Shown one piece after another: positions 1 to 64,000 of a stretch of 64,000 nt of DNA (position 1 is the stretch's first letter; each line of letters opens with the position of its first letter). The notes under the pieces were generated by a model. That model did no database searches, was not told where the DNA came from, and saw only the letters and a list, made by a program, of their open reading frames with translations. Location of the stretch: assembly GCA_013824165.1 (NCBI GenBank), contig PNNH01000067.1, positions 1-64,000 on the forward strand, written 5' to 3'. The DNA is from Methylibium sp. GTDB taxonomy: Bacteria > Pseudomonadota > Gammaproteobacteria > Burkholderiales > Burkholderiaceae_C. The translations under genes were made by a program, and so were the position numbers.

Positions 1-1
1 C

Positions 2-112
2 TTTGCCGTGGCGGTGGGCACGGCCTACTTCTTCTGGAAGCGCGGCATCCTGGGCACCATCGTCAGCGGCACGGCGGTGATGCTGATCTTGCGCATCGGG
101 CTGGGTTGGTGA
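2..112 (+). CDS. AzlD-type branched-chain amino acid transporter subunit, C-terminal fragment (cut by window start)
   Basis: Only the last 36 codons are inside the window. They encode a hydrophobic tail with one membrane segment, an aromatic stretch (TAYFFWKRG) and the ending LRIGLGW before a TGA stop. This matches the C-terminus of the small AzlD subunit, which with AzlC forms an inner-membrane branched-chain amino acid exporter. The gene runs in the same direction as pgk, 101 bases upstream of it. The family assignment rests on a short tail, so it is probable rather than certain. Confidence 0.6.
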   Translation, partial: FAVAVGTAYFFWKRGILGTIVSGTAVMLILRIGLGW

Positions 113-213
113 GCTTGGTAAGCTTGAGGGCAGGGCGCCTGCATTGCTTTGCCTGCATCGTTTGCTTTGCTTGAGCGCCACCGACCTTCCAACTCCAATC
201 GAGACTTCCGCCC

Positions 214-1407
214 ATGAACGTTCTGCGTTTCTCCGATCTGGTCGCCGCCGGCAAGGTGGCCGGCCAGCGCATCTTCATCCGTGCCGACCTGAATGTGCCG
301 CAGGACGATGCCGGCCACATCACCGAAGACACCCGCATCCGCGCGTCGATCCCCTGCATCGAGATGGCGCTGAAGGCCGGCGCTGCGGTGATGGTGACCT
401 CGCACCTCGGCCGCCCCACCGAAGGCGAGTTCAAGCCCGAGGATTCGCTGGCGCCGGTCGCCCAGCGCATGGGTGAGCTGATGGGCCGCGAGATCCCCGT
501 GCTGGCCGACTGGGTGGGCGGCGTGAACGTGGCGCCGGGCCAGTTGGTGATGCTGGAGAACTGCCGCGTCAACAAGGGCGAGAAGAAGAACAACGAAGAG
601 CTGGCGAAGAAGATGGCTGCGCTGTGCGACATCTACGTCAACGACGCTTTCGGTACCGCACACCGTGCCGAGGGCACGACCTACGGCATCGCGCAGTTCG
701 CCAAGATCGCCTGCGCCGGCCCGCTGCTGGCGGCCGAGATCGACGCGATCAGCAAGGCCCTGGCCGCACCGAAGCGCCCGCTGGTGGCCATCGTGGCCGG
801 CTCCAAGGTGTCGACCAAGCTGACCATCCTGAAGGCCTTGTCCGACAAGGTGGACGGCTTGATCGTCGGCGGCGGCATTGCCAACACCTTCATGCTGGCT
901 GCGGGCCTGTCCATCGGCAAGTCGCTGGCCGAACCGGATCTGGTGGGCGAAGCCAAGGCCGTGATCGATGCGATGAAGGCGCGCGGCGCCGCAGTGCCGA
1001 TTCCGGTCGACGTGGTGTGTGCCAAGAGCTTCTCCGCTGATGCCACTGCCACCGTGAAGGCCGCCAATGAGGTGGCCGATGATGATCTGATCCTGGACAT
1101 CGGCCCGAAGACTGCGGCCATCCTGGCCGAGCAGCTGAAGGCCGCCGGCACCATAGTCTGGAACGGCCCGGTGGGCGTGTTCGAGTTCGATGCTTTCGCC
1201 AAGGGCACCGAGACCGTGGCCCGCGCGATCGCCGAGTCCAGCGCCTTCTCGATCGCCGGCGGCGGCGACACGCTGGCCGCGATCGCCAAGTACGGCATCG
1301 AAAAGGACGTGGGCTACATCTCCACTGGCGGCGGTGCCTTCCTGGAAGTGCTGGAAGGCAAGACGCTGCCGGCGTTTGAGATTCTGGCGAAGCGGGCGAA
1401 CGGCTGA
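214..1407 (+). CDS. pgk: Phosphoglycerate kinase
   Basis: Cytosolic glycolytic and gluconeogenic enzyme that interconverts 1,3-bisphosphoglycerate plus ADP and 3-phosphoglycerate plus ATP. The 397-residue protein is full length for the bacterial family. It carries the substrate-binding RADLNVP motif near residue 23, the TSHLGRPT motif, NGPVGVFE around residue 317 and the nucleotide-binding GGGDTLAAI segment near residue 350. The ATG at 214 fits the usual N-terminus. A strong intrinsic terminator follows directly, so pgk is not co-transcribed with the malic enzyme gene downstream. Grouping with pyk and fba in this window is typical of Burkholderiales. Confidence 0.98.
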
Positions 1408-1430
1408 GTTCAGTTGCTCGTGTGAGAGAG

Positions 1431-1460
1431 CAAGGGCCCTGCGGGGCCCTTTGCTTTTTG
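1431..1460 (+). terminator. Intrinsic terminator after pgk
   Basis: A GC-rich hairpin (AGGGCCC / GGGCCCT around a GCG-containing loop) followed by a T-rich run lies 24 bases after the pgk stop. It has the form of a rho-independent terminator. Confidence 0.85.
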
Positions 1461-1550
1461 TGCACGGGCTTTCGCGTGCGGAGGCCGGCGCGAGGCAGCG
1501 TCGGGCCGGGGCGATTTGCTCCATGTCCTCCGTCGCCGCTGCGCGCCGCC

Positions 1551-1786
1551 TCCTCCTTTACTTACGCAAATTGCCCCGGCCCACCGCTGCCGCACCAGTG
1601 GTGGCACGCATCGGTGGTGTGCCGGCGATGCATCTGGAGCGGTGTGATGGCTTCGCTTTGCGTAAGTAAAGGAGGAGCCGCCCATCGAGCGGCGGGGGAC
1701 TGAGCCCTGACACAAAGAGTCCAGTGGACTGTTTGTGCCTGGCGAAGGCCTGGGCCTCCGGGCCGGGCATGGAGCAAAGCGAAGCC
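1551..1786. repeat. Intergenic nested inverted-repeat element between pgk and maeB
   Basis: The 537-base gap between pgk and maeB contains no convincing gene. It holds two nested inverted repeats. A perfect 20-base pair has arms at 1551-1570 (TCCTCCTTTACTTACGCAAA) and 1657-1676. A perfect 12-base pair has arms at 1649-1660 (GGCTTCGCTTTG) and 1775-1786. The right arm of the first overlaps the left arm of the second, so alternative foldings are possible. Long frames across it on the minus strand look spurious. It resembles a dispersed extragenic palindromic element rather than a coding region; copy number in the genome cannot be seen from here. Confidence 0.7.
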
Positions 1787-1944
1787 GTCGCGACGCTCCG
1801 TGCGCCAACCCGAGCATGAACACCAGCCTTCCGCTGCCGCGCCTGCCGCTTGCGATCTTTGCATGAGGGGCAAAGCAGTCGGCATCAAGGCGCGCTAATC
1901 GCGGGAGTAAGCTCGCCAGCCCAAGAATCAGCAGGAGACCCTGG

Positions 1945-4269
1945 ATGGACAACAGCAAGCCGCTGTCGCCGGCCGAAGCCGCTTTGCGCGATGCTGCGCT
2001 GGACTACCACCGCAGCCCGACGCGGGGCAAGATCGCCGTGACGCCGACCAAGGCCCTGTCCAACCAGCGCGACCTCTCGCTGGCCTACTCGCCCGGCGTG
2101 GCCTATCCCTGTCTGGACATCGAGAAGGACCCGGCGCTGGCCGCCGACTACACCTCGCGCGCCAACCTGGTCGGCGTGATCACCAACGGCACCGCGGTGC
2201 TGGGTCTGGGCGATATCGGCCCACTGGCGGCCAAACCGGTGATGGAAGGCAAGGGCTGCCTGTTCAAGAAGTTCGCCGGCATCGACGTGTTCGACATCGA
2301 GCTGGCCGAGCGCGACCCCGACAAGCTGGTGGAGATCATCGCGGCGATGGAGCCGACGCTGGGCGGCGTCAACCTCGAGGACATCAAGGCGCCGGAATGC
2401 TTCTACATCGAGCGCGAGCTCAAGAAGCGCATGAACATCCCGGTCTTTCACGACGACCAGCATGGCACGGCCATCATCTCCAGCGCCGCACTGCTGAACG
2501 GGCTGGAGTTGGTGGGCAAGGACATCGGCCAGGTGAAGGTGGCGGTGTCTGGCGCCGGCGCGGCGGCGATTGCCTGCCTGGACGTGATGGTGGGCCTGGG
2601 CGTTGCGCGCGAGAACGTGTTTGTGTGCGACTCCAAGGGCGTGATCCATGCCGAGCGCGCCGATGCGGCCAAGCTCGATGAATCCAAGCGCCGCTACTGC
2701 CAGACGACCAGCGCGCGCACGCTGGCTGATGTGGTGGCAGGCGCCGATGTGTTCCTGGGCTGTTCGGCGGCCGGCGTGCTGTCGGCCGAGATGGTGAAGA
2801 CCATGGCCGACAAGCCCATCATCCTGGCGCTGGCGAATCCCGAGCCTGAGATTCGCCCCGAGCTGGCCAAGGCGGCGCGGCCGGATTGCATCATCGCCAC
2901 CGGCCGCTCGGACTATCCCAACCAGGTCAACAACGTCCTGTGCTTCCCCTACATCTTCCGCGGCGCGCTCGATTGTGGCGCCAGCAAGATCACCGAGGAA
3001 ATGAAGCTGGCCTGCGTGCGCGAGATCGCCGCATTGGCCAAGGCCGAGACCAGTGATGAAGTGGCGGCTGCCTATGCTGGCGAAGAGCTGTCCTTCGGTC
3101 CCGACTACCTGATCCCCAAGCCGTTCGATGCGCGCCTGATCCTGCGCATCGCACCAGCGGTGGCGCAGGCGGCGGCGGACTCCGGCGTGGCCACGCGGCC
3201 TATCCAGGACATGGCGGCCTACCGCCAGTCGCTGGAGCGCTTCGTCTACCAGACCGGCATGCTGATGCGGCCGGTGTTCAATGCTGCCAAGGCCGCGGTC
3301 GGGCAGGGCCAGCCGGCGCGCGTGATCTTTGCCGAGGGCGAGGACGAACGCGTGCTGCGCGCTGTGCAGGTGGCGCTGGACGAGCGGCTGTGCCAGCCGA
3401 CGCTGATCGGCCGCCCCGAGGTGATCGCAATGCGCGTCAAGCGCGCCGGTCTGCGCCTCAAGCTGGGCGAGGACGTGGCGGTGATCGACCCCAATCGCGA
3501 TGAGCGCTTCCGCCAGTACTGGGAGACCTACCACCAGGTGATGGGCCGCAACGGCGTCACGCCCGAGATGGCCAAGGCGGCGGTGCGCCGCTCCAACACC
3601 ACCATCGGTGCGCTGGCCATCAAGCTGGGCCATGCCGATGCGCTGATCTGCGGCATGGTGGGCCGCTTCGAGCAGCATCTGGACCATGTGAGCGACCTGA
3701 TCGGTTTGAAGCCCGGCGCTCGCAACTTTGCGACCGTGAACGCGCTAATGCTGGATCAGATGACGCTTTTCGTCACCGACACCTTCGTCAACGATGCGCC
3801 CGACGCCGAGGCCCTGGCCGAGATCGCCGGTATGGCCTGCGACGCGGTGCGCCGCTTCGGCCTGCCGCCCAAGCCGGCCTTCGTTTCACACTCCAACTTC
3901 GGCTCCAGCAAGCGACCCTCGGCGTTGAAGATGCGTCGCGCCTACGAGCTGTTCTCGGCCGCGCATCCGGACATCGAGTGCGACGGCGAGATGAATGGTG
4001 ATGCCGCGCTGTCGGCTGCAGTGCGCGAGACCTATCTGCCCGGCGGGCGGCTTCAAGGCGCGGCCAACCTGCTGGTGATGCCTAGCCTGGATGCGGCCAA
4101 CATCACCTTCAATGTGCTGAAGATCAGTGCCGGGCAGGGCGTCACCGTCGGGCCCATCCTGCTGGGTGCGGCCGCGCCTGTGCACATCCTCACGCCGTCG
4201 GCGACGGTGCGCCGCATCGTCAACATGACGGCGCTGGCCGCGGCCGACGTGTCAGCAGCACGCGGCTGA
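1945..4269 (+). CDS. maeB: NADP-dependent malic enzyme with phosphotransacetylase-like C-terminal domain
   Basis: Oxidatively decarboxylates malate to pyruvate, producing NADPH. The 774-residue protein is the long MaeB form: malic enzyme N-terminal domain (about 10-150, with YSPGVAYPC and the catalytic lysine region), NAD(P)-binding domain (about 160-400, with the [12 protein letters not shown] motif) and a phosphate acetyltransferase-like regulatory domain (about 440-765). In the known family the last domain mediates acetyl-CoA regulation and does not catalyse phosphotransfer. A good ribosome site (CAGGAGA) precedes the ATG at 1945. It stands alone between the pgk-maeB repeat region and the palindrome before pyk. 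Confidence 0.97.
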
Positions 4270-4285
4270 GCTTGCTGAGTTGGTA

Positions 4286-4325
4286 ACCGTCCGGTATCCG
4301 GACGGTCACTGGCGCGGCTCATAAT
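4286..4325 (+). promoter_or_regulatory. Candidate pyk promoter with overlapping perfect palindrome
   Basis: A perfect inverted repeat (ACCGTCCGG, spacer TAT, CCGGACGGT) occupies 4286-4306. A -10-like CATAAT lies at 4320-4325, which places the palindrome over the -35 zone, 38 bases before the pyk start. There is no T-run after it, so an operator reading is at least as likely as a maeB terminator. Confidence 0.45.
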
Positions 4326-4362
4326 CGGCCGTCTGTAACAAGCACCGATAGAGAGACAGTCC

Positions 4363-5793
<1,431 letters not shown>

Positions 5794-5815
5794 TGGACGC
5801 GGCCCACACATCCCT

Positions 5816-6565
5816 ATGACACGGCGACGCTGGCTGAAGGGCTGCCTTACTTGCACCTCGTTGTGGACGCTGGGGCCTGCTGCACATGCCATCTCCACGG
5901 GTGCTGTGCGGCCCGTTGTGCCGCTGGCTGTGGGTGAGCACGCCAACCGCGACTTTGTGCTGCCCTTGATGGAATTGATCGCTGACGGCGCAGGCATTGA
6001 ATGGCGGATTGAGTGGGTGCCCTATGCACGTGCGCTGCTGCAGGCCGAGCGCGGGCAGTCCTTGTGCTTCGGCATAGCGCGCACGCCAGCCCGCGAGCGG
6101 GTGTACGCCTTCAGCGATGTGCTCTTCGATAACCACGTTTGGCTCATCGCGCGGCGCGAGCGCCGCTTGCGAATCCAGAAACAGTCTGATCTCGATAGCT
6201 TGACGGTCTGCGCGAGGCAAGGCGTCGACCTCAACCCTGAATTTGAAGAATCGAACAGCACCCGCCGCCAGGTTCAGCTTTCCGTCGGGGGACTGGGGGC
6301 CCGGGTCCGCATGTTGATGGGCGGGCGCTGCGATGTGGTGCTGGCTTCGCATCGCAGCCCGGACCCCTGGCTGATCGAACAGCGCTTGCGCAAGGAGGTC
6401 GGCCTGGGCTCGGCGCTTGAGGTGCTGCCCAAACCCTTGATGGTCAACCCGGTGCACTTTGCCGTCGGACTGGACACGCCGCTGGCCGCCCTGCTGCCGC
6501 GCATCAATAAGGGTCTGGCTGCGCGTCGCCAGGCCATCCGCGCCCTGGTCGACAGCGAACGCTGA
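5816..6565 (+). CDS. Periplasmic solute-binding protein, amino-acid-binding (SBP_bac_3-like) family, copy 1
   Basis: The 249-residue protein begins with a Tat-like or Sec signal peptide (TRRRWLKG followed by a hydrophobic stretch ending AHA), then a bilobed binding-protein fold. Recognisable features are the PFARALLQAERGQ-type segment (here PYARALLQAERG), FSDVLFDNHVWLIARR and an AGRCDVVLA-like hinge (GGRCDVVLA). No permease or ATPase genes are adjacent, so it may be an orphan binding protein used as a sensor or it may borrow a transporter. It starts 22 bases after pyk and is followed by a diverged paralogue at 6693. The ligand cannot be told from sequence. Confidence 0.75.
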   Translation: MTRRRWLKGCLTCTSLWTLGPAAHAISTGAVRPVVPLAVGEHANRDFVLPLMELIADGAGIEWRIEWVPYARALLQAERGQSLCFGIARTPARERVYAFSDVLFDNHVWLIARRERRLRIQKQSDLDSLTVCARQGVDLNPEFEESNSTRRQVQLSVGGLGARVRMLMGGRCDVVLASHRSPDPWLIEQRLRKEVGLGSALEVLPKPLMVNPVHFAVGLDTPLAALLPRINKGLAARRQAIRALVDSER

Positions 6566-6692
6566 TGAGGGCTCTCAAGCGTGCGCATGAGAAGCGCCGC
6601 AGTGCCGCTTGTAGATGCGGCTCGTCATACCAGTGGCCTACCATGTCAAAGGCGTGGTGAGTGCCGAGTGAAAGTACCAGTGGGGAGGGGAA

Positions 6693-7490
6693 ATGCCGTC
6701 GGGCGAAATGCGCAGCTTTGATTTACGAAGGCAGGACATCGCGATGCCGAGCAGGCGCAGTGGTCTGCACAGGATGGCGGTGGCGCTTGCCGGCAGCGTG
6801 TTTTGGCCTGCCGATGCGCTCGCTCAGGTACGCACGCCGGTGCCCTTGGTCTTGATGGACGGCGCCGACCCACGCCTGACAGGACCACTCATGCGACTGA
6901 TCGCCGATGCGGCCCACCTGGAGTGGCAGATTCAATCGGTGCCATTCGCACGCATGATGCTGATGGCGGAGCGTGGCCAAGCGCTGGCCTTCGGAATAGC
7001 CAAGACGGCGGAACGCGAGCACCGGTTTGTCTTCAGTGAGACCGTGCTGAAGAGCTACACCTGGCTGGTGGTTCGGCGTGAGCATCCATTCCCGTTCAAG
7101 CAGGTCGAGGATTTGCGCGAACGCCATGTGTGCGTGCCCAACGGTGTCAGCCTCGGGCGAGATTTTGATGCGGCCAAGGGGACACTTTTCGCCCCCGAAC
7201 AGGTGGGTGGGCCGCTTTCGAACGGATTTGCCATGTTGAGAGCGGGCCGCTGCGATGCGCTACCCTTCACCTCGCATCTGGGTCCTGGTCATCAGGAGAT
7301 TCAAGACGCACTGCGCAAAGGAATTGCCGCCGGCGCCGATGTGGCCGTGCTCCCGACGCCGCTATCGGTTTCAGGCGTCCGCTTCTCAGCGGGGCGTGAC
7401 CAGCCCTTGGCTGCGCTGTTGCCGCGAATCGATGCGGCCGTGCGGCGGCTGAAGCCCCAGATCGCCGCTTTGCTCAAGGCGCAGCCCTGA
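6693..7490 (+). CDS. Periplasmic solute-binding protein, paralogue of the preceding gene (copy 2)
   Basis: Tandem paralogue of the 5816 gene: both share the spacing of a VPFARMMLMAERGQ / VPYARALLQAERGQ element, a VFSETVLKSYTWLVVRR / AFSDVLFDNHVWLIARR element, the RCDALPF / RCDVVLA hinge and the LAALLPRI ending. At 265 residues it is slightly longer. A very good ribosome site (GGGAGGGGAA) precedes the ATG at 6693, which adds a 17-residue N-terminal extension before the signal peptide; a start at 6744 (MPSRRSG) would give a conventional signal peptide ending DALAQ. No transporter membrane genes lie nearby. Confidence 0.72.
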   Translation: MPSGEMRSFDLRRQDIAMPSRRSGLHRMAVALAGSVFWPADALAQVRTPVPLVLMDGADPRLTGPLMRLIADAAHLEWQIQSVPFARMMLMAERGQALAFGIAKTAEREHRFVFSETVLKSYTWLVVRREHPFPFKQVEDLRERHVCVPNGVSLGRDFDAAKGTLFAPEQVGGPLSNGFAMLRAGRCDALPFTSHLGPGHQEIQDALRKGIAAGADVAVLPTPLSVSGVRFSAGRDQPLAALLPRIDAAVRRLKPQIAALLKAQP

Positions 7491-7579
7491 GTGCTTGACT
7501 GGGCGGCGCAATCGGCGATGAGAGCGGTTGCGGATCGTTGGTAGCTTCTGGACCGCTAGGCAGGAGTTCAGGCAACGAA

Positions 7580-8599
7580 TCAGCTGTTCTGAGCACTCTT
7601 CACCAGTGCCGCAATGCGCGGCGACATGTGCGTGGGCACCAGCTCCACTTCAGGCCTGGCCCGTGCGAACACCCGGAACAGCTCGTCGGTGAAGCCGTGG
7701 CCGACATCGCTCACGCCTTCGAAGCTGATCTCCACCCGCTTGAAGGTCGGCAGGCGTGCGGCCACGCGGCGCGCCTGGGCGCGTGAGTCCAACGCCTGGC
7801 CCGGCCCCGCCAGCAGGCGCAGATGCACGGTGGTGTGATCGAACTCGATGCCGCTGCCATCGGTACTCCAGGCTTGCAGCACCTGGTCCAGCGTGCGCGT
7901 GGTGTCGAGTGCGATGGCCATGTAGATCGAGCTGCCTTGGCGCGGCAGCGGCCGGCCGGCCTGCCAGCCGGTGCTGTCCCAGGCGCGGCGCTGGAAGGCG
8001 GTGTTGTTGGCATGGATGTCGAACACATCGGCCAGCTGCGAGCTGAAGAACAGGCCGCGGCCGGTGTGCGCCTCGGGCTGGCTGGTCAGGCGGCCCTTGG
8101 AGAGCTCCAGCATCGCGTGCTGCGCATCGGCAATATCGAAGGCGGTGCAGATCTTGTCGAACACGCCGCAGCCGTCGTCGGAGACCAGCAGCTGCACATG
8201 GCTGGGGGTCTGGCGCAGCGAGACGGTGACGCTGCTGCCGCCGCTATGGTCGATGGCGTTGTTGACCAGTTCGGTGAAGCCGTGCTGCACCATGCGGGCC
8301 ACATGCCGGGGCAGCTCGAAATTGGGCGCGAAGTCGCGCTGCCAGGGAAGGTCCTCCTGCAGGCCGTGCAGCGTGTAGCTGCGCGCCACCTGGCGCAACA
8401 GGCCGGGGCCGTAGACCGGCCGGCGCGAGGTGCCGCTGCGGCTCAGCCAGTTGGCATCAACCAGCTTGCGCAGCGCAGCCTGCACAGCGCGGCGGCTGGC
8501 GCCGGTGCGCTCTTCCAGATGGTCAGCCAGGTCGTGCGAATGCTCGCGCGCGGCGGCGGTCATCCAGAGGGTGAGGTGATCGAGGGCGAGGCGGGTCAT
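7580..8599 (-). CDS. Winged-helix / HATPase / STAS-like (DUF4325) regulatory protein
   Basis: A 339-residue soluble protein with three parts. Residues about 1-75 form a MarR/GntR-like winged helix (RTGASRRAVQAALRKLVDANW). Residues about 100-210 form a GHKL-type ATPase with N-box ELVNNAIDHSGG, G1 box DDGCGVFD and G2 box GRGLFFSS. Residues about 240-330 match the STAS-like DUF4325 domain. No phospho-acceptor histidine or membrane segment is visible, so it is not a classical sensor kinase. The start chosen is the ATG at 8599 (MTRLALDHL), which has a GGAG site; a longer frame to 8692 lacks support. It stands alone, divergent from fba. Target and signal are unknown. Confidence 0.75.
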   Translation of the reverse strand: MTRLALDHLTLWMTAAAREHSHDLADHLEERTGASRRAVQAALRKLVDANWLSRSGTSRRPVYGPGLLRQVARSYTLHGLQEDLPWQRDFAPNFELPRHVARMVQHGFTELVNNAIDHSGGSSVTVSLRQTPSHVQLLVSDDGCGVFDKICTAFDIADAQHAMLELSKGRLTSQPEAHTGRGLFFSSQLADVFDIHANNTAFQRRAWDSTGWQAGRPLPRQGSSIYMAIALDTTRTLDQVLQAWSTDGSGIEFDHTTVHLRLLAGPGQALDSRAQARRVAARLPTFKRVEISFEGVSDVGHGFTDELFRVFARARPEVELVPTHMSPRIAALVKSAQNS

Positions 8600-8844
8600 G
8601 GGCAATAGGCTCCAGCAGCCCGGCAGCCTATAGTCATGCCGCCCTGCGCACAAGCGCGCTTGCCCTTGTGCGCAAGGCATGACGCTTGTCACGCCTTGGC
8701 AGCCGCTTGCCCCCGGACGCGGGGGGCGGGCCTCGAGCCCTGGCAGGGGTCGCCGTTAGAATCAATGGCAGTTACGACGCAGTTACAGCGCGCTTGCCAA
8801 ACGCTGCGTTCAAGAAGAGATTTTCAACTTCACCGGGGACTCCC

Positions 8845-9909
8845 ATGGCTCTCGTTTCCATGCGCCAACTGCTGGACCATGCCGCCGAAAACGGCTATGG
8901 CATTCCGGCGTTCAACGTCAACAACCTGGAGCAGGTGCAGGCCGTGATGGCGGCAGCCGCCGAGGTCAATGCGCCGGTGATCCTGCAGGCCTCGGCCGGC
9001 GCGCGCAAGTACGCGGGCGAGAGCTTCATCAAGCATCTGGTGCAGGCGGCTTGCGAAGCCTACCCGCAGATCCCGGTGGTGATGCACCAGGACCACGGCC
9101 AGAGCCCGGCGATTTGCCAGGGCGCGATCGATCTGGGCTTCAGCTCGGTGATGATGGACGGCTCGCTGAAGGAAGACGGCAAGACCCCGGCCAGCTTTGA
9201 GTACAACGTCGATGTGACCCGTCGCGTGGTGGAGCTGGCGCACAAGGTCGGCGTCACGGTCGAGGGCGAACTGGGCTGCCTGGGCAACCTTGAAACCGGC
9301 GAAGCCGGCGAGGAAGACGGCATCGGCGCCGAAGGCAAGCTGGACCACAGCCAGATGCTGACTGACCCGGAAGAGGCGGCTGTGTTCGTCAAGGCGACCC
9401 AGCTAGACGCGCTGGCCATCGCCATCGGCACCAGCCACGGCGCCTACAAGTTCTCGCGCAAGCCCACCGGCGACATCCTGGCCATCAGCCGCGTCAAGGA
9501 AATCCACAAGCGCATTCCCAACACCCATCTGGTGATGCACGGTTCCTCCAGCGTGCCGCAGGAGTTGCTGGCCCTGATCAACCAGTACGGCGGCAAGATG
9601 AAGCAGACCTTCGGCGTGCCGGTCGAGGAGATCCAGGAAGCCATCAAGCATGGCGTGCGCAAGATCAATATCGACACCGACATTCGCCTGGCGATGACCG
9701 GCGCGGTGCGCAAGTTCCTGTTCGAGAACCCCGAGAAGTTCGACGCCCGCGAGTGGCTCAAGCCGGCCCGCGAAGCGGCCAAGGCGGTCTGCCAGCAGCG
9801 CTATGTCGAATTCGGTTGCGTCGGCCAGGCCGGCAAGATCAAGTCGCGGACGCTGATGGATGTGGCTGCTGCCTATGCGCGTGGCGAACTGAACCAGGTG
9901 GTCCAGTAA
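8845..9909 (+). CDS. fba: Fructose-bisphosphate aldolase, class II (Calvin-cycle subtype)
   Basis: Zinc-dependent aldolase that cleaves fructose 1,6-bisphosphate to dihydroxyacetone phosphate and glyceraldehyde 3-phosphate. The 354-residue protein contains the N-terminal [20 protein letters not shown] segment, the zinc-binding MHQDHGQ and the HGSSSVPQE phosphate-binding motif typical of the CbbA-like subtype. The frame is open upstream, but the ATG at 8845 matches the conserved N-terminus. A -10-like TAGAAT at 8757-8762 may belong to its promoter. A clean terminator follows, so it is probably monocistronic. Confidence 0.97.
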
Positions 9910-9938
9910 AGCCAAGGCGTCCAGGCGCCTCGGTTCGA

Positions 9939-9972
9939 GCCCGCCGCTGTGCTTGCAGCCGCGGGCTTTTTC
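9939..9972 (+). terminator. Intrinsic terminator after fba
   Basis: Hairpin GCCCGCCGCTG / CAGCCGCGGGC with a six-base loop followed by TTTTT, starting 30 bases after the fba stop. Good rho-independent form. Confidence 0.88.
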
Positions 9973-10123
9973 ATTGGGCGTCCTTTGCCTGGCTGAGTCA
10001 GGCCATCAACAGAAGCGCTGAACACGTGCGGCCCGCATAAAATCCGCGCTTGCGCAGGCCGGGCGGCGGTTTGTGCCCGACCGAATGACGATTCCCCCAG
10101 GCGGCGCTCCCGCCGTCCTCACC

Positions 10124-11020
10124 ATGACCCAAGCCTTGCTCGAATCCTCGCTGACCTCGCTTCCCCTGATCGCCCGCGGCAAGGTGCGCGAGAACTACGC
10201 GGTGGGCAGCGACCGCATCCTGATGATCGCGTCGGACCGCATCTCGGCCTTCGACGTCATCATGGGCGAGCCCATCCCGGGCAAGGGCGCGCTGCTGACG
10301 CAGATGGCCCTGTTCTGGTTCGACAAGCTGGGCGACATCGTGCCCAACCACCTGACCGGCGAAGACCCGCTGTCGGTGGTCAGCGAAGCTGAGAAGGCGC
10401 AGGTCCGCGACCGCGCCATGCTGGTCAAGCGCCTGAAGCCTCTGCCGATCGAGGCGGTGGTGCGCGGCTATCTGGCCGGCAGCGGCTGGGCCGAGTACAA
10501 GAGCAATGGCCAGGTCTGCGGCGTCAAGCTGCCGGCCGGTCTGCAGAACGCCTCCAAGCTGCCAGAGCCCATCTTCACGCCGGCCACCAAGGCCGAGATG
10601 GGCGATCACGACGAGAACATCGACTTCGAGCGCTGCGTTGCCATCATCGGCCGCGAGATGGCTGAGCGCGTGCGCGACATCTCGATTGCGCTCTATCAGC
10701 GCGCTGCCGACTTCGCGCTCACCAAGGGCATCATCATTGCCGACACCAAGTTCGAGTTCGGCCTGGACGTCGATGGCACGTTGACCTTGATGGACGAGGT
10801 GCTGACGCCCGATTCCTCGCGCTACTGGCCGGCCGAGAGCTATGCGGTCGGCGCCAACCCGCCCAGCTACGACAAGCAGTTCCTGCGCGACTGGCTCGAG
10901 CAGGCACAGGTCGACGGCAAGCCCTGGGGCAAGACCGCGCCCGCGCCCGCATTGCCACCCGAGGTGATCACCAATACCTCCGCCAAGTATCGTGAGGCGC
11001 TGGAGCGCCTGACTCGCTGA
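10124..11020 (+). CDS. purC: Phosphoribosylaminoimidazole-succinocarboxamide synthase (SAICAR synthase)
   Basis: Joins aspartate to CAIR in de novo purine synthesis, using ATP. The protein (298 residues from the ATG at 10124) has the conserved [11 protein letters not shown] start region, SDRISAFDV, the [11 protein letters not shown] motif and the C-terminal [13 protein letters not shown] motif. The frame extends upstream to 10073, but the conserved family N-terminus is close to MTQALLES. A -10-like TAAAAT at 10038-10043 lies about 80 bases upstream. PurE and PurK, which act just before SAICAR synthase, are encoded 2.3 kb downstream. Confidence 0.97.
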
Positions 11021-11045
11021 ACCCCGACACGAGGAGCGACTTGTG

Positions 11046-12158
11046 ATGCAGATGCCGATTCGCTCCCGCCTGCTGCAGCAGCTTGATCAGCAGATCGCTG
11101 CTGCCGGCAGCCTGCTTGACGCGGCCTGCCTGCGGGCGCAGCGCGCGATGCTGCTGACCCGCCACGGGCACCTGAGCCAGGCACGCGAGCAACTCACGCA
11201 GCTGCACCAGCAGGCCTTCCAGCATCCGAATGCCAAGCTTGGCGCCTGGCTGCATCTGGCCGAAGGCCTGATGAGCTACTACACCGACTTCGGTGTCGCG
11301 GCGCGTGACAAGGTGCAGCGCGCCCAGGCCATGGCCAGGGCGGCGGATCAGCGTGATGTGGACGTGCTTGCTACCGCCTGGCTGGCGCATCTGGCCTATG
11401 TGGGCCATGACCTGCAGGGCCTGGTGGAGCAGGCCAAGGCCTGTCTGGCCATTGCTGTGCCTGGGGACCATCAGGCGCTGGCGCGGCTGTCCATTGCGCT
11501 GGGCCTGGCCTTGCATTTCGCCAACCGCTGGGAGCTGGCCCAGGTCTGGTATTCGCTGGCGCGTCGCGAGGCCAGCGCGGACGGCGACGACGCCACAACC
11601 TCGGCCCTGATGTACAACATGGCCGAGATGCGCACCGCACAGATGCGCCACGAGAGCCTGGCCTATCCGACCCGGCCCCGTCCGGACCTGCTGCTGGGGG
11701 CTGACTCAATCCGCCACTACGACGCGGCTGTGGGCGCCAGCGCGATGTCCGAGCTGACGCCTTTGTTGCGCGCCCAGGTGCTGGTGATGCAGGGCGAGTA
11801 CGAATCCGCCAGCCAGCTCTATGAGGAATACCTGCCGCAGGCCATGGGCCGCGGCCTGTCCCGGCTGGGCGGCAATCTGCTGGCTGATCTGGCTTGGTGC
11901 CGGGTCAATCTGGGGCAGCGCGAGCAGGCGCTGGCGCATGCACGCGATGCCGAGATGGAGTTGGACCCGCGCTCCGACGTCGATGATCGCGCCGCCACGC
12001 ACAGCCGCCTGGCCCAGGTCTACGAGGCGCTGGGCGAGGACCTTGTGTCGCTGACGCATGCGCAGACGGCGCAGCGCGAATGGGCCGAGTTTGCGGCCCA
12101 GCAGGCGCATTGGGCCGAACGGCTGGACGCCGCCGGGCTCGGGCGTCCGCCGTTGTAG
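11046..12158 (+). CDS. Tetratricopeptide-like protein of unknown function
   Basis: A 370-residue, almost entirely alpha-helical, alanine- and glutamine-rich protein with repeated amphipathic helix pairs typical of TPR solenoids (for example ALARLSIALGLALHFANRWELAQ and ALAHARDAEMELDP regions). It has no signal peptide or membrane segment, so it should be cytosolic. It starts 25 bases after purC with a GAGGAG ribosome site; a GTG at 11043 is an equally possible start. It may be co-transcribed with purC. It might be a scaffold protein, but I recognise no specific family. Confidence 0.7.
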   Translation: MQMPIRSRLLQQLDQQIAAAGSLLDAACLRAQRAMLLTRHGHLSQAREQLTQLHQQAFQHPNAKLGAWLHLAEGLMSYYTDFGVAARDKVQRAQAMARAADQRDVDVLATAWLAHLAYVGHDLQGLVEQAKACLAIAVPGDHQALARLSIALGLALHFANRWELAQVWYSLARREASADGDDATTSALMYNMAEMRTAQMRHESLAYPTRPRPDLLLGADSIRHYDAAVGASAMSELTPLLRAQVLVMQGEYESASQLYEEYLPQAMGRGLSRLGGNLLADLAWCRVNLGQREQALAHARDAEMELDPRSDVDDRAATHSRLAQVYEALGEDLVSLTHAQTAQREWAEFAAQQAHWAERLDAAGLGRPPL

Positions 12159-12181
12159 CCGATGAGGCGCTGCCTCAAAAG

Positions 12182-12288
12182 CGGCTAACAAAAGCCAGCG
12201 AAGCGGTTCTGACTAGGCGTCCTGGCGCAGACAGTACATGCAGGTACGGCAAGCCAGGGCAACGAATCCAGATGGGTTTTGTTGGCCG
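12182..12288. repeat. Palindromic intergenic element between convergent genes
   Basis: The 132-base gap between the TPR gene and the thioredoxin gene has imperfect terminal inverted repeats, CGGCTAACAAAA at 12182-12193 and TTTTGTTGGCCG at 12277-12288 (one mismatch). Inside are further complementary pairs (CCTGGC near 12220 with GCCAGG near 12253; GTAC / GTAC). It can fold into a long branched hairpin on either strand. It may act as a shared bidirectional terminator or be a small dispersed repeat. Confidence 0.6.
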
Positions 12289-12290
12289 TT

Positions 12291-13241
12291 TTAGAAAAGC
12301 GCCATGCTGAGCTTGCGGCGGTATTGATCCAGCAGCGGATCGCTGGACGCCACGGCCGCCTTGCCGGCGATCTCCAGGGTGCTCTTGGCCTCGCTGGCCT
12401 GTGCCTTCGGCGCCGGCTTGCTCATCAGCTCAAGGATGGCCACATAAAGCTTGCGCGCGGCCTCGCCGTTCCAGGCCTTGTCGCGCATGATGATTTCGAG
12501 CAACTCGTCCATCGCCTCGGTGAAACGCTGGCCGGCCAGATGCGACTGGGCCAGTGCATAGCGGGCGTCGAAGTCGCGCTTGTTGGCCGCGATCGCCGCC
12601 TGCAGCGCCGCGCTGTCCAGACTCGCGGCTCGTTCCACCGCGGTCAGCCAATGACCCAGCGCGGCGAAGCGCGCATGCGGGGTGATGGTGTCCGCTGCCT
12701 GTGCCGCCACCGGCGCGAACGCCGCCTGGGCATCCTGCAGCAGGCCCAGCTCCAGCAGGGCCTTCACAAAATCGAAGCGCGCTGTCTCGTTGGCCGGATC
12801 GGCCTGCACGGCCTGGGCCAGCTTGGCCAGTGCCGATTCAAGATCGCCATCGGCCATCAGCGCCTCGGCTTCGGCCAGCTCCTCCTCGGCCTCCAGCATT
12901 TCACCGGTGGGCACATGCTTGTCCAGGAACTCGCGGATCTGCGCCTCGGGGATCGCGCCGACGAAGCCGTCCACCGGCTGGCCGCCGACGAACATCACGC
13001 AGAAGGGGATCGAGCGCACGCCGAAGGCCTGGCTCAGCTGGCTGGCGATCTCGGGCTGCTCGTCGCTGTTGAGCTTGGCCAGCAGGAAGCGCCCGGCATA
13101 GGCGGTCTCCAGCTTTTCCAGGACCGGCCCCAGGCTCTTGCAGGGACCGCACCAGGGGGCCCAGATGTCCAGCAGCACAGGCTGCTGCATCGAGGCTTGC
13201 AGGAGTTCGGTTTCGAAGTTCTGGATGGTGATGTCGATCAT
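12291..13241 (-). CDS. cnoX: Thioredoxin-fold co-chaperone with TPR tail (CnoX/YbbN family)
   Basis: A 316-residue protein with an N-terminal thioredoxin domain (residues about 1-110) that keeps the WAPWCGPCK active site, followed by tetratricopeptide-like helices to the end. This is the YbbN/CnoX layout; in E. coli CnoX protects unfolding proteins during oxidative stress and hands them to chaperones. E. coli CnoX lacks a WCGPC redox site, whereas this protein has both cysteines, so thiol-disulfide activity is possible. The ATG at 13241 (MIDITIQ) is chosen because homology begins there. It is divergent from purE with 73 bases between the starts. Confidence 0.88.
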
Positions 13242-13291
13242 GGCGTCGGTGCGGCCGATGGGGCGGAAGAGGGCAGGTGGCGGTGGCCGCC

Positions 13292-13297
13292 TACAAT
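13292..13297 (+). promoter_or_regulatory. Candidate -10 element of the purE-purK promoter
   Basis: TACAAT lies 17 bases before the purE ATG, which would give a very short leader. No clear -35 element is visible. The call rests only on the -10 match in the purE-cnoX divergent gap. Confidence 0.35.
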
Positions 13298-13314
13298 TCA
13301 AGGTTTTCCAGCCT

Positions 13315-13833
13315 ATGGAGCGAGTCGTGCAGGATCTGCAGAACGCCACTCCCCTGGTTGGCGTGGTGATGGGTTCCAGCAGTGACTGGGAAACCATGAA
13401 GCACGCCACCACCATTCTCGCCGAGTTCGGTGTCGCTTTCGAGGCCAAGGTGGTCTCGGCGCACCGCATGCCTGACGAGATGTTCGCTTACGCCGAAGCC
13501 GCCGAGGCGCGCGGCCTGCAGGCCATCATCGCCGGGGCCGGCGGCGCCGCGCACCTGCCGGGCATGCTGGCGGCCAAGACGCCGGTGCCGGTGCTGGGCG
13601 TGCCGGTGGCCAGCCGCCATCTGCAAGGGGTCGACTCGCTGCATTCCATCGTGCAGATGCCCAAGGGCATTCCGGTCGCGACCTTCGCGATCGGCACGGC
13701 CGGAGCCGGCAATGCTGCACTGTTCGCGATCGCGATGCTGGCGCGCCATGACATGGGCTTGCGCGACAAGCTCGCGGCCTACCGCGTCCGCCAGACCGAG
13801 GTGGCCCGCGACATGAGCAAGGATCTGATCTGA
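13315..13833 (+). CDS. purE: N5-carboxyaminoimidazole ribonucleotide mutase
   Basis: Converts N5-CAIR to CAIR in purine synthesis. The 172-residue protein has the class I PurE motifs GSSSDWETM, the catalytic-loop [19 protein letters not shown] and [14 protein letters not shown]. The ATG at 13315 sits just before the conserved core; a GTG at 13327 is an alternative. The stop codon overlaps the purK start by one base (TGATG), implying translational coupling with the enzyme supplying its substrate. Confidence 0.97.
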
Positions 13834-15008
13834 TGACGAGTAAGACGCTGCTGCTGCCCGCGGCCACAACCACGCTGGGCGTGATCGGCGGCGGCCAGCT
13901 GGGCCGCATGTTTGTGCATGCAGCGCAGAGCCTGGGCTTTCGCACCCTGGTGCTGGACCCGGACGCGGCGAGCCCGGCCGGTCTGGTGGCGCATGAGCAC
14001 ATCTGCGCCGACTACCTGGACGAGGCAGCGCTGACGCGCATGGCCGCCGCTTGCGCGGCGATCACCACCGAATTCGAGAACGTGCCGGCCCAGGCGCTGG
14101 ACCGCCTGGCGCACAGCAAGCCGGTGGCTCCGGCTGGATCGTGCGTGGCGATCTGCCAGGACCGCGCTGACGAGAAGGCCCACTTCGGTGCCAGCGGTGT
14201 CGCCTGCGCGCCCTATGCGGTGATCGACAGCGAGGCCGCACTGGCCGCGGTCGACTCGGCGCTCTTGCCCGGCATCCTGAAAACCGCCCGCATGGGCTAC
14301 GACGGCAAGGGCCAGATCCGCGTCAAGACCCGCGAAGCGCTGGCCGCCGGCTGGGATGAGCTCAAGCGCGTGCCCTGCGTGCTGGAGCAGATGTTGCCGC
14401 TGGCGCTGGAGCTGTCGGTGATCGTCGCGCGTGGGCGCGACGGCACGGTGGTGCAGTTCCCGGTGCAGCAGAACCTGCACCGCGACGGCATCCTGGCCGT
14501 CACCCAGGTGCCTGCGCCCGGCGTTTCGCCTGCATTGGCCGAGCAGGCCAGCGCGGCGGCCGCGCGCATCGCCTCCGAGATGGGCTATGTCGGTGTGCTG
14601 TGCATCGAGTTCTTCCTGCTGCAGGATGGCCGGCTGGTCGTCAACGAGATGGCGCCGCGCCCGCACAACTCGGGCCACTACACGATCAACGCCTGTGATG
14701 TCTCGCAGTTCGAGCTGCAGGTCCGCGCGATGGCTGGTCTGCCGCTGAACCCGCCGCGCCTGCATTCGCCGACCGTGATGCTGAACCTGCTGGGCGACCT
14801 TTGGTTCGATGCCCAGGGCAATGAGCGCGAGCCGGCCTGGGACCGCGTGTTGGCGATTCCCGGTACGCATCTGCATCTGTACGGCAAGGCCAGCGCCAGA
14901 CCGGGTCGCAAGATGGGCCATCTGAACATCACCGCCGCGACCGCCGAGCAGGCGCAGCAGCGCGCCCAGGCCGCTGCCGCCGTGCTCAGCCTGCCGACCG
15001 AGTGGTGA
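13833..15008 (+). CDS. purK: N5-carboxyaminoimidazole ribonucleotide synthase
   Basis: ATP-grasp enzyme that makes N5-CAIR from AIR, bicarbonate and ATP. The 391-residue protein shows the N-terminal GVIGGGQLGRM nucleotide-fold motif, the ATP-grasp lysine region GYDGKGQ, EFENVP and the C-terminal NEMAPRPHNSGHYT signature. It is coupled to purE by a one-base overlap and is followed seven bases later by the Sua5/TsaC gene, so all three are probably co-transcribed. Confidence 0.97.
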   Translation: MTSKTLLLPAATTTLGVIGGGQLGRMFVHAAQSLGFRTLVLDPDAASPAGLVAHEHICADYLDEAALTRMAAACAAITTEFENVPAQALDRLAHSKPVAPAGSCVAICQDRADEKAHFGASGVACAPYAVIDSEAALAAVDSALLPGILKTARMGYDGKGQIRVKTREALAAGWDELKRVPCVLEQMLPLALELSVIVARGRDGTVVQFPVQQNLHRDGILAVTQVPAPGVSPALAEQASAAAARIASEMGYVGVLCIEFFLLQDGRLVVNEMAPRPHNSGHYTINACDVSQFELQVRAMAGLPLNPPRLHSPTVMLNLLGDLWFDAQGNEREPAWDRVLAIPGTHLHLYGKASARPGRKMGHLNITAATAEQAQQRAQAAAAVLSLPTEW

Positions 15009-15015
15009 ACACCGC

Positions 15016-15993
15016 GTGCTGCTGAACGGACACGACCCCGCCGCGCTGCGCCGCGCCGCCGAGCATCTGGCGGCGGGCGAATTGCTGGCTCTGCCGACCG
15101 AGACCGTCTATGGCCTCGGCGCGCGTGCCGACGACGATGCGGCGGTGGCCAAGATCTTCGCCGCCAAGGGCCGTCCCAGCGATCACCCGCTGATCGTGCA
15201 CGTGCTCGACGCGGCCGATGCCGAGGCCTTCGCCGCCGAGCTGCCGCCGGTGGCGCGCCGTCTGATGAACACCTTCTGGCCAGGGCCGCTGACAGTGATC
15301 GTGCCGCGAAAGGCCGGCGTGGCCTCAGCATCGGCAGGCGGGCAGGACACCATTGGCCTGCGCTGCCCGGCGCACCCGGTAGCGCGGGCCTTGATGGCCG
15401 AGGCGCGCCAGCTTGGCGTGCAGGGCATCGCCGCGCCCAGCGCCAACCGCTTCGGCCGCGTCAGCCCCACGCGCGCGGCCCATGTGGAAGAGGAGTTCGA
15501 CGGCCAGGTCTGGGTGCTGGACGGCGGTGATTGCGAGGTCGGCATCGAATCCAGCATCGTCGACTGCAGCCGCGCCCATCCGGTGCTGCTGCGCCCCGGC
15601 GTGCTGACACCCGCGGAAATCGAGGCCGCGGCTGGCGAGCCGCTGCAGGCCCCCGATGCGCAAGCGCCGCGCGCCTCCGGCACGCTGGCGGCCCACTATG
15701 CACCGCGCGCCGTGGTGCGTCTGCTGGATCCCGCACGGCTGGCAGACAGCTTGCAGCAAAAACTGCCGGCAGGCCTGGCGGTATATTCGCGAACGATGAG
15801 TCCGCCTGCCGGCGTGCTGCACCGGGCTATGCCCGGTGAGGCCAAGGCAGCGGCCCATGAATTGTTTGCCGTGCTGCGCGAGCTTGACGCCGCCGGCGCC
15901 CAGGAAATCTGGATCGAAGCACCCCCCCCGGACAGCGGCTGGGATGGAGTGCGAGATCGGCTGTCGCGCGCTGCGGCGGCCTTTAGTCACTAG
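15016..15993 (+). CDS. tsaC: Threonylcarbamoyl-AMP synthase, long Sua5 form
   Basis: Forms threonylcarbamoyl-AMP from threonine, bicarbonate and ATP for the universal t6A37 tRNA modification. The YrdC-like domain (about 10-195) shows TETVYGLGARA, KGRPSDHPLIVHV and PSANRFGRVSPT. A further C-terminal domain brings the length to 325 residues, the Sua5 rather than the short TsaC form. The start is a GTG at 15016, seven bases after purK. The partner tsaB lies about 1.2 kb downstream at 17202, with a lipoprotein gene and a repeat element between them. Confidence 0.93.
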   Translation: MLLNGHDPAALRRAAEHLAAGELLALPTETVYGLGARADDDAAVAKIFAAKGRPSDHPLIVHVLDAADAEAFAAELPPVARRLMNTFWPGPLTVIVPRKAGVASASAGGQDTIGLRCPAHPVARALMAEARQLGVQGIAAPSANRFGRVSPTRAAHVEEEFDGQVWVLDGGDCEVGIESSIVDCSRAHPVLLRPGVLTPAEIEAAAGEPLQAPDAQAPRASGTLAAHYAPRAVVRLLDPARLADSLQQKLPAGLAVYSRTMSPPAGVLHRAMPGEAKAAAHELFAVLRELDAAGAQEIWIEAPPPDSGWDGVRDRLSRAAAAFSH

Positions 15994-16007
15994 AGGGAAG
16001 TCATTTG

Positions 16008-16973
16008 ATGAAAGCGTTCAAGCAAGCTGTGCTGCGTCGCGCACCGATGCTGATGGGGGGCGTGGCCCTGGCGGTGACGATGGCCGGCTGCGGCGGTGGC
16101 GGCGGGCAGATCGAGCCCTTCAAGCCGACGCGCATTCTTTCCTTCGGCGACGAATCCAGCGTCATCACCGCCACCGGCAAGAAGTACACGGTCAACGCGG
16201 TCAACGACACCACCGGCGCCATCGACTGCGCCAGCAACGCGCTGTGGAACCAGGCGCTGGCCAGCACTTTCGGTCTGGTGTTCCCTGAGTGCAATCCGAC
16301 ATCCGTGGCGGCGCCGACCGGCAAGATCTATGCACAACCGGGCGCCAAGGTGGCCGATGTCAAGACGCAGATCGACGGTCACCTGGCCCTGAGCGGCGTC
16401 GATTCCAAGACCCTGATCACGGTGCTGGCCGGTGCCAACGACGTGCTGGAGCTCTACGCCCAGTACCCGGCGCTGTCCGAGAACACGCTGAAGGCTGAGG
16501 CCGCCGCGCGCGGCCGCCTGCTCGCCGCGCAGATCAACCGACTGGCCGATGCGGGCGGCCGCATCATCCTGCCAACCTTGCCCGACATGGGTCTGACCCC
16601 GTTCGCGATCAAGGAGAACACCGCCAAGGCCGACCCGAATCGCGCCAAGCTGCTGACCACTCTGACGGCGTCCTTCAACAGCGAGTTGACGCTGAAGGTC
16701 ACGTTGGATGGCCGCCAGCTGGGCGTGGTGTTCGCCGACGAATCGTTGCAGAGCCAGGTCAAGTTCAAAGCCAGCTCGACCACCGCCTACGCCAATGTGG
16801 TCGATGGCGCCTGCCGGAGCACGGCTCCGGTGCCGGATTGCACCAGCAAGACCCTGGTGACGGACGCCACCGCTACGACGTGGCTGTGGGCCAACGACAC
16901 CTTGCTGAGCCCGGCCGGACAGAATGAACTGGGCCGTTTGGCGCAAAGCCGCGCCGTCAGCAACCCCTTCTGA
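16008..16973 (+). CDS. SGNH/GDSL-like lipoprotein with degenerate catalytic motif
   Basis: A 321-residue exported lipoprotein: a signal sequence with a lipobox (VTMAGC) and a glycine run after the cysteine. The body has block I SFGDESS and block III GANDV, as in SGNH esterases. Near the C-terminus, where related enzymes carry the Asp-x-x-His pair before LSPAGQ, this protein reads WANDTLLSPAGQ, so both expected residues seem replaced. It may be inactive, use other residues or bind rather than cleave its ligand. The ATG at 16008 has an AGAGGGAAG site; a TTG at 16005 is less likely. It begins 14 bases after tsaC. Confidence 0.75.
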   Translation: MKAFKQAVLRRAPMLMGGVALAVTMAGCGGGGGQIEPFKPTRILSFGDESSVITATGKKYTVNAVNDTTGAIDCASNALWNQALASTFGLVFPECNPTSVAAPTGKIYAQPGAKVADVKTQIDGHLALSGVDSKTLITVLAGANDVLELYAQYPALSENTLKAEAAARGRLLAAQINRLADAGGRIILPTLPDMGLTPFAIKENTAKADPNRAKLLTTLTASFNSELTLKVTLDGRQLGVVFADESLQSQVKFKASSTTAYANVVDGACRSTAPVPDCTSKTLVTDATATTWLWANDTLLSPAGQNELGRLAQSRAVSNPF

Positions 16974-17023
16974 TTCCCGACGCGACCCGCGTCTGCCCCT
17001 GTGGCGGTGCCGGCCAGACCCTC

Positions 17024-17186
17024 GGGCGACGCTGAACAAGTCCCCGCGACGCGGCGCGCCCTGGTTTGGGATGAACTGCCAGGCGCAAATCCTCGCCGTA
17101 GCTTGGGCTACGGCGAGGATTTGCAACACAGCAGATCGCCCAAAGCAGGGATGCGCCGTGCGCGAGGGACTTGTTCAGCGTTGCCC
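17024..17186. mobile_element. MITE-like palindromic element upstream of tsaB
   Basis: A 163-base element with 21-base terminal inverted repeats matching at 20 positions (17024-17044 and 17166-17186), and inner arms that remain complementary almost to the centre. The innermost pair, from GCAAATCCTCGCCGTAGC on, is perfect. There is no transposase frame and no obvious target duplication. The right end stops 15 bases before the tsaB start, so a folded transcript would reach close to the tsaB ribosome site. The form is that of a non-autonomous miniature transposable element. Confidence 0.75.
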
Positions 17187-17201
17187 TAAACTCCGCCCGA
17201 C

Positions 17202-17915
17202 ATGACTGTTCTGCTGGCCCTCGATAGCTCGACCGACACCCTGACCCTGGCCCTGAGCGGGCCGCAGGGTCTGCGGGTCTACAACGGCGAGGGCGGCGCG
17301 CGGGCTTCCGAGCTCATGGTGCCGCAGGCGATGGCCTTGCTGGCGGCTGCAGGGCTGAGCCTGGCGCAGGTGGATGCAATCGCTTTCGGCCGCGGCCCCG
17401 GCGCCTTCACCGGCCTGCGCACCGCCTGCGCGGTGGCTCAGGGCCTGGCTTTCGGTGCCAACAAGCCGGTGCTGGCGATCGACAGCCTGATGCTGGTGGC
17501 CGAGGACGCACGTCTGCAGGCCCAGGAGCAGGGGCAGGTCTTGCCGGATACGCTGTGGGTGGCCATGGATGCCCGCATGGGTGAGGCCTATGCCGCAGCC
17601 TACGCTTGGCGCGCAGGCGTCTGGCACACCGTGGCCGAGCCGGCGCTTTACAGCCCGCAAGCGCTGCTGGCGCTGTGGGCCGAGGCGCCGCAGGCGCTGT
17701 GCGGATCGGCGCTGACTGAGTTCCCCGAGCTGGCCGGTCTGGCGCCGCTGAGCTGGCCGCAGCAGCGGCAGCGCGGCGCTGCGCTGGCGGCCCTGGCGCG
17801 TCAGGCCTGGGAGCAGGGCCTGCAGATGGACGCCGCTGAAGCTTTGCCGCTGTATGTGCGCGACAAGGTGGCCCAGACCACGGCCGAGCGCCTGGCCGCC
17901 AAGGCTCAGGGCTGA
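17202..17915 (+). CDS. tsaB: tRNA threonylcarbamoyladenosine biosynthesis protein TsaB
   Basis: Non-catalytic partner of TsaD in t6A37 formation. The 237-residue protein has the ASKHA-fold start LALDSSTDTLTLAL and the conserved GRGPGAFTGLRTACAVAQGL segment. It begins a tight run tsaB-rimI-UDG: rimI starts five bases after the tsaB stop. A palindromic repeat sits immediately upstream and may influence expression. TsaC/Sua5 of the same pathway is encoded just before, so t6A genes are nearly clustered here. Confidence 0.94.
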   Translation: MTVLLALDSSTDTLTLALSGPQGLRVYNGEGGARASELMVPQAMALLAAAGLSLAQVDAIAFGRGPGAFTGLRTACAVAQGLAFGANKPVLAIDSLMLVAEDARLQAQEQGQVLPDTLWVAMDARMGEAYAAAYAWRAGVWHTVAEPALYSPQALLALWAEAPQALCGSALTEFPELAGLAPLSWPQQRQRGAALAALARQAWEQGLQMDAAEALPLYVRDKVAQTTAERLAAKAQG

Positions 17916-17920
17916 ACCCG

Positions 17921-18427
17921 ATGAGCGCAACTCTGAGCCACCAGCCCAGCGACAGGTTCGGCAGCGGATCGACGCTGCAGCCGATGCAGATCGGCGATCT
18001 GGACGCCGTGCTCGACCTGGAGCAGCGTGCCTATCCCTTCCCGTGGACGCGCGGCAACTTCATCGATTCGCTCGCGGCCGGCTACCTGGCGCGTCTGCTG
18101 CGCGATGCGCAGGGGCAGCTGCTGGGCTATTTCCTGGCGATGCCCGGCGTGGCCGAGATGCACCTGCTCAATATCGCGGTCGCTCCTGAACACCAGGGCC
18201 AGGGCCATGCCCGCCGCATGCTGGACGCGCTCAGCGCCCTGGCGCGCGAGCAGGAGTGTGAGCAGATCTGGCTGGAGGTGCGGCGCAGCAATGCCCGCGC
18301 CCGCGAGGTCTACGCGCGCTACGGCTATGTCGAAACCGGCATCCGGCGCGCCTACTACCCGGCCGTGGCCGGCCAGCGCGAGGACGCGGTGCTGATGAGT
18401 CTTGAGCTGGGCGAGGTGGTGCGATGA
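17921..18427 (+). CDS. rimI: Ribosomal protein S18 alanine N-acetyltransferase
   Basis: GNAT-fold acetyltransferase that modifies the N-terminal alanine of ribosomal protein S18. The 168-residue protein has the acetyl-CoA loop [14 protein letters not shown] and the [19 protein letters not shown] motif typical of RimI. It overlaps the next gene by four bases (ATGA). The tsaB-rimI pairing is widespread in proteobacteria and supports the assignment. Confidence 0.92.
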
Positions 18428-19242
18428 GCGGCTGGGACGAGCGCCAGCGCGCCATGCTGGAAGCGATGGGCCTGCGGGTGTGGCAAAACGCCGCGCAGGC
18501 GCCGGAGTCGCCTGAGCCTGCTGCCGCAGCATCGACCTCGGTTGATCGCAGCGAGCCACCGCCCGCCAGACCTGCAGCGCCGCCACCGCCGCCGCCGGTC
18601 GCCACCCCGCCCGCCATGCCGCTTCGCAGCGCCGCTGCATCGGCAGCGGCAGGTCCGGTGGCGCAAATGGGCTGGGACGAGCTGCGCAGCGCAGTGGCCG
18701 GCTGCCGCGCCTGCACGCTGTGCGAGGGTCGCAAGAACACCGTGTTCGGCGTCGGCAACGAGCAGGCGCAGTGGATGATCGTCGGCGAGGCGCCGGGCGA
18801 GCAGGAGGACCAGCAGGGCGAGCCCTTCGTCGGCCCGGCCGGCAAGCTGCTGGACAATATGTTGCGCGCCATTCAGCTGACGCGCGCGCCGGGCACGCCC
18901 GAGCAGCAGGTCTTCATCGCCAACACGCTGAAGTGCCGGCCGCCGCGCAACCGCAATCCCGAGCCCGAGGAGCTGGCCCAGTGCGCGCCCTATCTGGACC
19001 GGCAGATTGCGCTGGTGCAGCCGCGCATCATCCTGGCGATGGGGCGTTTTGCGGTGCAGTCGCTGCTGCAAAGCAACGAAGCCATCGGCCGGCTGCGCGG
19101 CCGGGTGCATGACTATCGCGGCATCCCGGTGATCGTCACCTACCATCCGGCTTATCTGCTGCGCAATCTGGTCGACAAGGCGCGCGCCTGGGAGGATCTC
19201 TGCCTGGCGCTGGACACCGTCGAACAGCGCCGGCCCCGCTGA
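18424..19242 (+). CDS. Uracil-DNA glycosylase, iron-sulfur family 4
   Basis: Removes uracil from DNA in base-excision repair. The 272-residue protein has an N-terminal alanine/proline-rich linker (about 25-75) followed by the family 4 catalytic domain. Visible motifs are [11 protein letters not shown] with two cluster cysteines, [20 protein letters not shown] for uracil recognition, [13 protein letters not shown] with a third cysteine, and the C-terminal YHPAYLLRN. It is translationally coupled to rimI. The disordered N-terminal extension is common in betaproteobacterial members. Confidence 0.92.
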
Positions 19243-19261
19243 CGATCGAGGAGACTCCTGC

Positions 19262-21637
19262 ATGAGGCACGCACCCGACGCCGCACCTGATGGGTCGGTT
19301 TTCGAGTTGCTGCCAGCCGCCTTCGCGCTGCTGTCTACACAGGGGCAGGTGCTGCAGGCCAATGCCTTGTTCCGCGCCATGGCCGGGTCCGCGGCTGAGC
19401 GCGGCGCCTGGCTCAGCCCCGAGTCCGCCGCGGACCTGCTGACGGCCTTGGCCGCGCCACAGAGCTTCACGCTGGAGTTGCAGGCCGCCGCATCCGAGAC
19501 CTGGCTGGCCTGCCAGGGGCGTTGGGACGCAGCGCTCGCGGCCCATGCCTGCCTGTGGCAGCCCATCGCCGGCGCCACGCTGGCGGCGCAGCAGGCCATG
19601 GCCGATCAGGTGGCGCAGTTCCGCCTGCTGGCGGACAACGTGCCGGCGCAGATCGCCTTCTACGAGACGCAGGGCTTTCGCTGCCAGTTCGCCAACCGCG
19701 CCTATGCCAGCGCCTTCGGGCTCGACCCGCAGAGCATCCTCGGGCGCACCTTTACGCAGGTGATCGGCGAGACCGCCGCGGCGCTGATCCAGCCCTCGGT
19801 GGATCGCGTGCTGCAGCAGGCCACCGCGGTCAACTATGTGCGTGAACTGCACGGGCAGGATGGCAAGCCGCGCTGGATCGAGGTCAGTCTGCTGCCGCAT
19901 CTGGACGACGACAGCAAGGTGGCGGCGGTGTTCGTGCTGATCAACGACATCACCCGCCACCGCCTGGCCGACGCGGCAGTGCGCGAGTCCGAGCTGCGCC
20001 TGGCCAAATTCATGCAGGCGACCGTGGAGGGCATCGTCTTCCACCACGAGGGAATCATCACCGACGTCAACCCGCCGCTGTGCGAGTTGTTGGGCTACAC
20101 GCAGCAGGAACTGGTGGGCCGCCACGCGCTGGGCTTCGTCGCCGAGGACGAGCTGAGCAAGGTGGGCCGCGTGATGGCCGAGCAGCGCGAGCTGCGCTAC
20201 GAGACCGCCGTGGTGCGGCGCGACGGCGCGCGCATCCCGGTCGAGTTCATCGTGCGCACCCTGGAGCGCGACGGCGAGAGCCTGCGCATGACCATCGTTC
20301 GCGACATCCGCGACCGTATCGCCGCACAGGCGCGCATCCATCACCTGGCCCAGCACGACGCGCTGACGCAGCTGCTCAACCGCGCCTCCTTCATGGACCG
20401 GCTGGAGCCGGCGCTGGCCCACGCCCGGGCTGCGGCCCAGCCGCTGGCGCTGCTGTTCATCGACCTGGACAACTTCAAGCGCGTCAATGATTCGCTGGGT
20501 CATCTGGAAGGCGACAAGGTGCTGACCACGGTGGCCGAGCGCATCAGCGACTGCGTGCGCACCACCGACCTGGTGGCCCGCTTCGGCGGCGACGAGTTCG
20601 TCGTGCTGCTGCGCGATGTGCGCGGCCGCGAAGATGTGATGGTGGTGCTGCGTGCGCTGCTGTCGGTGGTCGAGGTGCCGGTGCGCGCCGACGGCCGTCA
20701 GCTCTCGGTCACGCCCTCGATCGGCGTGGCGATGTTCCCCGAGCATGGCGATACCGCGGCCGATCTGATCCAGCATGCCGACACCGCGATGTACCTGGCC
20801 AAGGCCAAGGGCCGCGCCAACTACCAGTTTTTCGAACCGGTGCTGGCCAGCCGCGCCTATGCCGATCTGGTGCTGGAGGCCGAGCTGGCCGAAGCGCTGA
20901 CGCATGGCCAGTTCCGCCTCTACTACCAGCCGCAGATCAGCGCAGCCGACGGCAGCTTGCGCGGCGCCGAAGCGCTGCTGCGCTGGCAGCACCCGACCCG
21001 CGGCCTGCTCACGCCCGAGGCCTTCATCGATGTGGCCGAGCGGCACCGCCTGATGGTGCCGCTGGGCGAATGGGTAATGCGCGAGGCCGCGCGCCAGACC
21101 CGGCTGTGGCACAAGAGCGGCGTGGCGCCGGTGCCGATCGCGGTGAATCTGTCGGCCATGCAGTTCCGGCTCAGCAGCTTTGCCGACACCGTGGCCGATG
21201 TGCTGGACGCCGCCGATGTGCCCGGCGCCTGGCTGGAGCTGGAGCTGACCGAGCGCATGCTGATGGACGATGTGGAGGCCGCGCCGGCCACGCTGGCCAG
21301 CCTGCGCGCGCTGGGCCTGTCGATCTCTGTCGACGATTTTGGCACCGGACACACATCGCTGGCGCACCTGACCCAGCTGCCGCTGGACAAGCTCAAGATC
21401 GACCAGGGCTTTGTCGCGCGCCTGCCCGGCGACGAGGCGGCCGCCACCATCACCCGCGCCATCGTGCAGATGGCCACCGGCCTGCGCCTGGCTGTCATCG
21501 CCGAAGGCGTGCGCACGCCGCAGCAGCGCGATCTGCTGGCGTCCTGGGGTTGTGATGCCTTTCAGGGCGAGCTGATCTCGCCGCCGCTGTCGGCGCAGGA
21601 TTTCGAGGCCTGGTTGAAGAGCCGGCCGCCACGCTGA
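19262..21637 (+). CDS. PAS-GGDEF-EAL cyclic-di-GMP signalling protein
   Basis: A 791-residue cytosolic protein: N-terminal PAS-like segments (about 12-110, 118-238 and 243-355), a GGDEF domain (about 365-525) with an intact GGDEF motif near residue 441, and an EAL domain (about 535-785) with EALLRW, DDFGTGHTSLAHL and KIDQGFV. Both diguanylate cyclase and phosphodiesterase residues look intact, so it could be bifunctional, with PAS input selecting the activity. It follows the glycosylase gene by 19 bases and has no membrane segments. A membrane-bound paralogue lies 1.2 kb downstream. Confidence 0.93.
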   Translation: MRHAPDAAPDGSVFELLPAAFALLSTQGQVLQANALFRAMAGSAAERGAWLSPESAADLLTALAAPQSFTLELQAAASETWLACQGRWDAALAAHACLWQPIAGATLAAQQAMADQVAQFRLLADNVPAQIAFYETQGFRCQFANRAYASAFGLDPQSILGRTFTQVIGETAAALIQPSVDRVLQQATAVNYVRELHGQDGKPRWIEVSLLPHLDDDSKVAAVFVLINDITRHRLADAAVRESELRLAKFMQATVEGIVFHHEGIITDVNPPLCELLGYTQQELVGRHALGFVAEDELSKVGRVMAEQRELRYETAVVRRDGARIPVEFIVRTLERDGESLRMTIVRDIRDRIAAQARIHHLAQHDALTQLLNRASFMDRLEPALAHARAAAQPLALLFIDLDNFKRVNDSLGHLEGDKVLTTVAERISDCVRTTDLVARFGGDEFVVLLRDVRGREDVMVVLRALLSVVEVPVRADGRQLSVTPSIGVAMFPEHGDTAADLIQHADTAMYLAKAKGRANYQFFEPVLASRAYADLVLEAELAEALTHGQFRLYYQPQISAADGSLRGAEALLRWQHPTRGLLTPEAFIDVAERHRLMVPLGEWVMREAARQTRLWHKSGVAPVPIAVNLSAMQFRLSSFADTVADVLDAADVPGAWLELELTERMLMDDVEAAPATLASLRALGLSISVDDFGTGHTSLAHLTQLPLDKLKIDQGFVARLPGDEAAATITRAIVQMATGLRLAVIAEGVRTPQQRDLLASWGCDAFQGELISPPLSAQDFEAWLKSRPPR

Positions 21638-21653
21638 TTTCTACAATCGGGGC

Positions 21654-22775
21654 ATGAGCATTCACAACGGCCAGCAGGCCGACCAGGCCTTGCCGGCCCT
21701 GATCCGGCGCGAGATCGAGTCAGCCGGCGGCTGGCTGCCCTTCGACCGCTACATGGCCCTGGCCCTGTACGCCCCCGGTCTGGGCTACTACGCCAACGAG
21801 CGACAGAAATTCGGCCTGATGCCGCAAAGCGGCTCCGACTTCGTCACCGCGCCCGAACTGTCGCCGCTGTTCGGCCAGGCGCTGGCTGCGCAGCTGCGCC
21901 AGGCGCTGGACGCCACCGGCTGCGACGAGATCATCGAGTTCGGCGCCGGCACCGGCGCGCTGGCCGAGCAGCTGCTGCAGGCGCTGGGCGAGCGCATCCG
22001 CCGCTACCGCATCGTCGACCTGTCCGGCACGCTGCGCGCGCGCCAGACCGAGCGGCTGGCCGCCTGGGCCGGCAAGGTGGAATGGCTGGATGCGCTACCC
22101 GATCAGTTCAGCGGCGTGGTGATTGGCAACGAGGTGCTGGACGCAATGCCGGTGCAGTTGATCTACTTCGACGGCCAGCAGTGGCAGGAGCGCGGCGTGG
22201 TCTGCGCCGATGACGACCATGCGTTTGCCTGGAGCGACCGGCCCAGCCCCCTGCAGCCGCCGCTGGAAGTGGCCGACGCGCGCCTGCACTACCCGCCCGG
22301 CACCGTCACCGAGCTTCATGCACAGGCCGAAGGCTTTGTGCGCACGCTGGCCGCACAGCTGCAGCGCGGCGCCATCTTCCTGATCGACTACGGCTTCCCC
22401 GAGGCCGAGTACTACCACCCGCAGCGCCACGGCGGCACGCTGATGTGCCACCACCAGCATCGGGCCGACCCGGACCCGCTGCAGCTGGTGGGCCAGAAGG
22501 ACATCACCGCGCATGTCAACTTCACCGGCATTGCGCTGGCCGGGCAGGACGCCGGCCTCAGCGTGCTGGGCTACACCAGCCAGGCGCACTTCCTGCTGAA
22601 CTGCGGCCTGGCCGGGCTGATGGAGCAGGCCGATCTGCCGGCGCGCGCGATGGCGCACAAGCTGATCCAGGAGCACGAGATGGGCGAGCTGTTCAAGGTG
22701 ATCGGCTTCGCGGTCGACGGCCAGGAATTCGACGCGCTGGGCTTTGCGCGCGGCGATCGCAGCCACACGCTCTGA
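21654..22775 (+). CDS. SAM-dependent methyltransferase, MidA/NDUFAF7 family
   Basis: A 373-residue class I methyltransferase of the family that includes human NDUFAF7, an arginine methyltransferase for complex I assembly; the bacterial role is not settled. Motifs seen are the N-terminal FDRYMALALYAPGLGYYAN, SDFVTAPELSPLFG and the SAM-binding EFGAGTGALAEQLL, plus IGNEVLDAMPV. It starts 16 bases after the GGDEF-EAL gene. Its last 18 codons, stop and 13 further bases are repeated at the end of the next gene. An NDUFA9-like protein is encoded at 33008, hinting at complex I functions. Confidence 0.9.
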   Translation: MSIHNGQQADQALPALIRREIESAGGWLPFDRYMALALYAPGLGYYANERQKFGLMPQSGSDFVTAPELSPLFGQALAAQLRQALDATGCDEIIEFGAGTGALAEQLLQALGERIRRYRIVDLSGTLRARQTERLAAWAGKVEWLDALPDQFSGVVIGNEVLDAMPVQLIYFDGQQWQERGVVCADDDHAFAWSDRPSPLQPPLEVADARLHYPPGTVTELHAQAEGFVRTLAAQLQRGAIFLIDYGFPEAEYYHPQRHGGTLMCHHQHRADPDPLQLVGQKDITAHVNFTGIALAGQDAGLSVLGYTSQAHFLLNCGLAGLMEQADLPARAMAHKLIQEHEMGELFKVIGFAVDGQEFDALGFARGDRSHTL

Positions 22776-22788
22776 GTTGATCGGCGCC
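22719..22788 (+). repeat. Direct repeat A, copy 1 (native midA 3' end)
   Basis: Seventy bases covering the last 18 codons of the methyltransferase gene (ending GQEFDALGFARGDRSHTL), its TGA and 13 bases beyond. The copy at 25686-25755 is identical at 64 of 70 positions by my alignment. Confidence 0.9.
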
Positions 22789-22880
22789 TGTTTCAATCGT
22801 TGAAGCGCCCAGTGACTGATCCGGCTTCAGCGCGGATAGGATGGGGCAACAGCCCGATTCTTGAACGAGGCCCTCCGGAG

Positions 22881-25742
22881 ATGGCAACGCGAGTAGACGT
22901 GAGCGGAATGACTCAAGTGAGCATGGCGGGGCACGACGCGCCCGGCGAGCGTGCGTCCTGGAGCGATCGCCTGCGCTTGTTCACGGTCGTCCTGCTGGGC
23001 GTCGGGCTGACATTGTTGGCTGCAGGCAGCCTGCGTCAGGCCGAGCAGTTGCGCTTGAAGGAATACCGCCGGGCCGCCACTGATCGCGTGGTCCAGGCCT
23101 TCGAGCAGGAGCTGACCCGCATGCTGGAGGCGCTGCGCACCGCAGCGCTGATGCTGGAGGTGCAGCCGGCGTTCACGCGCGAGCAGTTCAACGACGCGAT
23201 GCGCATGCTGGTGGAGGGGCAGCTGAGCATCAACGTCGTCGAGTGGCAGCCCATCGTGGCGGCCAGGGACCTCTATGCCTTCCAGGCTGAGGCGCGCCGC
23301 AGCGGCTTTCCCGACTTCGAGGTCATCGAGCCGGACGGCAGCGGAAAGGGCTGGCGTCCGGTTGCAGGGCGCGACCCCTATGTGGTGGTCCGCTATGCCT
23401 GGCCCGAGCAGTACCAGACCGTCGGCTACGACATGAGCTTCAGCCCGGAGCGGATGGCCTCAAAGCTGCAGTCTGCCGCGACGGGCGTCCCAACGGCTTC
23501 AAGCCCGTTCGAGTTCATGAAAGAGGGCAAGGTGCACTCCGGCAGCATGGCTCTTGCGATCTCGGCGACGGTGTTTGGGCCTGACCGTCAGGCGCGCGGT
23601 TACCTGGCCGCCGTGGTCGACTTGCCCACCTTGTTCCAGCGTTCCACCGAGCAGGCCCGCGAGGCCAGGCTGGACCTGCAGGTGTTTCCGACGGCCCCGG
23701 TGGACGCGGCAGCGTTCTTTTCCGCACCTGCCTCCGCAGCGACACCGGTGCTTGCGCAGCTGACAGCGCTGGAGCGGCAGCAGCTGAGCGCGACGCTCGC
23801 TGTTGCCGGCCAGCAGTGGCGCGTCCAGTTGCAGCCGGCTGCTGGGTTCTATGACGATGTTCAGCCGCAGCTGTCGCTGTGGCTTCTTGTGGCCGGTGGC
23901 CTGATGACCCTGCTGATGGCGCGCGCGGTGATGCTGGTGCAGGCCAGCCGCCGCCGCATCGAGGGTGCCGAGCGGGCTGCCACGCGCGCCAATGAGGCCT
24001 TGCGGGTCCAGAGCGGGCGCCTGCTGGAGGCTCAGCGCATTGCCCATCTCGGCAGCTGGCAGGTGGATTTGCAGGCATCCACGATCAGCTGGTCGCCCGA
24101 AGTCTGCGCGCTGCTGGGCTTGCCGCCAGATGGCGCCGCCCGCCCGCTGAATGACCAGCGCGCGCATTTCAGTGCCGACAGCTGGGACCGCTTCGAGGCG
24201 GCCTTGCGTGCTGCTGCGGCTGAGGGCACCGAAGCGTTCGAGTTGGAGCTGGCATGCGCCCAGCCCGATGGACGGCGCAGCTGGCTGCTGGCGCGAGGTG
24301 CGGCACGGGCCGAGGCTGGTCCCGTGGCGCCCCAGGTTCACGGGGTTGCCATGGACATCAGCGCCCGCAAGCAGGCAGAGCTGGAGATCGAGAGCCTTGC
24401 GTTCACCGACACCCTGACCGCGCTGCCCAACCGGCGGCTGTTGATCGATCGGCTGGCCCACGCCTTGGCGTTCTCCGAGCGCCACGAGCGCTTTGGGGCG
24501 ATGCTGTTTGTCGATCTCGACGGCTTCAAGAAGATCAACGACACCTTTGGCCACCAACGTGGCGACCTGCTCCTGCGGCAGGTGGCGCAGCGCCTCACAG
24601 CCGCGATGCGCAAGGGGGATACCGTTGGCCGACTCGGCGGTGACGAGTTCCTGGTGCTGCTGGAAGACATTGGCAGCAGCGCGCCGGAGGCGGCCGCACA
24701 CGCCGGCATTGCTGCCAACAAGCTGCTGGACATCCTCAGGGCTCCTTACGCGCTGGGCGCTGACCAGCACAGCTGCACCGCCAGCATTGGCGTGGCGGTG
24801 TTCGGCGCCGAGCGGCAGCAGCCCGAGGAACTGTTGCGCCGCGCTGATCTGGCGATGTATCGAGCCAAAGCCGCCGGGCGCAATGCCGTGTGCTTCTTCG
24901 ATCCCTCCATGCAGGAGGCTATTCTGGCTCGGGCGCAGCGGGAGAACGAGCTCCGCGAGGCCTTGCGCGCCGATGGGCTGCGCCTGCACTACCAGCCTCA
25001 GGTCGACGCCTCGGGTCGCATCACCGGCGCGGAGGCCTTGCTGCGGCTGCAGCTTCCCGATCGAGGCCTCGTGGGCCCCCAGGAGTTCATTGCCCTGGCT
25101 GAGGAAACCGGGCTCATCGCACCGCTGGGCGCCTGGGTGCTGCAGACGGCGGTGGCGCAGCTTGCGGCCTGGTCGCTGCGCCCCGAACGCCGTGAGCTGG
25201 GTATTTCGGTCAATGTGAGTCCGCGCCAGTTTCGTTCGGCAGAGTTCCTGCCGGGCCTTGAGTTGCTGCTGGCTGCAAGCCCCATCGCGCCCCAGCGGCT
25301 GACGCTGGAGCTCACCGAAGGCGTGCTGTTGGACGATCTCAACGATGCCGCCGCCAAGATGCGCCGAATCGCGGCGCTCGGCGTGCGCCTCTCACTCGAC
25401 GACTTCGGAACTGGCTTCTCTTCGCTGGCCTATCTGAAGCGCCTGCCGCTGGCCGAAGTCAAGATCGACCGGAGCTTCGTGGAGGACCTCGTCGCGTCTC
25501 CCGATGACAGAGCCATCGCCCAGATGATCATCGTGCTCGGGGGCAGTCTGGGCCTGGACGTGCTGGCTGAAGGGGTGGAGCAGGCAGCCCAGCGGGACCT
25601 GTTGCTGTCGCTGGGCTGCCAGCATTTCCAGGGCTACCTGTTTGGGCGGCCCATGGAGGTGGACGCCTTGGAGAGCATGCTCGATGGCCAGGAATTCGAC
25701 GCGCTCGGCTTCACCCGCGGCGACCGCAGTCACACGCTCTGA
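22881..25742 (+). CDS. CHASE-PAS-GGDEF-EAL membrane cyclic-di-GMP signalling protein
   Basis: A 953-residue membrane sensor. A first membrane segment (about 30-50) and a second (about 333-355) enclose a periplasmic CHASE domain with the typical VVEWQPIV and GYDMSFSPER-type elements. Then come a PAS domain (about 375-495), GGDEF (motif intact near residue 585) and EAL (EALLRLQ near 717, DDFGTGFSSLAYL, KIDRSFV). The ATG at 22881 is chosen; the frame is open from a TTG at 22800. The last 18 residues, GQEFDALGF(T)RGDRSHTL, are not EAL sequence but a copy of the neighbouring methyltransferase tail. Confidence 0.9.
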   Translation: MATRVDVSGMTQVSMAGHDAPGERASWSDRLRLFTVVLLGVGLTLLAAGSLRQAEQLRLKEYRRAATDRVVQAFEQELTRMLEALRTAALMLEVQPAFTREQFNDAMRMLVEGQLSINVVEWQPIVAARDLYAFQAEARRSGFPDFEVIEPDGSGKGWRPVAGRDPYVVVRYAWPEQYQTVGYDMSFSPERMASKLQSAATGVPTASSPFEFMKEGKVHSGSMALAISATVFGPDRQARGYLAAVVDLPTLFQRSTEQAREARLDLQVFPTAPVDAAAFFSAPASAATPVLAQLTALERQQLSATLAVAGQQWRVQLQPAAGFYDDVQPQLSLWLLVAGGLMTLLMARAVMLVQASRRRIEGAERAATRANEALRVQSGRLLEAQRIAHLGSWQVDLQASTISWSPEVCALLGLPPDGAARPLNDQRAHFSADSWDRFEAALRAAAAEGTEAFELELACAQPDGRRSWLLARGAARAEAGPVAPQVHGVAMDISARKQAELEIESLAFTDTLTALPNRRLLIDRLAHALAFSERHERFGAMLFVDLDGFKKINDTFGHQRGDLLLRQVAQRLTAAMRKGDTVGRLGGDEFLVLLEDIGSSAPEAAAHAGIAANKLLDILRAPYALGADQHSCTASIGVAVFGAERQQPEELLRRADLAMYRAKAAGRNAVCFFDPSMQEAILARAQRENELREALRADGLRLHYQPQVDASGRITGAEALLRLQLPDRGLVGPQEFIALAEETGLIAPLGAWVLQTAVAQLAAWSLRPERRELGISVNVSPRQFRSAEFLPGLELLLAASPIAPQRLTLELTEGVLLDDLNDAAAKMRRIAALGVRLSLDDFGTGFSSLAYLKRLPLAEVKIDRSFVEDLVASPDDRAIAQMIIVLGGSLGLDVLAEGVEQAAQRDLLLSLGCQHFQGYLFGRPMEVDALESMLDGQEFDALGFTRGDRSHTL

Positions 25743-25755
25743 GTTGATCGGCGCC
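25686..25755 (+). repeat. Direct repeat A, copy 2 (tail of the CHASE-GGDEF-EAL gene)
   Basis: Second copy of the 70-base midA end, in frame at the 3' end of the GGDEF-EAL gene. Four of the five changed codons are synonymous; only Ala to Thr changes the protein. The 13 bases after the stop are identical in both copies. Confidence 0.9.
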
Positions 25756-25874
25756 GGCGCCACACCCTGAAGAGGGATCGTGGCGGCCGGATCGCTGCGC
25801 GTAGACTTCCCTCCAGCAGGCGCAAGGCCGGCAGCAAGCCGGTTATGCCCGTGGTTTTCAGGGAGGAAATCATC

Positions 25875-26924
25875 ATGCAGAAGCAGACGACTCATCATCA
25901 TCAGCCGGGCCGGCATTCGGCCCTGGCAGCGTCCATTGCGCTAGCACTCACACTGAGTGCCTGCGGCGGCGGTGGCGGCGGCGCGGGCGACCCGGTGGTG
26001 CCCGGCCCTGACCCCAATCTCGGCAAGCTGTCGATCACCAGCAGCAACTACGTGGCGGTGGCGCAGACGGCGGTGTCGTCCTCGCTGTACTTCATGGACA
26101 GCGCCGAGCTGCTGGTCGGCGCGCAGGCCAGCGACGGCAAGGCGCCAACGCGCTTTGCGCTGGCGCAGCTGGATCGCCTGCCGGGCTGGTTCGCCAAGGG
26201 CGTCGGTTCGCCAGTTGTCACTGGTGCTGTGACCACGGTATCTGAAGCCTGTGCAGGCGGCGGCCGCATGGACATCAGCGTCGACGACAAGAACAACAAC
26301 GGTAGCTTTGACGCCGGCGATGCGATTGCCATCCGTGCGGTCAACTGCATCGAGAGCGGTTCCACCATGAATGGCGGCATGGAGATGGCGCTGACCAGCC
26401 TCACTGGCGTGTTCGGCTCCAGCAACTACACCGCGACCGTGACGATGCGCCTGGACAAGCTCACCGTGGTCACGGGGCAGGACACCGCCATCGGCAATGG
26501 CGAAATGCGCATGGACACGCGCGTCAGCGGCCCCTACAACTCTTCAGTCACCATCACCGTGCCCAGCTTCACCGTGGCCGGCACGCTGGGCGGCGTGAAC
26601 TACTCCAACTCGCTGGTCGGCTTCCAGCTGACGCTGGGCAAGGCGCCGGGTGGCACGCTCTACAACGTCAGCGTCAGCATCACTGGCGCACTGAGCGGCT
26701 CGATGATCGAGTCCAAGCAGATCAGCGTTGAAACCCTCGCACCGCTGGTTCGCAACTGGAGTGCTGTCGATCCGTCGACCGGCCAGCTGCTGATCAAGGG
26801 CGCGGCGTCCAGCCAGCTGCGCATCACCGCGCAGGCCGGCGGCATGGCTCTGCTGGAGTTGGATGCTGACGGCAACGGCGTGTTTGAGAGCTCGACCACG
26901 CGCCGCTGGAGCGATCTGCGTTGA
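25875..26924 (+). CDS. Secreted lipoprotein of unknown function with Asp/Asn-rich loop
   Basis: A 349-residue protein with a lipoprotein signal (LTLSAC followed by seven glycines and alanine). The rest looks like beta-sandwich sequence rich in Thr, Ser and Gly. A calcium-loop-like element, DDKNNNGSFDAGD (about residues 137-149), and a shorter DADGNGVF near the end resemble EF-hand or dockerin-type loops. The start is the ATG at 25875 with a GGGAGGAAA site. Its stop overlaps the next gene start by one base, so the two are probably made together. No named family recognised. Confidence 0.7.
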   Translation: MQKQTTHHHQPGRHSALAASIALALTLSACGGGGGGAGDPVVPGPDPNLGKLSITSSNYVAVAQTAVSSSLYFMDSAELLVGAQASDGKAPTRFALAQLDRLPGWFAKGVGSPVVTGAVTTVSEACAGGGRMDISVDDKNNNGSFDAGDAIAIRAVNCIESGSTMNGGMEMALTSLTGVFGSSNYTATVTMRLDKLTVVTGQDTAIGNGEMRMDTRVSGPYNSSVTITVPSFTVAGTLGGVNYSNSLVGFQLTLGKAPGGTLYNVSVSITGALSGSMIESKQISVETLAPLVRNWSAVDPSTGQLLIKGAASSQLRITAQAGGMALLELDADGNGVFESSTTRRWSDLR

Positions 26925-27784
26925 TGGTGGCCCGCTCAGCGTTGCTGAGCTTGCTGCTGGTCTGTGGCAGCGGCGGCGCCAATGCCGCTGCGGCCAGCTG
27001 CGCCGCACCTGAGCCTGGCACCGCGCTGTGGCTGGGCCACAGCCGCTGGGATGAAAGCGATGCGCAGGGGCGGCGCTTGCTGCGCGAATCCGGCACGCTG
27101 GCCGGCGCCAGGTTCGGCCTGGCGCTGCGCTGCGCGGGCTGGCACGGCGAGGCCGATGCCGGCTGGCGCGCCGGCCAGCGCGACTACCGCGGCCTCAGCA
27201 GCAGTGGCGCGGCCATTCGCACCCACAGCGACATCGAGGAGCGCAGCCTGCGCGTGAGTCTCTGGCGGCCGCTGTTGCCGCCATCGGGCGGCCGCACCGA
27301 GCTGGCGCTGGGGCTGCGCGGCGAGTGGCGCAGCCTGGACCGCGACCTGACCTCGGTGGGCCCTGTGCAGGGCTATCCCGAGCAACATCGGCAGGCAGCG
27401 CTGGCCCTCGGTCTGGCGGCGCAGCAGGGCAACAGCAGCAGCGCGCCAGCGGGCTGGCACTGGGGCGCCGAGCTGTGGCTGGGCGGCGGCCCGCGCGGCA
27501 CGGTGGATGTGCGCCTGCCCACGGCTGATGCAGCGCGGCTGCGCACCGGCCGCTCGGTCTTTGGCGAAGCCGCGTTGTCGCTGCGTTCGGCCAGCTTCGC
27601 GGCTGGGAATCGCCCGGCGGGCTGGGCGCATGAGCTGCGCCTGAGCGTGCGCGACGAACGCATCGCCGCCGGCCCCTCGGCGCCGCTGTGGCGGCACGGC
27701 GTGCTGGTGGGCTCGGCCTCGCAGCCCAGGCATCGGCTGGTCGATGCGGGCTTGCAGGCAACTGTGGTGTGGCGTTACCGATGA
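26924..27784 (+). CDS. Exported protein, possible small outer-membrane beta-barrel
   Basis: A 286-residue protein with a Sec signal peptide (SLLLVCGSGGANAAAA) and then alternating polar/hydrophobic segments of the beta-barrel kind (GARFGLALRCAGW, ELALGLRGEWRSL, AGWHWGAELWLGGG, GLQATVVWRYR). It ends in Tyr-Arg rather than the usual aromatic terminal residue. The ATG at 26924 overlaps the TGA of the lipoprotein gene. A lipoprotein plus a barrel made from one coupled message suggests a surface complex, but no function can be named. Confidence 0.6.
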   Translation: MVARSALLSLLLVCGSGGANAAAASCAAPEPGTALWLGHSRWDESDAQGRRLLRESGTLAGARFGLALRCAGWHGEADAGWRAGQRDYRGLSSSGAAIRTHSDIEERSLRVSLWRPLLPPSGGRTELALGLRGEWRSLDRDLTSVGPVQGYPEQHRQAALALGLAAQQGNSSSAPAGWHWGAELWLGGGPRGTVDVRLPTADAARLRTGRSVFGEAALSLRSASFAAGNRPAGWAHELRLSVRDERIAAGPSAPLWRHGVLVGSASQPRHRLVDAGLQATVVWRYR

Positions 27785-27978
27785 GGGTGATGTGAGCCAG
27801 GCATGGGCGGCGCAGGAGCGTGGCGCAATGAAAGCGAGAGCGTTGCTTCCCCTGCGGCAAACCATTCTTGGGAGCTTGGCCGCCGACTGCGGAGGTCTGC
27901 TAACAGCAGCCTCACCGCCCCCCAGGTTCGGCATCCTGCGGCGCCTTGTTGTAGTTCGGGAATTTCAGAAAGGCTGAA

Positions 27979-28308
27979 ATGTCGGCTCTTGGTATTGCAA
28001 TCAGCATTCCTTTAATCGCTCTGTCCGTTGCGCTATCCGTTCTGCCGGTTTGGTTCGCTGCAAAGGTTGTTGGCGCCGGGCGCCAGGATTTTCTGCGCGT
28101 GGCATTTGCGCTCGTGCTTGCCACTGTCATTGCATTTGCCCTGCTTATGGTCTCTGTTGGGTGGGGCCTCCTGATTGCGCCGGTTGTCTTTGTGGTTGTG
28201 TTTAGCCGGGTGCTAGAAACGTCATATCTGGGTGCATTTGTCTTGTGCGTCTTAGCAGTGGCATTTCAAGCTGCGGTCTCAAAGCTCTTTGGAGCAACGT
28301 TTGGTTAG
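27979..28308 (+). CDS. Small integral membrane protein of unknown function
   Basis: A 109-residue protein that is almost all membrane-spanning, with about four hydrophobic helices (SIPLIALSVALSVLPVWFA, AFALVLATVIAFALLMVSV, LLIAPVVFVVVF, AFVLCVLAVAFQAAV). An AAAGG ribosome site lies seven bases before the ATG. Its codons use more A and T at third positions than neighbouring genes, which suggests recent acquisition. The preceding 194 bases hold no gene I can support. Confidence 0.6.
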   Translation: MSALGIAISIPLIALSVALSVLPVWFAAKVVGAGRQDFLRVAFALVLATVIAFALLMVSVGWGLLIAPVVFVVVFSRVLETSYLGAFVLCVLAVAFQAAVSKLFGATFG

Positions 28309-28452
28309 CCGCTAGGTAACCGGTCACTTCACCGGCCGGCCGTCAGCTGCTGGTGGGCTTCAACCGAGCCGGCTTGCTTCGGCAAGCATGCTGCACGAGG
28401 CGTAAGACAAAAGTTAGGTTGTTAAGTAACTGGGTTGATTCAGCAAAGGCCT

Positions 28453-28779
28453 ATGAACGCACGACATGCGTATGACCTCATTCGCGTCTAGTTCCCGAAG
28501 TTCTGCGCCAGCTCCCTTGAGTGGCAGGTTCTGGCACACGGCGACGCAGGCGACGTTGTTCGCATTGAAGGCTTTCTTCGCGAGGCATTCTCTTGTGAAG
28601 AGCTGGTCGTTTGCATCTCTCGCAAGGTCGGTGGGCTCATGCCAATTCAAGATGCAGCATCTACGATCGCTGCCGCGCTCGGAATGGCCGAAGTCCGGAT
28701 CGCCAATCGTGCTTTTACCGAGTTCGCGGTCGTCGGGCATCCTGGCGTTGGTACGGCGTGGAAGCAAGGTTATGCCTAG
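28453..28779 (+). pseudogene. Small gene broken by an in-frame amber codon
   Basis: From the ATG at 28453, preceded by AAAGG, a frame of 108 codons runs to a TAG at 28777, interrupted only by TAG at 28489-28491 (codon 13). The translation after the stop (FPKFCASSLEWQVLAHG, then ELVVCISRKVGGLMPI) looks like genuine protein, whereas the opposite-strand and other frames do not. A single change from GAG would restore it. No start codon with a ribosome site follows the stop closely. No family recognised. It lies in a low-GC patch with other small genes. Confidence 0.5.
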
Positions 28780-28912
28780 GTGCAAGGCGCCACCTAACCT
28801 ATTGCCTGAGCCCACTCGCGTCGGCAGGCCGCCGATCGCGGCTCAGCTTCAGGCTGGGGATCCATACGGATCCTTTGAGTCGCGCCTTCAACTCGGAACT
28901 CTAGGTCTTAGC

Positions 28913-29371
28913 ATGAAGTACTTGGCCTCCAGGCTGTTCACCCTCCATCTTGTTCTCGCATCGTTCGCAGCATCATCGGCAGTTGCTGCTGAGGTCTACA
29001 AGTGGGTAGACAAAGATGGCAAGGTGCACTACTCCGAGCGCAAGCCGCCGCAAGCAGTAGGGAAGGTGGTCGACATCAGAGTCCCAAGCTCGCCTCACCC
29101 GCCCGTCCGTCCGGCAGTGACAGCTACGAGTAGTTCCAAGGAGACTTCTGGCCCTGATGAGCCGATGAAACGAAAGGAAGACTCTGGCCAAGGTTCTTCG
29201 CGCGCGCGACCGAAGTCTTTGTCGGGCGGCAAGATCGACGAGACCAAGGAGTCCAAGTGCAACTTGGCCCGAGATGTGCTCAGTGGAGCGGTCAAGCATG
29301 GCAACGGAGCGCCAACGGACGCACACGACCGGCAGGTTGCGGAGAACGACATTCGCCTTTTCTGCAAGTGA
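28913..29371 (+). CDS. DUF4124 domain-containing exported protein
   Basis: A 152-residue protein with a signal peptide (LVLASFAASSAVAAE) followed at once by the DUF4124 core EVYKWVDKDGKVHYSERKP (about residues 27-45). The remainder is a basic, serine-rich linker and a short C-terminal segment with two cysteines that could form a disulfide. DUF4124 proteins are common periplasmic proteins of unknown role in beta- and gammaproteobacteria. The ATG at 28913 is set by the signal peptide; the open frame upstream is not supported. Confidence 0.8.
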   Translation: MKYLASRLFTLHLVLASFAASSAVAAEVYKWVDKDGKVHYSERKPPQAVGKVVDIRVPSSPHPPVRPAVTATSSSKETSGPDEPMKRKEDSGQGSSRARPKSLSGGKIDETKESKCNLARDVLSGAVKHGNGAPTDAHDRQVAENDIRLFCK

Positions 29372-29487
29372 GACCGAAGCCTAGCCCTTAGCTTGAGCGG
29401 GCAAGTGCCATCCCGATGCTCTCGGCGCAGTTCAAACGCCAGCCTCCACATTCACCGACTTCACCCCCCCCGAAAGGACCACAAGCC

Positions 29488-29808
29488 ATGCTCTTCACGA
29501 CTACCCCGAACGTCGAAGGTCGCAGCATCGTCAAATACTGCGGCGTGGTGTGCGGTGAGGCGATCCTGGGTGCGAACGTCGTCAAGGACATGTTCGCCGG
29601 CGTCACGGACATGCTCGGCGGCCGGTCCGGCACCTATGAGCGGGAGCTGCTCCGCGCACGGGACATCGCGTTCGCAGAACTCCAGCAGCGTGCCGAGAAG
29701 AGCGGCGGCAACGCGGTGGTCGGCATCGACATCGATTACGAGGTGCTTGGCCAGAGCAACGGCATGCTGATGGTCGCGGTGAGCGGCACGGCTGTCGTGC
29801 TCGAGTGA
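29488..29808 (+). CDS. YbjQ/UPF0145 family protein
   Basis: A 106-residue cytosolic protein of the YbjQ family, described as a possible heavy-metal-binding domain of pentameric beta-fold structure. Visible family features are [17 protein letters not shown] near the start, the [17 protein letters not shown] helix and [16 protein letters not shown]. An AAAGGA ribosome site precedes the ATG at 29488. It has no operon partners; the true function is unknown. Confidence 0.88.
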
Positions 29809-29855
29809 GTCCTCGGCCGCACATGCTTCACCCGGCCGCCCGCCACCCCGCTCAG

Positions 29856-30066
29856 TCATCGCGCCCCACCATCAGCGCCTGCAAGCTGGCCGATCAGGCC
29901 ATGCGCTAGCGCTGCCGCACTGATGACGCCTTGATCGAGCGCCGGCAGGCAGCGCTGGTCGGCCAGCTGAGCCTCGGGGCCGGAGCCCAGGCTCTGATGG
30001 ATGTGGGTGTGCTCACGGGCGGCCAGTTCCGCCAATTCCTTGCAGTCGCTAGGCAGGTGCCAGCGA
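29856..30066 (-). pseudogene. Decayed duplicate of the cca 3' end
   Basis: On the minus strand this stretch encodes [18 protein letters not shown], then [15 protein letters not shown], then LADQRCLPALDQG and a tail ending GADGGAR before TGA. It matches the end of the intact cca gene at 31008 ([46 protein letters not shown]) with two in-frame deletions, of roughly 46 and 9 codons. It has no start. It lies in the same orientation as cca on the far side of the PEP-CTERM gene. Confidence 0.85.
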
Positions 30067-30247
30067 CTGGCTCGGTGCGTGCGGCGACGCCATCGAGCAG
30101 GGCATTGACGGCGTCCCCTACGGGCTGCTGGGCCTGGTGGCCACCCCTCGACTGAGTGCCCGTGACTGAGGGCTGGGCGGGTGGCTGCTTGTCGTCAATG
30201 ATGCGTCCCAGACCTCCTTCAACCGCATCCACGCAGGAACCCAAGAT

Positions 30248-30985
30248 ATGAAGCACCTTCTCGCCACCGCGCTGCTGCTGGCCTCCGGCTTTGCTCAGGC
30301 TGCACCGCTCCACGTGAATGCAGCCCAGTTCGTCGGGTTGAATGGCTTGTCTGTCTTGGATACGGCCGCAGGCAACAGCATTTTGGGCTTCACCGCCAAC
30401 AACAGTTTCAGCGTGGCCGACAACTTCCGGGTGAGCGGAAACGGTTGGCGCGTCAAGAGTGTTGACTTGTTTGCCTATCAAACCGGTGGCGATGGCTTCA
30501 GCTTCACCGGCGCAACATGGCAAATCAGGTCGGGGGGCTTGAATGGTGGGCTGGTGGTTGCCTCGGGCACCGAAGACGCTGTCAGCAATGGCGGCAGCGT
30601 CGGCTACCGCGTGACCGACACAACCCAGACGGCGACCAATCGCAATATCTATCGCATTGAGCTGGACATCGCTGACATCGATCTGCTTGCGGATGACTAC
30701 TGGCTCGTGTGGTCCTTGCAAGGTACATCCGCCTCGGGCCCGTTCGTGCCGCCGCTGTTGGATGAACAGGGGAATGCTCAGCAGGGCCCGGCGGGCGGCA
30801 ATTTCGCGCTGCTTCGCGACAGTGGCAGTCAGCGTACCGCCGAGTTGCCCTTTGTGCTGCATGGCGACTTGCTGGACCCCAGCAATACGGTTCCGGAGCC
30901 TTCAACGATCTTGCTGACCGCGTTTGCTGTGCTCGGCATGCTGTTCGCTGGTCGTCGACGCAGCCGTGGTCAGATGGCCGTCTGA
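30248..30985 (+). CDS. PEP-CTERM sorting domain protein
   Basis: A 245-residue exported protein: signal peptide (LLATALLLASGFAQAA), a beta-rich body, and a C-terminal PEP-CTERM signal made of VPEPS, a hydrophobic helix and the basic tail GRRRSR. Such proteins are recognised by exosortase EpsH/XrtA-type systems and linked to exopolysaccharide. The body has no named domain. A weak sigma-54-like sequence (TGGCTCG-N4-GTGC, 30068-30082) lies 166 bases upstream. The gene is bracketed by the cca relic and intact cca. The 181 bases before it contain no other gene. Confidence 0.87.
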   Translation: MKHLLATALLLASGFAQAAPLHVNAAQFVGLNGLSVLDTAAGNSILGFTANNSFSVADNFRVSGNGWRVKSVDLFAYQTGGDGFSFTGATWQIRSGGLNGGLVVASGTEDAVSNGGSVGYRVTDTTQTATNRNIYRIELDIADIDLLADDYWLVWSLQGTSASGPFVPPLLDEQGNAQQGPAGGNFALLRDSGSQRTAELPFVLHGDLLDPSNTVPEPSTILLTAFAVLGMLFAGRRRSRGQMAV

Positions 30986-31007
30986 AAATGCGCCTTGGGG
31001 CAGGGAC

Positions 31008-32231
31008 TCAGACGGTATCGCTCAGCGCCTGCAACCTCGCCGCCTGTATCGCCCGCCCCACCGCCTGGCCGCTCAGGCCTTGCGCTAGCGCCGCCACACT
31101 GATGGCGCTCTGATCGAGCGCCTGCAGGCAGCGCAGGTCGGCCAGCCGCGCCGCATGCTGCGGATAGTCGCGGTCCTCCAGCCCCAGGCGCCCGCGGGCA
31201 TCGCATTCGCAGGCCAGCAGCAGCTGCTCGAAGCGCTCGGGGCGACGCAGCGCATCGCAGCGTTCCAACAGGCGCAGCCGCGCCTCGGGGCCGAAGCCCA
31301 GGCTCTGGTGGATGTGGGTGTGTTCCCGCGCGGCCAGCTCGGCCAGTTCCTTGCAGTCGCTGGGCACGCGCCAGCGCTCGCTCAGTTGCTGCACCAAGGG
31401 CACGCCGCGGCCTTCGTGGCCGATGTGGCGCGGCCATTGGTCGGCCGGCGTCAGGCCCTTGCCCAGGTCGTGGCAGAGGCAGGCATAGCGCACCGGCAAG
31501 GGCGCATCCATGCGCGCGCAGGCGTCCAGCACCATCAGCAGGTGCACGCCGGTGTCGATCTCGGGGTGGTGCGCCTCGGGCTGCGGCACGCCCCAGAGCC
31601 GATCGATGGCCGGCGCCAGCCGGGCCAGCGCGCTAGCTTCGCGCAGTACCTCAAGCATGCGCGAGGGGCGGGCTTCCATCAGCCCGCGCGCCACTTCCTG
31701 CCACACACGCTCGGCCACCAGTGCATCCACCTCGCCATTCGCCACCATCTGGCGCATCAGTGCCAGCGTCTCGGGCGCCACGCTGAAGTCGTGAAAGCGC
31801 GCAGCAAAGCGCGCCAGGCGCAGGATGCGTACCGGGTCTTCGGCAAAGGCGTCGGAGACATGGCGCAGCACCTTGGCCTGCAGGTCGCGCTGGCCGCCGT
31901 AGGGGTCGACGATGGCGCCGCTGTCGGGGTCCAGCGCCATTGCGTTGATGGTCAGGTCGCGGCGTGCCAGGTCTTGCTCCAGCGTCACCTCGGGCGCGGC
32001 ATGGAAGGCGAAGCCGTGATAGCCGGGCGCCGTCTTGCGCTCGGTGCGCGCCAGCGCGTATTCCTCATGCGTTTGCGGATGCAGAAACACCGGGAAGTCC
32101 TTGCCCACCGGCTGATAGCCCGCATCCTGCATGGCTTGCGGGCTGGCGCCCACCACCACCCAGTCGGTATCGCTGACCGCTCGCCCCAGCAGTGCATCGC
32201 GCACCGCGCCACCGACCTTGTAGATCTTCAT
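31008..32231 (-). CDS. cca: CCA tRNA nucleotidyltransferase / HD-domain repair enzyme
   Basis: Adds or repairs the 3' CCA of tRNAs. The 407-residue protein shows the class II nucleotidyltransferase head [10 protein letters not shown], the catalytic DTDWVVVG, the [12 protein letters not shown] motif and a C-terminal HD phosphohydrolase region (CHDLGKG, then EHTHIHQSL), which marks the long multifunctional gammaproteobacterial/betaproteobacterial form. The ATG at 32231 (MKIYKVGG) matches the family start. The GST gene stop lies one base upstream, so these two are probably co-transcribed. Confidence 0.96.
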
Positions 32232-32232
32232 C

Positions 32233-32904
32233 TCAGGGCGCGCTGCGGTACGGTTCCTCGAAGTCGAGGAAGTCGCGCTCATCCAGCGCCTGGGCCACGA
32301 AGGCCTTGACGCCGGCACTCTCGCGCACGCGCTGGACATAGGCCGCGGCGGCTGGCGACAGCGGCAGGGCGTAGGTGGCGATGCGCATCACCACCGGGGC
32401 GAAGAAGGCATCGGCGGCGCAGAAGGAGCCGAAAAGGAAGGCGTCGGGCGCAGCGGCGCTGAAGATGGCATCGATGCGGGCCAGGTCGGCGCGCAGGCGG
32501 TCGTCTTCGGCCACCAGCTTGGCGCCGATCTCGGGCAGGCTGGCTTCGATATTCATCGGGCACTGGTTGCGCAGCGCGGTGAAGCCGGCGTGCATCTCGG
32601 AGCACAGGCTGCGGGCGCGGCTGCGCTGGCGCGGCTCGCGCGGCCAGACGCCGCGGTCGGGGTGGCGGTCACTCAGGTGTTCGATGATGGCCAGTGTGTC
32701 CCACACGGCAAAGCCATCGTCCTCCACCAGCACCGGCACCTTGGCAGTGGGTGTGTAGGCGGCCAGCGCCTGGTAGAAGGCCGAGCCGGGCGTGAAGTCG
32801 AAGCGCAGCTGGCGCTCTTCGAAGGCGATGCCCAGCTGCGTCATCAACACCCAGGGGCGCATGGACCAGGACGAGTAGTTCTTGTTGCCGATGATCAGTT
32901 GCAT
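32233..32904 (-). CDS. Glutathione S-transferase family protein
   Basis: A 223-residue cytosolic GST. The N-terminal thioredoxin-like domain begins [17 protein letters not shown], where the serine is the likely glutathione-activating residue, and contains the cis-proline motif KVPVLVEDD and [15 protein letters not shown]. An all-helical C-terminal domain follows. It belongs to a common proteobacterial group of unknown substrate. It is the first gene of a probable two-gene unit with cca. Confidence 0.9.
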
Positions 32905-33007
32905 GGTGTGAGGCTCTGTAGCTTGATGTGAGTGCCAAGCTTAGACGCAGGCGTGGCGCGCCGGGTTGAAAGCGGCGCAAGGCATTGATGCCCGGCGCGC
33001 ATCATCA

Positions 33008-33976
33008 TCAGCGCCGCGCACGGGCGCGCCAGCGCTCCAGCCGGGCGCAGCCGGTACCCGGTGCCAGATAACCCGGCAGCACGGCGGCGGCTGATTGCGG
33101 CGTGATGCCCAGCGTCTCCAGCCCCGGCAGCACTCCGCCGGCCACATTGGGCACGCGCATTGAGGCCAGGTTGTCGCGCGACATTAGCGGCACGCCGGGC
33201 AGCAGTTCCATCGCCACTGCCTGCAGCCAGGCCAGCGGGCCAGGCAGTGGCAGGATGGGGCGCGGATGGCCACTCACCTGGCCCGCCAGGCGCACCAGCT
33301 CGGCCAGCGTGGCCACGGTGGGCCCAGCCAGCTCGTAGGTCTGGCCGATGCTGCTGCGATCACGCACGCAGGCCACCACGGCGCGCGCCACGTCTTCCAC
33401 CCACACCGGCTGAAAGCGTGCGCTGGCGCCGGCCAGCGGCATCAGCGGCGCCAGGGCCTGCAGGCGGGCAAACAGGTTCAGGAAGCTGTCCTCGCGGCCG
33501 AAGATCACCGAGGGGCGCAGCAGCGTCAGCTCCAGGCTGGTGATCTCGCGCAGCGCCTGCTCGCCGCGGCCCTTGCTGCGCAGATAGCGCGAGGGCGCGG
33601 CGGCATCGGCGCCGATGGCGCTGATGTGGATCAGGCGGCGCACGCCGGCGGCCTGGCAGGCTGCGGCCAGGCGGCGCGGCAGCGCCACATGCACCTGCTC
33701 GAAGGCGGACTCGCTGCCCTGCAGGATGGCCACCAGATTGATCACCACATCGTGGCCCGGCAGCAAACCTTGCAGGTCCGAGTCTCGGTGCACATCGGCC
33801 TGCACCACCGTGACGCCGGGCAGCGACTGCACCGCCTGCGCATGCGGCAGGCGGCGCGTGGGCACGGTCAGGCGGGCGCCGCCGCCGTACTCGCGCAGCA
33901 GCTGCTCGCAGACCGCGCGGCCAACGAAGCCGCTGCCGCCCAGGATCAGGATCGAGGGAGGGTTGGTGGTGTTCAT
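33008..33976 (-). CDS. NDUFA9-like NAD(P)-binding protein (atypical short-chain dehydrogenase)
   Basis: A 322-residue Rossmann-fold protein with the dinucleotide motif GGSGFVGRAV, HISAIGADAAAPSRYLRSKG with the Tyr-x3-Lys replaced by a Tyr-Leu-Arg-Ser-Lys arrangement, and RPSVIFG, matching the complex I NDUFA9-like extended SDR family. The bacterial members are often quinone-related or of unknown function. Its start overlaps the end of the lytic transglycosylase gene by four bases (ATGA), so the two are coupled. Confidence 0.85.
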   Translation of the reverse strand: MNTTNPPSILILGGSGFVGRAVCEQLLREYGGGARLTVPTRRLPHAQAVQSLPGVTVVQADVHRDSDLQGLLPGHDVVINLVAILQGSESAFEQVHVALPRRLAAACQAAGVRRLIHISAIGADAAAPSRYLRSKGRGEQALREITSLELTLLRPSVIFGREDSFLNLFARLQALAPLMPLAGASARFQPVWVEDVARAVVACVRDRSSIGQTYELAGPTVATLAELVRLAGQVSGHPRPILPLPGPLAWLQAVAMELLPGVPLMSRDNLASMRVPNVAGGVLPGLETLGITPQSAAAVLPGYLAPGTGCARLERWRARARR

Positions 33977-36033
33977 GGCAGCTCCGTGTTGATGGCGGGC
34001 GCGCCGCTGGCGGCGCGCGGGCCGATGCGCGCACCCAGGCGCTGGCGCAGCCCGGGTTGCTCGGCGGCGCCGCCCAGCAGCTGGGCGTAGATGGTGGTGT
34101 TGGAGAGCACGCGCTTGACGTAGTCGCGCGTCTCGCTGAAGGGGATGTTCTCGGCCCAGACGGCCGCGTCCAGCGCCGGGCCGTCGCGCCAGCGCCGCGG
34201 GCGGCCGGGGCCAGCGTTGTAGGCGGCCGCGGCCATCGCCATCGAGCCCTCGAAGTCGTCCAGCACCAGCTTCAGATAGCGGGTGCCGATGCGCAGGTTC
34301 ACATCGCGCTCATGCAACTGGCTGGTCTGGAAGTCGGCGATGCCGGCTTTCTTGGCCGTCCACTTGGCGGTGGCGGGCATCACCTGCATCAGGCCTGAGG
34401 CGCCGACGCTGGAGCGCGCATCGCTGACGAAGCGCGATTCCTGGCGGATCAGGCCATAGACATAGGCCGCGTCCAGCCCGTACTCGCGCGCCTGCGCCAG
34501 CACGGCCTCGCGGTGCGGGGTGGGGAAGCGCTGCGTCAGGTCAATTTCCTGCTTGGTGCGTTCGCTGGCCGAGATGCAGCGGTCCCAGACCTCGCGGTCG
34601 CACGCCAGCTGCGCGGCGGCCAGCAGCTCGCGGTCGCTCATGCCGCGCAGGCTGAAGTTCCATTCGCGCACGCCTTCGCTGCGCAGGCCCTTGTCGATCA
34701 TCATCAGCGCGCGCTGCAGGCCGGGGTTGGCGCTGGCGGCGGCGCGCTCGGCGCTGCTGAGCGGCGCGGGCGCTGGCGGCAGGGCCAGGGTCTGGCCTAG
34801 ATCGTCGGCGGCCAGCTTGCCGTAGAAGCTCAGGGGCGAGGCGATACCCTGCAGGATGCGCTGAGCCTCGGCGCCGTGGCGCTGGGCGGAGGTCGCCATC
34901 AGTGCACGGGCGCGCCAGTACTGCCAGGTGGCGTCCTGGCGTGCGCTGTCGCTCATCAACTCGATGGCGCGCAGCACCAGCGTCCAGTGGCCGCCGCCGG
35001 CATTGGCGCGCAGCGCGGCGCGCGCGGCCCAGGCCAGCGTGTCGTCGCTCCAATCGGGGGCGGCGCGGCCTTGCAGGATCAGCGCCTTGTCATACAGCTC
35101 GCTGGCCTCGGGGTGCAGGCGCATCGCCGACTGGCGCCCCAGCTGGGCCCAGACCCAGGCGGCCAGATCGGGCGGCAGCTCGGCCTGCCAGCGGGCGCGC
35201 AGCTGGCTGGCGGCGCTGTCGTGGTCGCTGGCGGCCACGCGCAGCAGGGCCACGCCGATCAGCTCGGCCTGGGTGCGGTTGCTGGCCTTGCGGCTCTTGG
35301 CCTTGAGAAACCGATCGGGCTTGTCCAGCGCTTCGCCGAGGCCGCGCTCGGCCTCGCGCGACAGCAGCATCACGGCCTGGCGCGCGGTGCGCAGGCGGCC
35401 GTTCTCGACGGCAAAACGGATCTTCAGCCAGACATCGGCATCGCTGAGGCGGCCGGCCTTGTGCTGGTGTTCGGCCAGCAGATTGCAGCCCGTGTCGGCC
35501 TCGCGCTGGCCCAGCCAAGCGACGCGTGCGGCGCTGCGCACATCCTGGCCATCCAGCGCTTCGGTCAGCAGCGCGTAGCAACTCACATCGCGGTCATCGC
35601 GCATGCGGAACTGTTTGTAGTCGCGTGCGAAATTGCCCCAGTCGCGGCGATGGCCCAGTTCCAGCAGCCAGTCGTTGCGCAGCCGGTCTTCCACATAGCT
35701 GCCGCGCCAGCGCGCATAGAAGGCGTCGAGCTCGCTTTGCTGGGCCTGGCCGAGCCGGCTGTTCAGGGCCCAGTAGTGGATCCAGGGCGCCAGCGGGTCC
35801 TGGGTGTCGATGGCGGCGCTGGCCAGTGCCGCCAGGCGCTTCTGGTCACGCGCCTTGAAGGCGGCCTGGGCTTCATGGATGGTTTCGCCCTTGGACCAGG
35901 CAAGACCTGGCCCCGCGACGGCGAGCGCCAGCGCCAGGCTCAGTGCACGGGTCCATCGCGCGGGGCGCGCGGTGGGGGAGGGGGCTGCATATACTGGGGT
36001 CAACTTCTTCTGCTTCTCTGTCTGTTCTGCCAT
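33973..36033 (-). CDS. slt: Soluble lytic murein transglycosylase
   Basis: Cleaves peptidoglycan glycan strands with formation of 1,6-anhydro-muramyl ends, in the periplasm. The 686-residue protein has a signal peptide (ALSLALALAVAGPGLAWS), a long alpha-superhelical domain, and a C-terminal SLT catalytic domain with ESRF (catalytic Glu near residue 532), GLMQVMPATAKW and AAYNAGPGRPRRW. The ATG shares its CATG with the divergent start at 36032; a TTG at the residue 11 codon (LTPVYAA) is an alternative that would free the overlap. Confidence 0.93.
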   Translation of the reverse strand: MAEQTEKQKKLTPVYAAPSPTARPARWTRALSLALALAVAGPGLAWSKGETIHEAQAAFKARDQKRLAALASAAIDTQDPLAPWIHYWALNSRLGQAQQSELDAFYARWRGSYVEDRLRNDWLLELGHRRDWGNFARDYKQFRMRDDRDVSCYALLTEALDGQDVRSAARVAWLGQREADTGCNLLAEHQHKAGRLSDADVWLKIRFAVENGRLRTARQAVMLLSREAERGLGEALDKPDRFLKAKSRKASNRTQAELIGVALLRVAASDHDSAASQLRARWQAELPPDLAAWVWAQLGRQSAMRLHPEASELYDKALILQGRAAPDWSDDTLAWAARAALRANAGGGHWTLVLRAIELMSDSARQDATWQYWRARALMATSAQRHGAEAQRILQGIASPLSFYGKLAADDLGQTLALPPAPAPLSSAERAAASANPGLQRALMMIDKGLRSEGVREWNFSLRGMSDRELLAAAQLACDREVWDRCISASERTKQEIDLTQRFPTPHREAVLAQAREYGLDAAYVYGLIRQESRFVSDARSSVGASGLMQVMPATAKWTAKKAGIADFQTSQLHERDVNLRIGTRYLKLVLDDFEGSMAMAAAAYNAGPGRPRRWRDGPALDAAVWAENIPFSETRDYVKRVLSNTTIYAQLLGGAAEQPGLRQRLGARIGPRAASGAPAINTELP

Positions 36034-36628
36034 GGGAAATCCGCTGTCCGGGCCTCAGTCTGCCAGTGCCGCCTTGCCGCACGAGCGCGCCAGCCTGCGC
36101 GCCGAGTTGCTGGCCGCACGCCGGGCCTGGTTGGCTGGCAGTGCCGCACAGACCGCCGAGTCGAACCTGGCCCATCAGCTGGCCGAACTGCTGACGCAGC
36201 TTGAACCGCAATGCTTGGGGCTTTACTGGGCGCTTGAGGGCGAATTTAACGCAGCGGCTGCGGTGCTGGCCCAGCACTTCGAGCAAGTCCCTCAGTTCGC
36301 CTTGCCCTATGCCAAGCAAAGTGGTCGCGAGATGGTCTACCGGCGCTGGGATGGCGAGACGCCAGAGCTGAAAGACGAGTGTGGCATTCCCAGCGCCGCT
36401 GGTGCTGTGGTGGTGCCCGATGTGGTGCTGGTGCCTTGCGTGGGCTTCACGCGCGAGGGTTTCCGGCTGGGCTATGGCGGCGGCTATTTCGACCGCTGGC
36501 TGGCGGCGCACCCTGGCGTCACCAGCGTGGGCCTGGGCTGGAGCGTCAGCGAGGCGCAGTTCGCGGTGGAGCCGCATGATCAGGCGCTGACGCTGATCCT
36601 GACCGAGCGCGAGCTGATCGCGCCCTGA
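36032..36628 (+). CDS. 5-formyltetrahydrofolate cyclo-ligase, copy 1
   Basis: Converts 5-formyl-THF to 5,10-methenyl-THF using ATP. The 198-residue protein has the N-terminal basic helix LRAELLAARRAWL, an EFNAAAAVL region, and the nucleotide/folate motifs LVPCVGFTREGFRLGYGGGYFDR, which are canonical. Its ATG lies in the same CATG as the slt start on the other strand and has no ribosome site. A second full-length cyclo-ligase is encoded at 39312. This copy is the closer to the usual family consensus. Confidence 0.9.
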   Translation: MGNPLSGPQSASAALPHERASLRAELLAARRAWLAGSAAQTAESNLAHQLAELLTQLEPQCLGLYWALEGEFNAAAAVLAQHFEQVPQFALPYAKQSGREMVYRRWDGETPELKDECGIPSAAGAVVVPDVVLVPCVGFTREGFRLGYGGGYFDRWLAAHPGVTSVGLGWSVSEAQFAVEPHDQALTLILTERELIAP

Positions 36629-36673
36629 GTGGCCTCTGAAGCCCCGGATCGCCCGCGCGGCGACAATGCGGGC

Positions 36674-37519
36674 ATGAAAGCACCCAAGAGACTGCAGGCC
36701 CTGATCGATGAGGGGCTGATCGATGCGGTGCAGCGCCAGCTGATGAGCGGCAAGGAAGCCACGGTCTATGTGGTGCGCTGCGGCGACGAGATCCGCTGTG
36801 CCAAGGTCTACAAGGAAGCCACCGAGCGCAGCTTCCGCCAGGCCGTCGATTACACCGAGAACCGCAAGGTCAAGAACAGCCGACAGGCCCGCGCGATGGC
36901 CAAGGGCACGCGCTATGGCCGCCAGGCTACTGAAGCCGCCTGGCAGAGCGCCGAGGTGGATGCGCTCTACCGCCTGGCCGGCGCCGGCGTGCGCGTGCCA
37001 CGGCCCTTCAACTTCCATGAGGGCGTGCTGCTGATGGAGCTGGTCACCGATGCCGATGGTGACGCCGCGCCGCGGCTGAACGATGTGCTGTTCAGCGCCG
37101 ACGAGGCGCTGGCGCATCACGCCACGCTGATCGGCGAGGTGGTGCGAATGCTGTGCGCCGGCGTCGTGCACGGCGACCTGTCGGAATTCAACATCCTGCT
37201 GGCGGCCGACGGGCCGGTGATCATCGACCTGCCGCAGGCCGTGGACGCGGCGGGCAACAATCATGCGATGCGCATGCTGCTGCGCGATGTCGGCAATCTG
37301 CGCGATTTCTTCGGCCGCTTTGCGCCGGCGCTGCTGGCCACCGACTACGGCCCCGAGATCTGGTCGCTGTTCCAGCGCGGCGCGCTGACGCCCGAGACGC
37401 CGCTGACCGGGCGCTTCGAGCGCAAGCTTGCGGCGGTGGATCTGGGCGCGGTGCTGCGCGAGATCGATGCGGCGCGCGATGAGGAAGCCGAGCGGCGCCT
37501 GCGGGCGCAGATGGGCTGA
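36674..37519 (+). CDS. RIO-type protein kinase
   Basis: A 281-residue atypical serine kinase of the RIO1-like group. The flexible glycine-poor ATP loop GKEATVYVVR, a conserved lysine (CAKVYKE), the catalytic HGDLSEFNIL and the metal-binding IIDLPQAVD can be read. RIO kinases act in ribosome maturation in archaea and eukaryotes; the bacterial members have no settled role. The ATG at 36674 is chosen from the conserved MKAPKRLQALID start. It follows the cyclo-ligase by 45 bases on the same strand. Confidence 0.88.
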   Translation: MKAPKRLQALIDEGLIDAVQRQLMSGKEATVYVVRCGDEIRCAKVYKEATERSFRQAVDYTENRKVKNSRQARAMAKGTRYGRQATEAAWQSAEVDALYRLAGAGVRVPRPFNFHEGVLLMELVTDADGDAAPRLNDVLFSADEALAHHATLIGEVVRMLCAGVVHGDLSEFNILLAADGPVIIDLPQAVDAAGNNHAMRMLLRDVGNLRDFFGRFAPALLATDYGPEIWSLFQRGALTPETPLTGRFERKLAAVDLGAVLREIDAARDEEAERRLRAQMG

Positions 37520-37531
37520 GCGCGAGCGCGG

Positions 37532-38491
37532 CTAAGCGGCTTCGCCAATGGCGTCGCGCGTTAGCGCGGCCTGCGCCAACACCCAGTCGCCGAATTGCCG
37601 CACCTCGGCGCGCTGGCGGCTGGTCTCGGACAGCAGCAGCCAGTAGGCCAGCGGGCTGCCCATGCGGCGGTCGGGGCCGAAGGGCTCGACCAGATCGCCG
37701 CGCTGCAGCGCATCGGCCACCAGGGCCAGCCGCGCCAGCGCCACCGCCTGGCCGCCCAGGGCGGCCTGCACCTGCTGATAAGTGAAGTTCAGATACATCC
37801 AGCGGCGCGGCTGCAACTGCGGCTGGCCTTGCTCGCTGAGCCAGCGGCGCCAGGTGAGATAGCGCGCGCCGGGGCGTTGGTCGTCCTCTTCTGCCAGCGT
37901 GTGGCCGGCCAGGTCCGCGGGCTTGTTCAAGGGCGCAGCCTCGCCCGCCTGGCTCTGGCGCAGCAGCCAGGGGCTGACGACCGGAGTCAGCGTCTCGCCG
38001 AACAGGCGCTCGCCGCCCAGCGTCGCCGGGCCGGGCTGCACATAGCGCAGCGCCAGGTCGATCTCGCCATCGGACAGGTCGACGATGCCGTCATGCGCCG
38101 AGACGCGGATGTCGATGTCGGGGTGCTCCTGCTGAAAAGCTTCCAGCCGCGGGATCAGCCACAAGGACGCAAAGGAAGCAAAGGTGCTGACCGTCACCAC
38201 GCGTCGGCCGCGGCTCTGGCGGATCTGGCGCACCGTGGCGTCAAGCCGGTCCAGCACGCCGGGCACGCAGGCCAGCAGCACGGCGCCGTCCGAGGTGAGG
38301 GCCACGCTGCGTGTGCCGCGCTGGAACAGGCTGCAGCCGATTTCCTGCTCCAGCGCCTGGATCTGGCGGCTGATGGCCGATTGCGTCAGGTGCAGTTCCT
38401 CGGCGGCTGCGCGAAAGCTCAACAGGCGCGCGACCGCCTCGAAGGCACGCAGCGGACCCACGGCGAGCGGACGGTGGCGCAGTTGATTCAT
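37532..38491 (-). CDS. LysR family transcriptional regulator (GcvA-like)
   Basis: A 319-residue regulator with an N-terminal winged helix-turn-helix (LRAFEAVARLLSFRAAAEEL, then HLTQSAISRQIQALEQEIGC) and a LysR substrate-binding domain. Sequence features such as DLSDGEIDLALRY and the DLVEPFGPDRR ending resemble the GcvA group. It is divergent from a DUF2917 gene with 112 bases between starts, a pairing that is common in Burkholderiales, so that gene is a likely target. The inducer is unknown. Confidence 0.9.
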   Translation of the reverse strand: MNQLRHRPLAVGPLRAFEAVARLLSFRAAAEELHLTQSAISRQIQALEQEIGCSLFQRGTRSVALTSDGAVLLACVPGVLDRLDATVRQIRQSRGRRVVTVSTFASFASLWLIPRLEAFQQEHPDIDIRVSAHDGIVDLSDGEIDLALRYVQPGPATLGGERLFGETLTPVVSPWLLRQSQAGEAAPLNKPADLAGHTLAEEDDQRPGARYLTWRRWLSEQGQPQLQPRRWMYLNFTYQQVQAALGGQAVALARLALVADALQRGDLVEPFGPDRRMGSPLAYWLLLSETSRQRAEVRQFGDWVLAQAALTRDAIGEAA

Positions 38492-38603
38492 GCGCGGATG
38501 GTATCAATCGACCGCGTGCATCTCATTGGACGACCCTCCGGGTGATCCCTAGTATTGCCTCTGTGTCGCCGCCGTTCCGAGGCGATGAAAGGGGAAGACT
38601 GTC

Positions 38604-38939
38604 ATGAGCGAATCGCAGCAATCATTGTGGCGCGTGGAGGCCCGTCAGGCTCTGCGTCTGAAGCTGGACAGCGGGCCGCGCGAGTTGCAGGTGGTGGAGG
38701 GCCAGCTGTGGCTGACCGTGTCGGCGGCGACAGAGCATGCCAGCCAGGACATCTGGCTGCAGCCGGGCCAGCGTTTGGCGCTGGCGCGCGGCAGTGAGAT
38801 CGTCATCGAAGCCTGGAAGGCGCCGGCCGGTTTTCAGCTGCTGGTGCCGCCGAGCGCCTGCCCGCAGCTGCTGCGCCAGCTGCAGAGTCTCAGATCTACG
38901 GCCGGCGCTTCGACGCTGGCGGCCGCGCCGGCTTGCTGA
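38604..38939 (+). CDS. DUF2917 domain-containing protein
   Basis: A 111-residue cytosolic protein of the DUF2917 family: a cupin-like small beta fold with GQLWLTVSAATEHASQDIWL and LQPGQRLALARGSEIVIEAW. The family has no known function but regularly lies next to a divergent LysR gene, as here. Its 3' end overlaps the convergent TfoX-like gene by 44 bases. A GGGGAAGACTG ribosome site lies before the ATG. Confidence 0.85.
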   Translation: MSESQQSLWRVEARQALRLKLDSGPRELQVVEGQLWLTVSAATEHASQDIWLQPGQRLALARGSEIVIEAWKAPAGFQLLVPPSACPQLLRQLQSLRSTAGASTLAAAPAC

Positions 38940-39276
38940 GTTTCTTGCTGTGGGCGCGCAGCGCTGCTTGCAGCGCCAGTCGCGCCCAGGGCTGCATCAG
39001 CGCGGGCGAGTCCATGGCCTCTTCCGGCGGGCGGTGAAAGCCCAGCTCCGCCCACTCGCCCTTGCGCTGGTAGCGAAAGGGCGGGCAGCCGGCGGCCTCG
39101 AAACTCGTGCGGCTGAGCGCATCGCTCTTCAGCCACAGCTGCTCGTACGCCAGGATGGCAACGAACAAATCGTCGACATACAGGCCGTGCCCACCGAACA
39201 TGCGGCGCGCCCGCACCGGCCCCAGCGGTGCCAGCAGCTCGCAGCAATGCAGCGTGAATTCATTCGGGCTGGGCAT
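38896..39276 (-). CDS. TfoX/Sxy N-terminal domain protein
   Basis: A 126-residue protein matching the TfoX N-terminal domain: LLAPLGPVRARRMFGGHGLYVDD and FVAILAYEQLWLKSD, then the PFRYQRKGEWAELGFHRPPEE region. Full Sxy/TfoX controls competence in gammaproteobacteria, but single-domain homologues like this are widespread and uncharacterised. A lysine-rich tail follows. The ATG at 39276 is placed by homology. It is convergent with, and overlaps, the DUF2917 gene. Confidence 0.85.
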   Translation of the reverse strand: MPSPNEFTLHCCELLAPLGPVRARRMFGGHGLYVDDLFVAILAYEQLWLKSDALSRTSFEAAGCPPFRYQRKGEWAELGFHRPPEEAMDSPALMQPWARLALQAALRAHSKKLSKPARPPASKRRP

Positions 39277-39311
39277 GGGCTGGACTCTATGACAATGGTG
39301 GGGTCTCGCCA

Positions 39312-39911
39312 TTGGAGTTCGCCTTGGACCTGTTGAGCAATGACCGCGCCGCGCTGCGCCACAAGCTGATTCAGGCACGCCTGAATCTGCCCGACCGACT
39401 GAGCCTGGCCGAGCAGCTGCAAAGCGTGCTGCGAGTCTGGCTGGTGCGTCGCCCGGAGCTGACCATCGGCGCCTACTGGCCGATCAAGGGCGAGTTCGAT
39501 CCCTTGCCGGCGCTGTACCGCTGGAGCGAGGCGCAGGACGCCGACCGCCCGAGCCGAAAAATCGGCCTGCCCGTGGTCGACAAGACCCACGGCACCTTGA
39601 CCTTCCATGTCTGGTATCCGGGCTGTCCGATGGAAGAAGATGCCTATGGAATTCCCAAGCCCAAGGACACCGAAGTCTTCGAGCCGCAGCTGCTGCTGGT
39701 GCCCTGCGTGGGCTACGGTCCGCAGGGCCTGCGCCTGGGCTATGGCGGTGGCTTCATGGACCGCACGTTGGCCGGGTTGAAGCCGCGACCCGCCACCGCC
39801 GGTCTGGGCTATGCGCATGGCTTTCTGCCGCTGCTCAAGGCCGAGGCCCACGATGTGCCGCTGGACGCGATGATCACCGAAGAAGGGGTGGTCTGGGATG
39901 TGAACGGCTAA
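39312..39911 (+). CDS. 5-formyltetrahydrofolate cyclo-ligase, copy 2 (divergent)
   Basis: A second 5-FCL-like protein of 199 residues with ALRHKLIQARLNLP at the N-terminus, IGAYWPIKGEFDP, and LLLVPCVGYGPQGLRLGYGGGFMDR. It differs from copy 1 in having Phe-Met in place of Tyr-Phe in the glycine loop and by a distinct middle region. No ATG is available; a TTG at 39312 or 39324 must be used. It precedes pepQ by 20 bases on the same strand. One copy may act on another folate or be specialised. Confidence 0.85.
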   Translation: MEFALDLLSNDRAALRHKLIQARLNLPDRLSLAEQLQSVLRVWLVRRPELTIGAYWPIKGEFDPLPALYRWSEAQDADRPSRKIGLPVVDKTHGTLTFHVWYPGCPMEEDAYGIPKPKDTEVFEPQLLLVPCVGYGPQGLRLGYGGGFMDRTLAGLKPRPATAGLGYAHGFLPLLKAEAHDVPLDAMITEEGVVWDVNG

Positions 39912-39931
39912 GCCTGCAAGAATCCACCCCC

Positions 39932-41248
39932 ATGAGCACCCTCTACGCCCGACACTTGGCCGAGCTGCAGCGCCGCAGCGAAGACGCGCTGGCCCGCAGC
40001 GGCTATGACGCCCTGGCGATCGCCAGCGGCATCGAGAAGTACGCCTTCCTCGACGACCGGCCCTATCTGTTCCAGCCCAATCCGCATTTCAAGCACTGGC
40101 TGCCGCTGACCGCGCACCCGCACAGCTGGCTGCTGATCCGCCCTGGCCACAAGCCGCGCCTGGTGTACTACCAGCCCGACGACTACTGGCATGTACCGCC
40201 CAGCGACCCGAGCGGCGAGTGGGTGGCCCACTTCGAGATCATCGTCATCAGCGAGCCGGCGCAGGCGCGCCAGCATATGCAGGTGGATGGGCGCCTGGCC
40301 ATCATCGGCGAGACCGACGCCGCGCTGGAGGGCCTGCAGCCCAACAACCCTGAAGCGCTGCTGAACCTGCTGCACTACCAGCGCGCCTGCAAGACCGAGC
40401 ATGAGCTGGAGCAGATGCGCGCGGCTTCGCGCCGCGCGGCGCCGGCCCACCTGGCTGCACGCCAGGCCTTTCTGGCCGGCGCGTCCGAGCTCGAGATCCA
40501 CCGCGCCTACCTGGCCGCTTGCGGCCACACCGACCGCGATCTGCCCTATACGAATATCGTCGCGCTCAACGAGCATGGTGCGGTGCTGCACTACCAGTAC
40601 CAAGACGCGGTAGCGCCGGCCGAGAGCCGCGCACTGCTGATCGATGCGGGTGCGCAGGTCAATGGTTATGCGAGCGACATCACCCGCACCTGGAGCACCG
40701 GCGGCAGCGCAGAGTTCGACGCGCTGCTGGCGGCGATGGAGCGCGAACAGCTGGGCCTGGTGGACGAGGTGCGCAAGGGTGTCGACTACCGCGACATCCA
40801 TCTGAGCGCACACCGCCGCACCGCGCGCGTGCTGCGCGAGCTTGGCATCGTGCAGGGCCTGAGCGAAGAGGCGCTGGTGGCCGAACGCGTCACCGCCACC
40901 TTCTTCCCGCATGGCATCGGCCATCTGCTGGGGCTGCAGGTGCACGATATCGGCGGCTTCATGGCGGACGACAGCGGCACGCCGTCGCTCAAGCCCGAGG
41001 GCCACCCCTATCTGCGCCTGACGCGCACGCTCGCCCCCGGCATGGTGGTGACGATCGAGCCCGGGCTTTACTTCATCCCGACGCTGCTGAGCAAGCTGCG
41101 CGCGACGCCGCAGGGCGCTGCGGTGAACTGGCAGCTGGTCGAGCGCCTGGCGCGATTCGGCGGTGTGCGCATCGAGGACGATGTGGTCTGCCGCGCGGAG
41201 GGCGCGCCAGAGAACATCACGCGCGAGGCCTTCGCAGCCCTGGACTGA
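39932..41248 (+). CDS. pepQ: Xaa-Pro dipeptidase
   Basis: Cytosolic dinuclear-metal peptidase that cleaves dipeptides with C-terminal proline. The 438-residue length matches PepQ. The five metal ligands are readable: Asp in DAGAQVNGYASD (two), His in HGIGHLLGLQVHD, Glu in TIEPGLYF and Glu in RIEDDVV. An N-terminal creatinase-like domain precedes the pita-bread domain. It probably shares a transcript with the cyclo-ligase before it and ends at a bidirectional terminator. Confidence 0.95.
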   Translation: MSTLYARHLAELQRRSEDALARSGYDALAIASGIEKYAFLDDRPYLFQPNPHFKHWLPLTAHPHSWLLIRPGHKPRLVYYQPDDYWHVPPSDPSGEWVAHFEIIVISEPAQARQHMQVDGRLAIIGETDAALEGLQPNNPEALLNLLHYQRACKTEHELEQMRAASRRAAPAHLAARQAFLAGASELEIHRAYLAACGHTDRDLPYTNIVALNEHGAVLHYQYQDAVAPAESRALLIDAGAQVNGYASDITRTWSTGGSAEFDALLAAMEREQLGLVDEVRKGVDYRDIHLSAHRRTARVLRELGIVQGLSEEALVAERVTATFFPHGIGHLLGLQVHDIGGFMADDSGTPSLKPEGHPYLRLTRTLAPGMVVTIEPGLYFIPTLLSKLRATPQGAAVNWQLVERLARFGGVRIEDDVVCRAEGAPENITREAFAALD

Positions 41249-41301
41249 GTCTGGCGCGGCCGACGCTGCGGACGGGCCAGCGTTGAATGGCAAGAAGCGG
41301 A

Positions 41302-41324
41302 AAAGGGCGCCATCGGCGCCCTTT
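41302..41324. terminator. Bidirectional terminator between pepQ and a PEP-CTERM gene
   Basis: Hairpin AAAGGGCGC-CATCG-GCGCCCTTT, flanked by A on one side and T on the other, lies between two convergent genes 54 bases after pepQ. It can serve both strands. Confidence 0.8.
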
Positions 41325-41355
41325 GCTCGTGGCTGCGTTGCAGCCACCGACGGCC

Positions 41356-41931
41356 TCAGGCCGCGCGACGGCGGCGAGCCGCTGCCAGGCCCGCGAGGGC
41401 CAATGCGCTCAGCGCCAGCGAGGTGGGCTCCGGCACATTGTTGGTGGCGCCGGTCAGCTCAAGGCCCCAGCTGGTGAGGCGGCCGCTGTCGATCCCGACT
41501 TGGTCGGAAATGCGCAAGGTCCAGGTGCCGAAGGCATCCTGGCCGTCGAAAGCGGACAGCAGACCATCGGGGCGGAAGCTGCCGTTGAAGGGCGCGTTGC
41601 CTGCGGCAATAGCGACCGCGGCCTCATCGTCGAAGAGGGTGTTGCTGAAGTTGTTGCCGCTGCCGCCGCGATTGGCGCTCAGGACGACCGAGGTGCCCTT
41701 GGGACTGATCAGCGTGATGAACAGATCAGAGTCGAAGGTGTGGGTCAGCGTCACGCGGGCATTCAGGTCGCTCAGCGTCAGGTGGCTGCCGAAGTTCAGG
41801 GTAGAGCTGACGGTGCACAGATCGCAGATGCTGACCGGCACATTGGTGCTGGTGACGATGGCGGCATTCGCGGCGCCGGTCACGAGGGACAGGGCGGAGA
41901 CCAGGGCGAGGGCAGCAGCTTTCAGTTTCAT
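41356..41931 (-). CDS. PEP-CTERM protein with proprotein-convertase P-domain
   Basis: A 191-residue exported protein with a signal peptide (ALVSALSLVTGAANA), a P/Homo B-type beta-sandwich (LTHTFDSDLFITLISPKG, AFGTWTLRISDQ and GRLTSWGLEL) and a PEP-CTERM signal (NVPEPTS, hydrophobic helix, AARRRRAA). It therefore is probably exported, processed by exosortase and held at the surface. The P-domain here has no protease attached. A good sigma-54 promoter candidate lies about 80 bases upstream of the ATG at 41931. Confidence 0.88.
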   Translation of the reverse strand: MKLKAAALALVSALSLVTGAANAAIVTSTNVPVSICDLCTVSSTLNFGSHLTLSDLNARVTLTHTFDSDLFITLISPKGTSVVLSANRGGSGNNFSNTLFDDEAAVAIAAGNAPFNGSFRPDGLLSAFDGQDAFGTWTLRISDQVGIDSGRLTSWGLELTGATNNVPEPTSLALSALALAGLAAARRRRAA

Positions 41932-42008
41932 GGGATGTCGCAATTGATGTGTTGAGGTGTTGTCGAATCCGCCAGCGCTCCTCACGCGGGCAGTTCCCCT
42001 CTACAGGT

Positions 42009-42023
42009 GCAGACTTCATGCCA
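42009..42023 (-). promoter_or_regulatory. Candidate sigma-54 (-24/-12) promoter for the PEP-CTERM P-domain gene
   Basis: On the minus strand TGGCATGAAGTCTGC keeps the invariant GG and GC with correct spacing and differs from TGGCACG-N4-TTGC at two positions. Start of transcription would be near 41998. PEP-CTERM genes are known to be controlled by the PrsK/PrsR sigma-54 system in some betaproteobacteria. Confidence 0.5.
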
Positions 42024-42140
42024 GTGGCACCCCCCGATTCGCGGAGGGGTTTTGGCTGACAAACAGATGGCGGCGCTGCTGTGCACAAGTTCACACAGGG
42101 CCCTGAGCCTGCCTTGAGGCCCTGTCAAGAATGCCGACGC

Positions 42141-42320
42141 TCAGCGGCGTGCGATGAGCAGCGCGCTCATCAGCAGGCCGGTGGGGATGACACCGGCGCG
42201 CACCCAGGCCACCGCCAGTTTCCTGGCCAGCCGCGCGCCGGCAAAGCCGCCAGTCGTGGCCGCGACCATCATCAGCAAGCCGGGCTGCCAGGCGATCGCG
42301 CCGGTCGAACCCGGCCGCAC
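42141..42320 (-). pseudogene. C-terminal remnant of a TauE/SafE family exporter
   Basis: Directly after the OsmC stop, and in the same frame, 59 codons encode STGAIAWQPGLLMMVAATTG, then GFAGARLARKLAVAW, then VRAGVIPTGLLMSALLIARR before TGA. This is the end of a TSUP (TauE/SafE, DUF81) membrane exporter. There is no start and no upstream part, so it is a truncated remnant. Its place at the end of the cyanase operon suggests that an ancestral operon carried an anion exporter, a family that includes sulfite and sulfoacetate exporters. Confidence 0.65.
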
Positions 42321-42884
42321 TCAGGCCATCACGACATCGGTGGCGATGGGGTTGCGGAAGCAGTTGGCCATCGGCGAATAGAAATTCGCCTGCTGCACGA
42401 TCTCTTCCAGTACCTCGCGCGGCGCATCGCCTTCGACGGCGATCTTGGCGCGCACGGCCTGGAAGCCCATCTGCTGCGGCTCCTTCTTGGCGCCGCCGGC
42501 ACCCCAGGCGGCGGGGTTGCCGATATCACCTTCCAGCGCCACTTCCAGCTTCGACAGCTTGACCCCGCGCGCGGTGGCCACCGCGTGCACGCCCACGCAC
42601 AGGCAGCCGCCCAGCGCGGACAGCAGAATCTCGCTGGGCGCGGGCGCGGTGTTCTGGCCGAACAGGTGCGGCGGCTCGTCCACCACCACCGGTGGCAGCT
42701 CGCCGACATGGGTCAGCGAACGGAACTGACCGTCGTAGCTGGTGAAGGTCTTGACCGTGCCCATCGAGTTCGGGTTGTTGCGGCCCTTCTCGGCGAAGCG
42801 CGCCAGCCCCTCGGCATCGATGCCCTTGACCCAGGCGCTGCTGCAGCTGCCAGTGGCGATGGTGTTGTCGGCGGTGGTGTCCAT
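42321..42884 (-). CDS. OsmC family protein
   Basis: A 187-residue OsmC/Ohr-like protein with PSEILLSALGGCLCVGVHAVA carrying the reactive cysteine and a CFRNPI segment near the C-terminus. Such proteins reduce organic hydroperoxides or handle related reactive thiol compounds. It is the seventh gene of the cyanase operon, 20 bases after cynS. In that setting it may detoxify a by-product of the flavoprotein reaction. Confidence 0.85.
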   Translation of the reverse strand: MDTTADNTIATGSCSSAWVKGIDAEGLARFAEKGRNNPNSMGTVKTFTSYDGQFRSLTHVGELPPVVVDEPPHLFGQNTAPAPSEILLSALGGCLCVGVHAVATARGVKLSKLEVALEGDIGNPAAWGAGGAKKEPQQMGFQAVRAKIAVEGDAPREVLEEIVQQANFYSPMANCFRNPIATDVVMA

Positions 42885-42904
42885 GGTCTCGTACTCCTGG
42901 GGGC

Positions 42905-43348
42905 TCAGTAGGTCTTGTAGGGCAGAAACTTGCCGCTCATCACGATGGAGACGCGGTCGCCGGCCGGGTTGGGCTCACGCTGCATGTCCATCTTGAAATC
43001 GATAGCGCTCATGATCCCGTCGCCGAACTCCTCGTGGATCAGTTCCTTGAAGGTGGTGCCATAGACGCTGATCAGCTCGTAGAAGCGGTAGATCAGCGGG
43101 TCGGTGGGCACGCTGGTGGGCAGCGAGCCCTTGTAGGGCACGACCTGCAGCAGCTTTACCGCCTCGGGCGGTAGCGCCAGCATCTCGCCGATCACTGCGG
43201 CCTGCTCGGCGCTGAAGGTCATCTGGCCCAGGCAGCCTGCCGTGACCCATTCCTTGCTGTGGCCTACGGCCTTTGCAATCTCGGCCCAGCTGATGCCTTT
43301 GGCGATGCGGTTCTGGACGATCAGTTCGGTGACGTCGTGGCGGTTCAT
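42905..43348 (-). CDS. cynS: Cyanate hydratase (cyanase)
   Basis: Decomposes cyanate with bicarbonate to ammonia and carbon dioxide; cytosolic decamer. The 147-residue protein has the full family pattern: N-terminal helical domain (ISWAEIAKAVGHSKEWVTA) and the C-terminal catalytic sequence with Arg in IYRFYELISVYG, Glu in the same element and Ser in GDGIMSAIDF, the three catalytic residues. Its ATG overlaps the stop of the ATPase gene (ATGA). It is embedded in an ABC-transporter/flavoprotein operon rather than in a classical cynTS unit. Confidence 0.97.
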   Translation of the reverse strand: MNRHDVTELIVQNRIAKGISWAEIAKAVGHSKEWVTAGCLGQMTFSAEQAAVIGEMLALPPEAVKLLQVVPYKGSLPTSVPTDPLIYRFYELISVYGTTFKELIHEEFGDGIMSAIDFKMDMQREPNPAGDRVSIVMSGKFLPYKTY

Positions 43349-44331
43349 GCGGACTCTCCTTGTGCGCGAAGTCGGTTGGGGGTGGTGTCGGTATCAATGT
43401 GGGTCTCGGTGGGCACGGCGGCCAGCGCCGGGCGTGCGCGCTCCAGCGGCAGCACCACCGCGGCGGCGCTCTCGTCCAGGCCGGGACGCACCACCGGCGG
43501 GTGGGCCGGGTCATGCGCAGCCGCGGCGGGTCCGCCGTCGGCGTAGTCGCGCGAACGGTTGACGAGGAAGTCGACCAGGTGGTTGCGGATGCGGTAGTAC
43601 TGCGGGTCGTGGTGCAGGGTCTGGCGGGTGCGCTCGCGCGGCAGCGTCACCTCGACGATCTCGGCCAGGCGGGCGCGCGGGCCGTTGCTCATCAAGAGCA
43701 CCTTGTCGGCCAGCAGGATGGCTTCGTCCACATCGTGCGTGATCATGAACACGGTCTGCTGCGTCGAGCGCACGATGCGCAGCAGCTCGTCCTGGATGGT
43801 GCCGCGGGTGAGCGCGTCCAGCGCGCCGAAGGGCTCGTCCAGTAGCAGCATCTTGGGCTCGATCGCGAAGGCGCGCGCAATGCCCACGCGCTGCTTCATG
43901 CCGCCGGACAGCTCGGCCGGCTTGCGCTCGACCACGGCGGCGAGTCCAACCATCTCCAGGTACTGGCGCGCGTGCGCTTCCACCTGCGCCGGCTTCCACT
44001 CGGGCCAGCGCGAGCGCACCGCGAACATCACGTTCTTCAGGACGCTCAACCAAGGCATCAGCGCGTGGCCCTGGAAGACCACGCCGCGGTCCAGCGACGG
44101 CCCGCCGATCTCGCGACCCTGCATCAGCACCACGCCGCCGCTGGCCTCTTCCAGGCCGGCGAGCACATTGAGCACCGTGGTCTTGCCGCAGCCCGAGTGG
44201 CCGATGATGCAGACGAACTCGCCCTGCTCGATGGCGAAGTTGAGGTTCTCGAACACCGGCGTGCCGAGCTTGCCCTTGTCGTCCAGATAGCTTTTCTGGA
44301 GGGCTTCGACGGAGAGGAAATGCTGGGTCAT
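43345..44331 (-). CDS. ABC transporter ATP-binding protein, nitrate/cyanate/sulfonate type
   Basis: A 328-residue ATPase with Walker A GHSGCGKT (near residue 43), signature LSGGMKQR, Walker B LLLDEPFGALD and the NrtD/SsuB/CynD-like arrangement. A C-terminal extension of about 60 residues (rich in Ala, Pro and Thr) follows the domain. It energises uptake of the ligand bound by the 45207 protein. It is coupled to cynS by a four-base overlap, and follows the permease gene by 19 bases. Confidence 0.93.
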   Translation of the reverse strand: MTQHFLSVEALQKSYLDDKGKLGTPVFENLNFAIEQGEFVCIIGHSGCGKTTVLNVLAGLEEASGGVVLMQGREIGGPSLDRGVVFQGHALMPWLSVLKNVMFAVRSRWPEWKPAQVEAHARQYLEMVGLAAVVERKPAELSGGMKQRVGIARAFAIEPKMLLLDEPFGALDALTRGTIQDELLRIVRSTQQTVFMITHDVDEAILLADKVLLMSNGPRARLAEIVEVTLPRERTRQTLHHDPQYYRIRNHLVDFLVNRSRDYADGGPAAAAHDPAHPPVVRPGLDESAAAVVLPLERARPALAAVPTETHIDTDTTPNRLRAQGESA

Positions 44332-44350
44332 GGGTTTGGGCTCCTGTGCC

Positions 44351-45205
44351 TCACTCGCGGTAGGTGGCCAGGCGCTGCAGGCGGCCGAACACCCAGTCCA
44401 GCGCCATGCCGACGAAGCCGATCACGAAGATCGCGAAGATCACGTTGGGCAGCGCCAGGTTGTTCCACTCGTTCCAGACGAAGTAGCCGATGCCTGTGCC
44501 GCCGACCAGCATCTCGGCCGCGACGATCACCAGCCAGGCGATGCCCATCGAGATGCGCATGCCGGTCAGGATGGTCGGTGCCGCGGCTGGCAGCACCACC
44601 TCGATGGCGGTGCGCCAGCGGCTGACCTCCAGCGTGCGCGCCACATTGAGCCATTCCTTGCGCACCGAGGCCACGCCGTGAGCGGTATTGATCAGCATCG
44701 GCCAGATCGAGCAGATGAAGATCACGAAGATGCCCGAGATCGACGAGTCCTTGATGGTGTATAGCGCCAGCGGCATCCAGGCCAGCGGCGAGATCGGCTT
44801 GAGGAGCTGGATGAAGGGATCGAGCGCCTGGTGCAGCAGCGGTGACATGCCGATGGCGAAGCCCAGCGGCAGCGCGATCAGCACCGCCAGGCCGAAGCCC
44901 AGGCCGACGCGGGCCAGCGAATGCGCCAGCTGGATGCCGATGCCCTTGTCGTTGGGTCCGTTGTCGTAGAAGGGGTCGGAGAGGTAGCGCACAAAGGCCT
45001 CGCCGACCTTGGCCGGCGGCGGTAGGCCATCGCTCTTCTCCGCGCCCTTGCCCATCAGCGCGGCATATTCGGCCGACATGCCCGCAGGCAACTGCTGCCC
45101 GGCCGGCTTGAGGGTCAGTCCTTGCCACAAGCCCAGGCCGACGATCAGGATGGCCAGCGAGAGCAGCGCGGCGCGCAGGCGCTGGCGACTGATGAGTTTG
45201 CCCAT
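44351..45205 (-). CDS. ABC transporter permease, nitrate/cyanate/taurine type
   Basis: A 284-residue inner-membrane permease with about six hydrophobic segments and the cytoplasmic coupling loop ARTLEVSRWRTAIEVVLPAAAP, characteristic of the NrtB/SsuC/TauC group. An N-terminal periplasmic loop (about 35-80) separates the first helix from the rest. The ATG at 45205 (MGKLISRQR) is preferred to a start 12 codons earlier. It lies one base after the binding-protein stop in the operon. Confidence 0.92.
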   Translation of the reverse strand: MGKLISRQRLRAALLSLAILIVGLGLWQGLTLKPAGQQLPAGMSAEYAALMGKGAEKSDGLPPPAKVGEAFVRYLSDPFYDNGPNDKGIGIQLAHSLARVGLGFGLAVLIALPLGFAIGMSPLLHQALDPFIQLLKPISPLAWMPLALYTIKDSSISGIFVIFICSIWPMLINTAHGVASVRKEWLNVARTLEVSRWRTAIEVVLPAAAPTILTGMRISMGIAWLVIVAAEMLVGGTGIGYFVWNEWNNLALPNVIFAIFVIGFVGMALDWVFGRLQRLATYRE

Positions 45206-45206
45206 A

Positions 45207-46607
45207 TCAGCTGACCTTCTTGATGGCGAAGGAGTCGACATAGGCGTCGGCCTTGGTGTGGTCGAACTCCTTGCCCATCACCTTGAACTTGCGGTAGCTC
45301 TCCTTGGGCACGGCCATGCCGACCTCGGCCATGCGCTTTCTCGCATCGGTGAGCAGGTAGACGCGTTCGGCGATGTCCTGGTAGCGCACCTCGCCCTTGA
45401 TGTAGCCCCAGCGCTTGAGCTGCGTGAGGATCCAAACGGCCATCGAATACCAGGGGTAGGGGTCGTAGTCGACGCGCTCGGGCACCACGCGCACATTGCC
45501 CAGGCCGTCGGCGAACTTGCCTGTCAGCACCTGCTCAAGCACCGCCTTGGGTTGGTTCAGATAGGCCGCGGGTGACAGCACCTCGGCCATTAGCGGGCGG
45601 TTCTTCGGGTCGCGCGCCATCGCAGCGGCGCTGAGGATGCCGCGGTACAGCGCCGCGAAGGTGTTGGGGTTCTCCTTGACGAACTGCGCCGGCACGCCGA
45701 AGGAGCAACAGGGGTGGCCGTCCCAGATCTCGCGTGACAGCACGTGGATGAAGCCGACTTCGTCGTAGACGGCGCGCTGGTTGATCGGATCCGGGCCGAG
45801 GAAGCCGTCGATATTGCCGGCGCGCAGATTGGCCACCATCTCCGGCGGCGCGGTGACGCGCAGTTGCACGTCGGTATCCGGGTTCAGCCCATGCTCGGCC
45901 AGGTAGTAGCGCAGCAGCAGGTTGTGGATCGAGTAGTCGAAGGGAATGGCGAACTTGAAGCCCTTCCAGTTCTTCGGGTCGCGGTTGTTCTTGTGCTTGT
46001 TGGCCAGCACGATGGCCTGGCCGTTGATGTTCTGGATGGTCGCGACATTGATCGGCATCGCAGACGAACCCGCGCCCATGCTGATGGCCAGCGGCATCGG
46101 CGCCAGCATGTGGCTGGCGTCGTACTCCTTGTTCATCACCTTGTCGCGCACCAGGGCCCAGCCGGCGGTCTTCATCATCGTGACGTTGAGGCCCTGCTTT
46201 TTGTAGAAGCCCAGCGGGTCGGCCATGATCAGCGGACTGGCGCAGGTGATGGGCACGAAGCCGATCTTCAGGTCGGTCTTCTCCAGCGAGCCGCCTTTTT
46301 CCTGCGCCATCGCCTCCAGCGCGCCGAAGGGCACGATGGATGAGATCGCCGCCAGCGCGGTGCGGCGGCCGACCGCGCGGATGAAGGCGCGGCGCTCCCT
46401 GTCGTCGGGGAAGATCGCTCGCATCACTGCGGTCTCGACGACACGGCGGTTCATAGCTTCCATGTCGCCCTGTGCGATGCCCTGCTCGACGCGCAGGTCC
46501 AGCGCCGACTTTTCTTCGCTGGCCTCGTGTTCGGCCTGGTTGGCGTGGGCGCCGCAGCTGCAGCGCATCAGGCGGGACGAGGAACTGAACGGGTCGAACA
46601 GGCTCAT
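45207..46607 (-). CDS. CmpA/NrtA-family substrate-binding protein with N-terminal extension
   Basis: A 466-residue binding protein of the nitrate/bicarbonate group: GFVPITCASPLIMADPLGFY, KEYDASHMLAPMPLA, GFLGPDPINQRAV and IWDGHPCCSFG. The export signal is unusual. A Tat-like RRAFIRA and hydrophobic helix end at AMA about residue 100, after a roughly 75-residue extension with CSCGAHANQAEH. The extension may bind a metal or cofactor before export, or the start may be later. The ligand is not defined; nitrate, cyanate and related anions are the family's known ligands. Confidence 0.88.
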   Translation of the reverse strand: MSLFDPFSSSSRLMRCSCGAHANQAEHEASEEKSALDLRVEQGIAQGDMEAMNRRVVETAVMRAIFPDDRERRAFIRAVGRRTALAAISSIVPFGALEAMAQEKGGSLEKTDLKIGFVPITCASPLIMADPLGFYKKQGLNVTMMKTAGWALVRDKVMNKEYDASHMLAPMPLAISMGAGSSAMPINVATIQNINGQAIVLANKHKNNRDPKNWKGFKFAIPFDYSIHNLLLRYYLAEHGLNPDTDVQLRVTAPPEMVANLRAGNIDGFLGPDPINQRAVYDEVGFIHVLSREIWDGHPCCSFGVPAQFVKENPNTFAALYRGILSAAAMARDPKNRPLMAEVLSPAAYLNQPKAVLEQVLTGKFADGLGNVRVVPERVDYDPYPWYSMAVWILTQLKRWGYIKGEVRYQDIAERVYLLTDARKRMAEVGMAVPKESYRKFKVMGKEFDHTKADAYVDSFAIKKVS

Positions 46608-46627
46608 GGTGAAGTCCTTTTCTTGAG

Positions 46628-46819
46628 TCAGAAGTCGAGCGGAGAGAAGTCAGCCTTGGTCACGCCGCATTCGGGGCAGTACCAGGTGTCGGGGATGTTC
46701 TGCAGCCGCGTGCCGGCGGGCAGGCCGTGCTCGGGGTCGCCGGCGGCTTCGTCATAGACCCAGCCGCAGACGTTGCAGATCCATTGCTTGAATTCGGTGG
46801 TGGTGGCGGTGTCGCTCAT
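46628..46819 (-). CDS. Rubredoxin
   Basis: A 63-residue electron-transfer protein with a single iron bound by two pairs of cysteines, CNVCGWVYDEAAGD and CPECGVTKADF, and the standard DTWYCPECG spacing. Placed between the flavoprotein and the binding protein with 20-base gaps each side, it is likely to pass electrons to or from the acyl-CoA-dehydrogenase-like enzyme. The ATG at 46819 is the only sensible start. Confidence 0.96.
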   Translation of the reverse strand: MSDTATTTEFKQWICNVCGWVYDEAAGDPEHGLPAGTRLQNIPDTWYCPECGVTKADFSPLDF

Positions 46820-46838
46820 CGGTGAAGGCTCCGTGGGT

Positions 46839-47999
46839 TCACATCTCGCTGGCGCAGCTCGCGCAGCCGGCCTCGATGCGGGCGATCTCCTTGCGCAGGT
46901 GCTTGATCGCCGGCGTGACGATGGCGACGAACCAGGCCTCGCGCAGGCGGCGCTGCGCAGCATTGCGCAGCAGATAGCCCTTGGCACCCTGGTGCAGCAG
47001 GGCCGAGTTCGCGGCGCGCAGCGAGAGCTCGCCGCCGGCCAGGCGCAGCTTGAGGATGGGCAGGATCACGTCGGCCATCGGATCGGCGGTGATGGCCTCG
47101 GCCAGCTCCTTCGAGGCGGCGCGCGCGCCGTCCAGCAGCGGCTGCAACTCGTCGGGCCGGTCGTCGAGGAACTCGTTGACATGGCAGAGCGTGCGGTCGG
47201 CCTCGCGCATCAGGGCGATGCAGGCTTCGATCAGGCCCAGGCCCATGCCCATCTGCGCCAGCACCATGCCGGGCTTGATGCGGCGGATGAAGGTGGCCGA
47301 GGTCTCGGGATGCGCGAGCACGCGGGCATTGGCGATGAAGGTGTCGCGGAACTGGCAGGCCAGCGTGCGTGTGCCTTCCAGCGCCACGAAAGTGGCGCAC
47401 TCGACCATGCGGAAGTCTGCGGCCGAGCAGTCGACCAGGAAGAACACGCGCTGCGCCGCATCGTCGCTGCCTTCCACCGGGCAGCCGGTGACGAAGACAT
47501 GGCCTTCGCCGAGATTGGAGACCCAGGGCAGCACGCCGCTGACACGGTAGCCGCCTTCGACCCGTACCGCCTTCAGCCGCGCGTCCTCGATCGCATCGCA
47601 GGATTTCACGGTGTTGGAGAGGCCGGTGCCGGCCAGCAGCTCGCCGCTGATGATGCGCGCCAGCACTTCCTGCTTGAGCGCCTCGTTGTCGCACATGTCG
47701 ATGTAGCGCGCTGCGGCGGTCTGGCACCAGACCATGAAGCCGGTGGACATGCAGGTGCGCGAGACCTCGTCCATCACTTCGATCACTCGGGACAGGCCGC
47801 TGCCGTCGCCGCCCCAGGCGGGCGACGCTGCACCGCGAAAGGCGCCGGCCCGGCCCAGCTCGCGCAGGAAGGCTTCGGGATAGACGCCCTTGGTGTCGAT
47901 GTCCAGCACCTGCGGTGCCAGCGTCTCGCGGATCAGGACGTCCAAGGGCTGGGCCAGGGGAACTGCAGACGTCGGATCCATCATCAGCACGGCATTCAT
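46839..47999 (-). CDS. Acyl-CoA-dehydrogenase-fold flavoprotein lacking the usual catalytic Glu
   Basis: A 386-residue protein of the acyl-CoA dehydrogenase fold: N-terminal helical domain (LGRAGAFRGAASPAWGG), beta domain with FVTGCPVEG and FRMVECATFVALEGTRT, and helical C-terminus (LRNAAQRRLREAWFVAIVTP). At the place where classical dehydrogenases carry the catalytic Glu in a YEGT-type motif it reads VTPA. It is therefore more likely an oxidase or monooxygenase-like member. It ends in a cysteine pair (CASCASEM). First gene of the operon, 50 bases after a sigma-54 start point, with a CAGGAG ribosome site. Confidence 0.82.
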   Translation of the reverse strand: MNAVLMMDPTSAVPLAQPLDVLIRETLAPQVLDIDTKGVYPEAFLRELGRAGAFRGAASPAWGGDGSGLSRVIEVMDEVSRTCMSTGFMVWCQTAAARYIDMCDNEALKQEVLARIISGELLAGTGLSNTVKSCDAIEDARLKAVRVEGGYRVSGVLPWVSNLGEGHVFVTGCPVEGSDDAAQRVFFLVDCSAADFRMVECATFVALEGTRTLACQFRDTFIANARVLAHPETSATFIRRIKPGMVLAQMGMGLGLIEACIALMREADRTLCHVNEFLDDRPDELQPLLDGARAASKELAEAITADPMADVILPILKLRLAGGELSLRAANSALLHQGAKGYLLRNAAQRRLREAWFVAIVTPAIKHLRKEIARIEAGCASCASEM

Positions 48000-48060
48000 C
48001 GCTTGCGACTCCTGGCAGGGCCTGCGACGACATGTGCAGGCGCTTGATACCCGGTGTTTT

Positions 48061-48075
48061 GCAAGCGTCGTGCCA
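48061..48075 (-). promoter_or_regulatory. Consensus sigma-54 promoter of the flavoprotein-rubredoxin-ABC-cynS operon
   Basis: On the minus strand TGGCACG-ACGC-TTGC matches the -24/-12 consensus at every defined position. Transcription should start near 48050, giving a leader of about 50 bases. This places the operon under an RpoN activator; one is encoded immediately upstream. Confidence 0.88.
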
Positions 48076-48155
48076 GCCTGCTTCAGCCGGCGCGGCGACG
48101 AAGAATCAAGGACTTGGCGTTGCCGGGCGCGAAGCTGCCGCTGGGCGCGAAGTGA

Positions 48156-48201
48156 CAATCTCAAGCAATGAACGGCTTTGCGATACTTTGTCAAAGATTG
48201 T
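48156..48201 (-). promoter_or_regulatory. Candidate upstream activator sites
   Basis: A perfect 11-base palindrome CTTTGTCAAAG (48186-48196) and flanking inverted arms ACAATCT (48156-48162) / AGATTGT (48195-48201) lie about 80-125 bases upstream of the -24 element, the usual distance for sigma-54 enhancer sites. Confidence 0.5.
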
Positions 48202-48210
48202 TGCGTTCAC

Positions 48211-49869
48211 TCACTGTGCCGGGTTGGCTTGCAGCTGCTTGAGCCGGTAGTTGAGCTGGCGCGGCGTGAGCCCGAGTTCGCGCGCGGCACGCGAGCGATT
48301 GCCGCCGGCGCGCAGCACCGCGGCTTCGAGGTGCGGCAGCTCATCGGCGCGCACCCAGTCATAGTGGCGCACGGGCGGCGTGCTGGCCGAGGGCGGCAGC
48401 GGCTCTGGCGGCTGCGGCAAGGCCGGCGGCTCGGTGCTGGCGCGCACGCTTTCGTCCAGCAGTGCGCGCGCGACCAGCGTGGCGCTGATCTCGCCATCCC
48501 CGGACAGCAGCACCAGACGCTCCAGCACATTGCCGAGCTGGCGGATATTGCCGGGCCATTCATGTTCGCACAGCAGCTGCATGGCAGCGGCGCCGACGAT
48601 CACATTGCGCTGGTGCTGCTGGTTGAGTCGACTGATGAAGTTGCGCACGAGCTCCGGCACGTCGCCGCGGCGCTCGCGCAGCGCCGGCAGCTGCACCGGG
48701 ATCACATTGAGCCGGTACATCAGGTCGGCGCGGAACTGGCCGGACTCCACCCGCTTGTGCAGATCCTGGTGGGTGGCGGCCACCAGGCGCACGTCGACCG
48801 GAATCTCGCGACCTTCGCCGCCCAGGCGTTCGATGCGCTTTTCCTGCAGCACGCGCAGCAGCTTGACCTGCATAGGCAAGGGAAGGTCGCCGATCTCGTC
48901 GAGAAACAGCGTGCCGCCATGTGCCTGCTCAAAGCGGCCCACGCGGGCCGTGCTGGCGCCGGTGAAGGCGCCGCGCTCATGCCCGAACAGCTCGGACTCG
49001 AACAGCGCCTCTGGGATGGCGCCGCAGTTGATCTTGACGAAGGGCGCACTGCGCCGAGGGCTCTGCAGATGCAGCGCGCGCGCGAACAGCTCCTTGCCGG
49101 TGCCGGATTCGCCCAGCAGCAGCACCGTGACATCGGCGCTGGCCACCTGCTCGATCTGGCGCAGCGCCTGGCGCAGCGGCGGGGCGCTGCCGACGATGCC
49201 GGCCGGATTGGCGCGCTGGCTGCCGCGCGCCAGCAGCGCGTGGCGCAGGCGGTGGTTCTCCTGCTCCAGTACGGCTGTGCGTTCGGCCACCAGTCGGTTG
49301 ACCTGCAGCACCTGGCCGATCAGCGCTGCCAGCGCGCCCAGCAGAGTCAGGTCGCTGGACAAGGAGCGGGGCCGGTCGCGCAGCCGGTGCGCCGCCAGCA
49401 CGCCCAGCTGGCCATGGGCACCCATCACCGGCACGGCGATGAAGCTGACCCGGCCCGCGGGTAGGGTGCGGCGCTCGACGGCGCGGCACAGGAAGGCGGG
49501 CTCGTTGTCGATGTCCTGCACGATGGCGCCACTGCCGCTGCTCATCACGCGGCCGGTGATGCCTTCGTTCCAGGCATAGTGGCCGCGCGCTATCTCCTCG
49601 CGCGTCAGGCCATAGGCATGGGCGATGGCCAGCGAGCCGCCCGCCTGCGCGGCAGGGTCCGGCAGCACCACGCGGCCGCGGTTCAGACCGATCAGCTCCG
49701 ACATCAGCTGCAGCATCTCGCGGATCACGCGCTCGGGCTCCAGGCAGCGTGTCAGGCGCCGGGCGGATTCGACCAGCAGCAGGCGCTCCTGCTCGGTGAA
49801 GAGCTCGCCCGCCACACGCGTGGGCGAGGGCAGCGTTTCCTCAGGCAGGGGCGGCTGCGGCGAAGGCAT
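48211..49869 (-). CDS. Sigma-54-dependent activator with GAF, AAA+ and Fis-type HTH domains
   Basis: A 552-residue enhancer-binding protein. An N-terminal GAF domain (about 20-175) is followed by an AAA+ domain with Walker A GESGTGKE (near 253), the sigma-54 contact loop GAFTGA (near 298) and [12 protein letters not shown], then a proline-rich linker and a Fis-type HTH ([19 protein letters not shown]). It looks NifA-like in layout but lacks the oxygen-sensing CX4C linker cysteines. It ends 136 bases upstream of the perfect sigma-54 promoter and is its obvious candidate activator. The ATG at 49869 is chosen from homology. Confidence 0.9.
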
Positions 49870-49956
49870 GGGGCAGGCTCCAGAGGCGAAAGCAGTGCCC
49901 CGAGGGCTCGCAAGTATGGTGCCAGCGGGTGGCCGGCGCGCGCAGCGTCCGTCCAT

Positions 49957-49990
49957 GAAAAAAGCCGCCGGGGGCAGCCCCGGCGGCTTT
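49957..49990 (-). terminator. Intrinsic terminator after ompW
   Basis: On the minus strand AAGCCGCCGGGG / CCCCGGCGGCTT forms a strong hairpin followed by TTTTTT, 58 bases after the ompW stop. It isolates ompW from the downstream regulator gene. Confidence 0.88.
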
Positions 49991-50047
49991 GAGCAACTCT
50001 CTCAGGTCTGCGCTGGCGCGGCAGCGGCCAGCGCAGTGGCTGTGTGC

Positions 50048-50659
50048 TTAGAAGCGCATGCCCAGGCCGATGCCGACCAGCAGCGGGTCGACCTTGAACT
50101 TGCCGACTTCGGTGCCGTTGGAATAGACCTTGGTGCCGATCTGCACCTTCTTGATGTCCACGTTCAGGTACAGGTTCTTGGCGACTTCGAAGTCGGCGCC
50201 GGCTTGCACGCTCAGGCCATAGCTGTCGCTCTTGATGCTGGGCTTGAGTGCGGCAACGACGGCAGGTGCGAACTCGACGCTGGAGAAGTGCGTGTAGTTG
50301 ACGCCGACGCCCACATAGGGACGGAAGCTGGCGGTCGGCGCGAAGTGGTACTGCAGGCTCAGCGTCGGCGGCAAGTGCTTGAGCGAACCGATCTTGTTGC
50401 CATTCGACTTCAGGTCATGCTTTTGCGGATAGGTCAGGATCAACTCGGCTGCGATGTTCGGGGTGATGAAGTAGCTGATGTCGACTTCCGGGATGACCTT
50501 GTTGTTGACCGACAGGCCCAGGCCGGTCGTGTCCTTGTTGGCCGAGTCCAGGTTCACGGCGCGGGCGCGCACCATCCACGGGCCTTCGGCAGCCTGAGCG
50601 GCGAAAGCGGACAGGGCCATCACGGCGGCCAGGCTGGTGACAATCATCTTCTTCGACAT
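50048..50659 (-). CDS. ompW: OmpW family outer-membrane protein
   Basis: A 203-residue eight-stranded barrel of the OmpW family: signal peptide (SLAAVMALSAFAAQA), GPWMVRARAVNL, TYFITPNIAAELILTYPQKHD-like segment (here SYFITPNIAAELIL), HLPPTLSLQYHF, PYVGVGVNYTHF and the terminal GIGLGMRF with the C-terminal phenylalanine needed for assembly. OmpW forms a narrow hydrophobic channel and is often induced by low oxygen. A fitting FNR-type promoter lies upstream. It is monocistronic. Confidence 0.95.
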   Translation of the reverse strand: MSKKMIVTSLAAVMALSAFAAQAAEGPWMVRARAVNLDSANKDTTGLGLSVNNKVIPEVDISYFITPNIAAELILTYPQKHDLKSNGNKIGSLKHLPPTLSLQYHFAPTASFRPYVGVGVNYTHFSSVEFAPAVVAALKPSIKSDSYGLSVQAGADFEVAKNLYLNVDIKKVQIGTKVYSNGTEVGKFKVDPLLVGIGLGMRF

Positions 50660-50678
50660 TTCAAACACTCCAGTTGTG

Positions 50679-50742
50679 CGGGAACGTTCCCGATGGAGTG
50701 ATTGGACGAGTCGTGCCGGGGTAAACCCTTGATCTGACGCAA
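50679..50742 (-). promoter_or_regulatory. Candidate FNR-type class II promoter and operator of ompW
   Basis: On the minus strand TTGCGTCAGATCAA (50729-50742) resembles an FNR site. A -10-like TCCAAT (50701-50706) is centred 32 bases from it, the class II spacing. A perfect palindrome CGGGAACGTTCCCG (50679-50692) covers the region just after the expected start point, suggesting a second regulator. Confidence 0.5.
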
Positions 50743-50750
50743 ATGCAAAC

Positions 50751-50772
50751 AAGGCCCTCCGGGGAGGGCCTT
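50751..50772 (-). terminator. Terminator hairpin after metF
   Basis: AAGGCCCTCC / GGAGGGCCTT forms a strong hairpin 25 bases after the metF stop, followed on the minus strand by GTTTGC. The short T-run makes this a moderate terminator. Confidence 0.6.
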
Positions 50773-50796
50773 GCGGCTTTGAGATGGGTCAAAAAC

Positions 50797-51639
50797 TCAG
50801 CCCAGACTGAGGCGTTTGCACAACTCCAGCGTCAAGGCCGACTGGTTCAGCGTGTAGAAGTGGATGCCCGGCGCGCCGCCGGTGATCAGGCGCTCGCAGA
50901 CGCGCGTCATCACCTCCAGGCCGAAGGCGCGGATCGAGGCGACATCGTCCATATAGCCTTCCATCTTCAGCGCCACCCAGCGTGGAATCTCGATGCCGTC
51001 GCGGGCTGCGAACTGCGCGATGCGCGCGTAGTTGTGGAAGGGCATGATGCCCGGCACGATGGGCTGGGTCACACCCAGCTTGCGCGCTTCGTCGACGAAG
51101 TGGAAGTAGGCGTCGGGGTTGAAGAAGAACTGCGTGATCGCCGCGCTTGCGCCCGCAGCCATCTTGTCGGCGAAGTGCTGCAGGTCCTTGGCGGCGTAAC
51201 GCTGCTGCGGGTGGTACTCGGGATAGGCCGCGACTTCGATCTTCCAGTCCGCGCCTTGCGTTTCACGGATGAAGCGCACCAGTTCGGCCGCATAGCGGAA
51301 CTCGCCCGCCGTGGCCGTGCCGCTGGGCAGATCGCCACGCAGCGCCACCACGCGGCGGATGTTCTGCGCGCGATAGGTGGCCAGGATCTCGGCGATGTTC
51401 TCGCGCGTCGAGCCGACGCAGCTCAGGTGCGGCGCGGCCTCGAAGCCCATAGACGCGATCTGGCTGACGGTGGCCAGGGTCTTGTCGCGGGTCGAGCCGC
51501 CAGCGCCATAGGTGACGCTGAAATACTGGGGCTGCAGGCTGGAGAGCTCCTGCACCACGGTCTTGAGCTTCTCCGCGCCCACCGGTGTGTTGGGCGGGAA
51601 GAACTCGAAGCTCACAGGCGTCTTCTGGTTCGTGGTCAT
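50797..51639 (-). CDS. metF: 5,10-Methylenetetrahydrofolate reductase
   Basis: Flavoprotein that reduces methylene-THF to 5-methyl-THF, the methyl donor for methionine synthesis. The 280-residue protein has the family start VSFEFFPPNTPVGAEKL, SVTYGAGGSTRDKT, a HLSCVGSTRENI-like region and KMAAGASAAITQFFFNPDAY. The ATG at 51639 overlaps the stop of tlyA by four bases (ATGA), so these are coupled. With ahcY and metK in the window, most of the activated methyl cycle is represented. Confidence 0.96.
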   Translation of the reverse strand: MTTNQKTPVSFEFFPPNTPVGAEKLKTVVQELSSLQPQYFSVTYGAGGSTRDKTLATVSQIASMGFEAAPHLSCVGSTRENIAEILATYRAQNIRRVVALRGDLPSGTATAGEFRYAAELVRFIRETQGADWKIEVAAYPEYHPQQRYAAKDLQHFADKMAAGASAAITQFFFNPDAYFHFVDEARKLGVTQPIVPGIMPFHNYARIAQFAARDGIEIPRWVALKMEGYMDDVASIRAFGLEVMTRVCERLITGGAPGIHFYTLNQSALTLELCKRLSLG

Positions 51640-52406
51640 GGTGTTAATTGCTCCGGGGCCTGGGCCCACAGAAAGAACTCTGTATTGCCATCACCGCCGG
51701 TGATGGGGCTTTGAAAGTAGTCGCGCACCGTCCAGCCCAGCGCGGCGCAGGCTTCGCGGGCTTGCGCCTGCAGCTGCGGATAGAGGCTGCTGTCCTTCAC
51801 CAGCCCGCCGCGGCCGACGGCCTTTGGGCCTAGCTCGAACTGCGGCTTCACCAGCAGCAAGACCTGCCCCCCGGCCTTGAGCCAGGGCTTGAGATGGGGC
51901 AGGGCCCCCAGCATCGAGATGAAGCTCAGATCGCCGACGATCAGGTCGAAGCCGCCTCCGGGCTTGTGGCCCTCCAGCGCCGAACCGAGCAACTCGCGCA
52001 CATGCAGGCCTTCCAGCGCGGTGACGCGGCTGTCGCTGCTCAGGCTGGCATGCAGCTGGCCATGGCCCACGTCCACGCCGACGACACGTGCCGCGCCGCT
52101 TTTCAGCAGGCAGTCGCTGAAGCCACCGGTGCTCTGGCCTATGTCCAGCGCCGTGAGCCCGTCGACCGACAGTCCGCAGTGCTTCAAGGCGCCTTCGAGC
52201 TTGAGTCCGCCGCGCGAGACAAAACGCAACTCCGCGTCGTCGGTGATGCGGAACTGGGCAGTCGGCGGCAGGTCTTCGCCAGACTTGCGCACCCGCACCC
52301 AGCCGGTGGGCGAAGCCCACTCGGCCGCCCCGCTGTCGATCAGCCGCTGGGCGGCCGAACGCGTCGGGGCAAGCTTGTGGGCGACGAGCAGTTGGTCAGC
52401 GCGCAT
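51636..52406 (-). CDS. tlyA: TlyA family rRNA methyltransferase
   Basis: A 256-residue protein with an N-terminal S4 RNA-binding domain (MRADQLLVAHKLAPTRSAAQ) and an FtsJ/RrmJ-like methyltransferase domain (FVSRGGLKLEGAL, DIGQSTGGFSDCLL for SAM binding, LIVGDLSFISM). TlyA methylates ribosomal RNA 2'-hydroxyls; older names call it hemolysin A. Being a SAM user coupled to metF and near ahcY links it to methyl-cycle regulation. A 4.5S RNA gene lies in the opposite direction just upstream. Confidence 0.93.
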   Translation of the reverse strand: MRADQLLVAHKLAPTRSAAQRLIDSGAAEWASPTGWVRVRKSGEDLPPTAQFRITDDAELRFVSRGGLKLEGALKHCGLSVDGLTALDIGQSTGGFSDCLLKSGAARVVGVDVGHGQLHASLSSDSRVTALEGLHVRELLGSALEGHKPGGGFDLIVGDLSFISMLGALPHLKPWLKAGGQVLLLVKPQFELGPKAVGRGGLVKDSSLYPQLQAQAREACAALGWTVRDYFQSPITGGDGNTEFFLWAQAPEQLTP

Positions 52407-52436
52407 CGGGAATGGTTCGGTGCTTCCGGGCGTAGC

Positions 52437-52540
52437 GAGCGCCTGTCAGGCTAGGCGCGGGCGGATCCGCAGACCGGAAGGTAGCAGCGCTACGTGAGGA
52501 TCTGCGGAGGGACCCGCAACGACGCATGGCAGGCGCGCAA
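52437..52540 (+). ncRNA. ffs: 4.5S signal recognition particle RNA (small bacterial form)
   Basis: The plus strand has the SRP apical motif CAGACCGGAAGGTAGCAGC (GGAA tetraloop at 52477-52480 with the conserved AGCAG side of the symmetric loop). Flanking sequences pair: GCGGATCC with GGATCTGC, GCGGG with CCCGC, and a closing stem GCGCCTGTCA (52439-52448) with TGGCAGGCGC (52527-52536). The total of about 100 bases fits the bacterial small SRP RNA that pairs with Ffh for protein targeting. Exact ends are estimates. Confidence 0.8.
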
Positions 52541-52553
52541 TAGCCCGCCGCGA

Positions 52554-53987
52554 TCAATAGCGGTAGGTGGCGGACTTGAATGGGCCGGTCTTCGGCACGC
52601 CGATGTAGGCCGCCTGCTCATCGCTCAGCTCGCTGAGCTGCGCATTCAGCGTCACTAGCTGCAGGCGCGCCACCTTCTCGTCCAGGTGCTTGGGCAGCAC
52701 ATAGACCTTGCCGATGTCATAGGCGTCCTTGTGGGCATACAGCTCAATCTGCGCAATGGTCTGGTTCGCGAAGGAGCTCGACATCACATAGCTCGGGTGG
52801 CCGGTGCCGCAGCCCAGGTTCACCAGTCGGCCCTTGGCCAGCAGGATGATGCGACGGCCGGAGGGGAAGATCACATGGTCGACCTGCGGCTTGATCTCGT
52901 CCCACTCGCACTTGTCCAGCGAAGCCACGTCGATCTCGTTGTCGAAGTGGCCGATATTGCAGACGATGGCGTTGTTCTTCATCGCCGCCATGTGCTCGTA
53001 GCGGATCACGTTCTTGTTGCCGGTGGCGCTGACGAAGATGTCGGCCTTGTCGGCGGCATATTCCATCGTCACGACGCGATAGCCTTCCATCGCGGCCTGC
53101 AGTGCGCAGATCGGGTCGATCTCGGTCACCCACACCTGGGCCGAGAGCGCGCGCAACGCCTGGGCCGAGCCCTTGCCCACGTCGCCATAGCCGGCCACGA
53201 CGGCGATCTTGCCGGCCACCATCACATCGGTGGCGCGCTTGATCGCGTCGACCAGAGATTCGCGGCAGCCGTAGAGGTTGTCGAACTTGCTCTTGGTCAC
53301 CGAGTCATTGACGTTGATGGCGCGGAACAGCAGACCGCCCTTGGCCGCCATCTCGTTCAGGCGCAGCACGCCAGTGGTGGTTTCCTCGGTCACGCCGATG
53401 ATCTCGGCGCTCTTGCGGGTGTACCAGGTCGGGTCCTGGGCGATCTTGGCCTTGATCGCGGCGAACAGGATGCGCTCTTCCTCGCTACCCGGCTTGGCCA
53501 GCACGCTCAGGTCCTTCTCGGCCTTCTGGCCCAGATGCATCAGCAGCGTCGCATCGCCGCCGTCGTCCAGGATCATGTTCGGGCCTTCGCCCGGCTCACC
53601 CTTGGCGGCGAATTCGAAGATGCGATGGGTGTAGTCCCAATAGTCCTCCAGCGTCTCGCCCTTGTAGGCGAACACCGGCGTGCCTTCGGCCACCAGCGCG
53701 GCAGCCGCATGGTCCTGGGTGGAGAAGATATTGCACGAGGCCCAGCGCACTTCGGCGCCCAGCGCTTGCAGGGTTTCGACCAGCACGCCGGTCTGGATGG
53801 TCATGTGCAGCGAACCGGTGATGCGGGCGCCCTTGAGGGGCTGGCTCGCAGCGTATTCGCGGCGGATCGCCATCAGCGCGGGCATCTCGCTCTCGGCGAT
53901 GCTCAGTTCCTTGCGGCCCCAGGCGGCCAGGGACAGGTCGGCAATCTTGTACTGGTCAGCGGCCAGGGTCTTCTTAACGGCGTTCAT
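52554..53987 (-). CDS. ahcY: Adenosylhomocysteinase
   Basis: Splits S-adenosylhomocysteine to adenosine and homocysteine, with bound NAD. The 477-residue protein has [19 protein letters not shown] near the substrate site, the NAD-binding [32 protein letters not shown] and the C-terminal ...SATYRY ending. The ATG at 53987 is set by the conserved [23 protein letters not shown] riboswitch in its leader makes expression respond to its own substrate. tlyA-metF follow 147 bases later, across the 4.5S RNA gene. Confidence 0.97.
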
Positions 53988-54080
53988 TGCAGGCTCCTTC
54001 AACACATTCTTGAAGCCGCTGCCGCCTGGCGCAGGAGAGAAAGGGGGATTCAAACTCTCACCCACGCAGGACTTCAGCGG

Positions 54081-54163
54081 GTGAGCGCAGTTGCGACGAG
54101 GCCTGTGAATCACAGAGCTTGTTCCGAGCCTGGCCTCAGTGCAGAGGTTGCAACGCTCCTCGG
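54081..54163 (-). promoter_or_regulatory. S-adenosylhomocysteine riboswitch
   Basis: Read on the minus strand: CCGAGGAGCGTTGCAACC, then AGGCTCGG-type closure (AGGCCAGGCTCGG), then GCAACTGCGCTCAC. P1 (CCGAG/CTCGG) and the pseudoknot (GAGCGTTGC with GCAACTGCGCTC) are both present, the signature of the SAH riboswitch. It begins within a few bases of the predicted start point and precedes ahcY by about 94 bases. Confidence 0.92.
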
Positions 54164-54172
54164 AATGGCAGC

Positions 54173-54178
54173 ATTGTA
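54173..54178 (-). promoter_or_regulatory. Candidate -10 element of the ahcY promoter
   Basis: TACAAT on the minus strand lies 10 bases before the SAH riboswitch, so transcription would begin near its first base. The -35 region is poor. Confidence 0.5.
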
Positions 54179-54239
54179 GTCGGATCATCGATTGGCGTGA
54201 TGGCGAGAGCAGCGCTGGGATTGCGGACAATCTCGGCCC

Positions 54240-55034
54240 ATGCAAGCGCTTGAACTCTGCCCCCCGGAATCCCTGGCCCGCCTGTTCGGCGTGCTCACCG
54301 ACATCGACGACACCCTCATCGGACACGCCGGCCTGCCGGCCGAGACCTTGCAGTCTCTGCATGATCTGCAGGCGGCCGGCGTGCCGGTGATCGCCATCAC
54401 CGGTCGCCCGTCCGGCTGGAGCGAGGCCTTCGCGATGGACTGGCCGGTGGCGGCTATCGTGGCGGAGAACGGGGCGGTGATGCTGCGCAATCTGCAGGGC
54501 CGGCTGCAGCGCGACTTCTGCCAGGACGAGGCCACCCGCTGCGCCAACTTCGCCCGCCTGCAGGCCTGTGCCGCCGATGTGCTGGCGCGTGTGCCGGGCG
54601 CCACGCTGGCCACCGACAGTGCCGGCCGCCTGACCGATATCGCCATCGACCACAGCGAGCATGCACATCTGCATGCGCCGCAGATCGAACAGGTCTGTGC
54701 CGTGATGCGCGAGCATGGGCTGCGCGCCACCGTCAGCTCCATCCACATCAATGGCTGGATCGGCGAGCACAACAAGTGGACCGCGGCGCATTGGGCCGTG
54801 CATGCCGCGCTGGGCCAGGCCTTCGATGCCAGTGAGTGGGTCTATGTGGGCGACTCCACCAATGACCAGCAGATGTTCGCGCGCATGCCGTTGTCGGTGG
54901 GCGTGGCCAATATCGCGCGCTTCGTGCCGCAGCTGCAGGCGCTGCCGAGCTACGTCACGCGCGGCGAGCGCGGCCTGGGCTTTGCCGAGCTGGCGCGGGC
55001 GCTGCTGTCAGCGCGCGCTGGCGTTGCCTCCTGA
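54240..55034 (+). CDS. HAD-superfamily IIB hydrolase (mannosyl-3-phosphoglycerate phosphatase-like)
   Basis: A 264-residue phosphatase of the HAD class IIB: motif [11 protein letters not shown] with the nucleophile Asp, motif II ITGRP, and motif [13 protein letters not shown]. The cap insertion resembles sugar-phosphate phosphatases such as mannosyl-3-phosphoglycerate or sucrose phosphatases; the actual substrate is unknown. It is divergent from ahcY. Its 3' end overlaps the convergent PhnD-like gene by 27 bases. Confidence 0.87.
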
Positions 55035-55874
55035 CGCGCCGGCGTCGCGCAACTGCTCCAGTGCGATCTCGCGCAGCAGCGCCAGGCGCTTGAGCACGGC
55101 GGCATCGACGCGGTAGAGCAGCGTGTTGCCCACGGTGCCCGCCCGCGATGGATCGGGGACGAACGCCAGCATGGCCTCGCGCAGCCGGGCCACGCGCTCG
55201 GGCGCCAGACGTGGCTGGGCCACGAAGATCGGCGCCTCGATGTCGCCCAGCTCGGCCATCGCGCTATGGCCGCCAAAACCGTGGCTCGGCAGCATGTCGA
55301 GCTGGTTGCGGGTGGCGAGCACCGCATCGACGTCGCCCCGCTCCAGGCTGATCATGGCGCTGTTGATTGAGGTCTGCGGCAGCAGCTGCACATCGCGCCC
55401 TGGCTGCAGCTGGTGCTGGCGCAGCCATAGCGTGCCGACGGCTGCACTCAAGGACAGCTGTCCGAGCGAGCCGATCTTGCGACCGCGCAGCTCGGCCGTC
55501 GAGCGCAGCCCGCCCTGGGCGCGCACCAGCAGCAGCACCGGGGTGCGGCTCAGTGTGCCAGCCAGTGGCTGGAAACCCCAGTCGCTGATGGCCAGGCCGG
55601 CCAGATGCGAGGGCAGATAGCTGATGTCGTAGGCCCCGGCCCGCGTCTGCTTGAGCTGCTCGACAAAGTCGCGCGCGGTGTAAAGCTCGACCGGCTGCTG
55701 CATCTGCCGGGCCAGATGCTCGCGCAGCGGCCGGAACGCGCTCAGCAGCGCAGAGGTCGTCAGGAAGGGTGCGAGCCCGATGCTCAGTGGTGCGGCGGCT
55801 GTCTGCGCCAGCAGCCCGGCGGGGCTGAGCAGGGCCGCGCTGGCTGCGCAAAGCTGGCGTCGGGTGGGGTTCAT
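55008..55874 (-). CDS. PhnD-like periplasmic binding protein
   Basis: A 288-residue PhnD/TctC-neighbouring family protein: Tat/Sec signal ([21 protein letters not shown]), [29 protein letters not shown] and [20 protein letters not shown], typical of phosphate/phosphonate-type binding proteins. No transporter genes lie nearby. It is translationally coupled (four-base overlap) to the hybrid kinase gene upstream, so it probably delivers a ligand signal to the sensor rather than to a transporter. Confidence 0.85.
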
Positions 55875-58132
55875 GTCGGTGCTGCCGGACTGGTGGCCGG
55901 CTGGCTCAGCAGCTCTTCCAGGTCCTTGAGCAGGGCCTGGAAATCCAGCGGCTTGGTGTGATAGCGGCTGAAGCCTGCGTCCAGCGCGAGCTGGATGTCG
56001 CTGGCCATGGCGTTGGCGCTCAGCGCGATCATGGGCAGCGCCGCGGTGCGCGGGTCGGCCCTGACGCGGCGGCACACCTCGATGCCGTCAAGGTCGGGCA
56101 GGTCGATGTCGACCAGCAGCAGATCGGGGCGCAGCGAGCGCAGCAGTTCCAGCCCGCGCACGGCGTTGGCGGCAAGGCTCAGCGCGTAGGCGGGCTCGTG
56201 CTCAAGCAGGCTGCGCAGCAGTTCTGCGTTGGCCGGGTTGTCTTCGATGTAGAGCAGGCGGCGCGGGCGCAGCAGGGCGTCCGCCGTGCTGCGCAGGCGC
56301 TGGGGCAGCAGGGCGGCGGACTCGGGCGCCGCACAGGCGGGCAGCCAGATGCTGAACATCGAACCCTGGCCCGCCTTCGAGCTGACTTCGATGCGGCCGC
56401 CCATCAGCTCGATCAATCGCCGCGTGATCACCAGGCCGATGCCGGTGCCTGGCGTCGCGTCGTCAATTTTCTCGAAACGTACGAAGGGCTTGTAGAGCTG
56501 GTCCAGCTCATCTTGCGTCATGCCGCGGCCGGTGTCGGCGACGGTGACGCGGACTTCGCCGGCATCGTTGCTGCTGCTGACGGACACCCTCACACGGCCG
56601 CCGCGGCGGTTGTACTTGATGGCATTGGACAGCAGGTTGTTGAGTACCTGCTTGAGCCGCTTGCGGTCGGCGCGTGCCCAGGGTGACGCCCCGGGTTCGA
56701 TGCCGACGCGCACCCCCTGCTGGCTGGCCAGCGAGGCCAGCATCTGCGTGGTCTCGCCGACCAGTTCCAGCACGTCCAGCGCCTCGGGCTTGGTGCTCAT
56801 CTCGCCCGCCTCGATGCGCGACAGGTCCAGCACATCGTCGATCAGCTCCAGCAGGTGCCAGCCCGCCCGCTCGATCTGCACGATCTTCTCGGCCTCGCTG
56901 CTGCGCAGCCGCTCCTTGGACATGCCCAGCAGCTGCGCGAAGCCAAGGATGGCGTTGAGCGGCGTGCGCAGCTCATGGCTCATGCGCGACAGGAACTGGG
57001 ACTTGGCCTGGTTGGCGCGCTCGGCGGCGTCGCGCGCCGCCTGCAGCTCCTGCGTGCGCTGGCGTACCCGGGTTTCGAGGCCTTCGTTGAGGGCGCGCAG
57101 CGCCTGTTCGCCCTGCACATGCCGGCTGACATCGCTGATGCTGCAGACCACACCGTCAGGGCTCACCGAGCCCGGCGAAAAGCGCGGTTCGGCGTTGATG
57201 CTGAGCCAGCGTTCACTGCCGTCGTCGGCGCGGCAGGCCAGCAGCACCTCGCGCTGCGGCTCAGCCGTGCGCAAGGCCCGGGTCCAGGGCAGGTCCTCAG
57301 CCGCGAGCGCGATCTGGCGCTGCAGCAGCGGCGCCAGGTCCGTGCCTGCCGGCACGCTGCCCAGCGCCAGCAGGCGGCGCGCGGCCTCATTGCATTCGCG
57401 CACCCGCCCCAGCTTGTCGCACACCAGCAGGCCGCCCGACATCGACGCCACCAGCGAGCGCTGCTGCTGCTCGCTGTCCAGCAGTGCGGCGATCTTGTCG
57501 CGGATGGCGGCCGACATGCGATTGAAAGAGTCCGCCACCAGGCCTAGCTCCAGGATGCGGCTGCCGGGCAGTTGCTGCTCGTAGTTGCCGGCCGCCACGC
57601 GCTGACTTGCCTCGGCCAGGCGGCGCAGATGGGCGCTGACCCAGGCCGTCCAGCCGAACAGCAGCGCCAGCCCGCTGACCAGGATGGCGCTGCCGATCAG
57701 CAGGCTGTTGCGCCACAGCCGCTGCTGGCTGGCTTGCAGTGCCGAGGCGTCGATGCCCAGGTGCAGCTCGCCAAGACGCTGCCCGGCCAAGATCACGGCA
57801 TGGCGCGCGCTGCGCACTGCAGGATCGCCCTCCGAGGGCTTGCCCACCCGTGCCACGGACTGGCCGCGTGCATCGAACAGCTCGGCAAAAACCAGGTGCG
57901 AGGCATTGGCGCTCTGCATCAGCAAGTCGCGCGCCGCGGCGTGGTCGCGCTCGGCCAGCAGCGGGGCTGCTGCCGCGCCCAGCAGGGGCGCCGCCAGGTC
58001 CAGCTCGGCACCGAAGCGCTCTTCCAGCGTGCGCTGCATCAGGTGTTCGGCGTTCCACAACAGGAGCCCGAGCATCAGTGCCAGCGTGATGATGCTGCCG
58101 AGGAAGTACTGTGAACGCAGGCTTTTGGTCAA
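55871..58132 (-). CDS. Hybrid sensor histidine kinase
   Basis: A 753-residue membrane kinase. Helix 1 (about 10-27) and helix 2 (about 143-168) flank a periplasmic domain of about 115 residues; then HAMP (about 165-225), PAS (about 225-340), HisKA with the phospho-His in [10 protein letters not shown] (near 386), an ATPase domain with DTGRGM and GTGIGLVI, and a receiver with DNPANAE and the phospho-Asp in [11 protein letters not shown] (near 675). The start is TTG at 58132; no ATG is available nearby. It lies between a GGDEF regulator and the PhnD-like gene. Confidence 0.9.
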
Positions 58133-58179
58133 GGCGGCGATTCGATCAATGAGCGTGCCAGCGATGGCCGCGAACAGGT

Positions 58180-59211
58180 TCAGACATCGGAGCGTTCCTG
58201 CCGATCCAGCGCCGACTGGGCGGAACGCTGCTCAAGCGTGTCCATCTGCATCTCGAAGCTGAAGAAGCGGTTGCGCCCGCGCGACTTGGCAGTGTAGAGC
58301 GCATCATCGGCGCGCCGCAGCAGGCCTTCGACCGTCGTGCTGTCGTCCGGCGTGCAGGTGGTGATGCCCCCCGAGATCGTGACATGCGGTGCCAGCGGCG
58401 ACGCGGGGTGCTCCGGGGCGCTGAGGCTCAGCGCGCGCAGCACTGCGCGCGCGAAGATCATCGCGCCGGAGCGCGGCGTGCCGGGCAGGATCAGTGCGAA
58501 CTCTTCACCGCCGTAGCGCGCCGCACTGTCGCGCGGCCGGCGGCAGGTCTGCTGCAGCAGGCGCCCGACGCGCTGCAGGCAGGCGTCGCCCTCCACATGC
58601 CCCAGGCTGTCGTTGTAGGCCTTGAAATAGTCGATGTCACACAGCACCAGCGTCAGCGGTTGCTGCTCGCGCCGGGCGCTGGCGATTTCCTGCTGCAGCC
58701 GAGTGTCGAAGGCGCGGCGGTTGGGCAGGCCGGTGAGCGAGTCTTCGTGGCTCAGGCGGCTGAGCTGCTCGTTGGCCAGCCGCAATTCTTCCGACAGCTC
58801 GATCAGCCGGCCCTGGATGCGGCGCAGGCGCTGCATCGCACGCAGCTTGGCCTGCAGCACGGTGGCCGAGACCGGCTTGACCAGATAGTCGTCGCCGCCG
58901 GATTCGATGCCCAGCCACAGGTCCTGGTCCTGGTCGCGGCTGGACAGAAAGATGATGGGGGTCCAGCCACCGGCTTCCAGGGCGCGCATCTGGCTGGCCA
59001 CCCAATAGCCGTCGCGCTCGGGCATTTCCACGTCCAGCAGCACCAGGTCGGGCTTGAAGCTGCGGAACAGCTTCAGCGCCTGCTCGGCCCCCTCGGCCTC
59101 CAGCACCTGATGGCCGGTGGCCGCGAGCTGCGCCACCAGCACCTGGCGCGCCGAAGCCTGGTCGTCGACGACCAGCACCTGCAAGGGGGGAAGGGCTGCG
59201 GGCAATTCCAT
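58180..59211 (-). CDS. Response regulator diguanylate cyclase (PleD/WspR-like)
   Basis: A 343-residue protein: N-terminal receiver (VLVVDDQAS, phospho-Asp in [13 protein letters not shown] near residue 60, VKP lysine) and C-terminal GGDEF domain with the active GGEEF variant near residue 234 and an inhibitory-type RxxD region. Phosphorylation is expected to turn on c-di-GMP synthesis. It is the first gene of the regulator-kinase-binding protein unit; the kinase starts 47 bases later. The ATG at 59211 is chosen. Confidence 0.93.
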
Positions 59212-59399
59212 GCGTCTGGCACAGCGGTGAGGGACGGTTGCTTGATTATCTGGGGTCAACGCTGCTGCTGCAGAGGGTTTATGCGGAGGTCAGCGCCAGC
59301 GCTGCCTGGGCCTACAGAACTCCAAAAACATGCCGATATGCATCAATGGCCCGGCTTGCGCGGGGTGCGAGGAGCAGGGCCACAGCTCGGGAACACCAT

Positions 59400-60365
59400 A
59401 TGACGGAAACCACCCACCTAGAAGCCAAGGTTCTGCTGCTTGAGCATGACCCGGTGCAGTACCAGTGCCTGATGGACTTCTGCGACGAGGTCGGCCTGAA
59501 GGCGATGCCTCGCACGGCGCTGGATGCCCTGCCGACGCTGGCGCAGCACAAGGATCTGGGCGGTGTGCTGCTGGCCGAGGACCTGCCCTGCGACGGGCCG
59601 GACAGCCTGGGGCTGGCGCGCCAGATCCACAAGCTGCGGCCCGAATTGCCGATCTTCCTGCGCAGAACCAGCACGCGCGCTCTAGGCGACGAGGAGCAGG
59701 CGGCCGTCAGGCACGCCTGGGTCACCGGCGATACCGAGCAGCTGCGCGCCAACGTCGAGCGCAGCATCTTCAGTCTGCGTTATCCCACGGCGCTAGTGGA
59801 CGGCGTGATGGACCTGACCAGCTCGGCCATCCGCTCGATGTTTCCGCATGCCAAGGTGACGGCGGAGTCACCCTTTGTCGTGCATGACCGCATCATCTTC
59901 GGCCAGGTCTCGACCTTGATTGCGCTGGAAAGCACCTGGTGTCGCGGCTACATGATGCTGCAGACCGAGGAGCATGCGCTGCGCCAGGGCATGATCCAGG
60001 GCTTCGGCTTCGAAGGCGTGGGCGGCGACCTGAACTTCCGTGAGCTGAACAATCTGCTGGGCGAGACGACCAACCTGATCTGGGGCGCATTCAAGAACCG
60101 CTTCATCCCGCCGCGCGCCTTCACCAGCCAGCAGACCCAGGTGCCCATCGTCATCAACCATGAGCAGAAGTACATCTCCTTCGGCTCCCAGGACCCGCAG
60201 CTGTGCATCCGTTATCAGTTGGCCGATCCGAGGCGGCCGGGCATGCCCCCGCTGGTCATCGTGCAGCGCCTGATCTTCAATCTGCACTGGTCCCCGGAGG
60301 AATTCGCCGAGTTCGCGGCAGCGCCGCCCGACAAGGGCGACACCGGCGAACTTGAGCTGTTCTGA
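59400..60365 (+). CDS. CheX-domain protein with degenerate receiver domain
   Basis: A 321-residue protein. Residues about 8-125 look like a receiver fold (KVLLLEHDPVQYQCLMDFC), but the usual phospho-Asp position is occupied by a LLAEDLP sequence, so it may be non-phosphorylatable. Residues about 150-310 form a CheX-like chemotaxis phosphatase domain with the ELNNLLGETTN active-site helix (Glu-x-x-Asn). CheX removes phosphate from CheY-P. A CheY gene follows 59 bases downstream. The ATG at 59400 is chosen. Confidence 0.8.
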   Translation: MTETTHLEAKVLLLEHDPVQYQCLMDFCDEVGLKAMPRTALDALPTLAQHKDLGGVLLAEDLPCDGPDSLGLARQIHKLRPELPIFLRRTSTRALGDEEQAAVRHAWVTGDTEQLRANVERSIFSLRYPTALVDGVMDLTSSAIRSMFPHAKVTAESPFVVHDRIIFGQVSTLIALESTWCRGYMMLQTEEHALRQGMIQGFGFEGVGGDLNFRELNNLLGETTNLIWGAFKNRFIPPRAFTSQQTQVPIVINHEQKYISFGSQDPQLCIRYQLADPRRPGMPPLVIVQRLIFNLHWSPEEFAEFAAAPPDKGDTGELELF

Positions 60366-60424
60366 GTCGCCGATACTTGACTAATTGATCGATTGAAATC
60401 GCGCCCGCCCGAGGAGAAGTACAG

Positions 60425-60796
60425 ATGGCGAATGTTCTTGTGGTTGACGACTCCAGCACCATGCGTGAGATCGTTGCCAGTTTTCTGAGCAAGAACGGTT
60501 TTGAGGTGGCTGTTGCCACCGATGGTCGTGATGGTCTGGCGCAACTGAGTCAGGATGCCGGGATCCGGCTGGTGCTCAGCGATATCAATATGCCCAATAT
60601 GGACGGGCTGACGATGGCCGAGAAGATCCGTTCCGAGCTGGGCAACCAGGAGGTGCGCATTGTCATGCTCACCACCGAAGACAACGTCGAGATGCGCGAG
60701 CGCGGCCGCGCGATCGGCGTGACCGGCTGGATCGTCAAGCCTTTCCGCGGCGATGTGGTGCTGGGGCCGCTGAAGAAGCTGTGCGGCATCAGCTGA
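60425..60796 (+). CDS. CheY-like single-domain response regulator
   Basis: A 123-residue receiver with no output domain: acidic pair VVDDSSTM, phospho-Asp in VLSDINMPNMDG (near residue 56), the conserved LTTE and IVKPF motifs. It probably works with the CheX-like protein encoded just before. A GAGGAGAAG site precedes the ATG. Ends at a strong terminator. Confidence 0.93.
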   Translation: MANVLVVDDSSTMREIVASFLSKNGFEVAVATDGRDGLAQLSQDAGIRLVLSDINMPNMDGLTMAEKIRSELGNQEVRIVMLTTEDNVEMRERGRAIGVTGWIVKPFRGDVVLGPLKKLCGIS

Positions 60797-60831
60797 CGGG
60801 CCGCCTTGGACGCTTCTGCACCGCAGATGGA

Positions 60832-60864
60832 CAAAGGCCGCTCCGGGGTACCGGAGCGGCCTTT
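60832..60864. terminator. Bidirectional terminator between cheY-like gene and metK
   Basis: AAAGGCCGCTCCGG / CCGGAGCGGCCTTT, a 14-base hairpin with flanking A and T runs, lies between two convergent genes and can serve both. Confidence 0.88.
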
Positions 60865-60896
60865 GTTGTTTGGCGGACTAAGGTGTCGGACCGAAC

Positions 60897-62078
60897 TTAC
60901 AGGCCCGCCGCTGCACGCAGCGCAGCCGCCTTGTCCGTCCGCTCCCAAGTGAATTCGGGCTCTTCGCGGCCGAAGTGGCCGTAGGCCGCCGTCTTGGAGT
61001 AGATCGGGCGCAGCAGGTCCAGCATCTGGATGATGCCCTTGGGACGCAGGTCGAAGTGCTCGTTGACCAGCGCGGCGATCTTCTCGTCGGAGATCACGCC
61101 GGTGCCTTCGGTATAGACCGTCACGTTCATCGGGCGGGCCACGCCGATCGCGTAGGCGACCTGGATCTGGCACTGCTTGGCCAGGCCGGCGGCGACGATG
61201 TTCTTGGCCACATAGCGGGCGGCATAGGCGGCCGAGCGGTCCACCTTGGTCGGGTCCTTGCCCGAGAAGGCGCCACCGCCGTGCGGGCAGGCGCCGCCAT
61301 AGGTGTCGACGATGATCTTGCGGCCGGTCAGGCCGCAGTCACCCTGCGGGCCGCCGATGACGAAGCGGCCCGTCGGGTTGATCAGGTACTTGGTGTCGGC
61401 CGTCAGCCATTCCTTGGGCAGCACCGGCTTGATGATCTCCTCGCGCACCGCTTCGTAGAACTCGGGCGTCATCTTGTCGCCTAGGCTCATCTCGGGGGCG
61501 TGCTGGGTGGACAGCACCACGGTGTCGATCGAATGCGGCTTGCCGTCCACATAGCGCAGCGTGACCTGGCTCTTGGCGTCCGGGCGCAGGAAGGGCAGTC
61601 GGCCGTCCTTGCGCATCTGCGCCTGGCGCTCCACCAGACGGTGGGCGTAATAGATCGGCGCGGGCATCAGCTCGGGCGTCTCGTCGCAGGCGTAGCCGAA
61701 CATCAGGCCCTGGTCGCCAGCGCCGGTGTTCAGGTAGTCGTCGCTGGCGCGGTCCACACCCTGCGCAATGTCGTTAGATTGCTTGTCATAGGCCACCAGC
61801 ACCGCGCAGCCCTTGTAGTCGATGCCGTACTCGGTGTTGTCGTAGCCGATGCGCTTGATGGTGTCGCGCGCCACCTGGATGTAGTCGACATTGGCCTGGG
61901 TGGTGATTTCACCCGCCAGCACGACCAGGCCAGTGTTGGTCAGTGTTTCCGCCGCGACACGGGACACCGGGTCCTGGGCCAGGATTGCGTCGAGAATGGC
62001 ATCCGAGATCTGGTCGGCCACCTTGTCGGGGTGTCCTTCGGAAACTGATTCGGAAGTAAAGAGAAAATCGCTCGCCAC
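60897..62078 (-). CDS. metK: S-adenosylmethionine synthase
   Basis: Makes SAM from methionine and ATP. The 393-residue protein has [51 protein letters not shown] and [13 protein letters not shown]-type (here [12 protein letters not shown]) motifs. The start is GTG at 62078 with a clear TTTAGGAGC ribosome site. A long hairpin lies in the 160-base leader. Metabolically it joins ahcY and metF of the methyl cycle, both encoded about 7 kb away. Confidence 0.97.
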
Positions 62079-62111
62079 TGGGTGCTCCTAAAAAGTCAGT
62101 CGGTCGGCGTT

Positions 62112-62173
62112 GCCGGGCTGTCAGGAGACGCGGCGAACGCTTTAGCGGCATTTGTTGAGCTTGACAGCCCGGC
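62112..62173 (-). promoter_or_regulatory. Structured leader hairpin of metK
   Basis: A perfect 12-base inverted repeat (GCCGGGCTGTCA at 62112-62123 and TGACAGCCCGGC at 62162-62173) with a 38-base loop sits 34 bases before the metK GTG. There is no T-run, so it is not a simple terminator. It could be an RNA regulatory structure or an operator pair. A TATAAT-like element on the minus strand (62244-62249) lies upstream. Confidence 0.5.
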
Positions 62174-62254
62174 GGCGTTTCGATGACTCGATAAACAGCC
62201 GCATCGCCCCGCAAGTTGTCCAAATTAACTCGGCGATGCGCCAATTATAGAAAC

Positions 62255-63139
62255 ATGATGTCGCTGTTGCGCCTGATGTCCCGCAGTCCCCTGTGGCTGC
62301 TGCATGGTCTTGGAGCCCTCATTGGCTGGCTGACTTGGTGGGCCTCGCCCACTTACCGGCAGCGCTTTCGCGCCAATGTGCGGACCGCCGGCCTGGCCTG
62401 GCCCCAGGCGCGCCCGGCCATTGCCCATGCCGGGCGCATGCTGGCCGAGCTGCCCTGGATGTGGCTGCGCCCCAAGGACCAGCCTTTGGGCCCGCGTGTG
62501 CGCTGGGAGGACGAGGGACTGGTCGATGCCGCCTTGGCACAGGGGCGCGGGCTGGTGCTGCTGACGCCGCACCTGGGCTGCTTCGAAGTGACGGCACAGG
62601 CCTATGCCGAGACCTTCGGCGCGCGTGCACCGATCACCGTGCTGTTCCGCCCGGCCCGCAAGGCCTGGATGCGCTCCCTGGTGGACGGCTCGCGCGAGCG
62701 GCCGGGCCTGGCGACGGCGCCGGCCAACTTGGCGGGTGTGCGCCAGATGCTGCGCGCGCTGCGCCAGGGCCAGGCGATCGGGCTCTTGCCTGACCAGGTG
62801 CCGCCGGAAGGGCTGGGCGTGTGGGCGCCGTTCTTCGGTCAACCAGCCTACACGATGACGCTGGCGGCCAAGCTCAGCCAGCAAAGCGGTGCGCCCATTC
62901 TGCTGATCTGGGGTGAACGCCTGCCGCACGGCCGGGGCTATGTGGTGCGCGTACGACCCGGCCCGCAGGTGCCGGCCGATTCCACGCCAGAATCGGCCGC
63001 CACGCTCATCAATCAGGCCATGGAAGAACTGATCCGCTTGTCGCCCCAGCAGTATCTGTGGGGCTACCACCGCTACAAGAACCCGCGCGGCCTGGACCTG
63101 GGCCAGGGGGCGGGCGCGGCTGAGCGGCGGGAGCCCTGA
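62255..63139 (+). CDS. Lysophospholipid/lipid A acyltransferase (LpxL/HtrB family), copy 1
   Basis: A 294-residue inner-membrane acyltransferase that adds secondary acyl chains to lipid A in the known family. It has an N-terminal membrane anchor (LLHGLGALIGWLTWW), the catalytic HLGCFE (HX4D/E-type motif), LFRPARKAWM and LLPDQVPPEGLG. The ATG at 62255 lies in the metK promoter region, so the two starts are divergent. The next gene is a paralogue starting two bases after the stop. Confidence 0.92.
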   Translation: MMSLLRLMSRSPLWLLHGLGALIGWLTWWASPTYRQRFRANVRTAGLAWPQARPAIAHAGRMLAELPWMWLRPKDQPLGPRVRWEDEGLVDAALAQGRGLVLLTPHLGCFEVTAQAYAETFGARAPITVLFRPARKAWMRSLVDGSRERPGLATAPANLAGVRQMLRALRQGQAIGLLPDQVPPEGLGVWAPFFGQPAYTMTLAAKLSQQSGAPILLIWGERLPHGRGYVVRVRPGPQVPADSTPESAATLINQAMEELIRLSPQQYLWGYHRYKNPRGLDLGQGAGAAERREP

Positions 63140-63141
63140 AG

Positions 63142-64000
63142 GTGGGCGGGCTTCTGAAGCGCGGCGCGTCTCATCTATTCATCGGGCTGCTGTGGCTGCT
63201 GCACCTGCTGCCGATGTCGCTGCTGGCCGCGCTCGGCCGGGGCCTGGGGGCGCTGCTGTGGGTGCTGGCGCGGCGCCGCCGCCGCGTGGCCTTGCGCAAT
63301 ATCGAGCTGTGCTTTCCCGAGCAGCCGACGGCCTGGCGGCGTGCGCTGGCGCGCGAACACTTTGCCCTGCTGGGGCGCAGCCTGCTGGAGCGCAGCCTGC
63401 TGTGGTTTGCCCCGGCCGAGCGGCTGCAGCGGCTGATGCGCATTAAGGGCAATATCAAGCTGGCCGAGCAGAGCGAGGCGCCGGTGATGTGGCTGCTGCC
63501 GCATTTCCTCGGCCTCGAATGGTCGGCGCCGGCGACCATGCTCAACCAGTCACGCCCAGGTGTCGATGTCTACCAGGCGCAGAGCAATGCGGTGTTCGAC
63601 GCCCGCCTGCTGGCCGGGCGGGCACGTTTCGGCAAGACGGCATTTGTCGACCGGCACGACGGCATCCGGCCGGTGCTGCGCCTGATCAAGCAGGGCTATG
63701 CCTTCATGAATGCGCCGGACATGGATTTCGGCGAGAAGGACTCGGCCTTCGTGCCCTTCTTCGGCGTGCCCGCCTGCACGCTGCTGGCGCCGTCGCGCAT
63801 CGCCAGCACCATGGGCATGGTGGTGCAGCCGCTGGTCATCACGATGCTGCCGGGCGGGCAGGGCTATGAGATCGAGGCCTGTGAGCCGCTGGCCGGCTAT
63901 CCCAGCGGCGATCCGGTGGCGGACGCGGCATTGCTGAATCAGTGGCTGGAGGCCCGCGTCCGGGATCATCCGGCGCAGTACTTCTGGGTCCACAAACGCT
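63142..64000 (+). CDS. Lysophospholipid/lipid A acyltransferase (LpxL/LpxM family), copy 2, cut by window end
   Basis: A second acyltransferase, 286 codons visible and the stop outside the window. The N-terminal anchor (LFIGLLWLLHLLPMSLLAALG), an NIELCFPEQ element and the catalytic HFLGLEW (His-x4-Glu), MNAPDMDFGEKDS and VPFFGVPACTL are present. The start is a GTG at 63142, two bases after copy 1, so the pair is translationally linked. They probably add two different secondary chains to lipid A. Confidence 0.9.
   Translation, partial: MGGLLKRGASHLFIGLLWLLHLLPMSLLAALGRGLGALLWVLARRRRRVALRNIELCFPEQPTAWRRALAREHFALLGRSLLERSLLWFAPAERLQRLMRIKGNIKLAEQSEAPVMWLLPHFLGLEWSAPATMLNQSRPGVDVYQAQSNAVFDARLLAGRARFGKTAFVDRHDGIRPVLRLIKQGYAFMNAPDMDFGEKDSAFVPFFGVPACTLLAPSRIASTMGMVVQPLVITMLPGGQGYEIEACEPLAGYPSGDPVADAALLNQWLEARVRDHPAQYFWVHKR

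Follow-up and report, generated by a model that had tools for sequence, protein, structure and literature searches.

A CHASE-GGDEF-EAL gene apparently inserted at the 3′ end of midA, and further copied gene ends, in a Methylibium genome

Structure of the midA locus

We analysed a window of 64,000 nucleotides from the draft genome of a Methylibium sp. (G000) against a collection of 250 family genomes, two of which belong to the genus: G000 itself and its sister G001, the one other genome of the genus available for comparison. These two (both drafts, of 123 and 190 contigs; the sister seems to be a MAG) are the only carriers of the arrangement described here. The window contains an intact midA homologue on the plus strand (21654-22775, stop codon at 22773-22775), recognised by its Methyltransf_28 domain (Pfam PF02636, E = 1.7e-59). 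A leader (22789-22880, plus strand), in which G001 has more than 100 extra bases, separates its copied end from a CHASE-PAS-GGDEF-EAL gene on the plus strand (22881-25742), whose last ~20 codons and stop are MidA-like. The start of this signalling gene was taken as the ATG at 22881; the longest open reading frame begins with a TTG at 22800. Its CHASE, GGDEF and EAL domains score above their Pfam cut-offs and PAS_3 just below its own. The GGDEF motif can be read from the translation, and the EAL columns that are invariant across 38 sequences are all present, as follows from the construction of that list. By its domains and conserved residues, the protein is predicted to be a CHASE-GGDEF-EAL enzyme of c-di-GMP metabolism. 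On the far side of the insert lie a lipoprotein-like gene (25875-26924, plus strand, reading frame open from 25845) and a further gene (26921-27784, plus strand), both without a Pfam match.

Upstream of midA, whose neighbours were also compared in relatives, stand three genes that we take from their sequences to be tsaB-rimI-udg, together with a different GGDEF-EAL gene. The latter, a PAS-GGDEF-EAL gene at 19262-21637 that is unlike the inserted one, lies directly upstream of midA, and a homologue occupies the same place in 30 of the 49 regions examined; midA in G000 is thus flanked by two c-di-GMP genes. Farther upstream there is a long imperfect palindrome (17024-17186, 80% over 168 aligned bases), just before the gene at 17202.

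According to the original prediction, the next gene ends with an in-frame repeat of the last 18 codons of midA, its stop and the 13 bases after it, altered mostly by synonymous changes. Both statements were confirmed: 64 of 70 bases are identical, and the 6 base differences leave 4 of the 5 changed codons synonymous. By BLAST the direct repeat extends over 75 bases at 90.7% identity (E = 1.9e-22). Copy 1 (22714-22788, plus strand) consists of the midA 3′ end, the stop and 13 further bases, and copy 2 (25681-25755, plus strand) of the MidA-like tail, its stop and 13 further bases, abutting the downstream flank. Beyond the shared bases after the stop, an extension of the repeat did not score above shuffled sequences, and a search of G000 at E ≤ 0.001 found no third copy. 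Chance similarity of the two tails was ruled out by the E-value, by the two copies returned from the genome search and by a survey of near repeats (see below) that gave 18 direct and 0 inverted rows.

Origin of the signalling gene and its tail

To which of the two genes does the shared end belong? MidA homologues in other contexts do not have unrelated C-termini, since all 30 MidA loci compared, drawn from G000, its sister and family genomes, encode a protein ending in GD[RC]...L. For GGDEF-EAL proteins we considered 79 other relatives among the best matches listed, after setting aside locus L054, which has the same tail and was taken as the sister's. None of the 79 carries GDR or GDC at the protein end, and their homology to the signalling protein stops at residues 925-942, the MidA-derived tail starting at residue 934. 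A tail native to EAL proteins was rejected because the motif is missing from all of these relatives and the homology ends where the tail starts. The fusion is in frame in both members of the genus, in keeping with the proposal that the MidA-derived tail is now part of the GGDEF-EAL protein.

We compared 48 midA regions from other genera, a few of which end early at contig ends. In two of them, G229 (L164) and G151 (L177), the genes directly after midA are homologues of the two that stand beyond the insert in G000. The identities are 41% (G229) and 54% (G151) for the lipoprotein-like gene and 36% and 44% for the next one, and the first start codon follows the midA stop after 107 bases in G229 and 192 bases in G151. 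Because the spacers between midA and the lipoprotein-like gene in these genomes do not align with either flank above shuffled sequences, the insert-free site is established by gene order and not at the base level. In their gene order, the two relatives lacking the signalling gene show the junction that had been anticipated.

The best match to the signalling protein lies downstream of midA in 0 of the 48 regions. Its first 517 residues match 12 of the 250 family genomes at E ≤ 1e-20, G000 and G001 included, and the best match outside the genus has 37% identity and is found in G008, 830 kb away from midA; the 248 family genomes from outside the genus contain no close copy of the gene. A separate second copy of the local midA end was likewise not found in the 48 regions, where separate matches never exceed 44/70; the top second match of 45/70 overlaps the midA end itself (33 bases upstream). 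G001 carries the same insertion in frame, with a signalling protein 96% identical to that of G000, and the gene and both its flanks run collinearly in the two genomes at about 92-96% identity. The native MidA tail and the gene order support an insertion of the signalling gene at the 3′ end of midA with that end copied on the far side, as originally predicted, and the gene appears to be foreign to this site.

A tandem duplication of a midA segment, with a later deletion joining a GGDEF-EAL gene to the second tail, could also be envisaged, given that the PAS-GGDEF-EAL gene directly upstream could place such a gene before a second midA. However, over the GGDEF-EAL part the inserted gene is only ~41% identical to this neighbour, and its CHASE domain is missing there; we regard such a history as most improbable. 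The same ~41% identity largely refutes the idea that the inserted gene is a duplicate of the upstream one. A donor in which midA is followed by the signalling gene was not found in the sampled family genomes, a sample that cannot exclude one. As to plasmids, none of the 5000 best records covers 80% of the protein and 4999 of them are below 60% identity; the end of the signalling gene, searched as DNA, matches 4 plasmid records at 72-75%.

Fate of the two tails

An AlphaFold2 model of the last 274 residues, built from 38 sequences, has a confident EAL domain (mean pLDDT 91.4). Model residues 260-264 and 266-274, which are within the MidA-derived tail, have pLDDT values below 50 and no secondary structure, at a place where the alignment is almost depthless. 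The model hints at a disordered tail, and because of this predicted disorder and of the residue changes in the tail of G001, we think that the tail is probably a passive scar or extension. A comparison of midA between G000 and G001 gives a dN/dS of 0.20; for the signalling gene, with the tail left out, the value is 0.14.

Within the repeat, 3 sites are informative two-against-two between the copies of G000 and G001, and all 3 are concerted (0 orthologous); upstream of the repeat, all 10 clean two-against-two sites group the orthologues. The copies of G001 are identical over 55 bases (34 coding, then through the stop), and beside this run there are 4 differences in 13 bases, all of which change residues (EFDAL to ASDGQ). 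In simulations without conversion, at least 3 concerted sites in 70 were obtained with p from 5e-5 to 1.3e-2 (five settings, branch divergences 3-12%). Because the tails share bases within a genome that differ between the genomes, gene conversion between the two midA tails is probable; its direction is a matter of inference. A GGCGCC is seen in both spacers, and a conversion tract ending there in G000 could account at once for the concerted bases and for the shorter stretch between midA and the signalling gene in this genome, which lacks more than 100 bases present in G001.

Could the likeness of the tails within each genome stem from two separate insertions instead? The tail pair of each genome does share its own bases just after the stop. 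Against this, the collinearity and high identity of the signalling gene and its flanks make one event the simpler account, and we find two insertions scarcely credible next to one insertion followed by conversion.

Copied gene ends elsewhere in the genome

Apart from these signs of conversion, the analysis goes beyond the first reading in that the midA event appears to be one of several of its kind. We surveyed 1,251,089 of the 4,708,395 bases of G000 (27%) for repeats with E ≤ 1e-8, at least 75% identity and a distance of 300-9000 bases; the sample is non-random, consisting of the window, picked by the midA finding, and of the low-numbered contigs C1-C11. Of the 18 direct rows in this 1.25 Mb, 10 represent eight 3′-end copies at seven genes, midA included. 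The remaining 8 (one in C2, one in C3, five in C4 and one in C8) were judged by eye to be internal repeats, paralogues or unclear cases and were not counted. The midA copy and the far one of two copies at an ABC transporter gene are shared with G001, and the other six are single copy there. A single copy together with contiguous flanks in G001 was seen at the polyA-polymerase and near ABC (ABC-left1) loci only; at the decarboxylase, riboflavin synthase, LysR and C10 loci the G001 site is not contiguous on both sides and provides the single copy alone. For the polyA-polymerase and C10 loci, the single copy was judged within the fetched G001 region. Extrapolated from this non-random sample, a genome may hold perhaps about 30 such scars.

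The polyA-polymerase case lies 5 kb from that of midA. An intact gene of the polyA-polymerase/CCA-adding family (31008-32339, minus strand) is separated from a decayed copy of its 3′ part (29886-30076, minus strand) by an inserted PEP-CTERM motif gene (30248-30985, plus strand), whose protein has no match in G001. The remnant aligns at 87.5% over 88 bases with 31065-31152 and at 85.8% over 113 bases with 31275-31386, with 122 bases missing inside. The ABC transporter gene (G000:C4:25816-34641, L219) has two stacked 3′-end copies. The near one flanks a glycosyltransferase gene and is absent from G001; the far one, common to both genomes, lies beyond genes for an M3 peptidase, ChrB, a chromate transporter and other ORFs, so that the scar limited to one genome is the nearer one. 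Compared with the intact gene, the near remnant is 98% identical over its first 54 bases and 85% over the next 117, a split that may point to conversion here too. Further copied ends were seen at four genes: a decarboxylase gene, where GtrA and glycosyltransferase genes lie in the insert; a riboflavin synthase gene, where the insert has a GntR-aminotransferase gene; a LysR gene, where it has a GNAT acetyltransferase gene; and one gene on C10.

In six analysed copies, the changes specific to the leftover are 51 synonymous and 77 nonsynonymous, against 28 and 9 specific to the intact gene; random single changes are expected to be 23-32% synonymous. These sums count the doubled polyA-polymerase row once and leave out midA and the C10 locus. 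The leftovers thus seem mainly to decay. In the midA leftover, which is translated, 4 synonymous changes and 1 nonsynonymous change are leftover-specific, numbers too small to interpret. The notion that the synonymous excess between the midA tails marks a foreign donor tail was dropped, as the other loci do not bear out such a rule.

For genomic islands, attachment at gene 3′ ends is common: the end of the target gene is rebuilt and a copy remains on the far side. It could accordingly be supposed that a mobile element used the repeats as attachment sites for site-specific integration at the midA 3′ end and later lost its recombinase. Unlike such islands, the loci described here display no integrase among the ORFs scanned and no shared attachment sequence. 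No recombinase domain was detected in 34 protein scans of inserted and neighbouring ORFs, and, read by eye, the targets have no common attachment core; the genes are unrelated, and the copied segments, being their ends, differ in sequence and length. We therefore consider site-specific integration very unlikely.

A model for the insertion

How could an incoming gene come to lie between a gene and a copy of that gene's end? With somewhat more confidence than doubt, we propose integration by one-sided homology to the gene's 3′ end, most likely through a single crossover, which would put a second 3′ end on the far side. A fragment carrying a midA 3′ end followed by the CHASE-GGDEF-EAL gene would have entered the ancestor of the genus and integrated by midA homology at just one side, most likely as a trimmed, re-circularised fragment in a single RecA crossover. 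The product would be an intact midA, the new gene, a second midA 3′ end and the old downstream genes. The new gene would have come without an end of its own, and the second midA end, by chance in frame, would have supplied its last ~20 codons and stop; gene conversion would afterwards have acted between the two tails. Gene 3′ ends would be the sites where most such insertions persist, since there the resident gene is left intact. The chemistry of the crossover and the donor are what we infer.

Divergence from G001 at the other loci bears on this model. In the intact LysR gene, identity to G001 falls from 92% in the gene body to 84% in the copied segment, as though recombination had brought in a donor end. 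No distant donor is visible at the polyA-polymerase and ABC loci, because the intact 3′ ends are not clearly more diverged from G001, and local duplication would fit equally well. The intact polyA-polymerase gene has 5/60 differences in each of its last two full blocks and 0-7 elsewhere, with 6 of the last 12 bases differing; the intact ABC 3′ end is 95% identical over 331 bases.

These two loci are where a different origin has to be weighed, namely the capture of a foreign gene at a break close to the midA 3′ end, with fill-in or replication template switching copying 75 bases on both sides (up to more than 300 at other loci); no homologous donor would be needed. Break repair with target duplication would yield the same final geometry, and it finds support in intact polyA-polymerase and ABC genes that are not clearly more diverged near the junction and in remnants whose last codons still resemble those of G001, unlike the new ones of the intact genes: the polyA-polymerase remnant retains LQALM.G, the intact gene ends in LQALSDTV, and the near ABC remnant keeps the G001-like last codon. 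On the other hand, 75 to more than 300 bases are in our judgement long for simple staggered ends, and at the LysR locus the intact gene does show more divergence in its copied part. Moreover, the accessible part of the literature examined offers no laboratory precedent for duplication by break repair, whereas single-crossover duplications have one (PMC3240628). We hold break repair to be unlikely, though a serious contender, and give crossover by one-sided homology only the measured preference stated above, because the divergence evidence splits by locus and the precedent reports low frequencies.

Comparison with known systems

The precedent is single-crossover insertion-duplication by trimmed, re-circularised DNA in E. 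coli. In its accessible text, 14 sequenced clones had duplications of 109-950 bp, the events were rare (about 4e-9 per recipient), a linear variant was judged too rare to shape E. coli genomes, and the one-sided linear reaction was said usually to come with a deletion (PMC3240628). As there, the insert at midA lies between a gene and a partial direct copy of the gene's end, and an insert-free site is recognisable, by gene order for midA (G229, G151) and in the sequence of G001 for the polyA-polymerase and ABC-left1 loci. That system, as far as its description extends, was a laboratory plasmid at lacZ; the cases presented here are natural acquisitions at housekeeping genes, and at midA of G000, unlike in those clones, the copied end was captured as a protein tail (PMC3240628). 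The midA locus would work like single-crossover insertion-duplication, by analogy and not as a proven member.

Homology on one side with an illegitimate join on the other is also the mark of homology-facilitated illegitimate recombination (PMC3240628, PMC2884548). The products described in the accessible parts of these reports generally carry a deletion of similar size; no such deletion of recipient DNA is seen at the midA locus, where the midA end and two downstream genes are retained. Many small variable segments in E. coli have been attributed to illegitimate recombination, as the available text puts it (PMC2884548).

A further likeness is to arrays formed by displacement at gene ends. Rhs C-terminal displacement reportedly gives this picture, with new genes at the 3′ end and the old end downstream. 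For the T6SS effector-immunity arrays of V. cholerae, the accessible text proposes one-sided homology, with genes added at the 3′ end and the old gene or end shifted downstream (PMC5361080). The stacked scars of the ABC locus resemble these arrays in that the scar confined to one genome lies nearer the gene. Displacement arrays and Rhs, so far as those descriptions go, are toxin loci; the present targets are methyltransferase, polyA-polymerase, ABC transporter, decarboxylase, riboflavin synthase and LysR genes. In literature whose coverage left most subscription papers outside, we found no description of such scars at ordinary housekeeping genes.

Implications and scope

Most small bacterial gene gains leave no trace of their mechanism. 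Scars of the kind described would reveal which side used the resident gene, the order of arrival and, from the decay of the copied end, a rough age; in the case of midA the scar itself became part of a protein. The mechanism class is already known, and the wider value lies in the recurrence of the scars and in conversion between tails. Tentatively, and at somewhat less than an even chance, these elements may be joined into one reading: one-sided insertion at the 3′ ends of housekeeping genes would be a main small-scale acquisition route in this lineage, each arrival leaving a copied end on its far side, perhaps ~30 per genome, and stacking with the newest nearest. The copied end could be captured as a C-terminus and kept alike by gene conversion, and the remnants might be directional, roughly datable records of gene acquisition in bacteria generally. 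If this were general, a mechanism of gene acquisition free of integrases could be measured from genome sequences.

As a control we searched 553 kb around midA in 48 other genomes, where one weak candidate (L199), one pair lacking a gene end (L188) and one internal tandem array (L193) appeared. These pieces are mostly ~10 kb, so the rates are not strictly comparable with that of G000, and we make no claim that G000 is unusual. The candidate, a possible similar scar in another genus, pairs positions 3651-3731 and 4380-4460 of L199 at 78% identity over 81 bases, with the ends of two minus-strand ORFs nearby. In the window, a weaker direct repeat is present at 36423-36504 and 39691-39772 (76% over 85 bases, 3.3 kb apart).
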